A program made the position numbers and the translations under genes. From a virus: a stretch of 38,179 nucleotides of DNA. The stretch lies in the IMG/VR virus record IMGVR_UViG_3300042294_000818, positions 1 through 38,179 of that record, one strand, 5' to 3'. Numbering within the stretch: position 1 is the stretch's first letter; the number at the start of each line of letters is the position of its first letter. The notes beneath the pieces are model-generated. The model made no database searches. It saw only the letters and a program-made list of their open reading frames with translations, and was not told where the DNA came from. Below, in pieces: positions 1 through 38,179 of this stretch.

Positions 1-176
1 TGCCAGCGAACGCTCCAGCGCAGGGATGGCGCTTTCTCCGTTGTTGTGGCCGTAGATGGCCACTACTGTGAGCTTGTCATGCACTGCCGTACATCCCGAT
101 CTTCTTGAGGTAGTCGGCCACATTGCGTCCTATCTGGGCTTCCTGCACCGTCATGTTGTCTTGGGCTTGGGAGATG
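1..176. repeat. Terminal direct repeat, left copy
   Basis: These 176 bases are repeated at the other end of the window (38004-38179) with one difference: T at 128 versus C at 38131. The repeat covers the 3' end of the large terminase gene and the start of the downstream glycosyltransferase gene. It therefore lies in coding sequence in the middle of an operon. That position favours an assembly overlap of a circular or circularly permuted genome over a genuine packaged terminal repeat, which usually lies between genes. The mismatch changes the third base of a terminase glycine codon (GGA/GGG) and looks like a population variant. Confidence 0.95.
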
Positions 177-1840
177 TTGCGGGTGATCTTGGCCGCTATC
201 AGCCGTGGCTGCACCTGCTCTGCAAACGCAACTGCTGCCAGCGCAGAGGCAATCACCCGATCATCCTTGGCCCTGCCTGGAGCGTGGATGGTGCCGTTTT
301 CCCGCACGATCCCCTTCATCTCCTCCAGGGTGTCCATGCTCTTGATCTCCATCATCCCGCGCTCAAAGTAATCCTTCATGTAATTGAGCATCCGCTCTTT
401 ACTGGCGTGGGTGGTGACGTAGCCGATAGAGTTGGAGATGCCACCCAGCGCGTCATTACGCCGCCAGATGTAGTTGGTCATGCTGCCGAGCACGTCCAGC
501 AAACCACGCCCTGTGGCGTTGTTCATGCTCACGGCCATGCGCTTCAGGTTCCTGATCTCGTTGATGACGGCCTGACCAGGCCCGTTAACTTCCAGGTTCA
601 GCGTGGAGTTCTTGTAGGCACCTGCCAGGTGGGCGATGACCCAGGCGAACTGGTAGGTATTGAGTTCAGAGGTTGCGAACTCGGCCACCTGCTCCATCCC
701 GTCTGCGTAGCAGCGGAAGACCTGGATGCAGAAACGGTCTGCCCAGTCAGAACTGCCGTAGGCCGGGTCTGCCCCGATGACGTAGTAGGCGTTGTCTACA
801 GGCTCTTCCCAGACCTTGAGGACACCCAACCGCTCCGTGCTCTTCAGGACTTCAGTGTCCTGGAAGAGAGAGCCGAAGGCATAGCGGTAGTTGTCGGGCA
901 CCATGAGCTTGGAAGCCTTGGCTGCTTCTGTACACCGGGAGGTGGAGAAGAAGGAGGTGCCTGTCATCACGAAGGCATAGTCCTCCGTGGGCGGGAACTC
1001 CTGGTACATGAGCGCCTCGTCCTTGATGCCCTCGTGCATCTTCCAGCGCCACCAGGCCATCTGCCGGGAGTTGATCTCAAACCCGTACAGGCGCTTGATG
1101 TCCTTGTGCCACTCCTTCTCTTCAGGAGTCAGCTTGCCATCCCAGTACACCTTGTAGATGTTGCTCTTGGCGTCCACACTGTAGAACTCGTTACGCCACC
1201 AGCCGCAGAAGATCGCACGCTGGGTCTTGGCCCTCTGCGCCGTCTTGTACATATCGTGGAACATATTGAATCCACGGGCTGTGGACTCAAACAAGTAAAG
1301 CCGGTCAGGATTGTTCTCGGCTAAGGAAGCCAACAGGGATGCCAGACCCTCCTCGTCACCCCAGGAGCTTGTCTCCGTGCCGTGAAGGTAAGTAATTGCC
1401 TTGCCACGGCCCAGTGAGCCTTTAGCCCTCAGACCCGCCACCTGGTAGAACAACCGGCTTCTGTTCTTGAGAGACAGCTGGTTCCTGTTGTGCCCTATTG
1501 CCGGAATCTTGAACTCCTTGGGCAACCCATCCATGTACATGGCTAGGGTCATCCTGAACATATCCCGGTTCTCTTCCGTATCCGTCGTGAGCGTGCCCTG
1601 CAAACCCGGATGGGTGAAATGCCAATAAAGGTCTAGGGCTAGGGAAATGGTCGTAATCCCAAGCTGCCGACCCTTCAAGATCACAAAGAAATGCACATCC
1701 TCAGCCAATCCTTTTGCAATCTCATCCATCACATATGTCTGAGTGCCCAGAAGATTGTCCATCTTCCGCAAACCCTGCTCTTTAGTCTCAATCTTGAGTT
1801 CAGAGCAAAAGCTGTAGAACTTGGCTAAATCAAATTTCAT
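77..1840 (-). CDS. terL: Terminase large subunit
   Basis: DNA-packaging ATPase/nuclease that pumps the genome into the prohead through the portal. The product is 587 residues from the ATG at 1840. That ATG overlaps the upstream stop (TAATG), and the longer reading from 1861 is less likely. A degenerate Walker A loop (KGRQLGITT, about residues 56-64) is followed by an ATPase coupling-type motif (FESTARG). The C-terminal RNase H-like nuclease shows three acidic sites: GADPAYG, LNLEVNG and KDDRVIA (DD about 526-527). Family assignment rests on this motif order and on the position beside the portal and capsid genes. The stop overlaps the GTG start of the next gene, which the contig break places at 38087. 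Confidence 0.93.
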   Translation of the reverse strand: MKFDLAKFYSFCSELKIETKEQGLRKMDNLLGTQTYVMDEIAKGLAEDVHFFVILKGRQLGITTISLALDLYWHFTHPGLQGTLTTDTEENRDMFRMTLAMYMDGLPKEFKIPAIGHNRNQLSLKNRSRLFYQVAGLRAKGSLGRGKAITYLHGTETSSWGDEEGLASLLASLAENNPDRLYLFESTARGFNMFHDMYKTAQRAKTQRAIFCGWWRNEFYSVDAKSNIYKVYWDGKLTPEEKEWHKDIKRLYGFEINSRQMAWWRWKMHEGIKDEALMYQEFPPTEDYAFVMTGTSFFSTSRCTEAAKASKLMVPDNYRYAFGSLFQDTEVLKSTERLGVLKVWEEPVDNAYYVIGADPAYGSSDWADRFCIQVFRCYADGMEQVAEFATSELNTYQFAWVIAHLAGAYKNSTLNLEVNGPGQAVINEIRNLKRMAVSMNNATGRGLLDVLGSMTNYIWRRNDALGGISNSIGYVTTHASKERMLNYMKDYFERGMMEIKSMDTLEEMKGIVRENGTIHAPGRAKDDRVIASALAAVAFAEQVQPRLIAAKITRNISQAQDNMTVQEAQIGRNVADYLKKIGMYGSA

Positions 1841-2076
1841 TAAGGCTTTTCCAATACCCAATCCGCTATTGCAAGAGCCACCTTCCTATCTCGGGCAACC
1901 CTCAACAACTCTTCCCACACGATAGGCGGGTACTCCCGCTTCCACCTCTGCACAAGACGAATCTTCTGCGCCTTGCTAGTGCACATTAACGCAGCCCTGG
2001 TTTCCCGCTGCAAGCGCACCCGAGATGCGTAAAGCCGCATCTGAATATCCCGATATGTATCCGTCTCTGGTTGCAT
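1840..2076 (-). CDS. Small basic protein before terminase (possible small terminase)
   Basis: A 78-residue protein directly upstream of the large terminase gene, with TAATG stop/start overlap. The sequence is basic and helical, with a run of Arg/Lys and a Trp-rich segment (RWKREYPPIVWEELL). I chose the ATG at 2076 because AGGA lies about 7 bases upstream; a TTG at 2082 is the alternative. Its position suggests a DNA-recognition (small terminase) role. It is shorter than typical small terminases and I see no convincing helix-turn-helix, so the function is inferred from context alone. The first 101 bases overlap the preceding gene in another frame. Confidence 0.6.
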   Translation of the reverse strand: MQPETDTYRDIQMRLYASRVRLQRETRAALMCTSKAQKIRLVQRWKREYPPIVWEELLRVARDRKVALAIADWVLEKP

Positions 2077-2194
2077 CCTCAATCCTGTCCATCAACTGCC
2101 TGACCAGCATAGACGCCATAAACAACCGAGCATCCATCACCTCCAGCTCAGCCCGTAACTCATCCTCTTCCATCCACAACCTGTCAGCGTTCAT
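1976..2194 (-). CDS. Hypothetical protein, helical, terminase operon
   Basis: A 72-residue acidic, Met-rich helical protein (start MNADRLWMEEDEL) that probably forms a short coiled coil. It sits 9 bases after the previous gene in the late operon. Its last third (101 bases) overlaps the next gene in a different frame, which is long for this compact phage. One of the two starts may therefore be wrong: an internal ATG near 2040 would shorten the downstream gene to begin MRLYASRV. I recognise no family. Confidence 0.5.
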   Translation of the reverse strand: MNADRLWMEEDELRAELEVMDARLFMASMLVRQLMDRIEDATRDGYISGYSDAALRISGALAAGNQGCVNVH

Positions 2195-2203
2195 TCCCGC
2201 CTC

Positions 2204-2428
2204 CTATTCCACCCTCCATACCCTCAGCATCTCACCCTCACTCCTGGCCACAAACTTCTGACCCAACCGCTTCCCCGCCCTGTAATTCGCATTCAACACC
2301 TTGGCCCTGTGCTCCACAGGCACCACAAACGAATCCCCCACATCCATCTCCCCATACGGGTACGCAAACACCACCCTGGGCTTGGGAAGATCAACACCCT
2401 TGCTGACCTCTATCGCAGTTATCGTCAT
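2204..2428 (-). CDS. Hypothetical phage protein, first gene of late operon
   Basis: A 74-residue protein read from the ATG at 2428, with GAGGG 6 bases upstream. The alternative GTG at 2452 lies too close to the promoter-like sequence. It contains the pattern VGDSFVVP...GKRLGQKF...LRVWRVE, which I recall from small conserved hypothetical phage proteins of unknown function. It is the first gene of the minus-strand block that continues into the terminase. No catalytic residues or membrane segments are visible. Confidence 0.75.
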   Translation of the reverse strand: MTITAIEVSKGVDLPKPRVVFAYPYGEMDVGDSFVVPVEHRAKVLNANYRAGKRLGQKFVARSEGEMLRVWRVE

Positions 2429-2452
2429 CTCTAACCCTCTACAAGTAACCAC

Positions 2453-2481
2453 ATCATACGAACAAAAAAAGGGCTACGCAA
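2453..2481 (-). promoter_or_regulatory. Candidate sigma70 promoter for the late (minus) operon
   Basis: On the minus strand TTGCGT (2481-2476), a 17-base spacer and TATGAT (2458-2453) make a plausible sigma70 promoter; TATGAT matches the -10 consensus at 5 of 6 bases. Initiation would fall near 2446, giving a leader of about 18 bases before the ATG at 2428. The -35 lies inside the hairpin of the minus-strand terminator described below, so the elements overlap. This is sequence inference only. Confidence 0.4.
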
Positions 2482-2489
2482 GGTAGCCC
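2464..2489 (-). terminator. Rho-independent terminator on minus strand, upstream of late genes
   Basis: The minus strand reads GGGCTAC - CTTGC - GTAGCCC followed by seven T: a perfect 7-bp GC-rich stem (2471-2477 with 2483-2489) and a U-tract (2470-2464). It stands before the first late gene, not after one. It would stop minus-strand transcripts arriving from the 2.49-2.94 kb control region. It may be an insulator or an antitermination target. Confidence 0.75.
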
Positions 2490-2490
2490 T

Positions 2491-2879
2491 AAACAACGGA
2501 GGAGATCAGCCAACTGCGTTGGCACCATAAATGTACTTTTTTTTTGGGGAGGAGAGATGTTGGGGTCACGCCAAACCCGACCCTCCGACCCATCTGCCTG
2601 GACTCTCTTTGGGTTGCGTGTGCTCAGCGCAGGGATGGTGCCCAGTCCCGAACCCAGCCGTGCCTACTCATGCACACGCCCAGCTCCTGAGCAGTCATGA
2701 CAGGGCGACCCGGCCCCGTCCCCAAATGCTCAAGCCCCGAGCGCGGTGGGTGACACTCACCCGTCAATGCATCGACTTGGTGCAGTCTCTTGTGTACTTA
2801 AATGACACACACTCAAGTAACTTATTGTACAGAGTCTTACGTATAGTGTACTAAAGCGCAGGGTCTTTACACAAGCACG
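2491..2879. other. Gene-free control region between divergent operons
   Basis: About 390 bases with no convincing gene on either strand. Visible elements are a perfect hairpin GCCAAC-tgc-GTTGGC at 2509-2523, a run of nine T at 2537-2545, a GC-rich stretch at about 2560-2760, a perfect inverted repeat GGGTGA-cac-TCACCC at 2748-2762, and two near-identical GTGTACT(T)AAA boxes at 2792-2802 and 2846-2855. The last 100 bases turn AT-rich toward the early promoter. A 47-codon reading frame at 2557-2700 has a good Shine-Dalgarno sequence but unconvincing composition. Confidence 0.6.
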
Positions 2880-2909
2880 TTGACACACTCTCAGCACTCA
2901 TCTTATCAT
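2880..2909 (+). promoter_or_regulatory. Early promoter (sigma70-like)
   Basis: A consensus -35 TTGACA (2880-2885), an 18-base spacer and TATCAT (2904-2909) precede the first plus-strand gene. Transcription should start near 2916, about 40 bases before the ATG at 2957. This is the best promoter-like sequence in the window. It suggests that host RNA polymerase starts the early block, which fits the absence of a phage RNA polymerase gene. Confidence 0.6.
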
Positions 2910-2919
2910 CATGTCACCT

Positions 2920-2931
2920 TATCAATTGATA
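2920..2931. promoter_or_regulatory. 12-bp palindrome TATCAATTGATA, possible operator
   Basis: A perfect 12-base palindrome just downstream of the predicted early transcription start and upstream of the first leader. Its position would suit a repressor or early shut-off protein. No cognate regulator is identified. Confidence 0.35.
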
Positions 2932-2943
2932 GGGCAACTAGAT

Positions 2944-2959
2944 GGAGTCTGTGACCATG
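2944..2959 (+). promoter_or_regulatory. Repeated initiation leader GGAGTCTGTGACCATG, copy 1
   Basis: A 16-base sequence identical in four places (2944, 3210, 3584, 3890), each ending in the start ATG of a gene. GGAG is the Shine-Dalgarno element; the nine-base spacer TCTGTGACC is fully conserved. This fixes the first gene's start at 2957, not the in-frame ATG at 2942. Confidence 0.9.
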
Positions 2960-3151
2960 CAAGTGAACCAAGCTGTTGAGCTGTTGTGGCAGCACGGCTA
3001 CCGTGCCAATGCCTCTTCCGTGTCTCCTGACTGGATCGTTGTGCTCGACCCTGCACACTGCCGCAGAGGGTCTGAACCTATGCGTGTCGAGTACGAACGC
3101 CGCAGCATCCACGTCACTCAAGTTTGGCGTTTCATCACTGAGCGCGAGTGA
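2957..3151 (+). CDS. Hypothetical early protein
   Basis: A 64-residue protein, the first gene of the plus-strand block. The start ATG at 2957 is set by the shared 16-base leader. The product has a short helical start (MQVNQAVELLWQHGYRA) followed by a beta-like segment. I recognise no family. As the first early gene it could be a host-takeover or anti-defence protein, but nothing in the sequence shows this. Confidence 0.75.
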   Translation: MQVNQAVELLWQHGYRANASSVSPDWIVVLDPAHCRRGSEPMRVEYERRSIHVTQVWRFITERE

Positions 3152-3166
3152 TTCATCTCACCAGGT

Positions 3167-3189
3167 AACCTTACAAGCACTGTAAGGTT
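3167..3189 (+). terminator. Perfect 9-bp hairpin after first early gene (weak terminator or processing site)
   Basis: AACCTTACA (3167-3175) and TGTAAGGTT (3181-3189) form a perfect stem with a 5-base loop, followed only by a short T run (TTTCC). The stem is AT-rich and the U-tract poor, so partial termination or RNA processing between genes 1 and 2 is more likely than full termination. Confidence 0.45.
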
Positions 3190-3209
3190 TTCCGGGTCAA
3201 TCTTTTTAC

Positions 3210-3225
3210 GGAGTCTGTGACCATG
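3210..3225 (+). promoter_or_regulatory. Repeated initiation leader, copy 2
   Basis: Identical to the 16 bases at 2944-2959. It fixes the second gene's ATG at 3223. The GTG at 3217 inside the box is in frame but leaves almost no room for GGAG pairing. Confidence 0.9.
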
Positions 3226-3573
3226 CGATTAAATCTCTCCTCCTCTCCTGAGCTTGCACGTATCGTGCGTGCAGCTGACAACAGCTACCGCAAGCGGGAA
3301 GCATCCCTGCAGGTACGTGAGACTGTCTGTCTGTCCGGCACATACTGGGACGGCGGTAGTCGGTCTACGTACGTAGCTGTTGACCTGGTGACTCTGCGTA
3401 GTTCTGCTGCTGAGCAGTTTGCACCTGGTGCTTTCGGAGGGCCGGCTGCTGCTCCGATGGTGCGTATCCCTGAAGGTATCGCCATTGTGCAGACTGGCGT
3501 GTTCTGCGGTAAGACTGCGAACGCTACTGTCTACATAAATCCAGTCAACGCAGCGAAGCTGCTTCCTGCCTAA
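3223..3573 (+). CDS. Hypothetical early protein
   Basis: A 116-residue protein with the shared leader. It has a helical N-terminus (SSPELARIVRAADNSYRKREASLQ), then an Ala/Gly-rich, beta-like half with the segment VRIPEGIAIVQTGVFCGK. No transmembrane segment or enzymatic motif is seen. It may belong to a conserved group of phage proteins of unknown function. Only 10 bases separate its stop from the next leader. Confidence 0.78.
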   Translation: MRLNLSSSPELARIVRAADNSYRKREASLQVRETVCLSGTYWDGGSRSTYVAVDLVTLRSSAAEQFAPGAFGGPAAAPMVRIPEGIAIVQTGVFCGKTANATVYINPVNAAKLLPA

Positions 3574-3583
3574 CCCTAACTTC

Positions 3584-3599
3584 GGAGTCTGTGACCATG
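3584..3599 (+). promoter_or_regulatory. Repeated initiation leader, copy 3
   Basis: The same 16 bases as at 2944. It fixes the third gene's ATG at 3597. Confidence 0.9.
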
Positions 3600-3830
3600 A
3601 AGAACCTTCTCACCCTTGCCAAGATCTTGCGTAAGCGTATTGGGGCGCACTACCGCTACATAAGCACAGCGCAGCGCAACTACACACACGACAGGTATCA
3701 GGAGCTTCGCAGGGACTCTGACGAAGCCGTTAGCCTTGCCAACTACCTGATTCAGCACCTAGAGAACCGTCACCAGGCTGTGACGTTTGCTCATGCTGTG
3801 GGAATGCCTGGTTACATCAACCTGCGTTGA
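3597..3830 (+). CDS. Hypothetical basic early protein
   Basis: A 77-residue basic, helical protein (MKNLLTLAKILRKRIGAHYRYISTAQRN...) with many Tyr, Arg and His residues. The start comes from the shared leader. Basic small early phage proteins often bind nucleic acid or host enzymes, but no family or motif is recognised. Two small hairpins follow it before the fourth leader. Confidence 0.75.
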   Translation: MKNLLTLAKILRKRIGAHYRYISTAQRNYTHDRYQELRRDSDEAVSLANYLIQHLENRHQAVTFAHAVGMPGYINLR

Positions 3831-3844
3831 TTTCACCCGGCGAG

Positions 3845-3882
3845 CGCACCTGCGGGTGCGTTTAGGGGTGCAATTTCGCACC
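3845..3882 (+). promoter_or_regulatory. Two tandem hairpins before the fourth early gene
   Basis: CGCACC-tgcg-GGTGCG (3845-3860) is followed by GGTGC-aatttc-GCACC (3867-3882). The arms are complementary across the two hairpins (either GGTGC can pair with either GCACC), so alternative folds are possible. Neither has a U-tract. They may stabilise RNA or modulate the next start. Confidence 0.4.
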
Positions 3883-3889
3883 ATCATCA

Positions 3890-3905
3890 GGAGTCTGTGA
3901 CCATG
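3890..3905 (+). promoter_or_regulatory. Repeated initiation leader, copy 4
   Basis: The same 16 bases as at 2944. It fixes the ATG at 3903. It is the last copy; the following genes use different, overlapping starts. Confidence 0.9.
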
Positions 3906-4172
3906 AGCAACACCTATAACGGCTGGACGAACTACGCTACCTGGCGTGTCAACCTTGAGGTCTTTGACGGGTTCGACCCTCGGGAATATTTCCTGGACGG
4001 CAATGATGAGGTAGACACGGCTGAGCTGGCCGACAACCTCAAGCAATGGGCTGATGACGTCATCATTGGCGGTAGTGAAGGCCTGGTGGCTGATTACGCC
4101 AGGGCTTTCCTGTCTGACGTGGACTGGCATGAGATTGCGCGGCACATGATTGCCGACTATCTTGAAGCCTGA
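3903..4172 (+). CDS. Conserved hypothetical phage/plasmid protein (YNGWTNYATW family)
   Basis: An 89-residue acidic protein beginning MSNTYNGWTNYATWRVNLEV. The YNGWTNYATW opening is one I know from many small phage and plasmid proteins of unknown function. The rest is helical and acidic (AELADNLKQWADDVI...), ending in an aromatic/acidic helix. An acidic, DNA-mimic-like role in anti-restriction would be a guess. The start is set by the fourth shared leader. Confidence 0.85.
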   Translation: MSNTYNGWTNYATWRVNLEVFDGFDPREYFLDGNDEVDTAELADNLKQWADDVIIGGSEGLVADYARAFLSDVDWHEIARHMIADYLEA

Positions 4173-4190
4173 GAACCCTCCCCCTGTCTG

Positions 4191-4212
4191 GCCCTTCCCC
4201 ACGTGGAAGGGC
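4191..4212 (+). terminator. 8-bp hairpin after the leader-gene cluster
   Basis: GCCCTTCC-ccacgt-GGAAGGGC is a perfect GC-rich stem. No T run follows, so intrinsic termination is doubtful. The rest of the 120-base gap to the next gene holds only a short TTCGA/TCGAA stem (about 4233-4247) and a CCCCTTTTTAAG stretch. Confidence 0.4.
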
Positions 4213-4293
4213 AAACCTTACAAACCCCCGCAGCGGGTGCCCTTCGATCCCTCGAAAGCCCCTGCTGCCCCTTTTTAAGCGATTGGAGCCGTT

Positions 4294-4434
4294 ATGCCAC
4301 GTTACCGCTACCGACCCCTTGATGAAGCTGTGGAAGAGCGCAGGAGGGCTTGTATGGGCTTCCTGGCAGCATTCCTGCTGGCCATGTCTATCTTTTTACC
4401 GTTTGCCCTGTTCTGGGCAGGAGTCTGGCAATGA
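4294..4434 (+). CDS. Small single-pass membrane protein
   Basis: A 46-residue protein starting MPRYRYRPLDEAVEERRR, with one hydrophobic helix (about residues 22-45, GFLAAFLLAMSIFLPFALFW). GGAG lies 6 bases before the ATG. The charged N-terminus suggests it stays in the cytoplasm (positive-inside rule). The stop overlaps the next start as ATGA. It is one of two tiny membrane proteins flanking a soluble protein in a tightly coupled trio. No family is recognised; superinfection exclusion or membrane remodelling are possible roles. Confidence 0.7.
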   Translation: MPRYRYRPLDEAVEERRRACMGFLAAFLLAMSIFLPFALFWAGVWQ

Positions 4435-4604
4435 AAGAAGATAAAACACCAGAAAGCATGAGGCTAGATGCTCTGTTCCGCATCAGCTGCGTAATCCTGA
4501 ATCATTCCGACAAGTGGGGGCCGGAGGATGAGAACATGGAGCACTTGGTGCACGCCATGTACCTGCTATCCCTAGCCTACCTGCGGGAAAGGAGGTTGGT
4601 GTGA
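4431..4604 (+). CDS. Hypothetical small protein
   Basis: A 57-residue soluble helical protein (MKEDKTPESMRLDALFRISCVILNHSDKW...). I chose the ATG at 4431 because it overlaps the preceding stop (ATGA) and GGAG stands about 8 bases upstream. A longer reading from 4350 would overlap the upstream gene heavily. It sits between two membrane protein genes. No family is recognised. Confidence 0.65.
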   Translation: MKEDKTPESMRLDALFRISCVILNHSDKWGPEDENMEHLVHAMYLLSLAYLRERRLV

Positions 4605-4768
4605 AAAAGGACTGGCCTACTACGCGCAGGTTCCCGCGCACGCAGGAAGAAGCATTCAGGGATGCGGACTACGCCAGTCCGCTGCACCATCCCCCAAAAC
4701 GGGTGGATGAGGGATGGGTATGGGTGGCAATAGCCTTTGTGCTTGCATTCCTTTTCGCCCTGCTCTAA
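4601..4768 (+). CDS. Small tail-anchored membrane protein, GTG start
   Basis: A 55-residue protein starting at GTG 4601, overlapping the preceding stop (GTGTGA) and preceded by a strong AGGAGG. The N-terminal 40 residues are basic and polar (MKKDWPTTRRFPRTQEEA...); the C-terminus is a single hydrophobic helix (WVWVAIAFVLAFLFALL). It therefore looks tail-anchored in the inner membrane. It closes the first early gene cluster, just ahead of the terminator at 4803. Function unknown. Confidence 0.7.
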   Translation: MKKDWPTTRRFPRTQEEAFRDADYASPLHHPPKRVDEGWVWVAIAFVLAFLFALL

Positions 4769-4802
4769 GATTCGCCCCGTTGCTGTGGAAGGCGACAGAT
4801 TG

Positions 4803-4875
4803 GCCCCTTACTCATGCGTCTACCCTCTGCCACTACGGAGGGCTTCCACTAGGCGCAGCAGTAAGGGGCTTTTTT
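4803..4875 (+). terminator. Long interrupted-stem RNA hairpin with U-tract
   Basis: GCCCCTTACT (4803-4812) pairs perfectly with AGTAAGGGGC (4860-4869) and six T follow (4870-4875). Inside, GCGTCTA (4816-4822) pairs with TAGGCGC (4850-4856, one G-U) and CCCTC (4823-4827) with GAGGG (4838-4842). Together they make about 22 bp with a 3x3 internal loop and one bulge. This is a strong intrinsic terminator, but far more elaborate than needed. It could be the 3' end of a structured RNA or a regulated attenuator. A smaller hairpin GTTGC-tcag-GCAAC follows at 4876-4889. Confidence 0.8.
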
Positions 4876-4889
4876 GTTGCTCAGGCAAC

Positions 4890-5060
4890 CGGGGCTTTCA
4901 TCCAGCCCTTGAGAATGTAGACGCGACAGACTCAGATAAACGTGGTGAATCCTCCTTGTGTCTCCTGGGTGAGCATCCCTCGGGGCAGCGAAAAGGGGAG
5001 CGGTCAAGGACGCTGTGCGTAGATAGCCGTTAACCTAGATAAACGAGAGCGTCCTTGTCC
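4890..5060. other. Gene-free segment with a 10-bp inverted repeat
   Basis: No gene is visible between the terminator and the gene at 5197. CAAGGACGCT (5005-5014) and AGCGTCCTTG (5048-5057) form a perfect 10-bp inverted repeat enclosing 33 bases, immediately beside the DnaA boxes. GGGCT/AGCCC (about 4893-4909) forms a minor hairpin. The segment separates two early gene clusters and could hold a promoter or the origin; I cannot pick a convincing promoter. Confidence 0.55.
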
Positions 5061-5079
5061 TGTGGACAAGTTATCCACA
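5061..5079. other. Two inverted DnaA boxes, candidate replication origin
   Basis: TTATCCACA at 5071-5079 matches the consensus bacterial DnaA box exactly. TGTGGACAA at 5061-5069 is the same box on the other strand with one change (TTGTCCACA). They face each other one base apart and form part of the palindrome CCTGTGGA-caagtta-TCCACAGG. They sit in a gene-free stretch next to a 10-bp inverted repeat. Since no phage initiator or polymerase is visible, recruitment of host DnaA is a reasonable hypothesis. A regulator operator is the alternative. Confidence 0.5.
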
Positions 5080-5196
5080 GGTGACTGTTCGGATGCCTGT
5101 GCTATGTCTGAAAAGAAATAAGCACAGGTAGTGCAAGTCGATCGCGGCCTGGTCGCTTGGGGCTTGGCCGCTCGACCTACCCTAAGAGGAGAGAAG

Positions 5197-5994
5197 ATGC
5201 GTGACCCGTTCGTAATAGATAGCCCTACCTGCATAAGCTTTAGCGGTGGCAGAACCTCTGCGTACATGCTGTGGAGGGTGTTGCAGAGCAACGGGGGGCT
5301 ACCGCGAGAGGCCATTGTGTGCTTTGCCAACACGGGTAAAGAGGATGAATCGACTCTGGCGTTTGTTCGGGACTGTGGTGTTCGCTGGGATGTTGACATT
5401 GTGTGGTTGGAGTTCCAGGCCCATAGCCCGAAGTTCCGTCTAGTGGATTTCGAGAGTGCAGCGAGGAATGGTGAGCCTTTTGAGGCTTTGATTGAATACA
5501 AGAAGTACCTGCCAAACCCTGTGGCTAGGTTCTGCACAGAGGAGCTGAAGGCCAAGGCCATCTCTCGCTACCTGGAGTCTGTAGGCGTAGCAGATGCGGA
5601 GATGATGGTGGGAGTGAGGGCAGATGAGCCGCGCAGGTTGCCTAAGCTACGCGCCCGTAATCTCTTAGTACCTCTGGCTGACGCAGGTGTGACGCAGGTG
5701 GATGTGCAAGCCTTTTGGAAGGCTCAGGAGTTTGATCTAGGCCTGGTGTTCAGGGATGGGATTACCTCTTTAGGAAACTGTGACCTGTGTTTCCTCAAAG
5801 GCCCGAACCAGATCATGTCACTCATCAGAGACAAGCCAGAGCGAGCGGTGTGGTGGGCTGAACAGGAGGGGAAGATCAACGCTACCTTCCGCAGCGACAG
5901 GCCTAGCTATGGTTCCATGCTGCAGTTCTCAAAAGAACAAACCGATATGTTTGCAGGGATGGACGAGAGCATTCCCTGTTTTTGTGGAGACTGA
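5197..5994 (+). CDS. PP-loop ATPase, PAPS-reductase-like
   Basis: A 265-residue member of the adenine nucleotide alpha-hydrolase (PP-loop) superfamily, resembling phage phosphoadenosine phosphosulfate reductase-like proteins. It shows the PP-loop SFSGGRTSAYM near residue 15-25, FANTGKEDES, the arginine-rich GVRADEPRRL, and Cys residues in RFCTEEL, NCDLCFLKG and the terminal CFCGD that could hold an Fe-S cluster or metal. It would adenylate a substrate or use an adenylated one; the substrate is unknown. The start at ATG 5197 follows AGAGGAGAG. No cysteine biosynthesis partners are present, so sulfur assimilation itself is unlikely. Nucleic acid modification or counter-defence is possible. Confidence 0.8.
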   Translation: MRDPFVIDSPTCISFSGGRTSAYMLWRVLQSNGGLPREAIVCFANTGKEDESTLAFVRDCGVRWDVDIVWLEFQAHSPKFRLVDFESAARNGEPFEALIEYKKYLPNPVARFCTEELKAKAISRYLESVGVADAEMMVGVRADEPRRLPKLRARNLLVPLADAGVTQVDVQAFWKAQEFDLGLVFRDGITSLGNCDLCFLKGPNQIMSLIRDKPERAVWWAEQEGKINATFRSDRPSYGSMLQFSKEQTDMFAGMDESIPCFCGD

Positions 5995-5995
5995 A

Positions 5996-6172
5996 GTGAT
6001 TAAAACCCTAGATGAAAGACTCAATGAGCTACGAAAGCAGTACGAAACCACCCGTGAGCGAGAGTTCTACTTCCGTTTTTTGGAAGCACAGAGGCTACGA
6101 GAAGTCTTTGTGCATGAGCAGATCAGACGCGAACAAGGTACTCAACGCAGCACGCGAGGGTCAGAGGATTGA
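5996..6172 (+). CDS. Small coiled-coil protein, GTG start
   Basis: A 58-residue highly charged helical protein (MIKTLDERLNELRKQYETTRERE...), probably a coiled coil. It starts at GTG 5996, one base after the stop of the PP-loop gene, with GGAG about 6-7 bases upstream. It is translationally coupled to the PP-loop gene, so it may act with it. No family is recognised. Confidence 0.6.
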   Translation: MIKTLDERLNELRKQYETTREREFYFRFLEAQRLREVFVHEQIRREQGTQRSTRGSED

Positions 6173-6435
6173 CCCTATCACCATCACAGCAGCACTCTGG
6201 ATCACTGGTGATGTGGACACTACCAAAGTTTGAATGGCCCCAGCAGAAGCAAAAGTGCTTGACCTGCACGCACTACCAATCCTTCGTAGACCACCGCTAC
6301 AGCGGTGCGTGTACGGTGATGCTGTGCAAGATAGGCACCTTTAAGGGCTTTAGAGGGATAGGGACTTGCATAGACGAGAGAACTCGCGGCAAGTGTGGCA
6401 AAGACGCAAAACTATGGGAGGCAAAAGATGCTTGA
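6169..6435 (+). CDS. Cys-rich small protein, probable zinc-binding
   Basis: An up to 88-residue protein with CLTCTHY, GACTVMLC, GTC and KCG; the Cys and His could bind zinc. It shares its Cys/His order (CxxCxH-aromatic ... C ... CG ... aromatic Trp) with the protein at 6494-6733, so the two look like distant paralogues. The start is uncertain: TTG 6169 overlaps the previous stop and has GAGGG 8 bases upstream, whereas ATG 6211 (MWTLPKFEWP) lacks a Shine-Dalgarno sequence but begins where the resemblance begins. Confidence 0.65.
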   Translation: MTLSPSQQHSGSLVMWTLPKFEWPQQKQKCLTCTHYQSFVDHRYSGACTVMLCKIGTFKGFRGIGTCIDERTRGKCGKDAKLWEAKDA

Positions 6436-6460
6436 CACTTAGCACCTAATCACATAACCT
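6432..6460 (+). promoter_or_regulatory. Candidate promoter for the recombination cluster
   Basis: A consensus -35 TTGACA (6432-6437), starting inside the stop codon of the previous gene, is followed after 17 bases by TAACCT (6455-6460), a weak -10. It stands upstream of the 6494 gene and the recombination genes after it. The weak -10 limits confidence. Confidence 0.35.
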
Positions 6461-6493
6461 TGTAATTCCTAACCCACTAGATGAGAGGTTCTC

Positions 6494-6733
6494 ATGAAGC
6501 TGTGCTCAGACTGCCGACACTTTCGGCCCTTCACCCACACGCAGGAAGATGGCTCCTGCACCCTCCCCACCCTGATCTGGATACACCCGGTCAGCGGCCA
6601 GCAACGATTCCCACTTGCCTACACACAGCGTATGAGTCACGCAGCAGATGCGTGTGGACTCAGCGCCCAGTTCTGGGACTACAACCCTGGCTCACCTCCT
6701 GAGCCTGATACCCACAACGATGTAGCTTTCTGA
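6494..6733 (+). CDS. Cys-rich small protein (CxxCRHF)
   Basis: A 79-residue protein starting MKLCSDCRHFRPF, with further Cys in GSCTLP and ADACGLS and a C-terminal aromatic segment (AQFWDYNPG). The CxxCRHF opening is common in small phage proteins and suggests a zinc knuckle. It resembles the preceding Cys-rich protein in motif order. The ATG at 6494 has AGAGG 7 bases upstream. The next gene starts 10 bases after the stop, so it may assist the exonuclease/recombinase cluster. Confidence 0.75.
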   Translation: MKLCSDCRHFRPFTHTQEDGSCTLPTLIWIHPVSGQQRFPLAYTQRMSHAADACGLSAQFWDYNPGSPPEPDTHNDVAF

Positions 6734-6743
6734 GGAGAAAGAC

Positions 6744-7637
6744 ATGAACGACTTTGCACCTGAAGTACGTAATGCTGCGTGGTGGGCTTCTGACACCAGG
6801 CGTGCAGCATCAGGCCACGCTAACGAGGTCATCCTCATAAAGCAAGGAAAGCTACCACCACCTGACCTCAGCAACGTAGAAGCTGTGCAGATGGGTCACG
6901 TCATGGAGCCTGTTATCGGGCGTCTGGCTCAGAACAAGCTGGGCATAGAACTCAACAAGATAGAGGAGTTCCGCACACATCCCAAGCATGATTGGTTCCG
7001 CTCTCACTTCGACTTCGCAGGCACAGAAAATGGTGAGCCGATTCTTGTGGAGGCTAAGAACTACAACGCTGCTGTGCGTAATAAGTTTGACGAAAGCGGA
7101 ATCATGCCTGCTGCTGATGCTGCTCAACTCGTCCACGAAGCAGCCGTACTGGGTATCCGCAAGATATATCTGGCTGTCCTATTTGGTGGTCAAGAGTTTG
7201 TCCTCATTCCTAAGCTGGTGGAGGATGCCGAGAAGCACGAACTAATCCAGAAGATGGCCGTGCTCTGGGGCCATGTACAGACAGGTACACAGGCTGACCC
7301 TCAGTCCACAGATGAACTCAAAGCCATGTTCCCGGTGTCAGAAACCATGACCCGTGTAGCCAACAAGGCTATCGAAGGTTGGTGTGACGAGCTGTCCTAC
7401 ATCAAGGGTGAACTCAAGCGGCTAGAGGCTCAGGAAGAGGCTTGCAAGACGCACATCCAGAAGTACATGGGTACACACGATAGCTTGTCTACCTTTGACG
7501 GCAAGGTGCTGGCCACCTGGAAGTCTGCAAAGCCGTCTATCAAGTTCAACGCAGAGCTGTTTAAGCAGTCCATGCCGGACATCTACAAACAGTTCGAGGT
7601 TGAAGTCCCTGGCTCCCGCCGTTTCCTAATCAAGTGA
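6744..7637 (+). CDS. YqaJ-type phage exonuclease (recombination nuclease)
   Basis: A 297-residue PD-(D/E)XK nuclease of the lambda-exonuclease/YqaJ family, which degrades dsDNA ends to leave 3' single strands for an annealing protein. Visible active-site pieces are E55 (GHVMEP), D90 (SHFDFAG), E103 and K105 (LVEAKNY) and Q128 (AAQLVHEAAVLG). The C-terminal third (about 200-260) is a helical, charged segment. GAGGAG lies just upstream of the ATG. The RecT-like gene lies two genes downstream, the classic exonuclease/annealase pairing. Such pairs repair and replicate phage DNA and promote exchange between phages. Confidence 0.88.
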   Translation: MNDFAPEVRNAAWWASDTRRAASGHANEVILIKQGKLPPPDLSNVEAVQMGHVMEPVIGRLAQNKLGIELNKIEEFRTHPKHDWFRSHFDFAGTENGEPILVEAKNYNAAVRNKFDESGIMPAADAAQLVHEAAVLGIRKIYLAVLFGGQEFVLIPKLVEDAEKHELIQKMAVLWGHVQTGTQADPQSTDELKAMFPVSETMTRVANKAIEGWCDELSYIKGELKRLEAQEEACKTHIQKYMGTHDSLSTFDGKVLATWKSAKPSIKFNAELFKQSMPDIYKQFEVEVPGSRRFLIK

Positions 7638-7646
7638 GGTTCACAA

Positions 7647-7856
7647 ATGAAGACACTGCTCTCTCTCATCTCCGCTGTAGTCATCGCCTGCACCCTGCAG
7701 CCTGAGACTGCACAAGCCCGTGCCGGTACTCTCATCTCCTGCGAGGGTGTCAGTACCCCACAGGGATACCGATATGTCGGCACCTACTGCGTGGACTATC
7801 AGTGCAAGTACACCACCACACGCATCTTCAACAGCTACTGTCCTTTCAGCTTGTGA
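7647..7856 (+). CDS. Small secreted Cys-rich protein
   Basis: A 69-residue protein with a typical signal peptide (MKTLLSLISAVVIACTLQPETAQA, cleavage likely after AQA) and a short mature part with four Cys (SCEGV, TYCVDYQC, SYCPF), probably two disulfides in the periplasm. It uses the same leader (TGAGGTTCACAA) as the next gene. An exported protein between exonuclease and annealase genes is unexpected. It may act on the envelope, for example against superinfection. No family is recognised. Confidence 0.7.
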   Translation: MKTLLSLISAVVIACTLQPETAQARAGTLISCEGVSTPQGYRYVGTYCVDYQCKYTTTRIFNSYCPFSL

Positions 7857-7866
7857 GGTTCACAAC

Positions 7867-8742
7867 ATGAGCAATATCGTTCCAGTCGCAGACATAGAGC
7901 GCATGGCCACAGCAGTAGCCAAGAGCGGTCTGTTCGGCATAAAGACACCTGAGCAGGGCGTGGCTCTGATGCTTATCGCACAGGCTGAGGGTATGCACCC
8001 AGCTATCGCAGCACGGGACTACCACGTCATCCAGGGCAGGCCGGCCCTCAAGGCCGATGCCATGCTCGCCAGGTTCCAGTCCTCGGGCGGGAAGGTGGTG
8101 TGGAAGGTCTACGAGGATGCAGAAGTCACAGGCGAGTTCTCACACCCTCAAGGTGGCACTGTGACCATCACCTGGACATTCGCGCAAGCCACCAAGATCG
8201 GACTCACAGGAAAGGACAACTGGCGTAACTATCCACGCGCCATGCTGCGTGCACGTGTGATCTCTGAAGGTATCCGCACCGTCTATCCAGGCTGTGTCGT
8301 GGGTGTCTACACACCCGAGGAGGTTGAGGACTTCAAGGATGACAAGCCTGCCAAGCAGTCCAAAGCCAAGGATATGGGCATGGTAGAGGTTGTGGATAGC
8401 GGCAAGGTCACCATCACGGTGGAAGACCCGCTGCCTCCTGACAACTCTGTGCCACTGTTCATCCCTGGCCAGGAAGAACCTTACTCTCACTTTGCAGATG
8501 AGGCTGACTGGATAGAAGGATACGCAGACATGATCGGGCGTATCTCCAACTCTGCCAAGTTCACAGATGAGCAGAAGAAGGTCAAGTTGGAAGACTTGAA
8601 GATCGTCAACGGAGATCAGCTCAAGAAGATGAACTCCTCTTCACTGGTCAGGCTGCGCTCTGCCATCGCAAAAGTAGGAGGATTCATCGACCCAAAGTCC
8701 CACTCAGTCCTGCCTCAACAAGAGGAACCCAGCGAAACCTAA
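7867..8742 (+). CDS. RecT-like single-strand annealing protein
   Basis: A 291-residue protein starting MSNIVPVADIERMATAVAKSGLFG at ATG 7867 (leader TGAGGTTCACAAC). Segments such as AQAEGMHPAIAARDYHVIQGRPALKADAML and NWRNYPRAMLRARVISEGIRTVYPG...YTPEE resemble the RecT/Red-beta annealase group as I know it. The assignment is supported by the YqaJ exonuclease upstream and an SSB-tail protein downstream. It would anneal complementary single strands during phage recombination. Beyond about residue 170 the protein is variable and charged. Near its 3' end a slippery heptamer could divert some ribosomes into the -1 frame HTH domain (next entries). Confidence 0.68.
   Translation: MSNIVPVADIERMATAVAKSGLFGIKTPEQGVALMLIAQAEGMHPAIAARDYHVIQGRPALKADAMLARFQSSGGKVVWKVYEDAEVTGEFSHPQGGTVTITWTFAQATKIGLTGKDNWRNYPRAMLRARVISEGIRTVYPGCVVGVYTPEEVEDFKDDKPAKQSKAKDMGMVEVVDSGKVTITVEDPLPPDNSVPLFIPGQEEPYSHFADEADWIEGYADMIGRISNSAKFTDEQKKVKLEDLKIVNGDQLKKMNSSSLVRLRSAIAKVGGFIDPKSHSVLPQQEEPSET
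8676..8697 (+). promoter_or_regulatory. Candidate programmed -1 frameshift signal
   Basis: An internal AGGAGG (8676-8681) lies 9 bases before the heptamer C CCA AAG (8691-8697). The heptamer fits X XXY YYZ in the correct phase for the RecT-like frame. This layout copies the dnaX arrangement, where a Shine-Dalgarno-like sequence about 10 bases upstream stimulates -1 slippage. No clear downstream hairpin is seen. Slippage would fuse the annealase to the HTH domain. Confidence 0.4.
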
Positions 8743-8942
8743 TCCTGAACCATCTGCTGCAAGGCAACACACTCACCGCTGTGGAAGCACTGGACAAGTT
8801 CTCGTGCTTCCGTCTTGCAGCCAGGATAGAAGAGTTCCGCAAGGCAGGACACAACATCGTTACCGAAACCATCAACAGCAACGGCAAGGAATTTGCCCGT
8901 TACCACCTGATAAAAGGAAAGTCTTATGAACAGCAGCTATGA
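8691..8942 (+). CDS. HTH-domain protein with no ordinary start codon (-1 frame of the annealase gene)
   Basis: A well-formed domain, LNHLLQGNTLTAVEALDKFSCFRLAARIEEFRK..GHNIVTE...FARYHL, matches the small phage helix-turn-helix proteins (CFRLAARI signature) that control or bind DNA. Its frame is open from the stop at 8568-8570, yet contains no ATG, GTG or TTG before GTG 8781, which would cut through the HTH. Expression must therefore use a rare start (for example ATC 8742 or CTG 8745), a -1 frameshift from the annealase gene at 8691-8697, or the sequence has lost a start. It ends 17 bases inside the next gene. Confidence 0.65.
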   Translation, partial: PKVPLSPASTRGTQRNLILNHLLQGNTLTAVEALDKFSCFRLAARIEEFRKAGHNIVTETINSNGKEFARYHLIKGKSYEQQL

Positions 8943-9225
8943 AGATCGTGCAGGCCGTGGCGTCATGTACTACGAAGAAGATCGCAAGTCTGACAAGCAC
9001 CCGGAATACAAGGGCTACGTCATGCTTGAGATGGACTACAAGGCCGGGGACAAGCTCAAGCTCTCTGCCTGGATTCGCAAGACCAGCAAGGGCTACAACC
9101 TGATCTCTCTCAACGAAGATACCTGGGCACGCAAGAAGCGTGAGGAAGCAGCTGCGTCTGGGCCTCGTGAGGTTGAGCCTGCCTACCGCAGCAAGCGCCG
9201 TGACGATAACGACATCCCCTTCTGA
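8926..9225 (+). CDS. Small protein with SSB-like acidic C-terminal tail
   Basis: A 99-residue protein. Its last residues, RRDDNDIPF, copy the acidic tip (DDDIPF) by which bacterial SSB recruits its partners. The body (GVMYYEEDRKSDKHPEYKGYVMLEMDYKAGDKLKLSAWIRKTSKGYNLISL) is beta-rich and too short for a classical OB-fold SSB but could be a minimal OB-like domain. The linker is charged. The ATG follows AAAGGAAAG. It lies between annealase/HTH and nuclease genes, so single-strand DNA binding or hijacking of host SSB partners is likely. Confidence 0.72.
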   Translation: MNSSYEDRAGRGVMYYEEDRKSDKHPEYKGYVMLEMDYKAGDKLKLSAWIRKTSKGYNLISLNEDTWARKKREEAAASGPREVEPAYRSKRRDDNDIPF

Positions 9226-9545
9226 TGGCTGCTAGTCTGTCACCTACACAGCGCAGCCTTGCTTACCTTCGTGAGCAGGGCTACCTCGTGGCTATCGTCG
9301 AGCACTGGAACCCTCATGCCCGTATACGGCAGGACTTGTGGGGATGGTGTGACTTACTAGCCATACGCAAGAATGAGGTTCTGGCTGTGCAGGTGACAGC
9401 TTCTGCTGTCTCTACCCGTATAAAGAAGATACAGGAGTCAGAGACAGTAGCCGCTGTGCGTGATGCAGGAATCAGAATTGAGGTTCACGGATGGCGCAAG
9501 AACAGCAAGGGCAGGTATGTGATGAGGATAGAGGACATCTCCTGA
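9225..9545 (+). CDS. PD-(D/E)XK-like nuclease (resolvase/VRR-NUC type)
   Basis: A 106-residue protein. The core helix (SPTQRSLAYLREQGYLVAIVEHWNP) followed by QDLWGWCDLLAI and EVLAVQVT fits the small restriction-endonuclease-like fold. D43 would be catalytic, but QVT stands where E-x-K is normal; I recall related phage proteins that share this QVT. A Holliday-junction resolvase or VRR-NUC-like role in the recombination cluster is likely but unproven. It overlaps the previous stop by one base (TGATG). Confidence 0.65.
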   Translation: MAASLSPTQRSLAYLREQGYLVAIVEHWNPHARIRQDLWGWCDLLAIRKNEVLAVQVTASAVSTRIKKIQESETVAAVRDAGIRIEVHGWRKNSKGRYVMRIEDIS

Positions 9546-9556
9546 CGCTTCTGTCC

Positions 9557-9664
9557 ATGAGCCTGCAAGAGATATACGAACTGGCCTACCGCCTGGGCTA
9601 TGAAGATGGCTATAACCAGGCGTCCAGTCAGCAGGATCAGTCCGACTCTGAGTCGGCTGGTTAG
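9557..9664 (+). CDS. Very small acidic protein
   Basis: A 35-residue peptide (MSLQEIYELAYRLGYEDGYNQA...). The front half is an amphipathic helix with a protein-like pattern; the back half is polar (Gln/Ser/Asp). The start has no clear Shine-Dalgarno sequence. A palindrome CCGACTctgAGTCGG lies within its last codons. It fills the gap between the nuclease and glycosyltransferase genes. Confidence 0.42.
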   Translation: MSLQEIYELAYRLGYEDGYNQASSQQDQSDSESAG

Positions 9665-9726
9665 GACATGGCTGGCAGACCCGTGTTGCTGACAGTCTGC
9701 TACTCCTAACCACATAAGGAATCACC

Positions 9727-10494
9727 ATGCCTCGTAAGAAAGAACAGGTAAAGCCTCACATCTTCGTTGCCACACCCATGTATGGCGGGATGTGCACAGG
9801 CTTCTACACACAGTCCATGCTGCAGCTGCCCACCATCGCACGCAACGCAGGCGTGGATGTCAGCTTCTCCTTCATGTTCAACGAGAGCCTTATCCAGCGT
9901 GCACGCAACGCTCTCGTGCACAGCTTCATGCTGCGCCAGGAATGCACGCACCTGATGTTTGTAGACGCTGACATCCGCTTTAATCCCGTGGACATCATCA
10001 CGATGGTGCAGGCAGACAAGGACATCATCTGCGGCATCTATCCTAAGAAAGAAATCAACTGGGCAGGCGTGCACAACGCAGCCACCAACGGCATCCAGGC
10101 CCAAGACCTCAAACGCTATACAGGCTCAATGGTGGTGAACCTGGTGGACTACCAGGGTACCGTCACCGTACCCGCAGACCAGCCTCTGCGTATCTGGAAC
10201 GGTGGCACCGGCTTCATGCTTATCAAGCGCGAGGTGTTTGAAAAGCTTAAGAAGAAGGTCAAGACCTACCGCAATGACGTAGGTGACCTCGGAGGCACTA
10301 TCAAGCCTCAAGACCTGATCTATGAGTTCTTCCCGGTGATGATAGAGAAGGAGTCACAGCGTCTCCTGTCAGAAGACTATGCCTTCTGCAAGATCGCTCG
10401 TGAGAACAAGATAGACGTGTGGGCCGCACCGTGGGTGCAGCTGGGGCACTTCGGCAGCTACCTCTTTGAAGGTGGCCTGATACCCGCTCCCTAA
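9727..10494 (+). CDS. Glycosyltransferase, GT-A fold
   Basis: A 255-residue probable sugar transferase. The N-terminus HIFVATPMYGG matches the nucleotide-sugar binding start of GT-A enzymes. D80-A-D82 (MFVDADIRF) is the metal-binding DxD. NGGTGFMLIKREVF, SEDYAFCKIARE and the late LGHFGSYLF are typical acceptor/base and His elements. The donor sugar and target are unknown; phage glycosyltransferases modify phage DNA, capsid or host surface glycans. It is the last plus-strand gene, and its TAA overlaps the TAG of the convergent gene. AGGAATCACC precedes the ATG. Confidence 0.85.
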   Translation: MPRKKEQVKPHIFVATPMYGGMCTGFYTQSMLQLPTIARNAGVDVSFSFMFNESLIQRARNALVHSFMLRQECTHLMFVDADIRFNPVDIITMVQADKDIICGIYPKKEINWAGVHNAATNGIQAQDLKRYTGSMVVNLVDYQGTVTVPADQPLRIWNGGTGFMLIKREVFEKLKKKVKTYRNDVGDLGGTIKPQDLIYEFFPVMIEKESQRLLSEDYAFCKIARENKIDVWAAPWVQLGHFGSYLFEGGLIPAP

Positions 10495-10655
10495 CGCTTC
10501 TGCGACCTGGCTTTGCGTGCAGTCTTCTTGCTGTCGATAAAGGCTTGGCGGGTGGGGTAACCCTCCTGACCAGGCCGCTTAGGAGGCAGGCCAGCCTCTC
10601 GACGCTTGTTGATGTTGTAGTACAGGCCACGCTTGGCAGGTGCAGTCATCGGCAT
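10491..10655 (-). CDS. Small basic phage protein (last late gene)
   Basis: A 54-residue, strongly basic protein (MPMTAPAKRGLYYNINKRREAGLPP...ARKARSQKR), a type I recognise from many tailed phages (KRGLYxNIN motif); its function is unknown. I chose the ATG at 10655 because GAGGAG lies 6 bases upstream; ATG 10661 abuts the Shine-Dalgarno sequence. It overlaps the preceding late gene by 10 bases, and its stop overlaps the opposing glycosyltransferase stop. It may bind nucleic acid. Confidence 0.78.
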   Translation of the reverse strand: MPMTAPAKRGLYYNINKRREAGLPPKRPGQEGYPTRQAFIDSKKTARKARSQKR

Positions 10656-10906
10656 TTCCATCTCCTCATACTGGCTCGTGCACGACTACCTTTAGGGCTT
10701 GATCGTGCGATAGGTGCCATACGGGCACAAAAGGATTTCTTCCTCGCAGCGTCTTTCTCGGTGCGTGGGTTTGGAGCAGGAGCCTTGAGGTTGCTGCCTG
10801 TCTCACGGTTGTACTTCGCACGACCCTTGGCTGTCAAGCCTGCACCCTGAGATACTGGCAACTTCTCGCCACGGCCTACGCTCAGGCTTGGATTGTCTTT
10901 ACTCAT
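10646..10906 (-). CDS. Small basic conserved phage protein
   Basis: An 86-residue basic protein containing GLTAKGRAKYNRETGSNLKAP and RKKSFCARM, a signature I recognise from phage proteins of unknown function (DUF6321-like). The Cys near RKKSFCAR is conserved in my recollection of the family. The ATG at 10906 has AGGAG 7 bases upstream, inside the lysozyme stop region; two GTG codons precede it. Virion-associated DNA binding is possible but not shown. Confidence 0.82.
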   Translation of the reverse strand: MSKDNPSLSVGRGEKLPVSQGAGLTAKGRAKYNRETGSNLKAPAPNPRTEKDAARKKSFCARMAPIARSSPKGSRARASMRRWKCR

Positions 10907-10916
10907 CACCACGCTC

Positions 10917-11420
10917 CTAAGACAAGAACAAGGCTATCTCTGCTTCTCTGCGTTTTACCAGACCCGGCAGGACTTTGCCACCTCCACGAGTCCACTGGCG
11001 AAAGGCATCTGCTGCGCCTTCCCAGTCCTCTCGGTTTGCCCTAATCCTGATCTGGCTGCGCTGCAGGTTGCCTAGCCCTGCATTGAAGGCAAAACTGACC
11101 AGAGCGTCAAAGCTGCCTTGACGGCCAGATACGCCGGGAACAAGTCGAAGAACACCACGTTCAAAGTTCTGGACATCAATGCGGAATAACTCGTCAATCT
11201 CTGTCTTCGTCCAAACACGGCTGTCCTCCGGCTTCAGCGGGAACTCAGAGCGCAGCATCCCGGTGTAACCCTCTTTGCGGGACACGGGCAGTCTGATCTG
11301 CTCTTGATACAGGACATGGCCATAGCCAATCGTCCAGATGTGGGCAGGGCAAAGGTAGGGTTTACTCCTAAACCCCTCATACTTATGCATGAGGTCTTCG
11401 CCTGCCTTGCTCAGCTTCAC
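10917..11420 (-). CDS. Endolysin, T4-type lysozyme (GH24)
   Basis: A 167-residue muramidase that cuts host peptidoglycan at lysis. From the GTG at 11420 the active site reads E15 (KYEGFR), C24 (YLCPA) and T30 (WTIGYGH). The E-8aa-C-5aa-T spacing is that of the P1-Lyz-like subgroup, with Cys in place of Asp. There is no signal or SAR anchor, so it depends on a holin. An insertion of about 25 residues follows the active site. GTG 11420 overlaps the upstream stop as GTGA; GTG 11432 (MGQEVKL) is the alternative. Holin-like genes lie immediately upstream. Confidence 0.9.
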   Translation of the reverse strand: MKLSKAGEDLMHKYEGFRSKPYLCPAHIWTIGYGHVLYQEQIRLPVSRKEGYTGMLRSEFPLKPEDSRVWTKTEIDELFRIDVQNFERGVLRLVPGVSGRQGSFDALVSFAFNAGLGNLQRSQIRIRANREDWEGAADAFRQWTRGGGKVLPGLVKRREAEIALFLS

Positions 11421-11920
11421 TTCTTGGCCCACCCACGTGACCCAAACCAGTAGCCGATGATGCCGCCGAGGATTGCCATCTCATCGGTAGAAAAGATCAG
11501 GTCGGCATATTGGATGATGTCGTCCATGCTCTGAATAAGCTGTGGATGGTTCCACAGATACCAGGCCATGAAAGCGTTGATGGCTGTGAGTTCCAACACA
11601 AAGATGTAAGTCACGGTAGGACGCACAGTGCCAACATAGTTGGCCACCCACCGGCTAGCCTTCTCCAGCACTTTCTGGTCATGAGCTAGAGCAGCTTCTG
11701 TCATCCTGGCATCTGTCTCCAGCATCACCTGCTCAGTGCGAATCTCCTCCATCCTTGCCTGTGCGGCAAAGCCTGCAGCAGCCAGCTGCAACTCACGTTC
11801 AGTCTGCACCTGCATCATCCGCAGTTCGTGTGCTTGGTCTGCCTTGTTTTGGAAGAAGTCCAGCAATTTTGGCAGGCCGCTGATCAGCAAGCCACCAAGA
11901 GTAGAGAGTAGAGAAAGCAT
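11417..11920 (-). CDS. Holin-like membrane protein (3-TM gene-transfer-release type)
   Basis: A 167-residue protein with an N-terminal hydrophobic segment (MLSLLSTLGGLLISGLPKLLDFF), a long charged coiled coil (about 30-85) and two C-terminal hydrophobic segments (TVTYIFVLELTAINAFMAWYLW and the Gly-rich AILGGIIGYWFG). This layout fits the 'holin of 3TMs' group (PF11351-like). It would form the membrane lesion that releases the endolysin, which is encoded next with a 4-base overlap. ATG 11920 follows GAGG and overlaps the upstream stop (TAATG). Confidence 0.75.
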   Translation of the reverse strand: MLSLLSTLGGLLISGLPKLLDFFQNKADQAHELRMMQVQTERELQLAAAGFAAQARMEEIRTEQVMLETDARMTEAALAHDQKVLEKASRWVANYVGTVRPTVTYIFVLELTAINAFMAWYLWNHPQLIQSMDDIIQYADLIFSTDEMAILGGIIGYWFGSRGWAKK

Positions 11921-12417
11921 TACGGCCTCACAAGAGTGTCTTTGAGCCAATACAACAAAGCCACCAATGCGGTGGCTACGAATGCTATGGCTGCTCCATA
12001 CTTCACATTGAGCATGAACTCCTGCTGTCGCAGATGATGCTCACGCTCTCGCTTGTCACGCTCCCGCTTGAGACGGATGCGCTCCATGATCATTTCGTTG
12101 TAGACGTTCTCACCGTAGTGAGCAATGATCAGAATCTTCAGCTCGTACTCTTGCTTGATCAGCGCCTGCTTGTGCATCGTGATCTGCAAGGCTTCCTGCT
12201 CAACACTTCCATCGTGGAGCAGTCGCTTGAAGACGGAAGGCTTCTTGTTTGCCCTCTCGTTGGCTAGGCGGTTGAAGTCTCCAAACGCGCCATACCACTT
12301 GCCTATCTGACCGGCAACATCTTCAATCTCACGGCCTGCAGCAACTAGCTTCTTGACAACCGTGAAAGCTGAATTAGCAGCAGAGACTGCCGCAAGGATG
12401 CCGGTGATCGGTTCCAT
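11920..12417 (-). CDS. Membrane-anchored coiled-coil protein, lysis cassette
   Basis: A 165-residue protein with a small-residue N-terminal helix (GILAAVSAANSAFTVVKKLV), a long charged helical middle (about 60-135, RLKRERDKREREHH) and one C-terminal membrane helix (AAIAFVATALVALLYWL). The position beside holin-like and lysozyme genes suggests a lysis accessory. A spanin-like role is possible, but the anchor is at the wrong end for a classic i-spanin and no o-spanin lipobox is seen. No family is recognised. Confidence 0.65.
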   Translation of the reverse strand: MEPITGILAAVSAANSAFTVVKKLVAAGREIEDVAGQIGKWYGAFGDFNRLANERANKKPSVFKRLLHDGSVEQEALQITMHKQALIKQEYELKILIIAHYGENVYNEMIMERIRLKRERDKREREHHLRQQEFMLNVKYGAAIAFVATALVALLYWLKDTLVRP

Positions 12418-12618
12418 TCATAACCCGATCAGCTTTTTGACGAACATGGCTGCAACACCTGGGCCGAGAAGCACAGCCGCAATGGTGATGTACAGCAGCA
12501 TCTCAATGCGCGTCATGCGCTTACTGCCATCCTCCAACCTGTTCTCAATGCCTTGATAGCGTTGAGCGCAGATTGCCTCATGAACCGACAAACGAGTTTC
12601 CACGGATTCTTCAGCCAT
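12418..12618 (-). CDS. Small holin-like protein (XhlA-like layout)
   Basis: A 66-residue protein with an N-terminal amphipathic helix (VETRLSVHEAICAQRYQGIENRLED) and a single C-terminal membrane helix (MLLYITIAAVLLGPGVAAMFV) ending in KK. The helix-then-anchor design is that of XhlA/hemolysin-type holin partners. It lies one gene upstream of the coiled-coil membrane protein and just before the lysis genes. It probably helps form or regulate the membrane hole. Confidence 0.65.
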   Translation of the reverse strand: MAEESVETRLSVHEAICAQRYQGIENRLEDGSKRMTRIEMLLYITIAAVLLGPGVAAMFVKKLIGL

Positions 12619-12620
12619 GA

Positions 12621-13133
12621 TTAACGAACTTGTACAGCCGTCATGATGACGGAAGGGATTGCAGGTGAGACTGCAGTAGAGGCTTCGTGCTCAAGAATGA
12701 TGTTCACGTTGTCGGTGAACCATGCAATCTCAACGTAGTCGCCTGCAGCAACCGACACGATGAAGTTCCACGCTGCCACCACGTATGGGGCGTTGGATGG
12801 AACCACGACCTTTGTATCTGAATTGGCAATGTTGTTGCCATTCAGCTTGAACCAGATGTTGACGATATTTCCAGAGCCGCCACCACCCTTGTTGTGCAGC
12901 TGTGCAGAGAACTGGATGTTGTACGTCCCAGCATTGGCAAAAGTCATCTGACTCTTGGTGCTCTCAACACCAGTAGCCATTGACACACCAGCTGCATCTG
13001 CGGTGTTTTCCGCATACATCAGGTGTGGAGTGGTGCCGTCCGTCTGATCTAGCGAGCTGTAGAACGAGCCGTAGTAACCAGCAAACTGAGTTGTCTGGTT
13101 GACGGTCAAGCCACCGGCAGTTCTGAGCGCCAT
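12621..13133 (-). CDS. Jelly-roll-like tail fibre / receptor-binding protein
   Basis: A 170-residue beta-rich protein. The order FANAGTYNIQFSAQLHN - IWFKLNGNNIANSDT - VVAAWNFIVSVAAGDYVEIAWFTDN - IPSVIMTAVQV resembles C1q/TNF-like jelly-roll heads found on phage tail fibres. Such trimeric heads bind host surface receptors or decorate the virion. There is no signal peptide. It is followed 2 bases later by the XhlA-like gene and preceded by the small paralogous structural protein. Confidence 0.65.
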   Translation of the reverse strand: MALRTAGGLTVNQTTQFAGYYGSFYSSLDQTDGTTPHLMYAENTADAAGVSMATGVESTKSQMTFANAGTYNIQFSAQLHNKGGGGSGNIVNIWFKLNGNNIANSDTKVVVPSNAPYVVAAWNFIVSVAAGDYVEIAWFTDNVNIILEHEASTAVSPAIPSVIMTAVQVR

Positions 13134-13135
13134 GA

Positions 13136-13462
13136 TTACATCCCGTCGCCAGGAGTAACGTTCACGACTGCAGTGCCAGATGCCGTTGCGCCTGTTAGGT
13201 AAATGTTGCCGTTAAGCGTGAATACCTCAACAGAATTTGGCATCAAGCTCAAAGTTGAGCCAACCACTGATGTGTTGGCCATCGTGGATGCACTACTGGC
13301 AGTGTCACCAAAGCCCATATAGACCACGACATTGCCCGTGTTATGCACACGATACTGGGTGCCTCCAACCGTTGTGGACACGGCACGCACAGGCGTGGGC
13401 GCAGAGGCGGCAGCCGTGAAGGTCACCGTGTTCCCCATCGGGGTGAAGGCCATGATGCCCAT
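13136..13462 (-). CDS. Small virion protein, paralogue of 24327-24659
   Basis: A 108-residue beta-rich protein with MGIMAFTPMGNTVTF at its start and VVNVTPGDGM at its end. It aligns along its length with the protein at 24327-24659 (shared start pattern MGI.AFT..GNTVTF, VSTT.GG.QYR, and end PGDG), so the two arose by duplication. The fold is probably a small beta sandwich of a virion decoration or fibre component; its exact place is unknown. Confidence 0.75.
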   Translation of the reverse strand: MGIMAFTPMGNTVTFTAAASAPTPVRAVSTTVGGTQYRVHNTGNVVVYMGFGDTASSASTMANTSVVGSTLSLMPNSVEVFTLNGNIYLTGATASGTAVVNVTPGDGM

Positions 13463-13464
13463 GA

Positions 13465-13677
13465 TTAGTACACCTTCTTGCCGCCACCAGACGTGGGCGA
13501 CTGCTTGCGGTTGAAGTAGTCGTTAGGCTTGCCAGAGAAGTTCCACACAGGCGTGAAACCCTGCGTGCAAGTTCCAGGCTTGAAGTCACCAGGCGCATTC
13601 ATGGGCTTACCACCCATGTAGTTAGTGCTCACACTGCTGACAGTCACCACAGACTTAACCATCGGAATGATTTTCAT
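13465..13677 (-). CDS. Hypothetical small late protein
   Basis: A 70-residue protein (MKIIPMVKSVVTVSSVSTNYMGG...), Gly/Asn/Ser-rich and without a membrane segment, ending SPTSGGGKKVY. The segment PVWNFSGKPNDYFNRKQSP looks extended. The start overlaps the previous gene by 23 bases. It is probably a minor virion or assembly protein by context. No family is recognised. Confidence 0.65.
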   Translation of the reverse strand: MKIIPMVKSVVTVSSVSTNYMGGKPMNAPGDFKPGTCTQGFTPVWNFSGKPNDYFNRKQSPTSGGGKKVY

Positions 13678-13870
13678 GGCGAGTCCTTTCCTTAGAGTAA
13701 ACCAGAAGATACGCGAAAAGCACGAATATCGCTAGAGTGACCACCCGCTCCCACTCCGGCCCCCACATCGTCCAGCACCCGAGGGCGAAGGAAGTGAGTA
13801 AAGCCAACAGCGAAAGCAATCGCTCCGACAGAATCTTCAGTGCCAGATTTACAACTTTGAGGGCGTCCAT
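13655..13870 (-). CDS. Small two-pass membrane protein, possible holin
   Basis: A 71-residue protein with two hydrophobic segments (LLSLLALLTSFALGCWTMW and VVTLAIFVLFAYLLVY) joined by a short turn and a charged tail. This is the usual size and layout of a class II holin. A second or third holin-like gene would make the lysis set redundant, so other membrane roles remain open. CAGGAG precedes the ATG. Confidence 0.65.
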   Translation of the reverse strand: MDALKVVNLALKILSERLLSLLALLTSFALGCWTMWGPEWERVVTLAIFVLFAYLLVYSKERTRHENHSDG

Positions 13871-13911
13871 GATTGCTCCTGGTTAGAAAGGGAATAATCA
13901 TGGTATCACCT

Positions 13912-14118
13912 CTACTCCTCATCGTCACCACTTGCAAAGCCGCTGCCCCACTCGTCCATGTCAGCCTTCTGCTTGAGGGCTTCCAGTTTCAGAGCACGGT
14001 CAACGACCTTCATCTTTTCGGTGATAGAAGCAGTCGGGTCTGACATCACGGCTAGGAGAAGCTGGTTGATGTGCTTCTCCAGTTCCGGGTTGATGCCACG
14101 GTCTTTCTTCCTACTCAC
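13912..14118 (-). CDS. Small conserved late protein, GTG start
   Basis: A 68-residue helical protein (MSRKKDRGINPELEKHINQLLLAVMSDPTASITEKMKVVDRALKLEALKQK) ending in an acidic tail (DEWGSGFASGDDEE). It starts at GTG 14118, overlapping the upstream TGA by 4 bases (GTGA). I recall similar proteins in other small phages; their function is unknown. The basic-start, acidic-tail layout may suit an assembly chaperone. Confidence 0.75.
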   Translation of the reverse strand: MSRKKDRGINPELEKHINQLLLAVMSDPTASITEKMKVVDRALKLEALKQKADMDEWGSGFASGDDEE

Positions 14119-14288
14119 CGCTTGCTCTTCCTAGCAGAGCCATAGGCAATGGCAGCAGCTTGCTTGACAGCCTTGCGGGTGCTGCTGGGCTTGCTGGTGC
14201 CGATCTTGCCGGTGTCCTTGAACTTGCGAACCATCTCGCCGATATTGGTGGAGATGGTCTTTTGGCTAGAGCCTTTCTTCAGCGGCAT
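14115..14288 (-). CDS. Small basic phage protein (MPLKKGSSQKTIS family)
   Basis: A 57-residue, very basic protein starting MPLKKGSSQKTISTNIGEMV, a start that recurs in phage small proteins of unknown function. The rest is Lys/Ser/Ala-rich and ends AYGSARKSKR. It probably binds nucleic acid or sits in the virion. GAGGTAATC precedes the ATG at 14288, and its Shine-Dalgarno sequence overlaps the end of the previous gene. Confidence 0.8.
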   Translation of the reverse strand: MPLKKGSSQKTISTNIGEMVRKFKDTGKIGTSKPSSTRKAVKQAAAIAYGSARKSKR

Positions 14289-14290
14289 GA

Positions 14291-14464
14291 TTACCTCCGC
14301 ATCTTGCGAGCGGGACGGCCTTGCGCCTTCTTGTCCATACGCTCCATCATGCGCTGGGCTTCCTGAGCCTGACGGCTTCCCTCTACTTCGTTCTGACCAC
14401 CGCGCATAGCCTCTTTGTCAGCTGCACGCTTTTCAGCCATAGAACCTGCTGCATAGTCTTTCAT
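14291..14464 (-). CDS. Small charged helical late protein
   Basis: A 57-residue Met/Arg/Glu-rich helical protein (MKDYAAGSMAEKRAADKEAMRGGQNE...KAQGRPARKMRR) with a basic C-terminus. AAGGAGC lies 6 bases before the ATG at 14464. It follows the large virion protein gene by 9 bases. No family is recognised; small basic proteins in this position may be packaged with DNA. Confidence 0.72.
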   Translation of the reverse strand: MKDYAAGSMAEKRAADKEAMRGGQNEVEGSRQAQEAQRMMERMDKKAQGRPARKMRR

Positions 14465-14473
14465 TGCTGCTCC

Positions 14474-16363
14474 TTAACCACCAAGTTTCCCAACGGTTCC
14501 CGTGGCCTGCTGGCCAATCAGGTAACCACCAATGATGAACGTCACGAGTCTCGTGCGCTGCACCTTGTCGCTTACTCGCTCCAGCTGTTGCATCTGGGCG
14601 CGAAGTTGTTGCACCTGCTGATCTGACAACAATCGACGACCAGCCTCTTGCTCTGCTTTGCGGATGTTGACCAACTGACGGTCAAACGTCTCCACAGCCT
14701 TTCCTGGCTTGGCATCGACAATAGCCGTAATGGCGTCATTGAAAGCAGTCTTGGCTCTCGGCAAACCTTTGAGCGCAGTGTCTATGCGCTTCATCTCTTC
14801 CGTAGCCGCCTGCGTCCTGCGTCCTGCGGTAACAAGATTAACCTTGTAAGCCTCCAAGTCCTGCCGCACACCCTGCATACCAGGCAGGCGCAGCAGCTCT
14901 CGGTTGTCACGCAGTAACTTATCCACAGCCTCAGGCTTGGTTGCGCCCTCTAGCTTTCCGGCAAAGTAGCGTCTAGCAGTGGCTGTGACGATCTCCTGGT
15001 TTCCACCAACAGCATCTAGGAACTGCTTGGTGTTCTCAGGGTTCTTGAAGACATCATTGGCAATCTGGTCTGCACTCTTGGAAAAATACTTGCCAGATGC
15101 ATCCTGAGTCTCAATCAAGCCCTTGCCAACCTTGGTGCCGTAAACCTCAATAGGCGCAGAAAGACGCTTGTAATCGTCAAGATACTTGCCAAAGCCTTCA
15201 GAAAACGAGCGCATTTGCTTGGCCAAATCGCCATAAACATCCTTGGCAAGCTGCTGACCAATAGCTTTGTAGCCTTCTTCCGGCACTCCAAACGCAGCAT
15301 CACCAGCCCTGCGACGGATGATTTCCAAACCTTCAAAGCCTCTGGTGCGCTCAATGTCTTCTCTGAGGCGACGGATGCTGCTGAGGTAGTCAGCAGAGCC
15401 ACCCTTAGCCTCTAGGTTCATGAGCTTGGCAACGATGGGCTGCGTGTCTACAAACTGACCCAAAGCCTCTTTGTTTGCCGCTTCTGTCTTGGCAGCGGTG
15501 AAGTTGGTGTCTGCAGCACGGGCACGCTGAGCCTTGATGCCATCAACAAAGTTCTTGGCCTGCGTTCGGATGTACTCACCAACCTGAGTCTCTGTCTGCG
15601 GAATAGGCTTGAACCCACCGCCTTCTGGCAACGTCCTGACACCGGCAAGCTCACGAAGAGAGCGTGGGCCACGAGCAGCTTCACGTTCTGCGGTGCGCTC
15701 TGCAATGTCTCGTGTGGTGGTCATCTGCTCTGCTTCACGCAGTGCACGTTCACCCGCTTCACGAGCAGCCGTAGCCTCTGTAGCCACAACCTGCTGCGCC
15801 TCCTGCACCGGCTGACCACGCAGCGTCTGCACAAAACCACGGCCAGGAATACGACCACTGCCAAGCACCGCTCCTGGGCCTGCTCCGACAATAGGAGCAA
15901 GTCCCGCCATACCTGCCAACTGGCCACCCGCCTCAGCGCCAGCAAACGTACCGCCAGTTACTGCCGCACGGCGAGCTACCGGAGTAGTCTGCAGGGCGGT
16001 GCCCAGAGCCTGCAGCCCAGCACCGGCTGCGCGAGTTGGCACAGTGGGGATGGCGCTAGCGACTCTGCCAAGTCCACGCAAAAAAGACGGAGCAGCAGCG
16101 CCACCGGCTGCGCCTACTGCGCCAGTGGTGGCAATTTGACCGGGAGAAAACTCTGGCTCCTCCGGGGGCTTGAAACCCATGATTTCAGCAGTCGTTTCTG
16201 CAAAACGGTTCATAGCCTGACGAGTTTCAGGCTTGGAAGGAGTGGCGCGTTGCTTGGGGAAGACGCCAAAAGCAGCGCCCATCTCAGGCTGCTGAGGCTC
16301 GTCAAAGACGATCTTTGACTTAGGCTTGGCCGGTTCTTGCTCGTCGTCAAACTGGATAGCCAT
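14474..16363 (-). CDS. Large virion protein, probable ejection/internal protein
   Basis: A 629-residue protein with a Pro/Glu-rich start (about 1-75), a long Ala/Gly-rich stretch with hydrophobic, membrane-seeking segments (about 75-185, for example FLRGLGRVASAIPTVPTRAAGAGLQALG), and a charged helical remainder. The pattern of glycine zippers followed by helical coiled regions is typical of podovirus internal/ejection proteins that enter the cell envelope with the DNA. It is one of four large adjacent genes of this type. No enzyme domain is visible. Confidence 0.65.
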   Translation of the reverse strand: MAIQFDDEQEPAKPKSKIVFDEPQQPEMGAAFGVFPKQRATPSKPETRQAMNRFAETTAEIMGFKPPEEPEFSPGQIATTGAVGAAGGAAAPSFLRGLGRVASAIPTVPTRAAGAGLQALGTALQTTPVARRAAVTGGTFAGAEAGGQLAGMAGLAPIVGAGPGAVLGSGRIPGRGFVQTLRGQPVQEAQQVVATEATAAREAGERALREAEQMTTTRDIAERTAEREAARGPRSLRELAGVRTLPEGGGFKPIPQTETQVGEYIRTQAKNFVDGIKAQRARAADTNFTAAKTEAANKEALGQFVDTQPIVAKLMNLEAKGGSADYLSSIRRLREDIERTRGFEGLEIIRRRAGDAAFGVPEEGYKAIGQQLAKDVYGDLAKQMRSFSEGFGKYLDDYKRLSAPIEVYGTKVGKGLIETQDASGKYFSKSADQIANDVFKNPENTKQFLDAVGGNQEIVTATARRYFAGKLEGATKPEAVDKLLRDNRELLRLPGMQGVRQDLEAYKVNLVTAGRRTQAATEEMKRIDTALKGLPRAKTAFNDAITAIVDAKPGKAVETFDRQLVNIRKAEQEAGRRLLSDQQVQQLRAQMQQLERVSDKVQRTRLVTFIIGGYLIGQQATGTVGKLGG

Positions 16364-16365
16364 GA

Positions 16366-18006
16366 TTACCTCACGGTTGCGGGACGGCCATTGATGGTAA
16401 TTTTTGTCCCAACGGGCAAGTTAGCCGCCTCTGCCTCTTCAACAGAATTGAATGCCGGAATGGCCTCAGGCGCTGCAGGTGCCGCAGCAGGAGCTGGAGC
16501 ACCCGCTTGGCCAGTCACCTCTGGGCCATATCCTCTAGCAACTGGAGGTGTGGAGAGCAAACGTTGCATCTTGTCGTCAATGTTCTGACGACCACGACCA
16601 AGCGTTGTCAGCACATCCTGAACGTCATACGGCACAACCTTGTCCAAGTCGCCCAAGATTTTCTGAGTAGCTTCACGCTGCTCAGGCGTAGTACCAGGCA
16701 TCTTGTCGTGCACACGAATGCCTGTCTCAATCTCTTGCTTGACCCGCGCAATGTACAGAGCCATGTTAATAGCCCGATCACCAGCACGAGGCTTGAGAGA
16801 GTTGAAGCTCTGAATACTAGACTTGGTAGCGCCAGAGGCAAGACCTTGTGCTTCTAGGCGAGCAAGAGCTGCATCAAGACTGTTAGTGATCTGCTCAAAA
16901 GCCTTCTGCTCAGGAGTGGTGATGGTGCGAGCGGCAAGTGCAGACAGACTACTCAAAGCCCTATTAGGATCAACACCGATGATTCCAGCAAACACTGGAG
17001 ATTGAGCCACCGCAGGCAGCGTCATGATGTTGGCTAAATCCTGAGCTGCGTTTTCAATGTTGCCGTACACACGAGATGCAAAGATCAGAGCATTCTGACC
17101 TTGGCGAGTCTGTTGCCCAGCGCCACGGAATGGTGTTGCGCCCTTCAGTTCTTCAGCAGTCGCCTGCGGAACTTGGCTTAAGTCTACGACTCGTGGGCCT
17201 TGAGGTGTTTGGACAAGCTGACGATTGCGTTGTGCCTGTGCTTGAGCAGCCTGTGCAGCACGCTCTGCTGCCGCACGCTCTGCATTGAGGTTGGTATTGA
17301 CAATATCCAAAGCTTTAAGTGCGCCAGCCTCTGCGTTCTTAACTTCCTCGTAAGCATCTAGCAGTCGACCGCGAGCAAGCTGAGCCTTAATGATTGGAGA
17401 ACCTGCTTTTACTGCGGCGAGTTCCGCAGCCTGCAGTCCAGCCTGACGGTCAGTCTGCGCTAACTTAACAGCGTCTTCCATCTCTTTGCGGAACTCAGCG
17501 TGCTTCTGCAGCATCGTCTTGAAGTTCTTGTCAAAGACTTCTCGCTCACGACGATAAAGATCGTTGCGGCCAGAGCGGTATCCTTCCAACATACCGTTCA
17601 TGGCGTTCATTGCCGCTAGACCATTGCTCTTGCCAGCAATCATGCCGACCACGCCAATGAGAGAGAACAAACCTGCAACATCGCGAAAGTTGTCTTGGCT
17701 AGGAACAAAGGCAGGCAGCGGCTCAGCCTCCATGCGTTCTTGCAACTGCTCTTGAGCACCACGAACCTGCTTGGCTGTACGCTGCTCAACTTCCATCTTG
17801 CCTTCAGCAGCCACTTCTTTCTGAGCTTGTTGACCGGCAAGCATCTGCCCCTCTGCCGTTCTGGCCTGCTCACGAAGTTCTCCACGCTTTTCTACAAAAG
17901 GCTGGCGCACACCCATAATGTCGGAGAAAGACATACGGCCACCAGTAGGAGCTTTAGGCTCCTTAATCTTGACCTCTGTGTCAATCTTGGCAAGTTCTTC
18001 AGCCAT
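16366..18006 (-). CDS. Large virion protein with coiled coil, probable internal protein
   Basis: A 546-residue protein. The N-terminal 100 residues are a charged coiled coil rich in Gln/Glu. A hydrophobic Gly/Met segment follows (VAGLFSLIGVVGMIAGKSNGLAAMNAMNGML, about 115-150), then more helical sequence to about 300 and an Ala/Pro-rich C-terminus. The helical-with-insert design again suggests an ejection protein. I chose ATG 18006 over 18009 because GGAGG is 6 bases away. The genes before and after are similar in style. Confidence 0.65.
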   Translation of the reverse strand: MAEELAKIDTEVKIKEPKAPTGGRMSFSDIMGVRQPFVEKRGELREQARTAEGQMLAGQQAQKEVAAEGKMEVEQRTAKQVRGAQEQLQERMEAEPLPAFVPSQDNFRDVAGLFSLIGVVGMIAGKSNGLAAMNAMNGMLEGYRSGRNDLYRREREVFDKNFKTMLQKHAEFRKEMEDAVKLAQTDRQAGLQAAELAAVKAGSPIIKAQLARGRLLDAYEEVKNAEAGALKALDIVNTNLNAERAAAERAAQAAQAQAQRNRQLVQTPQGPRVVDLSQVPQATAEELKGATPFRGAGQQTRQGQNALIFASRVYGNIENAAQDLANIMTLPAVAQSPVFAGIIGVDPNRALSSLSALAARTITTPEQKAFEQITNSLDAALARLEAQGLASGATKSSIQSFNSLKPRAGDRAINMALYIARVKQEIETGIRVHDKMPGTTPEQREATQKILGDLDKVVPYDVQDVLTTLGRGRQNIDDKMQRLLSTPPVARGYGPEVTGQAGAPAPAAAPAAPEAIPAFNSVEEAEAANLPVGTKITINGRPATVR

Positions 18007-18008
18007 CA

Positions 18009-18968
18009 TTAGCCTCCGGGGGGACGGGGTTGTTGAGTTTGTGAAGGCTGTGAGAACAGAGTTCTAGCCATGTTTGTAAAGAACTGGTTGGTCAAGTTGT
18101 TGACGTACTGGTCAGCCTGCAATCCTGTCCTGATGGCGCCAGCCACATACTGGTCACCAATCTGCGCCAACTTAAGGCCAAAGTCCATTTGCTGCTGAAG
18201 CAACTGTTGACGGAAAGTCTCCATCTGCTGCATAGCCTGGGCTGCACCCACGCCACCACGAGACTGGGCACCCTGTGCCAGACGAGCACGCAGAGCCTGG
18301 AGAGACTGCTGTGCCACCGGGCTAAGCTCTCCACGCTGTGCTGCAGCTTGCAACTGACGGCCTTGCTCTTGATATGGACGACCCAGCGCACGCTGCTCTT
18401 CCGCAGCCGCACCGGCATCACGCCGTGCAGCACGGGCCTGACGAGCGCCAAACAAGCCCGTCACACCAGCCAGTGCTAGGCGTTGGAGGAAGTCACCACC
18501 TCCCGGTTTTGGCTCTCGGTCTGCAGCGGTAGGTTCACGAAGACCAGTCTCTGCACGCAATGGCTGAGGAGCCTCAAGCACAGCAGGCTGACCCAACTCG
18601 TTAAGGACAGGAGGAGCCTGCAAGGGCTGCGGAGTGAAGTAGTAGCCTTGTTGCTCTGCTCCCATTCCAAACTGGTCACCAGTGCCGGTAAACAGATCAA
18701 ATGCTTCAGGCGCAAATTCCTGTCCACCCATATCTTGGGTAGGTTCAGGCGTAGGAGCAAATTCCATCGGAGGCTCTTCTACCTGAAAACTGGGGATTCC
18801 AGTCTCAGGGTCAGGCCGTCCTGAGCCTCCACGGCTCTTGAGGACAGCCGCTTCTTCCGGCGTGATATAGGCCAGCATATGGTTGGGGGGAGCCTTCGCC
18901 TGCAGCAGACGGGCAATCTGGCGGGAACCGCCACCAACCTGGGTCATGTTTTTGATAAACGATGCCAT
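18009..18968 (-). CDS. Virion protein, Gln/Pro-rich
   Basis: A 319-residue protein with a short basic start, a long Pro/Glu-rich disordered region (about 45-155) and a C-terminal helical Gln/Ala-rich domain (about 165-300, RALGRPYQEQGRQLQAAAQRGELSPVAQQSLQALRARLAQG). The end is Pro-rich (QPRPPGG). It lies between the giant protein and the second internal protein, so it is probably part of the same injected complex. No family is recognised. Confidence 0.65.
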   Translation of the reverse strand: MASFIKNMTQVGGGSRQIARLLQAKAPPNHMLAYITPEEAAVLKSRGGSGRPDPETGIPSFQVEEPPMEFAPTPEPTQDMGGQEFAPEAFDLFTGTGDQFGMGAEQQGYYFTPQPLQAPPVLNELGQPAVLEAPQPLRAETGLREPTAADREPKPGGGDFLQRLALAGVTGLFGARQARAARRDAGAAAEEQRALGRPYQEQGRQLQAAAQRGELSPVAQQSLQALRARLAQGAQSRGGVGAAQAMQQMETFRQQLLQQQMDFGLKLAQIGDQYVAGAIRTGLQADQYVNNLTNQFFTNMARTLFSQPSQTQQPRPPGG

Positions 18969-18969
18969 T

Positions 18970-21900
18970 TCACAGTCCTAATGCGTCTTTTAGCCGCAAA
19001 GATGCCTCATTCCATACATTTCGACGAGGCTTACCTGTTCCAGCGCGAATTTCACCCGCTGGCCGGAACGATGTCAACGATTCTTGAAGGGCGCTTTGTG
19101 TCAACCCACGGATGTTTTGACCGCGAGGAGACAAGAGAGTCGATAGCGGAGTAATACCTCCACGAGTCGGAGTGCCTCCACGGCGTTCACGAGTTTCGCC
19201 ACCGGCTTCTCTAGCCATGACTTCTTCAGAGGTGGCTCCAATTTGACGTCCACCAATAGCTGGAATGCCACCCAACTCACCAACACCTTCGCCTTCTTCA
19301 CCACGACGATCACCACCTCCCATGCCTTCTTCAATCAAGCGCAGAAGTTCTGCAATTAACTGCTCTTCATCGGGGGTAGGCTGTAGCCCAGTCTGACCTG
19401 TAGTGTCTGCTGCGCCGGTAGTTGCACCCGCGCCGGTATCGGCTGCAACACCGGCACCAGTATCCGCAGCCACACCAGTATCCGCACCTGCAGCCGTATC
19501 CACCCCAGTATCAGCGCCAGTAACTGCGCCTGTACCAGTGGTTGCAGCTGTTCCAGTCGTTGCACCTGTCGTAACACCAGTTCCAGTTGTAGTTCCGGTT
19601 GTGACACCTGTTCCTGTGGTCGTGCCAGTCCCAGTTGTTGTGCCTGTGGTTGTGCCCGTCGTTGTACCTGTACCTGCAGTGGTTCCAGTAGTCGTTCCAG
19701 TGGTGGTGCCTGTGCCTGTAGTAGTACCAGTTGTAGTGCCTGTTCCAGTAACGGCACCCGTCGTCGTATCTACAGCCGTTGTTGCGTCAGAAGCAACAGT
19801 CACACCAGTGGTCGTATCAGTCGTCAGATTGACGGTTGTCCCTACGTTGACATCACCCTGCGTTCCAACAATCTGTGTGTTGCCGTTTGTGTCGGCAACA
19901 AGAGCTTGGTTGTTCGTGTTATCAACAGCAATGACAACGCCTTGAGAAACATTGTCGGCAGCAGTATCTGCAGCAGCCTGCACATTGTTTGCAACATTGT
20001 CGGTAACGTTGCTAATCGTGTTGGTGTCTGCGCCTGTAGAAGCTGCAAGTTGCGTGACTGCAGCAGCAGCATTGCCACTAGTGACATCACCATCAGTAAC
20101 AAGCCCAGTACCCGCAAGGTTGTTGACCGTGTTGTTGATGTTGTTTGCGGTGTTCTGCGAAACATCTAACGTATCGTTGGTCAACCCAGAGCCGGTAAGG
20201 TTTGTGTTGGTGTCACCTGTGTTATTGGTAATGGTGCCGCCTGTGTCGTCTAGCACCACAACATCACCGGCATTGGCATTGTTGTTTGCCGCGCCATCTA
20301 CGACAGACACAACACCGTTGTTGTCAATAACAAGTGCAGCATCACCATCAACAGCAATCACAGTTCCTGTGTTTTGCGCCGTCACGCCAGTTGTATCTAC
20401 GACTGCACCAGTACCAGCACCAGTGCCAGTACCCGTTCCTGTGCCAGTTGTTGTGTCAACCACCGTCTGAGTGGTGTTGTCCACCGTCACGGTAGTTCCG
20501 GCATCTATCGTTTGGCCAGTTCCGTTGTTGACAACGGTAGTGTTGCCTGAGTTATCCACAACCAACACTTGGTCATTGTTGCTGGCAATGACAACGGCAT
20601 TTGTTTGATTGAGTGTCGTGTCTACTGCGCCAGTGCCGCCAGTTCCGGTACCCGTACCAGTTCCTGTGCCTGCTCCAGTATCAGCTCCTGTTCCGGCACC
20701 TCCTGCACCTGCACCTGCGCCTTCACCTGCACCAGCAGTAACGTTTTGTCCTGCTGTAATCAATCCTGTGGTGGTGCCTCCAACCAATGCTTCAATGGTG
20801 CCTTGAGTTAAGGCTTGATCTAGCGTTGGAAGTGTGTTGGTGATGGCCACAGCTTCCACCACACCCTGACCAAAGCCTTCTGCAAACTCTGACGGCGCCT
20901 CTCGCACGAACGAGCGAACAACAGAGCCAGGGACACCACGAGTGGCAGCAGCCACAAGCTCAGACTCGCCTAGCGCGGTAGTGACAAGCGTGATGAGGCC
21001 GGAAGCAAAGGCAGCAGGCAAAGCAATCCTGCTTGCACGTTCTTCGCTAAAGCCTCGATTGATGAGACTTTCTCTAACGTTTTGGTAAGTTGCAATTGCG
21101 GATTCACCAGCATCAAGTGTGGCGTTAGTGCCTACAGCGGCAGCAATACCGTATTTGTCGGCAATCTTCTTACCAAACGCTAACTTGGTTGCGCCAGTAA
21201 CAGCACGGCCTACGCCAACACCAGCAAGCAGCGGCACAAACTCCTGCACGCCTTCGCTAAGACCCCAGTCAAGAGTAGCCGCAGGGTTGCGTAAAGCAGC
21301 GCTAAGACCAGCCAACACCTTTCCAAAGCCGTCTGCATTGGCTATGGAGGTGACAATATCGTTCTGGCCCATGCGTACAGAAGCACTGGTTGCTCCACGC
21401 CCGTAAGCCTGTAGATTGGCAGCAATGGATTCCAATCCTCTGTTGCCTGTAGCCGTGGCGATATAGCCTAGCTGCTCACCAATGCCTTTTGCGACAGATG
21501 CAGTAAGGAATCGGGCAACATTCCCACCACCAATGTTTCCACCAGTGTTAGGGGTCAGAAGCATGGACTGACCTGTAAAGGGATCAATCTGCTCAGCTGC
21601 TTCCGTGACGTACTGCTGTTGCATTCCTGCTTGCTTCTCAGCATCCGTCATGAACCGGCCTGTTGTACCAAACACTTCCGTAGCGTAGTACGCGCGGCCT
21701 TTGTCGTCGTAAAGAAGAATTGCATCTCCACGACTGACCTCATCTCGTGACGCAACACGGAAATTGCGGTTGCCAAACTGTGAGTACACCGCTCCGTTAG
21801 ATTCTGTAAACGAATCCAACATATCTTGCGGCAAAGACTCAACCGTGAAGACGTTGGTAGAACGAGGAACCAAACCCAAACCTTGGCCCACAGGCGTCAC

Positions 21901-23403
21901 TGCCGCCTGCTGTGCAAGTTGCTGTTCTTGGTTGTTTAGGATGTAGCCTGCGGCCTCATTGAGATCGCCTTGGCTCATGCTTGCAAGCAAGTTGGGATTT
22001 ACTTCAGACAGCACCCGCACTGCTTCTAGCTGGTTGAATGTCTGAATCCGCACTCCAGCAGGCAAGAACTGCTGAGCAATCAACACTTCTTGGCTGTTGG
22101 GGTCTACAGCTGCTTGGCCACCTTGACCTCCTGCTGCACCCTGGCCACCTACCGTTTGATCGCCGCCTCCTGTCACGGTAGTTGTGGTGACAGGAATTTC
22201 AGGGCCGGTACGAACAGTCGGAACTGGTGCTTGAGAAGGTAATGTTTTAATTCCTCTGTCGTCGATTTGTTTAGCTAGTCCAGCCACTTCACCGATTAGA
22301 TTGGCCAGAGAGCGCGGATTGGATGGGTCTAGATTGCTAAGGGCAACACCAACTTGTGCTGCTTTGGCAGCAATCGCTGCATCAGGATGACCACTAAGAT
22401 CGCCAAGTGCGGCAGCAAGAGAACGAGGGTCAATGTTTCCAGAGGCCAACTGCGTAGCAACAATCAACGCACCTTGCGCTTGCTTGTTGGTAAACCCAGA
22501 ACCCTGCAGAGTATTGGAAAGCGCAGATGCAGCGCCAGATGCCAAACCACCAAGTGCGGCATCACGGAATACGTTTGAGAAGTCTCCAGAAGCAACTGCG
22601 TTTGGCAAGGCCTGAACACCGCCGCGAACAAAACCAGCGGCAATGTCTCCAGGTATGCCTCCGATTGCTCTACTTACGTCTGTAGCAAGACTGCTAGAAA
22701 GTTGTCCCGCTGTAGCGCCAATAGCACCAGTTGCAGCGGCGCGGAGAAGGTCTGAACCTTCAGCACCTGCTACGGCTGCACTTGTGCCGCCAAGGATTGC
22801 ACCCGCGCCTGCTGCTCCAGCAAGCCCACCACCCAACACATTTGCAAGTCCTGGTAGCGCAACTGATCCAAAGAGTGCAAGCGCAGAACCAACAAACGGA
22901 CGCCAGCCTTCAGAACGGTCATATCTGTTTTGATTGCTTACTGTGCCGTCAAGGTTGTAGTTGACTACTACACCGCTATCACTGCCAGTCTTGTAGTCAA
23001 CACGAAATCCAATAGGATTGCCACTCTTGTCGTAGTCGTACAGAGCTTGAGCAGGCACTCCCTTATCAGTCATTACCTCCGGTGCGGTAACGGTGATGTT
23101 GCCGAAGCTCCAATTACCGGACGTGTCGTAACTTGCGTCGTAATTAACGGTGTACTCGCCAAACTTTAGATCGGCGTCAGTCAGCTCATACGGAGAAGAG
23201 ATGCTGTTGAGTTTTGCGGCAAACGCAGCCGCAGCCGCGCCGGGAGTATTGACTGTCTGTGCAACAGAAGAAGTCGGCGCAGAGGTAATTGCTGGAGCAG
23301 AGGTAGCTGCAGGAGCGGCAGCCGCTTGCTGCTGCTGAATGAGATTCATGACATCGGCGTCCAACTCATTCATGCCTGTGTCTTCTGCAATTCTGGTAAC
23401 CAT
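18970..23403 (-). CDS. Giant modular virion protein (1477 residues)
   Basis: The largest gene. In order: a Gln/Ala-rich start; a beta-like region to about 165; an Ala/Gly-rich, membrane-seeking region (about 165-300, LFGSVALPGLANVLGGGLAGAAGAG); a mixed region with NFRVASRDEVSRGDAILLYDDKGRAYYATEVFG near 550; another glycine-rich hydrophobic stretch (about 720-900); three similar beta modules (about 931-982, 1008-1061, 1151-1201); a Thr/Gly tract of about 120 residues (about 1214-1333); and a charged C-terminus. Its position suggests an ejection protein with adhesin-like inserts. Equivalent phage proteins are usually shorter or lack the Thr/Gly tract. No protease or lysozyme motif is visible. 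Confidence 0.7.
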   Translation of the reverse strand: MVTRIAEDTGMNELDADVMNLIQQQQAAAAPAATSAPAITSAPTSSVAQTVNTPGAAAAAFAAKLNSISSPYELTDADLKFGEYTVNYDASYDTSGNWSFGNITVTAPEVMTDKGVPAQALYDYDKSGNPIGFRVDYKTGSDSGVVVNYNLDGTVSNQNRYDRSEGWRPFVGSALALFGSVALPGLANVLGGGLAGAAGAGAILGGTSAAVAGAEGSDLLRAAATGAIGATAGQLSSSLATDVSRAIGGIPGDIAAGFVRGGVQALPNAVASGDFSNVFRDAALGGLASGAASALSNTLQGSGFTNKQAQGALIVATQLASGNIDPRSLAAALGDLSGHPDAAIAAKAAQVGVALSNLDPSNPRSLANLIGEVAGLAKQIDDRGIKTLPSQAPVPTVRTGPEIPVTTTTVTGGGDQTVGGQGAAGGQGGQAAVDPNSQEVLIAQQFLPAGVRIQTFNQLEAVRVLSEVNPNLLASMSQGDLNEAAGYILNNQEQQLAQQAAVTPVGQGLGLVPRSTNVFTVESLPQDMLDSFTESNGAVYSQFGNRNFRVASRDEVSRGDAILLYDDKGRAYYATEVFGTTGRFMTDAEKQAGMQQQYVTEAAEQIDPFTGQSMLLTPNTGGNIGGGNVARFLTASVAKGIGEQLGYIATATGNRGLESIAANLQAYGRGATSASVRMGQNDIVTSIANADGFGKVLAGLSAALRNPAATLDWGLSEGVQEFVPLLAGVGVGRAVTGATKLAFGKKIADKYGIAAAVGTNATLDAGESAIATYQNVRESLINRGFSEERASRIALPAAFASGLITLVTTALGESELVAAATRGVPGSVVRSFVREAPSEFAEGFGQGVVEAVAITNTLPTLDQALTQGTIEALVGGTTTGLITAGQNVTAGAGEGAGAGAGGAGTGADTGAGTGTGTGTGTGGTGAVDTTLNQTNAVVIASNNDQVLVVDNSGNTTVVNNGTGQTIDAGTTVTVDNTTQTVVDTTTGTGTGTGTGAGTGAVVDTTGVTAQNTGTVIAVDGDAALVIDNNGVVSVVDGAANNNANAGDVVVLDDTGGTITNNTGDTNTNLTGSGLTNDTLDVSQNTANNINNTVNNLAGTGLVTDGDVTSGNAAAAVTQLAASTGADTNTISNVTDNVANNVQAAADTAADNVSQGVVIAVDNTNNQALVADTNGNTQIVGTQGDVNVGTTVNLTTDTTTGVTVASDATTAVDTTTGAVTGTGTTTGTTTGTGTTTGTTTGTTAGTGTTTGTTTGTTTGTGTTTGTGVTTGTTTGTGVTTGATTGTAATTGTGAVTGADTGVDTAAGADTGVAADTGAGVAADTGAGATTGAADTTGQTGLQPTPDEEQLIAELLRLIEEGMGGGDRRGEEGEGVGELGGIPAIGGRQIGATSEEVMAREAGGETRERRGGTPTRGGITPLSTLLSPRGQNIRGLTQSALQESLTSFRPAGEIRAGTGKPRRNVWNEASLRLKDALGL
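19405..19760 (-). repeat. Low-complexity Thr/Gly(Val/Ala) repeat tract inside the giant gene
   Basis: About 120 codons of TTTGTG-like repeats (VTGTGTTTGTTTGTGTTTG...) grading into ADTGA-type units at the C-terminal end. Codons vary between units, so the repeat is maintained at protein level rather than being a fresh DNA slippage product. The tract may be a flexible or glycosylated stalk. Confidence 0.85.
19801..20611 (-). repeat. Three copies of a ~50-residue beta module in the giant protein
   Basis: Modules at about 20459-20611, 20221-20380 and 19801-19949 share the pattern xVxIAxxxxxALVxDxxGNxxxVxxGxxxxxxxGxxVxLxxxT. Examples are VVIASNNDQVLVVDNSGN, TVIAVDGDAALVIDNNG and VVIAVDNTNNQALVADTNGN. 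They are separated by Thr/Gly or Asn-rich linkers. The pattern suggests a small beta barrel; I do not recognise the family. Confidence 0.7.
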
Positions 23404-23404
23404 C

Positions 23405-23743
23405 TCACACCCCTAGCCTTGCAGCAATCTGCCGGTGAATAGTCTCGTGCACGCTCAACCAGTCGTAGAAGTCCTCTTCCACGTTCCAGTCTGCGTCTAG
23501 CAACTGGAAAGGATTGTCTAGGTTGAGGATGGATGCCAGAGCTTGGTGCATCTGGTTGTGCACAAAGAGCCAGTCATCCAAGTTCCCAGGGTCTGCTTCC
23601 ATGATGGGATAGTCAGGGATGCCGATTCCTTGGTCGCCCAGGATGTTGTAGAACAAACGGTGTTGCAAGCCGTTCTCAAACAGCATCCGGCCCAAGCCGT
23701 CTACATCTCCAAACTTCACGGTGGACAGATCGTCGAAGTTCAT
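23405..23743 (-). CDS. Hypothetical acidic late protein
   Basis: A 112-residue acidic protein rich in Asp, Leu, Trp and His (MNFDDLSTVKFGDVDGLGRMLFENGL...). Two similar segments, WLFVHNQMHQAL and WLSVHETIHRQI, suggest an internal duplication of a W-x3-H-x3-H helix. The start overlaps the upstream stop (ATGA). It is probably a minor virion or assembly protein. Paired His residues could bind metal, but no known motif fits. Confidence 0.72.
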   Translation of the reverse strand: MNFDDLSTVKFGDVDGLGRMLFENGLQHRLFYNILGDQGIGIPDYPIMEADPGNLDDWLFVHNQMHQALASILNLDNPFQLLDADWNVEEDFYDWLSVHETIHRQIAARLGV

Positions 23744-24318
23744 ACGCCGTAGTACGGAATCTTCTTGAACGCACCGTTGATGAGCACCGTCACGTAGCCT
23801 TCCGGCACCAGCGGCAGACTGGCGGTAGCAAAGGTTGCGCTTGCAGAGGTGTTAGACAGGTTCACAGTTGTGGCCACGATAGCCACGTTAGAAGCTGCCG
23901 TAAGCCTTCCCTGTGCGTCTACGGTAAAGGATGCGACATTGCCTGAGCTGCCGTAGTTACCTGCTGCAACAGCGGTGTTGGCAAGGTTGATGGTGACGTT
24001 GCCGGTTAGAGCGCCGCCACCAGACAGACCAGTACCAGCCAACACGTTGACCGTGTTAGCGACAGCACCAGCCACATTGGCAACGGCAATGTTGATGGCC
24101 ACATTCGCCGCATTTGTCAGTCGTCCTTGTTGGTCTACCGTGAATTGGCCAACCTGAGTTGCAGTGCCAAATGTTCCGGCTGTAACTGCGGTGTTGGCAA
24201 GCGCAACGGTGCCCGTGGTGGTAATTGGGCCTCCAGTGAGGCCCGTACCTGTGTCTACCTGCGTGACAGTACCGCTGCCACCGCCGCCACCAGTGCCTGT
24301 CTGTACTGTCTTGAGCAT
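23740..24318 (-). CDS. Tail fibre-like protein with two repeats
   Basis: A 192-residue protein with two copies of about 60 residues: GTGLTGGPITTTGTVALANT...GQFTVDQQGRLTNAANVAI and GTGLSGGGALTGNVTINLANT...ASFTVDAQGRLTAASNVAI. These 'QGRLT' repeats are common in phage tail-fibre shafts and form trimeric beta structures. The C-terminal 30 residues (PLVPEGYVTVLINGAFKKIPYYGV) are a short end domain. By position it is a fibre or adhesin subunit. Confidence 0.78.
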   Translation of the reverse strand: MLKTVQTGTGGGGGSGTVTQVDTGTGLTGGPITTTGTVALANTAVTAGTFGTATQVGQFTVDQQGRLTNAANVAINIAVANVAGAVANTVNVLAGTGLSGGGALTGNVTINLANTAVAAGNYGSSGNVASFTVDAQGRLTAASNVAIVATTVNLSNTSASATFATASLPLVPEGYVTVLINGAFKKIPYYGV

Positions 24319-24326
24319 GATCTACC

Positions 24327-24659
24327 TCAGAGTCCGTCGCCTGGAGTGATGTAAACAGTCGCGTTGCCGGAACTGGTGATGCCTGTAAAAAAGGCATTGG
24401 GCACAAACGACAAGATTTCGTCAGTACCAGGCAAAAGCGGGAACGAAGCCTGTGAGCTAGTCACCACGACTGCTGCCGTGTTGGCCTCTGCTGCCGTGGT
24501 GCCGTAACCCAGAAACACAGTCGTGCTACTGCTAGCGTTGATGATGCGGTACTGGTTACCACCCAAGGTGGTAGACACAGCCTGCACAGCCGTAGGCGCT
24601 GCATTAGCGGCTAGGAAGGTAACGGTGTTACCTGTTTTGGTAAACGCTTGGATGCCCAT
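24327..24659 (-). CDS. Small virion protein, paralogue of 13136-13462
   Basis: A 110-residue beta-rich protein (start MGIQAFTKTGNTVTF, end VYITPGDGL). It matches the protein at 13136-13462 throughout (VSTTLGGNQYRI, YGTTA, PLLPGTDEILSF versus SLMPNSVEVFTL). The copies lie 11 kb apart, each next to tail-fibre genes, so they may cap or link two fibre types. Confidence 0.75.
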   Translation of the reverse strand: MGIQAFTKTGNTVTFLAANAAPTAVQAVSTTLGGNQYRIINASSSTTVFLGYGTTAAEANTAAVVVTSSQASFPLLPGTDEILSFVPNAFFTGITSSGNATVYITPGDGL

Positions 24660-24661
24660 GT

Positions 24662-24985
24662 TTATGCTCCAGAAATCGTTTCAGCCGCACTGCCGAGTGT
24701 GATCGTGTCGTTGGAACTGGCACTGGGCATAGTGTCTACGCCAATGTCAGGTGTGATGACAATGACGTTGATCTCAGACTTGACCCACTTTTCTTCTGAC
24801 TGGCTCCAATCCCACACAAAGCCTTCTTCCTCTGCAGGCTTGACAGGGCGCACCACCCAACCAGGAGGGAACCACCACACCACTTCCTGACCTTCGCCGG
24901 GAGTCGGGGCCACCTCAACTTCAATCCATCCCTCAGTACCGTCTGTCTGAGGCTTGGGAATAGAACCGTTCTTGGAATAGAGCAT
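24662..24985 (-). CDS. Hypothetical tail-region protein
   Basis: A 107-residue protein (MLYSKNGSIPKPQTDGTEGWIEVEVAPTPGEGQEVVWWFPPGWVVRP...). The Trp-rich, Pro-rich front half with WDWSQSEEKW is the kind of sequence found in small fibre chaperones or attachment tips; the back half is Thr/Ser/Asn-rich. I chose ATG 24985 (GGAGTGACC before it) over GTG 24991. No firm family. Confidence 0.7.
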   Translation of the reverse strand: MLYSKNGSIPKPQTDGTEGWIEVEVAPTPGEGQEVVWWFPPGWVVRPVKPAEEEGFVWDWSQSEEKWVKSEINVIVITPDIGVDTMPSASSNDTITLGSAAETISGA

Positions 24986-24994
24986 GGTCACTCC

Positions 24995-27016
24995 TTACTG
25001 AAGCGGGAACGGCGCAGTCGGCGCTGTGAAGTTGGCGGTGTACCGGGCGTAGCCCTTGGTGAGACGAACGTCATCCAGATAACCCGTGACAATTCGATTC
25101 GAGTCGAATCCTGCGCGTCCTACATAAAACACATCAGATGCGTTTGTTGTTTGAGAATTTGTGCTTGTAGCCGTGGCATCTACAACACCATTCACAAACA
25201 AACGGAACGTGTTTCCGTTTCGACTTACAGCAACGTGCGTCCAAGTGTTGATTGAAATTGCCGTAGCCCCAGTCACTATCGCGCCTGAATAGTTGAAGTT
25301 GAACGTCAGGACGTTTGCAGATGTGTACGCAAAGACAAAGCCGTTCAGAGTGCTAGGTGCGCCACGAGAAACCATGCCGGAGTCTGATGCAGCGCCCGAC
25401 GCTGTTCTGTAAAGCCACGCCTCAATGGTGAAGTCGCCTGAACCAAGATCAGTCTGCGGTGTGGGCGGCCCCGCAAGCCAATCCCCAGTCCCATCAAACG
25501 CTATCGACGCCCCGCCGAACTTGCTCTGCGCGGTGCTGATCTGCGCGTTGCCAACCGTTTCAAGGTTGTTCATCATCGCGTTGTCGATGATGCCTGCGTT
25601 GGTGAAGTTGGTGAGCAGAGATGTATTGGTAATGGCGGTAAGGGGTGCGGTCGGCGGGGTGAAATTAGCGGTATAGACGGCGGTGCCTTTGACTACACGG
25701 AAGTTGGAGATGTACGAGGAAGAGATTATCCCAGTGCCATCTGCTGCCCATGCGCCGATTGCGAAGGCTGCGGAGTTATCGGTAATTGATCCCGCGCTAG
25801 TTCCAGTCGCGCCAGATGTGCCGTTGATATACAGCACAAACGAAGACCCATTGCGAACAGCCGCAAAGTGATTCCATTGATTTGCGGTAAACGCGATTGA
25901 GGATGCTTGATTAATAACCCACGAACCACCAGATTCAATGAGTAACGACGGCGTTAAACCTGCGCCGTCGTAATAAAGTAATACTCCTGCGGTCGTACCT
26001 GAGTTTGCGCGTTTTGAGAAAATGCCGACTGAACCACTAGACGAAACAGTTGGAAAAATCCATCCTTCAATCGTGAAGTTGGAACTGCCCATGTCTAGCG
26101 CAGCATTGTCCGCGACGGTGAGATAGTCACCCGTCCCATCCCAGTACCCACTCCCGCCATCAGTGCCTGCGGCATAGGGCGCAGTCGGAGAGAACGGGCT
26201 GAAGCGTTGAACGCTCACATCGCCGTTGCGCGTGATGGTGAATGCGTTGGTGCTGTTGTCGATGAAGCGGTTGCTTTGGCAGGTCAGCAGCGAGGTATTG
26301 GTGATGGCCGTAAGGGGTGAAGTCGGAACAGTCAGTGTGGACTGCGTTGCATCGTATGGGCCGCTGCCCTTGATGACTCGCACGTTGCTTGCATAGCCGT
26401 TGAACCAGTGGTTGCTGTACCCCGGAGTCTGTTGGCCGATATACAGAACACCAACATCAAATGAGAACGAACTGGTGTACGAACCAATGCGAGAGCCGTT
26501 GACAAACAGGCCAATAGTCGTGCCAGTGCGGACAAGCGCGATGTGGTTCCAAGTTCCTACAACAATCGGATTTGACACGCTGATCGACGCCGTGCCGCTG
26601 TTCTCATAGAACTGGATGACGTTACCGGACGCTAGAGTGTTGATCTGAAATCGGTTGACGACATCTGTGGAAAAAAGAACAGTCGCCCCTGATACCTGAT
26701 TGATTTGGCTGAAGTTGAACCAACCCTCCACCGTGAAATCAGCGGAGAAGTCAAACGCAGTTGCACTAGTGACCGCAAGGCTGTCCCCGCTGCCATCAAA
26801 GTAGTTCGACCAGTTGCTCCCAAACGGCGCGAAGGTGCCCTGCGTCGTGTTGCCGTTGCGCGTGATCGTGAAGTTGTTGGTGCTGCTGTCGAGGAACGTG
26901 TTGTTCTGCGCCCCGTTGGTGCCGTTGCCGGGGAGCAGCATCGTGACGTACTTGAAGTATTCGTCTGTGGCTGCTCCACCAAAGCCAGCCAACAGGGCTT
27001 GCAGAATTCCGCTCAT
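24995..27016 (-). CDS. Tail adhesin with three LamG/concanavalin-like domains
   Basis: A 673-residue protein with three tandem jelly-roll lectin-type domains (LamG_3-like): roughly residues 70-225, 285-450 and 500-665. Each has the hallmark start (FTVEGWFNF, FTIEGWIFP, FTIEAWLYR), a central WNHIALVR / WNHFAAVR / WTHVAVSR and a following LFVNG or LYING strand. Linkers repeat PLTAITNTSLLT. Such domains bind carbohydrate or protein and here probably recognise the host surface. The gene overlaps the upstream fibre gene by 4 bases (ATGA). The start MSGILQALLAGFGGAATDEYFKYVTMLL may anchor it to the tail. Confidence 0.85.
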   Translation of the reverse strand: MSGILQALLAGFGGAATDEYFKYVTMLLPGNGTNGAQNNTFLDSSTNNFTITRNGNTTQGTFAPFGSNWSNYFDGSGDSLAVTSATAFDFSADFTVEGWFNFSQINQVSGATVLFSTDVVNRFQINTLASGNVIQFYENSGTASISVSNPIVVGTWNHIALVRTGTTIGLFVNGSRIGSYTSSFSFDVGVLYIGQQTPGYSNHWFNGYASNVRVIKGSGPYDATQSTLTVPTSPLTAITNTSLLTCQSNRFIDNSTNAFTITRNGDVSVQRFSPFSPTAPYAAGTDGGSGYWDGTGDYLTVADNAALDMGSSNFTIEGWIFPTVSSSGSVGIFSKRANSGTTAGVLLYYDGAGLTPSLLIESGGSWVINQASSIAFTANQWNHFAAVRNGSSFVLYINGTSGATGTSAGSITDNSAAFAIGAWAADGTGIISSSYISNFRVVKGTAVYTANFTPPTAPLTAITNTSLLTNFTNAGIIDNAMMNNLETVGNAQISTAQSKFGGASIAFDGTGDWLAGPPTPQTDLGSGDFTIEAWLYRTASGAASDSGMVSRGAPSTLNGFVFAYTSANVLTFNFNYSGAIVTGATAISINTWTHVAVSRNGNTFRLFVNGVVDATATSTNSQTTNASDVFYVGRAGFDSNRIVTGYLDDVRLTKGYARYTANFTAPTAPFPLQ

Positions 27017-27561
27017 GTCAGGGCCGTCCCAGAAATGATCCAGTTGGTGCTGGTGATCTTCACCGCCGTAGCCACACCGTACTGTGCTAGTGACCTATTG
27101 CCGGTAGACCCAGTGCTGCCTAGGTACATCGTGTCAGTAGTAACCGCAATGGTCACTGCGTTGGCAGACATATTGATGAATGTGATTGCGCTACCCACCG
27201 TGAATGCCACGTTGGAGTTGGCAGGGATGGTATAGGTGGCAGCAGCTTGCCCTACAGGATGGAAGATGTGCTTTCCAGCATCACCGATCACCACGTTGTA
27301 GGAACCGTTCTGGCTGTTCTGCGGAAGGCCAATAAAGCCTACAGCGTTGGCGCTGTCGGTTACTGTCGCATTGCCAGGGGTTGCCACGATGCTTCCGCTC
27401 GTGATCGTCACGTTGGCTAGCGTCATGTTATTGAGCGTGGTCACCGTGTTGCCCAACTGAATGGCGGTGTTGCCCAGCGTGATCGTGGTGGCAAAGTTTT
27501 GGTCTAGCTGCGAGAGCGGAATCGCTGCAGTAGCTCCAGCAAATGTATTTGGTACGGGCAT
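27013..27561 (-). CDS. Tail fibre-like structural protein
   Basis: A 182-residue beta-rich protein (MPVPNTFAGATAAIPLSQLDQNFATTITLGNTAIQLGNT...). The N-terminal PLSQLDQNF segment is typical of phage fibre proteins that attach to the tail; the middle repeats NT/TLAN units and the C-terminal half (NSQNGSYNVVIGDAGKHIFHP...YTIPANSNVAFTVGSAITFIN) fits a small beta domain found on phage fibres. It connects nozzle and LamG adhesin genes. Confidence 0.78.
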   Translation of the reverse strand: MPVPNTFAGATAAIPLSQLDQNFATTITLGNTAIQLGNTVTTLNNMTLANVTITSGSIVATPGNATVTDSANAVGFIGLPQNSQNGSYNVVIGDAGKHIFHPVGQAAATYTIPANSNVAFTVGSAITFINMSANAVTIAVTTDTMYLGSTGSTGNRSLAQYGVATAVKITSTNWIISGTALT

Positions 27562-27562
27562 A

Positions 27563-29806
27563 TCAGAACCTCACTCTAAGTTCATGTTCCATTTCAAAGG
27601 TGTTGACAGTGAACGCAGCAGCGTTGCTGGTCAGGGTCAGGCCCAAATACTTCCCGTATTGTTGAGCATCTGACTTGTAAAGGAAATACCCGGAAGACAG
27701 TAGCCAGTTGATTGTCTGGCTAGAGTTGTTGATCCAAGGAATGACCTGATTCTGGTTGTTAATCCATGTCACATTGCTGTTCTGCAGCGTGTACAAAGGA
27801 CTGGAGCCAGTCTCGCTATCAACGGTTACATTCAGTGTTGCGCTTTGCTCTAACGTGGCCTCAATGCCAAACTTCAAAGCCTGCTTGGTGCGAATAGGGT
27901 CACCCAACGGCATCAAGGCAGTCCTGATGGTGGTATTGATAGCCGCCGTATCGTCTCCGTAGAGTTGGTACAGGTCGGTGTTATCCACACCAAAGAGCTT
28001 GATAGTGCCTTCTACCGGGACAGATGCCACAAAGTCAATGCTGCCCTGGCTAGTGATAAACCACTTTTTGTCAAAAAAGACGGCTTGCACTTGGCGTGCG
28101 GCTTCACCTGGCTCTGCGTAGGTGAAGTTGAACGCCGCGCACAGGATGTTGTTGACCAGGACTTGCCCACCCGTAATCGGCATGGAAAAGTCGATGTTCG
28201 GGAAGATGCCATCCAAAGAGTCGGATAGCTTGCTGGTGGTGGAACCAACCAGGGCGTACATCCCGTAGTCGTTCATGAACAGCAAGCTGCGGAAGTACGG
28301 GAAGATGGCGTCTGTGCGGCTGGTGCCAATACTGGCACTGACGTTGGTGTTCGTGAACAGCGTGGTGCCTTCTGGCGTTACACGCAGGTCAGAAATGATG
28401 TTGATGCTCGTTTCGCCAAAGATGTACAGGAAGTTGTTGGCAGAAATGATGGCCTTGATGTTCCCGCGCAGGGTGGAATCGCTGAGCGTGAGCGAGCCTG
28501 CGGAGACAGAAGTGAAGTCGGTTGCACTGTCTGCAGCCGAGTAATACAGGGTTCTACCTGATGCCACCCAGACCCGACCACCGAATGTAGCGATGTCCTG
28601 CACATCGTCGGTGTTGACGATAGCCTTGGCTGCTGCGTTGCTGCCGCCCCCACCTGTAATCGTCACCACCACGTTTGAGGTGGCGGTGTAGCCTGCCCCC
28701 GGATTGGTCATGATGATCTGGTTGACCGTGTTGCCGCTGACGATAGCCGTAGCATTGGCTTGAATGGTGTAGCCTGTGGCATTGCCGATGGTTACCACCA
28801 CGTTGGCTGCATTGCTGTATCCAGCCCCACCGTTGGTCACAATGACAGAAACAGTGCCCTTTTTGAACGTGGTGAGCTGCGAAATGGCCGTGGCGTTGGC
28901 ACCACCTGCCGGTGCAGCCTCAATCGTGACAGTAGGCGGTGAGGTATAGCCTGAGCCTGCTTCTGTCAGAAAGATGCTCGTAACCTGGCCGGTGCTGATG
29001 GTGGCCACGGCGTTTGCTGCAGAACCTCCACCGCCAGTGATCGTGACGGTAGGCGTCTTGATGTAACCGCTGCCAAGTTCGGTCACCGTGATGGAAACCA
29101 CATTGCCGCTAGAGATTGTGGCCGTAGCTTTAGCGGTGATGCTGCCTGCAATGTCAGGGGCAGAGATCGTGACTAGCGGGACTGAGGTGTAGCCGCTACC
29201 CGGCGTGTCTACCGTAATCGCACGCACTCCACCCGCTGCGGTGGTGATCGTGGCCTCTGCCAGAGCCTGTACGCCGTTGGCTTCGTTGGGCGCAGAGATC
29301 GTGACTACGGGCGCCTGCGTGTAGCCTGCACCTGGATTGGTAATGCCTATAAAGCCAACAGAGTTGCCGCTGACTAGGCTCGTGCCATTCCAGTTATACA
29401 GCCCCCGCTCAGGGTCGGCAATGATGACGCGCTCGTTCTTGTATTGCGCGGTGTTCATATCACCGCCCGAGAACGTGCCAGAAGGCGCTACGTTGCCCTT
29501 GGCGTCAGTTGTCAGGTCAAAGAATTGGGACGCACCGTTTGCGCTGAAGACCAGAATGTAGTCATTGAGGTCAATATTGGCCGAAGTGATGTGCGTGACC
29601 GTGTTGCCAAACACCACCGCATTGGCTGTGCTGTCCTGTACTGCGCTCTGGGCCGGTACGACCTTGATGTTGCCAAACCCAATGGGCATGGCATTCTCAA
29701 TCCAGGCGAACTCTTTTTCGTCAATCGCAGTGCGGTTGGCCTTGGTGTTAATACCAAGAAAGTTCTTGATGACAGCGTAGGACTTCTTCTGCTCAGCCGC
29801 TGCCAT
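27563..29806 (-). CDS. Tail nozzle-like protein with six inserted repeats
   Basis: A 747-residue tail protein. The start ([38 protein letters not shown]) and the end ([43 protein letters not shown]... onwards) match the beta-propeller nozzle / tail tube B type proteins that close the podovirus tail. Between them, about residues 155-395, lie six ~40-residue modules each with a GxGY core ([48 protein letters not shown]) and TVTI strands. These modules occur in other phages, but six inside a nozzle is unusual. It follows the adaptor gene. Confidence 0.8.
28620..29345 (-). repeat. Six tandem GxGY beta modules inside the nozzle gene
   Basis: Each unit reads roughly ITVTxxGxGYTxxPxVTIxxxxxxGxxAxAxATIxxGxV. 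Copies diverge at both DNA and protein level, so the array is old. It forms an insert between two halves of a propeller-like tail protein. Confidence 0.8.
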
Positions 29807-29809
29807 GAC

Positions 29810-30652
29810 TTAAATCTGCGAGTATGGATTGGGGATGCGGCGGGTGTACACGGAGTTGAGCACTCCCTGCACATCCTTGAGGTACTGTTGTTTGAAGATT
29901 TCTGCTTCTCCGTAGCTCTGCTCCTTGTACTTGGCCTTGTAGGCGGCGTAGAACTGGACAGGGTTGGTGTACGGAGCCTTGATCTCATCTACAGCGTTGG
30001 GCGTAGACAGACTCAAGGGCAGAGGAAGTCGGACGGTATCCACTTCAATCGTGTAGGACTGATCGGGTACCGGCGAGATGTAGATGGCTTTCTGGCCGTA
30101 GGTGGAGAAGCACACGGGCCTGCCAACATAGTTTTGCCAATAACGAACTTGCGCGTTGAAATCAGACCAAGCTAGATACCGCAGCGGAATGCGTGAATTG
30201 CCCCAGTAAAGCGTAACGTTGAGTACATCTAGCGTCTCATCTCCTTGCGGCAAAGCCGAGTAGGGGATGATTTCAGCATTGGCCACATACTTCAGCGTGG
30301 CCGTGCCATCCGTGAAGTTTGTGCTGGGGGGGAAAACGTTTGCCCCACTTGGGTAGGGAGGCGCAGACGTGCCGAGGATGCCACCCGACACAACTTCGTA
30401 GATGAAGATGTTGGAGAAGATGTAACTGCCAGTCGTGACAGTTGCGCCTTCCGTCCAAATGGTAGCCGCTGTGCCGTCAGGCGCTAGAGGCGTGTAGGAA
30501 ATCTGAAGAGTACGCAGACAGCCGGTGTCGCGTACTACCTCTTCCCTAGCCTCGTTGATGTAGTCGGTTAGTTCCGACTCGCTCCAAAAGACGCTATTTG
30601 CATCGTGCAAGAGGCGTTGCACTTCCAACAGATAGGAAGATAGTGTTGCCAT
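29810..30652 (-). CDS. Head-tail adaptor (podovirus-type)
   Basis: A 280-residue protein starting MATLSSYLLEVQRLLHDANSVFWSESELTDYINEAREEVVRDTGCLR. An initial helical bundle of this kind with WSESELTDYINEA is typical of adaptor proteins of SU10-like podoviruses (tail tube A equivalents). They form a ring under the portal and carry the nozzle. The middle is beta-rich and the C-terminus is again helical (YAAYKAKYKEQSYGEAEIFKQQYLKDVQGV). The order portal, capsid, adaptor, nozzle supports this. Confidence 0.82.
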   Translation of the reverse strand: MATLSSYLLEVQRLLHDANSVFWSESELTDYINEAREEVVRDTGCLRTLQISYTPLAPDGTAATIWTEGATVTTGSYIFSNIFIYEVVSGGILGTSAPPYPSGANVFPPSTNFTDGTATLKYVANAEIIPYSALPQGDETLDVLNVTLYWGNSRIPLRYLAWSDFNAQVRYWQNYVGRPVCFSTYGQKAIYISPVPDQSYTIEVDTVRLPLPLSLSTPNAVDEIKAPYTNPVQFYAAYKAKYKEQSYGEAEIFKQQYLKDVQGVLNSVYTRRIPNPYSQI

Positions 30653-30664
30653 GTAGCGTCCATA

Positions 30665-31006
30665 TCAAGCGACCCTGGCGCTGGTTTTCCCCGCTGCCCG
30701 TTTTTCAACGAGCAGGGGAACGACACCAGCCGCCGAGGGTAACGAGCGGCCTTTGCTGGGAGGTTCGGTAGAAATGGTGATCTTACCGAGACGCTCCAAT
30801 CCTTGTTCGTATTCGGTGTTGAGCCGTACCCAACCCAAGCGGATCAGGTACGGCATCTTGTCAGTGTCTTCATAACCAAAGACATGACGGGCCGCAGCCA
30901 CAGGCATAGCCGTGGTTTGTCCCGCCTTGAACTCGTAGGCTACGTTGCAGAACTCCGTAGAGAAGTTTTGCTCCGTGCCGTTGGTTATGTAGAGCACATC
31001 ACTCAT
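30665..31006 (-). CDS. Hypothetical protein of the neck region
   Basis: A 113-residue protein (MSDVLYITNGTEQNFSTEFCNVAYEFKAGQTTAMPVAAARHVFGY...). A compact beta front half is followed by a Pro/Ser-rich tail (EPPSKGRSLPSAAGVVPLLVEKRA). Its start overlaps the upstream stop (ATGA). A position between the decoration and adaptor genes suggests a neck or minor capsid part. No family is recognised. Confidence 0.75.
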   Translation of the reverse strand: MSDVLYITNGTEQNFSTEFCNVAYEFKAGQTTAMPVAAARHVFGYEDTDKMPYLIRLGWVRLNTEYEQGLERLGKITISTEPPSKGRSLPSAAGVVPLLVEKRAAGKTSARVA

Positions 31007-31413
31007 AGCGTCACAACGTCACCGAAGACCGTGATGTCGCAAGTGCCACCAGACACCGCAGTGTTCACTTTCACGAACAGAGCGCCTGCGCTGTACACGG
31101 TGGTAGCCGCGCCAGCTGCAAGCGTCATGTCCTGGAAGGTCGAGGTGCTGGTGATATTTCCCAACGTGGTTGCAGCGCCAATGGCATTGCTCGTGTTCCC
31201 ATCATTGCTGGTGAGAACACTGACGTTGCCAGTGGCGATACTCTTGTTGGCGTTTGCAACAACGATACGGCGAACGATGTAGCTACTGCCCCCACTCATG
31301 AAGATGGTAGCCACGGCATTGCCCGTGGAACCAATGTTCACGGTGGCGGTTTTGCCAATGCCAAAGTTACCGAATCGGTCAGGATAGAGAGCGCCTACAT
31401 GATTCGCGTTCAT
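31003..31413 (-). CDS. Minor structural (decoration-like) protein
   Basis: A 136-residue Thr/Ser/Ala-rich beta protein (MNANHVGALYPDRFGNFGIGKTATVNIGSTGNAVATIFMSGGSSYIVRRIVVANANKS). Pattern and position just after capsid and another beta-rich gene suggest a capsid decoration or head fibre protein. There is no signal peptide and no enzymatic motif. It may be distantly related to the next upstream gene, but I cannot align them with confidence. Confidence 0.7.
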   Translation of the reverse strand: MNANHVGALYPDRFGNFGIGKTATVNIGSTGNAVATIFMSGGSSYIVRRIVVANANKSIATGNVSVLTSNDGNTSNAIGAATTLGNITSTSTFQDMTLAAGAATTVYSAGALFVKVNTAVSGGTCDITVFGDVVTL

Positions 31414-31422
31414 ATCGGCTCC

Positions 31423-31743
31423 TTACGTGTTGTAAGTGCCGGACACAGCTTCACCGCCGTCCACAGTGACGAAGGTCACGGTGGTGTTGGTGGAAGCAGC
31501 GTTGACGAACACGTTGATGCCGTCAGAAATCAGCACACCACCCGTATTGCTGGCCATCAGCGTGGTGATGGTCGAGCCGTTGTTAGCGGTGACCGTCACG
31601 TTAGCCGTGGGAAACATCAGGTAGGTACCAGCAGGCACAACCGCGCCAGCCGTGGTGGCCGTAACGGTGGTGGTCTGCCAGTAAGCGCCTGCCGAGTTGG
31701 TCAGAGCGCCTGCGACGAGGATTTTATTAAGTCCGAGTGCCAT
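31423..31743 (-). CDS. Capsid decoration-like protein
   Basis: A 106-residue, Thr/Val/Asn-rich beta protein (MALGLNKILVAGALTNSAGAYWQTTTVTATTAGAVVPAGTYLMFPTANVTVTANNGS). It is transcribed directly after the major capsid gene, the usual place for a decoration protein that stabilises the expanded capsid. GGAGTAAC precedes the start. The short, regular beta composition supports this; no family was confirmed. Confidence 0.7.
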   Translation of the reverse strand: MALGLNKILVAGALTNSAGAYWQTTTVTATTAGAVVPAGTYLMFPTANVTVTANNGSTITTLMASNTGGVLISDGINVFVNAASTNTTVTFVTVDGGEAVSGTYNT

Positions 31744-31756
31744 GACGAGTTACTCC

Positions 31757-32758
31757 TTACAGTGTGAGGTAGTTGTAGCCCGTCACTTTGGACATCGCCT
31801 TGGGTTTGACGTTCACCAATTCGGCAATCATCAGAACCGCACCGACGTAGCCAATCTGCCAGTTCGGCAGGGTGCTCTCGAAGCCCGTGAACACGAACGA
31901 ACCTTGCTCATGGATGTAGAGCGACAGGTAGTTAGTGTTCAGGAAGTACACCGTGCCTTCCGGGCAGTACGGATCGGGATAGATCGGCACGCCAGCCACC
32001 ATCAGGGCGCGGAATGCAGCCTGCGGCCCGTTGGGGTCGCCGTCGAATCCAGAGCCAGGGGTGATGACGTACTGCTCTTGACCCACGAAGTCTTGGGCCA
32101 ACAGCGTCCAGGTACCGAAACCGCAAACACCGAAGCTGGGCATCTCAGCGCCGTTCTTCACGGTGCCGGAGATGTACTGCAGGATGTTTTGACGGGTCGG
32201 GTTGACCGAGCCTGCAGCGTACTGCTTGCTCTTCCACCAGGTATAGGTGGAGCGGTCAATGTTGCCATACGTGCCGGAATCGGCCACGGCCAGCGGCAGA
32301 CCAGTGAACTGCTGCGTGTTGGTCGTGTTGTTGTACAGCGAGGTGGCCATTGCGTCCATCATCACGTTGGTCGCATCGTTCATGCGAGCTTCGATCAGAG
32401 GGATAACGGCTGCGTCTTGCTGAACGGCACCTTCCATGCCCAGGAAAGGCACGGGAGAGATCATCAGCTTGAGGTTGAACTCAGCGTTGTAAGCGCCTTG
32501 CTGGACGGACGGCTGAGCGAACGAGCCGCTGTAGTCAGACCACTGAGCGTTTACGAACTGAGCGCCCTGCACGGGCACGACCACGGAAGAGACACCGCCG
32601 GAGGCTTGCTGACTGTTGGCAATCAGTGCCGCCATAAGCGGAGTCGAGTTGTACAGCTGTACAACCATCTTGGGAATAAAGGCCCTCCGTGTGACATAGG
32701 TCAACTCGGTAAGTTGAGTTGAGCCTGATGCCGGGAGGATGCCACCACCAATAGCCAT
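31757..32758 (-). CDS. Major capsid protein
   Basis: A 333-residue protein, about the size expected of an HK97-fold capsid protein without a delta domain. Start MAIGGGILPASGSTQLTELTYVTRRAFIPKMVVQLYNSTPLMAALIANSQ; a central region with QDAAVIPLIEARMNDATNVMMDAMATSLYNN (spine-helix-like); and a late PIYPDPYCPEGTVYFLNTNYLSLYIHEQG segment typical of podovirus capsid proteins. It has a strong AAGGAGG. The putative scaffold gene lies immediately upstream and decoration-like genes downstream. It assembles the icosahedral head. Confidence 0.88.
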   Translation of the reverse strand: MAIGGGILPASGSTQLTELTYVTRRAFIPKMVVQLYNSTPLMAALIANSQQASGGVSSVVVPVQGAQFVNAQWSDYSGSFAQPSVQQGAYNAEFNLKLMISPVPFLGMEGAVQQDAAVIPLIEARMNDATNVMMDAMATSLYNNTTNTQQFTGLPLAVADSGTYGNIDRSTYTWWKSKQYAAGSVNPTRQNILQYISGTVKNGAEMPSFGVCGFGTWTLLAQDFVGQEQYVITPGSGFDGDPNGPQAAFRALMVAGVPIYPDPYCPEGTVYFLNTNYLSLYIHEQGSFVFTGFESTLPNWQIGYVGAVLMIAELVNVKPKAMSKVTGYNYLTL

Positions 32759-32788
32759 ATGGCCTCCTTAAGTTAGAAATTACCCTCT

Positions 32789-33319
32789 TTACAGCCCGAT
32801 GGGTCGCGTAGGTTTACGCAACTCATTCAAGGCTCTCACAGCTTCTTCACGGGCTGCGCCTGCCGGGTTCTTCCAGTAACGGTTCAGGTCAAAGTTTTTG
32901 ACAGCTGAGGGGTTGTAGCCAGAAGAGGTCGGCGTTGCAGCCTGCTTCATCCACTTGTGATACTCGGCTGCCGTCTCGTGGTTGGTAATACCGCGCTCCA
33001 GCATGAGTTTCTCCACAGCCTTGACTTCATCCTCGTTTTCAATGAGTCCCTTTTTCAGAAGACCATCACGGCGTTTCTGCAGGGTTTCCATTGCTTCTTT
33101 CTCGCGCAGCTTTGCCTCCAGCTGTTGAACACGCTGGTCATTCTGCGACACCGCCTGTTGGACGGTCTGCTCAAGCTCAAGCTCAGGAATAGGAAGGTCA
33201 GGTTGAACCTTCTTAGTCATTCGCAAGAAGTCTTTGCGAGTCGCGGGATTCTCAGCGAGTTGCTTGGCCAGAAGGGCCAGCTCATCACGAGCGGATTGGT
33301 CAAGGTTTTCGAGTGACAT
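32789..33319 (-). CDS. Scaffolding protein (probable)
   Basis: A 176-residue, highly charged helical protein with Gln/Glu/Lys-rich coiled coil (about 50-115, VQQAVSQNDQRVQQLEAKLREKE) and a basic C-terminal end. Lack of beta structure, size and position immediately before the major capsid gene fit a head-assembly scaffold, which is removed before DNA fills the head. No protease is recognised nearby, so exit without cleavage is assumed. AGAGGG lies before the ATG. Confidence 0.7.
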   Translation of the reverse strand: MSLENLDQSARDELALLAKQLAENPATRKDFLRMTKKVQPDLPIPELELEQTVQQAVSQNDQRVQQLEAKLREKEAMETLQKRRDGLLKKGLIENEDEVKAVEKLMLERGITNHETAAEYHKWMKQAATPTSSGYNPSAVKNFDLNRYWKNPAGAAREEAVRALNELRKPTRPIGL

Positions 33320-33331
33320 AGCTTTACCCTC

Positions 33332-33357
33332 TTATCTGGTTATCAGATAACTTTTTT
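33332..33357. other. Hairpin TTATCTG-gttat-CAGATAA with T-run, before the scaffold gene
   Basis: A perfect 7-bp inverted repeat (33332-33338, 33344-33350) is followed on the plus strand by CTTTTTT. On that strand it could act as a weak terminator of antisense RNA. On the coding (minus) strand the hairpin stands right before the scaffold AGAGGG and could be a processing or protection element for the scaffold/capsid mRNA. Confidence 0.4.
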
Positions 33358-33525
33358 GCCGTCACCGGGCTTCTGAACAGCCATCGCGTTCTTCTTGTAC
33401 TTGCTGGCGCTGTCGAGGCCACCAAACTGAGAGAAGCGAGGGGTGTTGACCATTTGGCCGTTCTGCTGATTGTTGTCAGTCGGACGGCGGGGAGCGGCTG
33501 CTCCACGGGGCTTGAACAAGTCCAT
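33343..33525 (-). CDS. Small basic late protein
   Basis: A 60-residue protein (MDLFKPRGAAAPRRPTDNNQQNGQMVNTPRFSQFGGLDSASKYKKNA...) with no membrane segment. Sequence and composition suggest a mostly disordered, basic protein. AAGGAG lies 6-7 bases before the ATG. It sits between the acidic linker protein and scaffold genes; a head-assembly helper is likely. No family is recognised. Confidence 0.65.
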   Translation of the reverse strand: MDLFKPRGAAAPRRPTDNNQQNGQMVNTPRFSQFGGLDSASKYKKNAMAVQKPGDGKKVI

Positions 33526-33535
33526 TTAGAACTCC

Positions 33536-33994
33536 TTACATTTTGGGTTGCAGTGCGCCCATCATGGGAGCACCAGGAATCGGCGCTTGTGCCATAGCAC
33601 GCCCTTCAGGCGTTGCGCCACCGGCCTGGGGGAGAGATCGCATGAGTTGCATGATTTCAGCCTGCTGCAACTCGTTGGTAGACGCCTTGCGGCCACCGAG
33701 CATCTTGTTGAGCTTGGAGATGGCGTCCATGATAGTCTTGCCTTCTTCCGAGTCTGCGCCCAGTGCAGGCAGAGACTGCTCCAGAAGGTCAATGACCATG
33801 CCGATATTGACGAGTGCACCTTCTTTGCTGCCCATCTTGGGTTCAGGCGTGGACATCGGAGCACCCATAGGAGGCGTGTCTTCCGACGACATCTCCTCTT
33901 TCTCTTCAATCTCCACCTCCATCTTGGGGGCGGTGGTGCCTGCGGAGCGTTGGCCCCGCATGAGTTCCATCAGTTTTTCGGCAGGTACGCTCAT
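33536..33994 (-). CDS. Acidic helical head-region protein
   Basis: A 152-residue protein with an acidic, Pro/Met-rich linker (KMEVEIEEKEEMSSEDTPPMGAPM) and a central helical domain (GALVNIGMVIDLLEQSLPALGADSEEGKTIMDAISKLNKMLG) followed by a Met/Pro-rich end. I chose ATG 33994 (GAGGTGACC before it) over the GTG at 34000. By position it is a head assembly or minor head protein. No family is recognised. Confidence 0.7.
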   Translation of the reverse strand: MSVPAEKLMELMRGQRSAGTTAPKMEVEIEEKEEMSSEDTPPMGAPMSTPEPKMGSKEGALVNIGMVIDLLEQSLPALGADSEEGKTIMDAISKLNKMLGGRKASTNELQQAEIMQLMRSLPQAGGATPEGRAMAQAPIPGAPMMGALQPKM

Positions 33995-34044
33995 GGTCAC
34001 CTCTTTGGGCGAGTTTGTAAGTGTTTACTTAGCAGTTGTCAAGA

Positions 34045-34212
34045 CTATCGGCGATTATCGCGGTTGTAGCGACCCGAGTAAGTCTTGATATTCGTCTGCC
34101 GGTATTGCATGGTCGGAGCCTTTTCCTCGCTACGCAGTTGCTCTGTCGAGTAGCGGGGTTGGTCTGCCGTGGGTTGCTGAGTACCCGAAGACGGGGAGCC
34201 GTTGTTCTGCAT
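34045..34212 (-). CDS. Small polar protein between portal and head genes
   Basis: A 55-residue polar, Gln/Asn/Arg-rich protein (MQNNGSPSSGTQQPTADQPRYSTEQLRSEEKAPTMQYRQTNIKTYSGRYNRDNRR), probably disordered with a basic end. AAGGAGC precedes the ATG. It follows the portal gene by 9 bases. It could be a head-completion peptide; no family is recognised. Confidence 0.65.
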   Translation of the reverse strand: MQNNGSPSSGTQQPTADQPRYSTEQLRSEEKAPTMQYRQTNIKTYSGRYNRDNRR

Positions 34213-34221
34213 GGCTGCTCC

Positions 34222-35895
34222 TTATTGGATGAGGGGCATATCTGCTGACATCCCGCCGCCAGCCTCTTGGGGAGGCTGCGGGATAGATTCGGGAGGAGGC
34301 TGCTTGGCTGCTGCGGCTGCGGCCTGCGCGGCAGCTTCCTTTTCCTCCATGATCTTCAGGCGCTCCTTGAGCTGCTGTTTCATGGGAGGATCGACCAAAT
34401 CCAGCAGCGACTCCTTGTCGATAACCTTGGCGCTGTAGAGCGAGAAGGCCATCTGGCGCATATCTTCCATAAAGATTGGCGAGTTGGAGTGAGCGTCCAC
34501 TTTCACCATAAAGTCCGTGGTGAACTGATCTGGAATAAATGGCACGCCATGCGTGTCTTTGTAGTGAGTCGGGCTGTAAATCTGCATGGCCTTGAGGTAC
34601 AGCGTGGCCATCTTCTCTAGCGCATCTTCGATGATGAGCGCACGTTTCTTGGCGCGGCTAGAGCCTAGACGAGCAAGTTGAGAAGCATGGCCCGAAGAGC
34701 GAACCCCAGCTTCTCCCCGGCCTTGAAGTACGGACACGATTCCTGATGCCTCTTCAAACATCAGGTCAATCTCACCGATTTCTCTGAACAGGTCGTTAGG
34801 AATGTTCGGGGCCAGCTTCTCAACCTTTGCGTTGGGCATATCGGTGGAGAGCAAGCCGCCTGCGCGGTTGAGCGCAAAGTTCTTCTCGTCCAACAGACCC
34901 GTGAACCCGATGAGCGCAGTAGGCGGCGAGACTTGCTTGGACAGCAGGTCTAGGATTTCAGCCATGCGCTTGTTGCGGAGTTCCTGCAAGTAAACCAGGC
35001 GCGAGACTTCGCTGGCACCCCAGAAGTAGTCGTACAGCGGATTCGGGCAGACCTGAATAAAGGGCAGTTCGCCTTTCATCCACACGGTTTCGCCAGGACG
35101 GTCATAGATAATGACATCCGGGTCTGCCTTGGTGATGACTTGGTAGTCCTTGATGTCGTCGTCGTAGACCCAGAGTTCGATCATGCGAACCGTGTCTTCC
35201 GAGACTTGGGCCTTGTAACGCTCGTTGCCGCTGAGGTCGAGGTTGACGTTGCCGTACATCGTCGGGTTGACGTTGGACATCAGAATGCGCTCGACACCCT
35301 CGGGACTGTCCGTGCGCTGATGCTCGGTGGCACTCACGCGCTTGACGATTTCTTCCCGGCGCGGGTGGCTGTACAGGCGTGCGTACAGCTCACTCTTGGT
35401 AATGTAGTATTCCTGGACGATTGCCTCTTGTGCACTCAGTCCTGGGATGTCCTCGCGCAGCACGCCGATGCAGCTCGGCTCCACCAAGTAAGGATGGATG
35501 CCCTTGTTGACCACGAGCTTGATGAACGTGGAGTTGTAGCACAGCGACCACGTGACGGCTTGGGAGAAAACCTGGTCTGCGTTGGAGTTGGCCCACTCGT
35601 CATTGAGGGCGCGAGTCAACACCGGAATCTTGCTGTGCTCATCGTCAGGCACAGCTGCGCCGGTGACGATAGAAAAGCGGGTGGTTTCAGCCGAATACAG
35701 AAAGCTCGTGAGCTGGTCGATATGCGGCTGAATCTTGTTGTACAGGGCTGGGGCCGAATCCAGTCCCGAGCCAAACATGAACCATGACCGAAGACCCAGA
35801 TAGTCGGCTTTGCGAGAGTTCAGGGAAACTTCGCACTTCTCGATGAGGTCGAGATAGAACTGCTCGCGCTCTAGGTGATCGGTCGGGATTCTCAT
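34222..35895 (-). CDS. Portal protein
   Basis: A 557-residue protein, the expected size for a podovirus portal. It forms the dodecameric ring through which DNA enters and leaves the head. Helical start (HLEREQFYLDLIEKCEVSLNSRKADYLGLRSWFMFG), a middle with QVFSQAVTWSLCYNSTFIKLVVNKG and PFIQVCPNPLYDYFWGASEVSRLVYLQELRNKRM, and a helical C-terminus ending in a long Ala/Gln/Pro-rich tail. Order after terminase and before scaffold/capsid is diagnostic. It overlaps the upstream gene by 4 bases (ATGA). Confidence 0.88.
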   Translation of the reverse strand: MRIPTDHLEREQFYLDLIEKCEVSLNSRKADYLGLRSWFMFGSGLDSAPALYNKIQPHIDQLTSFLYSAETTRFSIVTGAAVPDDEHSKIPVLTRALNDEWANSNADQVFSQAVTWSLCYNSTFIKLVVNKGIHPYLVEPSCIGVLREDIPGLSAQEAIVQEYYITKSELYARLYSHPRREEIVKRVSATEHQRTDSPEGVERILMSNVNPTMYGNVNLDLSGNERYKAQVSEDTVRMIELWVYDDDIKDYQVITKADPDVIIYDRPGETVWMKGELPFIQVCPNPLYDYFWGASEVSRLVYLQELRNKRMAEILDLLSKQVSPPTALIGFTGLLDEKNFALNRAGGLLSTDMPNAKVEKLAPNIPNDLFREIGEIDLMFEEASGIVSVLQGRGEAGVRSSGHASQLARLGSSRAKKRALIIEDALEKMATLYLKAMQIYSPTHYKDTHGVPFIPDQFTTDFMVKVDAHSNSPIFMEDMRQMAFSLYSAKVIDKESLLDLVDPPMKQQLKERLKIMEEKEAAAQAAAAAAKQPPPESIPQPPQEAGGGMSADMPLIQ

Positions 35896-36392
35896 GACTT
35901 GTCAACCTGCAGGTTGTCTTGGTCGGGAATGTAACTTGCAGCGCGTGGCCCCGTCAAATTGCCTGCTTGCTTGGGATGGATGCCCACTTGCTCACCGGCA
36001 ACCGACTTGAACTGGCCACCCAGCACCGAACCCATGGAGATACTGCCGCCACCGCCCCAGATTACGGAGTCACCAGGCCGCGCCTCCCGCTGTTGCTGCT
36101 GAGCCATGATATCGCCTGCCTCTTCAAACTGCTTGTCGGTCAATTTGTTGTTGCGCTTGAGGTAACCCGTCTGGTGTTCTCCCTCGCGGGTGCTCTTGAT
36201 GTCGGTCATACCGAAATCTTGGGCCAGACCCTCTAGATTCTTGTCTGTTGCTTTGGTTTTGTCGCTCTTGAGGCTCACAGGTTGCAAAAACACCCGTGAA
36301 ATCTCACCTTTGCAGAGCTTCATGGGGCATTTTGCCTCCCAAGCCTCAAAGATTCCGTGTTCGGAGCAGAAGTAGTCGTGCAGGACAGCCAT
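35892..36392 (-). CDS. Hypothetical protein with N-terminal Cys/His cluster
   Basis: A 166-residue protein. The first 30 residues (VLHDYFCSEHGIFEAWEAKCPMKLCKGEI) contain C-x2-H and C-x4-C that could form a zinc ribbon like that of FmdB-type proteins. The rest is polar, Gln/Gly-rich and probably flexible. I recall similar proteins beside portal genes in small podoviruses; function unknown. AGAGGG before the ATG overlaps the end of the upstream gene. Confidence 0.75.
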   Translation of the reverse strand: MAVLHDYFCSEHGIFEAWEAKCPMKLCKGEISRVFLQPVSLKSDKTKATDKNLEGLAQDFGMTDIKSTREGEHQTGYLKRNNKLTDKQFEEAGDIMAQQQQREARPGDSVIWGGGGSISMGSVLGGQFKSVAGEQVGIHPKQAGNLTGPRAASYIPDQDNLQVDKS

Positions 36393-36395
36393 AAG

Positions 36396-36788
36396 TTACC
36401 CTCTTAGTGCTTCATCTAGGTCAGGTTGTTGATAGTCGTGGCGGTTGACCATGCCGACACGGACTTTGATGCCTTGCGGCGTCAGTTCTAGCTTGGTGGA
36501 TGGCATCAGAGGGGGCTTAGCCTCACGCCGGTAGTCCACGAAGCGGGTCTGGTCACGGTTTTGCATGATCCGCACCCGTCCCCGCAGCCATTCGTTGTAG
36601 CCTTTGCTCACTCTGATCTGCACCATCTCGCTCAGAGGCGCTTTCTTGTACAGAAACACGTCTTTGAAGGTCTGGGTGCCTATGCCGCACAGCTCGCAGA
36701 ACAGTTTTATGCTGATTCCACGCTCTTTATCGGCGTGAAACCGCTCCATAAGCCTGAAAAGCTCACTTTTTGGCCATATTTTGGTCAT
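36396..36788 (-). CDS. Putative DNA-binding (HTH-like) protein
   Basis: A 130-residue basic protein. Residues 20-60 (ADKERGISIKLFCELCGIGTQTFKDVFLYKKAPLSEMVQIRVSKGYNEW) look like a helix-turn-helix followed by a basic helix; the rest is basic and beta-like. I chose ATG 36788 because it overlaps the upstream stop (ATGA). It lies between the methyltransferase and portal genes, so it could be a late regulator or packaging protein. The HTH call rests on pattern alone. Confidence 0.6.
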   Translation of the reverse strand: MTKIWPKSELFRLMERFHADKERGISIKLFCELCGIGTQTFKDVFLYKKAPLSEMVQIRVSKGYNEWLRGRVRIMQNRDQTRFVDYRREAKPPLMPSTKLELTPQGIKVRVGMVNRHDYQQPDLDEALRG

Positions 36789-37306
36789 TTTTGACCCCAA
36801 AAGTAGAGGTCTTTAGACCCCTCATTTACGCTGAATTCGTGCTTCAAAAACAGCTTTTTGAGGTCAAAACTGGCCTCAAAGTCCTCTTTTGTGAGGTTTT
36901 TATAGTAATCGTTGGTGAATGGAGCGTCAAAAGGCTTGTTTTTGGCCGTCCCGTGCTCTGCTCTACCCGTTGTGGCGCAGGAAAAGATGACCAGACCGTT
37001 GTCTCTGACCATCTCGACCATCTTAAGGAAGGTCTTTTGCCAGTTCTTGTCGTGCTCAAAGCACTCGCAGGAGATGGCCACATCGAATTTGTTGGAAAAC
37101 GGAAGCTCATGCCCTGCACACACGATGTCTACGCCTGGGCCGGGGCCAACATCGCAGCCGATGTACAGCGTAGGCTCGTAGAAGAACTGCCGCACAGAGC
37201 CGTTGATGTCTAGCGACCCCACTTCCACCACCTTGGTGTTTCGAAAGTGCCAGGGAAAGGTGCGGGTAAGGCTTGCGACAAAGCGCATTTGCTCAGGATG
37301 GCTCAT
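36785..37306 (-). CDS. SAM-dependent methyltransferase
   Basis: A 173-residue class I methyltransferase. Motif I is VVEVGSLDINGSVR, the acidic motif II follows in YIGCDVGPGPGVDIV, and FDVAISCECFEHDKNW is motif IV/V. The C-terminal domain is short. The target could be a sugar, protein or small molecule; there is no DNA-methyltransferase DPPY motif. Its neighbour is a DUF5672 glycosyltransferase with a 14-base overlap, so a methylated-sugar modification is plausible. Confidence 0.82.
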   Translation of the reverse strand: MSHPEQMRFVASLTRTFPWHFRNTKVVEVGSLDINGSVRQFFYEPTLYIGCDVGPGPGVDIVCAGHELPFSNKFDVAISCECFEHDKNWQKTFLKMVEMVRDNGLVIFSCATTGRAEHGTAKNKPFDAPFTNDYYKNLTKEDFEASFDLKKLFLKHEFSVNEGSKDLYFWGQK

Positions 37307-38087
37307 GACACTCCACTGCGTAGCCTTTTTCTTGCAACCAGTCCAAGAACTCCATCTCTCGGTAGTAGTTACTCACTTCTGAGAGTGGTTTTGTGACTTT
37401 GATGTAGTTGTCAGCAGTAAGTTTGCGGGTTGGGCCGTGATGCCCCACGAGCTTGGAGAAGTCCAGGTTGTCGTGCACGCCTGGGCCTGCGTACTCCATG
37501 CTGAAGTGCTTGGCCACCTCCACGGGGGCGAACTTGATGCCGTGCTTCTCCAGGTCTGGGCGCAGGAAGGTGCACAACTGCACGTCCTCGTTGCAGAAGG
37601 GTTCTACGTCAAAGTGCTTCCAGAGGATGCCGCTCTTGGCAAGCTGGCGCAGAAACTTGCGGGAGCGCAGGGAGAAGCCTCCGTTTTGCACCACCAGTGC
37701 GTTTTCCTTGCCCACCCACGAGAACTGCAGGTGATAGTTGTTGCCAATCATGGCAGCGTGTGCAGGCGCACCGATGTAGTCGTACTGGTAGTAGTCCTCG
37801 GTGAAGTTCTTGCCGTCTAGCACCCACCCGTCGTCCTGCACCACCAGGCAGAACTCTGTCTTGATGTAGGTGTGCAGGCAGTACATCATGAACAGGCTGT
37901 ACTGCTTGTAGGTCATCTTGTGGCACTTCTTGTGCCGGATGTGCTTAGGAAGGGTTCGTGGCCTGCGAGGAGAGATCAGCAAGCCCTGAGAGCCGGGAAG
38001 TTCTGCCAGCGAACGCTCCAGCGCAGGGATGGCGCTTTCTCCGTTGTTGTGGCCGTAGATGGCCACTACTGTGAGCTTGTCATGCAC
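37293..38087 (-). CDS. DUF5672-like glycosyltransferase
   Basis: A 264-residue GT-A-like transferase. Start LTVVAIYGHNNGESAI; DxD-like QDDG at about 84-87 (CLVVQDDGWVL); YDYIGAPAHA, VQNGGFSLRSRKFL and NEDVQLC are the sequence hallmarks I know from DUF5672. I chose the GTG at 38087: it overlaps the terminase stop by 8 bases (GTGCATGA), and MHDKLTVVAIYG begins at the fold; the longer reading into terminase is unlikely. In the circular genome it follows terL. The donor sugar and target are unknown. Confidence 0.85.
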   Translation of the reverse strand: MHDKLTVVAIYGHNNGESAIPALERSLAELPGSQGLLISPRRPRTLPKHIRHKKCHKMTYKQYSLFMMYCLHTYIKTEFCLVVQDDGWVLDGKNFTEDYYQYDYIGAPAHAAMIGNNYHLQFSWVGKENALVVQNGGFSLRSRKFLRQLAKSGILWKHFDVEPFCNEDVQLCTFLRPDLEKHGIKFAPVEVAKHFSMEYAGPGVHDNLDFSKLVGHHGPTRKLTADNYIKVTKPLSEVSNYYREMEFLDWLQEKGYAVECHEPS

Positions 38088-38179
38088 TGCCGTACATCCC
38101 GATCTTCTTGAGGTAGTCGGCCACATTGCGCCCTATCTGGGCTTCCTGCACCGTCATGTTGTCTTGGGCTTGGGAGATG
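38004..38179. repeat. Terminal direct repeat, right copy
   Basis: The right-hand copy of bases 1-176, with C at 38131 where the left copy has T at 128. See the left copy for interpretation. It lets the contig be closed into a circle of about 38,003 bases. Confidence 0.95.
38080..38179 (-). CDS. terL: Partial terminase large subunit (duplicate 3' end)
   Basis: The last 100 bases of the terminase gene in the right terminal repeat, encoding ...IGRNVADYLKKIGMYGSA. It is the assembly duplicate of 77-176, not a second gene. Its one difference (C at 38131) is synonymous. Confidence 0.9.
   Translation of the reverse strand, partial: ISQAQDNMTVQEAQIGRNVADYLKKIGMYGSA

Follow-up and report, generated by a model that had tools for sequence, protein, structure and literature searches.

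We analyzed a viral DNA stretch of 38,179 nucleotides (IMG/VR record IMGVR_UViG_3300042294_000818), referred to below as the window, focusing on its recombination operon. Here, genes for an exonuclease, a small ORF and a single-strand annealing protein are followed by a helix-turn-helix (HTH) coding region in the −1 frame and by an SSB-like gene (Table 1). The small ORF has a hydrophobic, signal-peptide-like N-terminus and gave no convincing family match among Pfam and PHROG profiles. In the window, the operon is flanked by a PAPS-reductase-like gene (5131–5994) and a glycosyltransferase-like gene (9727–10494).

Table 1 Genes and sequence elements of the recombination operon in the window.
Feature	Position	Strand	Details
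RecE/YqaJ-like exonuclease, upstream partner gene	6744–7637	+	PHROG 434 RecE-like exonuclease, E 2e-42; Pfam YqaJ, E 3e-5
Small ORF between exonuclease and annealase, 69 aa	7647–7856
RecT/Redbeta-type single-strand annealing protein, zero-frame product, 291 aa	7867–8742	+	ATG 7867, TAA 8740–8742
AGGAGG, Shine-Dalgarno-like candidate 5′ stimulator	8676–8681	+	9 nt (8682–8690) before heptamer
Candidate slippery heptamer C_CCA_AAG	8691–8697	+	X_XXY_YYZ phase
Post-slip −1 frame coding sequence, 81 codons + TGA	8697–8942	+	TGA 8940–8942; predicted 358-aa long isoform
Winged helix-turn-helix domain HTH_39, −1 frame	8727–8912	+	PF14090, E 2e-12
SSB-like gene, acidic DDNDIPF tail	8926–9225	+	PHROG 18154 SSB, E 3e-5

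The zero-frame product matches the Pfam family RecT (PF03837) at 25.7 bits against a cut-off of 24 (E 1e-5) and PHROG 561, a RecT-like annealing protein, with an E-value of 4e-23. A sequence search of the PDB yielded no solved relative; the best PDB match of its AlphaFold model was lambda Redbeta (7ujl; probability 0.97, E 0.018, low TM-score). In this model of the short form, a core is followed by a linker of poor prediction quality, then by a helical C-terminal region (approximately residues 212–269) and a disordered tail. The HTH domain that the sequence-only reading had noticed in the −1 frame behind the annealase was confirmed by a PF14090 (HTH_39) match of 47.2 bits, with a cut-off of 21.3. 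The same profile recognizes the −1 extensions of 30/30 aligned relatives, and the domain is conserved at the protein level across relatives. Its AlphaFold model (pLDDT 77.5) shows three helices and strands in winged-helix order. Foldseek searches with this model gave weak matches, none below an E-value of 0.001 and mostly to winged-helix proteins, and the PDB sequence search with the domain gave no credible match.

Directly after a stop codon at 8568–8570, the −1 frame opens at 8571 and stays open up to its TGA, and the SSB-like ATG lies within its end, with an overlap of 17 nt (8926–8942). The AGGAGG element, the nine-base spacer and the heptamer are located exactly where the sequence-only reading had placed them. 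The heptamer is in the correct phase for −1 slippage, inside the overlap of the zero and −1 frames. Predicted products are 291 aa for unslipped and 358 aa (277 + 81) for slipped ribosomes. As the slip at residue 277 falls within the disordered tail, the attachment of the winged helix would be flexible.

Slippage at AAG is affected by the tRNA-Lys set of the host. The earlier statement that such an arrangement programs −1 frameshifts in bacteria agrees, for the heptamer and the upstream element, with PMC4066793 and PMC5009743, which describe upstream Shine-Dalgarno-like sequences as known −1 stimulators. In E. coli, both C_CCA_AAG and A_AAA_AAG rank in the top three heptamers for efficiency, and C_CCA_AAG combined with a pseudoknot stimulator reached 54% (PMC4066793).

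Frame relation and heptamer across annealase loci

Relatives of the locus were gathered in three ways: by annealase, by the HTH alone and by a different annealase core. The combined set comprised 267 non-identical annealase loci with intact ends. HTH_39 directly follows the annealase in 108/267 loci, in every case in the −1 frame (108/108) and never in frame 0 or +1. All 108 carry an in-phase heptamer (90 CCCAAAG, 14 AAAAAAG and 4 CCCAAAA), compared with 15/159 loci lacking an adjacent HTH. The corresponding Fisher P of 8e-59 is nominal since the loci are related; at 85% nucleotide identity, the 108 HTH loci fall into 39 clusters and are not independent. On the annealase tree, about a dozen changes are needed for the HTH and heptamer states, so that the association has been held through repeated gains or losses and through switches of heptamer type. 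CCCAAAG, CCCAAAA and AAAAAAG interchange on this tree while the arrangement is kept, and a RecT group whose core is distant shows such switching as well. L120, L121, L124, L132 and L138 each carry a pair of in-phase heptamers (CCCAAAA and CCCAAAG) spaced nine bases apart.

The HTH-seeded search was blind to the annealase and relied on single-sequence HTH scans, the HTH alignment having given no searchable conserved block. In almost all loci that had sufficient upstream sequence, it returned an annealase, the −1 frame and the heptamer. The exceptions were L278 (weak HTH match), L289 and L290 (contig-edge fragments) and L276, whose annealase was missed at first and placed in the combined analysis once more annealase queries were used. 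In the alignment of related loci, the heptamer, its phase, the Shine-Dalgarno-like element and the lack of a close start are kept while the surroundings diverge. Relatives combining an ordinary ATG for the HTH with no heptamer, named by the sequence-only reading as evidence against a fusion, number 0/108 among the adjacent-HTH loci. In L018, L059, L063, L101, L127 and L170–171, the heptamer itself marks the start of the open −1 frame; in these relatives, a fusion is therefore impossible from a site further upstream in the annealase gene.

The absence of ATG, GTG and TTG before GTG 8781 in the −1 frame, also put forward earlier, is true in the sequence but not unusual, with 3 starts observed between heptamer and annealase stop in 32 loci versus 3.0 expected. 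It matches chance and was thus dropped as positive evidence; its worth is that it leaves the HTH without an ordinary start.

Nucleotide conservation and alternative explanations

Several comparisons point to selection on the nucleotides themselves. Pro-Lys codons are written as CCCAAAR in 71/71 tails of HTH loci, versus 0/29 and 2/48 in annealase cores. Synonymous recoding predicts the heptamer in approximately 4.5 of 32 non-redundant relatives, while it was observed in 32/32. Upstream of the heptamer, anti-Shine-Dalgarno pairing averages about −7.3 kcal/mol in 32 relatives versus about −1.5 in 96 control annealases, and it amounts to −5 or better in 38/39 clusters. The Shine-Dalgarno-like element occurs in varied codon phases and encodes different residues, for example GTA GGA GGA in the window, ATG GAG GAA in L082 and CCA AGG GAG in L057. 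Around the site, information content peaks at GGAG (−14 to −11) and at the heptamer. From the heptamer to the annealase stop, 0 stops occur in the −1 frame across 32 relatives versus 36 expected. Judged from these alignments, the heptamer and the Shine-Dalgarno-like element are conserved as nucleotides, beyond amino-acid needs.

The sequence-only reading had described the layout as the same as in dnaX. This holds for the 5′ element and the heptamer, but not for the 3′ side, where the window has no significant stem-loop (z −0.18). A 12-bp stem-loop, located 5–6 nt 3′ of the heptamer and including one compensated pair, is found in one subclade only (L110, at 3301–3349, L047, L136, L142 and L144).

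We are highly confident that these features reflect a conserved programmed −1 ribosomal frameshift that is real and selected, as far as comparative data can indicate. One gene would thereby very likely yield isoforms of 291 and 358 aa, and the earlier proposal of an annealase and an annealase-HTH fusion from a single gene gains support from the invariant frame and heptamer (108/108) and from the nucleotide-level conservation.

One alternative is that the signal serves chiefly translational coupling, with slipped ribosomes passing the annealase stop and ending by the SSB start, and with the HTH extension being secondary. In nearly all relatives, the end of the −1 ORF and the next start indeed lie no more than about 50 nt apart, and the following gene is SSB-like, with an acidic tail, in most of them. 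Some loci without an HTH also keep the heptamer and the Shine-Dalgarno-like element, their −1 ORF entering the SSB gene. However, the extension encodes a conserved domain that is folded according to the model, and most of the inspected HTH-less annealases directly adjoin an SSB-like gene and need no frameshift. We consider coupling as the chief function improbable. Under the preferred frameshift reading, slipped ribosomes finishing beside the SSB start may help to couple SSB translation.

It is very unlikely that the HTH represents a separate small protein, produced from an internal start or by re-initiation at a non-standard codon, with AGGAGG as its ribosome-binding site and the heptamer being incidental. 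Internal initiation would need no conservation of synonymous sites in the heptamer, yet these are conserved, and the frame is always −1, never 0 or +1. Although AGGAGG looks like an ordinary ribosome-binding site and a few relatives (L012, L035–039, L063) carry a −1-frame GTG just past the heptamer, a start codon within reach is absent in the window and in most relatives. HTH_39 does occur as a free-standing gene in other phages.

Transcriptional slippage, giving mRNAs with a base lost or gained, could be considered for AAAAAAG, the run of six A present in 14 relatives. The predominant CCCAAAG (90/108), however, has no run longer than three, and the conserved spacing of the Shine-Dalgarno-like element has no known role in such a process; this explanation was rejected for CCCAAAG and appears highly improbable overall. 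An assembly indel near 8700–8742, the other refutation named in the sequence-only reading, or a decaying HTH remnant is next to negligible as the cause of the frame break, because the same frame relation in contigs of many separate metagenomes and in the deposited phage record MW202825.1 (GenBank) refutes the former and protein-level conservation of the HTH speaks against the latter. No observation in favor of either was found.

Proposed mechanism and modularity of the extension

In the proposed programmed frameshift, AGGAGG in the mRNA would pair with the 16S rRNA of the elongating ribosome, which would pause when CCA-AAG occupies its P and A sites. A fraction of ribosomes would then slip one base back, to CCC-AAA. 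Unslipped ribosomes would terminate at 8742 and release the 291-aa annealase, whereas slipped ribosomes would read 81 further codons to give the 358-aa annealase with a C-terminal winged helix. Long subunits could mix into the annealase oligomer and add contacts to double-stranded DNA, which might tether the ring or filament to a junction, a replication fork or a phage site. That the winged helix provides such contacts in some of the oligomer subunits is our best guess.

The arrangement was found on at least three annealase core types that are approximately 30–45% identical. The L247 and L271 groups, whose cores are about 42–45% identical to the queries used, and L270, with a RecT core of about 30% identity, carry the same cassette. 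L271 and L110 have a nearly identical C-terminal region and a diverged core, and the sequences of L270, L271 and L110 suggest that modules have been exchanged within the annealase gene. Within the L270 core family, HTH and heptamer occur together in 13/80 loci and neither occurs in the other 67. In 10/67 of these unfused loci, HTH_39 is encoded by a separate ORF lying about 2.3 kb upstream of the annealase, so that the domain can be supplied fused or free. Such an upstream ORF is seen near locus position 640–840 in L304, L318, L319, L322, L336, L338, L341 and L368.

An in-phase CCCAAAG without HTH_39 is present in L066, L068, L071–073, L174–177, L183, L187, L188, L015, L016, L017, L023, L225 and L226. 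The −1 frame continues for about 50–85 aa in these loci and in some groups reaches the SSB gene. For the L066, L174 and L183 groups, it runs on into the SSB gene for about 59 aa, and their intergenic differences gather at third positions of the −1 frame (e.g. 1, 4 and 9). This pattern hints at translation of the extension, in a stretch that is short and in groups that are related. Yet another pattern is seen in the L015 and L016 groups, whose Shine-Dalgarno-like elements are less well placed. Possibly, the HTH-less heptamer loci represent a second frameshift extension or a relic.

A broader interpretation, which we put forward tentatively and at slightly less than even chances, is that the helical C-terminal region, the frameshift site and the winged helix travel together, as one cassette, between different annealase cores and fix the proportion of plain and DNA-tethered subunits within the recombination complex. 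In some relatives, a different short −1 extension would have taken the place of the winged helix, and frameshift isoforms would be a general means of tuning phage annealases.

Comparison with known systems

Frameshifting as such is already known, as is C-terminal extension by frameshift. The sequence-only reading knew of no described RecT fusion of this type; likewise, we found no frameshifting single-strand annealing protein in searches of the open-licence PMC literature, an absence that is not proof. Searches by recombination-related terms turned up no gene of this kind in the main texts of surveys of −1 candidates (PMC3711429; PRFect, PMC10885494; with a narrower set of terms, PMC4066793) or in the searched portion of the main text of PMC5009743.

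The locus would represent a conserved frameshift in a recombination gene, producing a pair of annealases, one with and one without a DNA-binding domain. Since recombineering relies chiefly on RecT/Redbeta proteins, the effects of a natural second isoform on annealing and recombination could be tested directly. Current annotation drops the HTH domain: in MW202825.1 (L082), the HTH at 3322–3528 is annotated only from an internal ATG at 3415, and the N-terminal half of the domain is lost.

The closest parallel in signal is E. coli dnaX (tau/gamma), where a Shine-Dalgarno-like element likewise lies about 10 nt before an X_XXA_AAG heptamer and one gene gives two isoforms of a protein of DNA metabolism. 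In dnaX, however, slippage gives the shorter product and a 3′ stem-loop plays a part, whereas in the window the shifted product would be long, no significant 3′ stem is present and the gene encodes a phage annealase. Tail-assembly and capsid genes provide the best-known cases of frameshifting in tailed phages. The lambda G-GT tail assembly chaperone and capsid Ig-like extensions share with our locus a C-terminal extension in the −1 frame that recurs across phages (PMC5009743); those are structural or assembly genes, while here a recombination gene would be extended by a winged helix.

HTH_39 (PF14090) is also found near replication or recombination genes in Burkholderia phage DC1 (gp18) and Sulfitobacter phage pCB2047-A (SUAG_00029), where it is annotated as a free-standing gene with its own start, unlike the HTH in the window. 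Finally, RecT/Redbeta annealases likewise join an annealase core to a helical C-terminal region, which in some of them is an in-frame, HTH-like domain (PMC8093625). The window annealase differs from these in that, according to its model, such a helical region already precedes the slip site, and the winged helix would be an additional domain reached only by frameshift.
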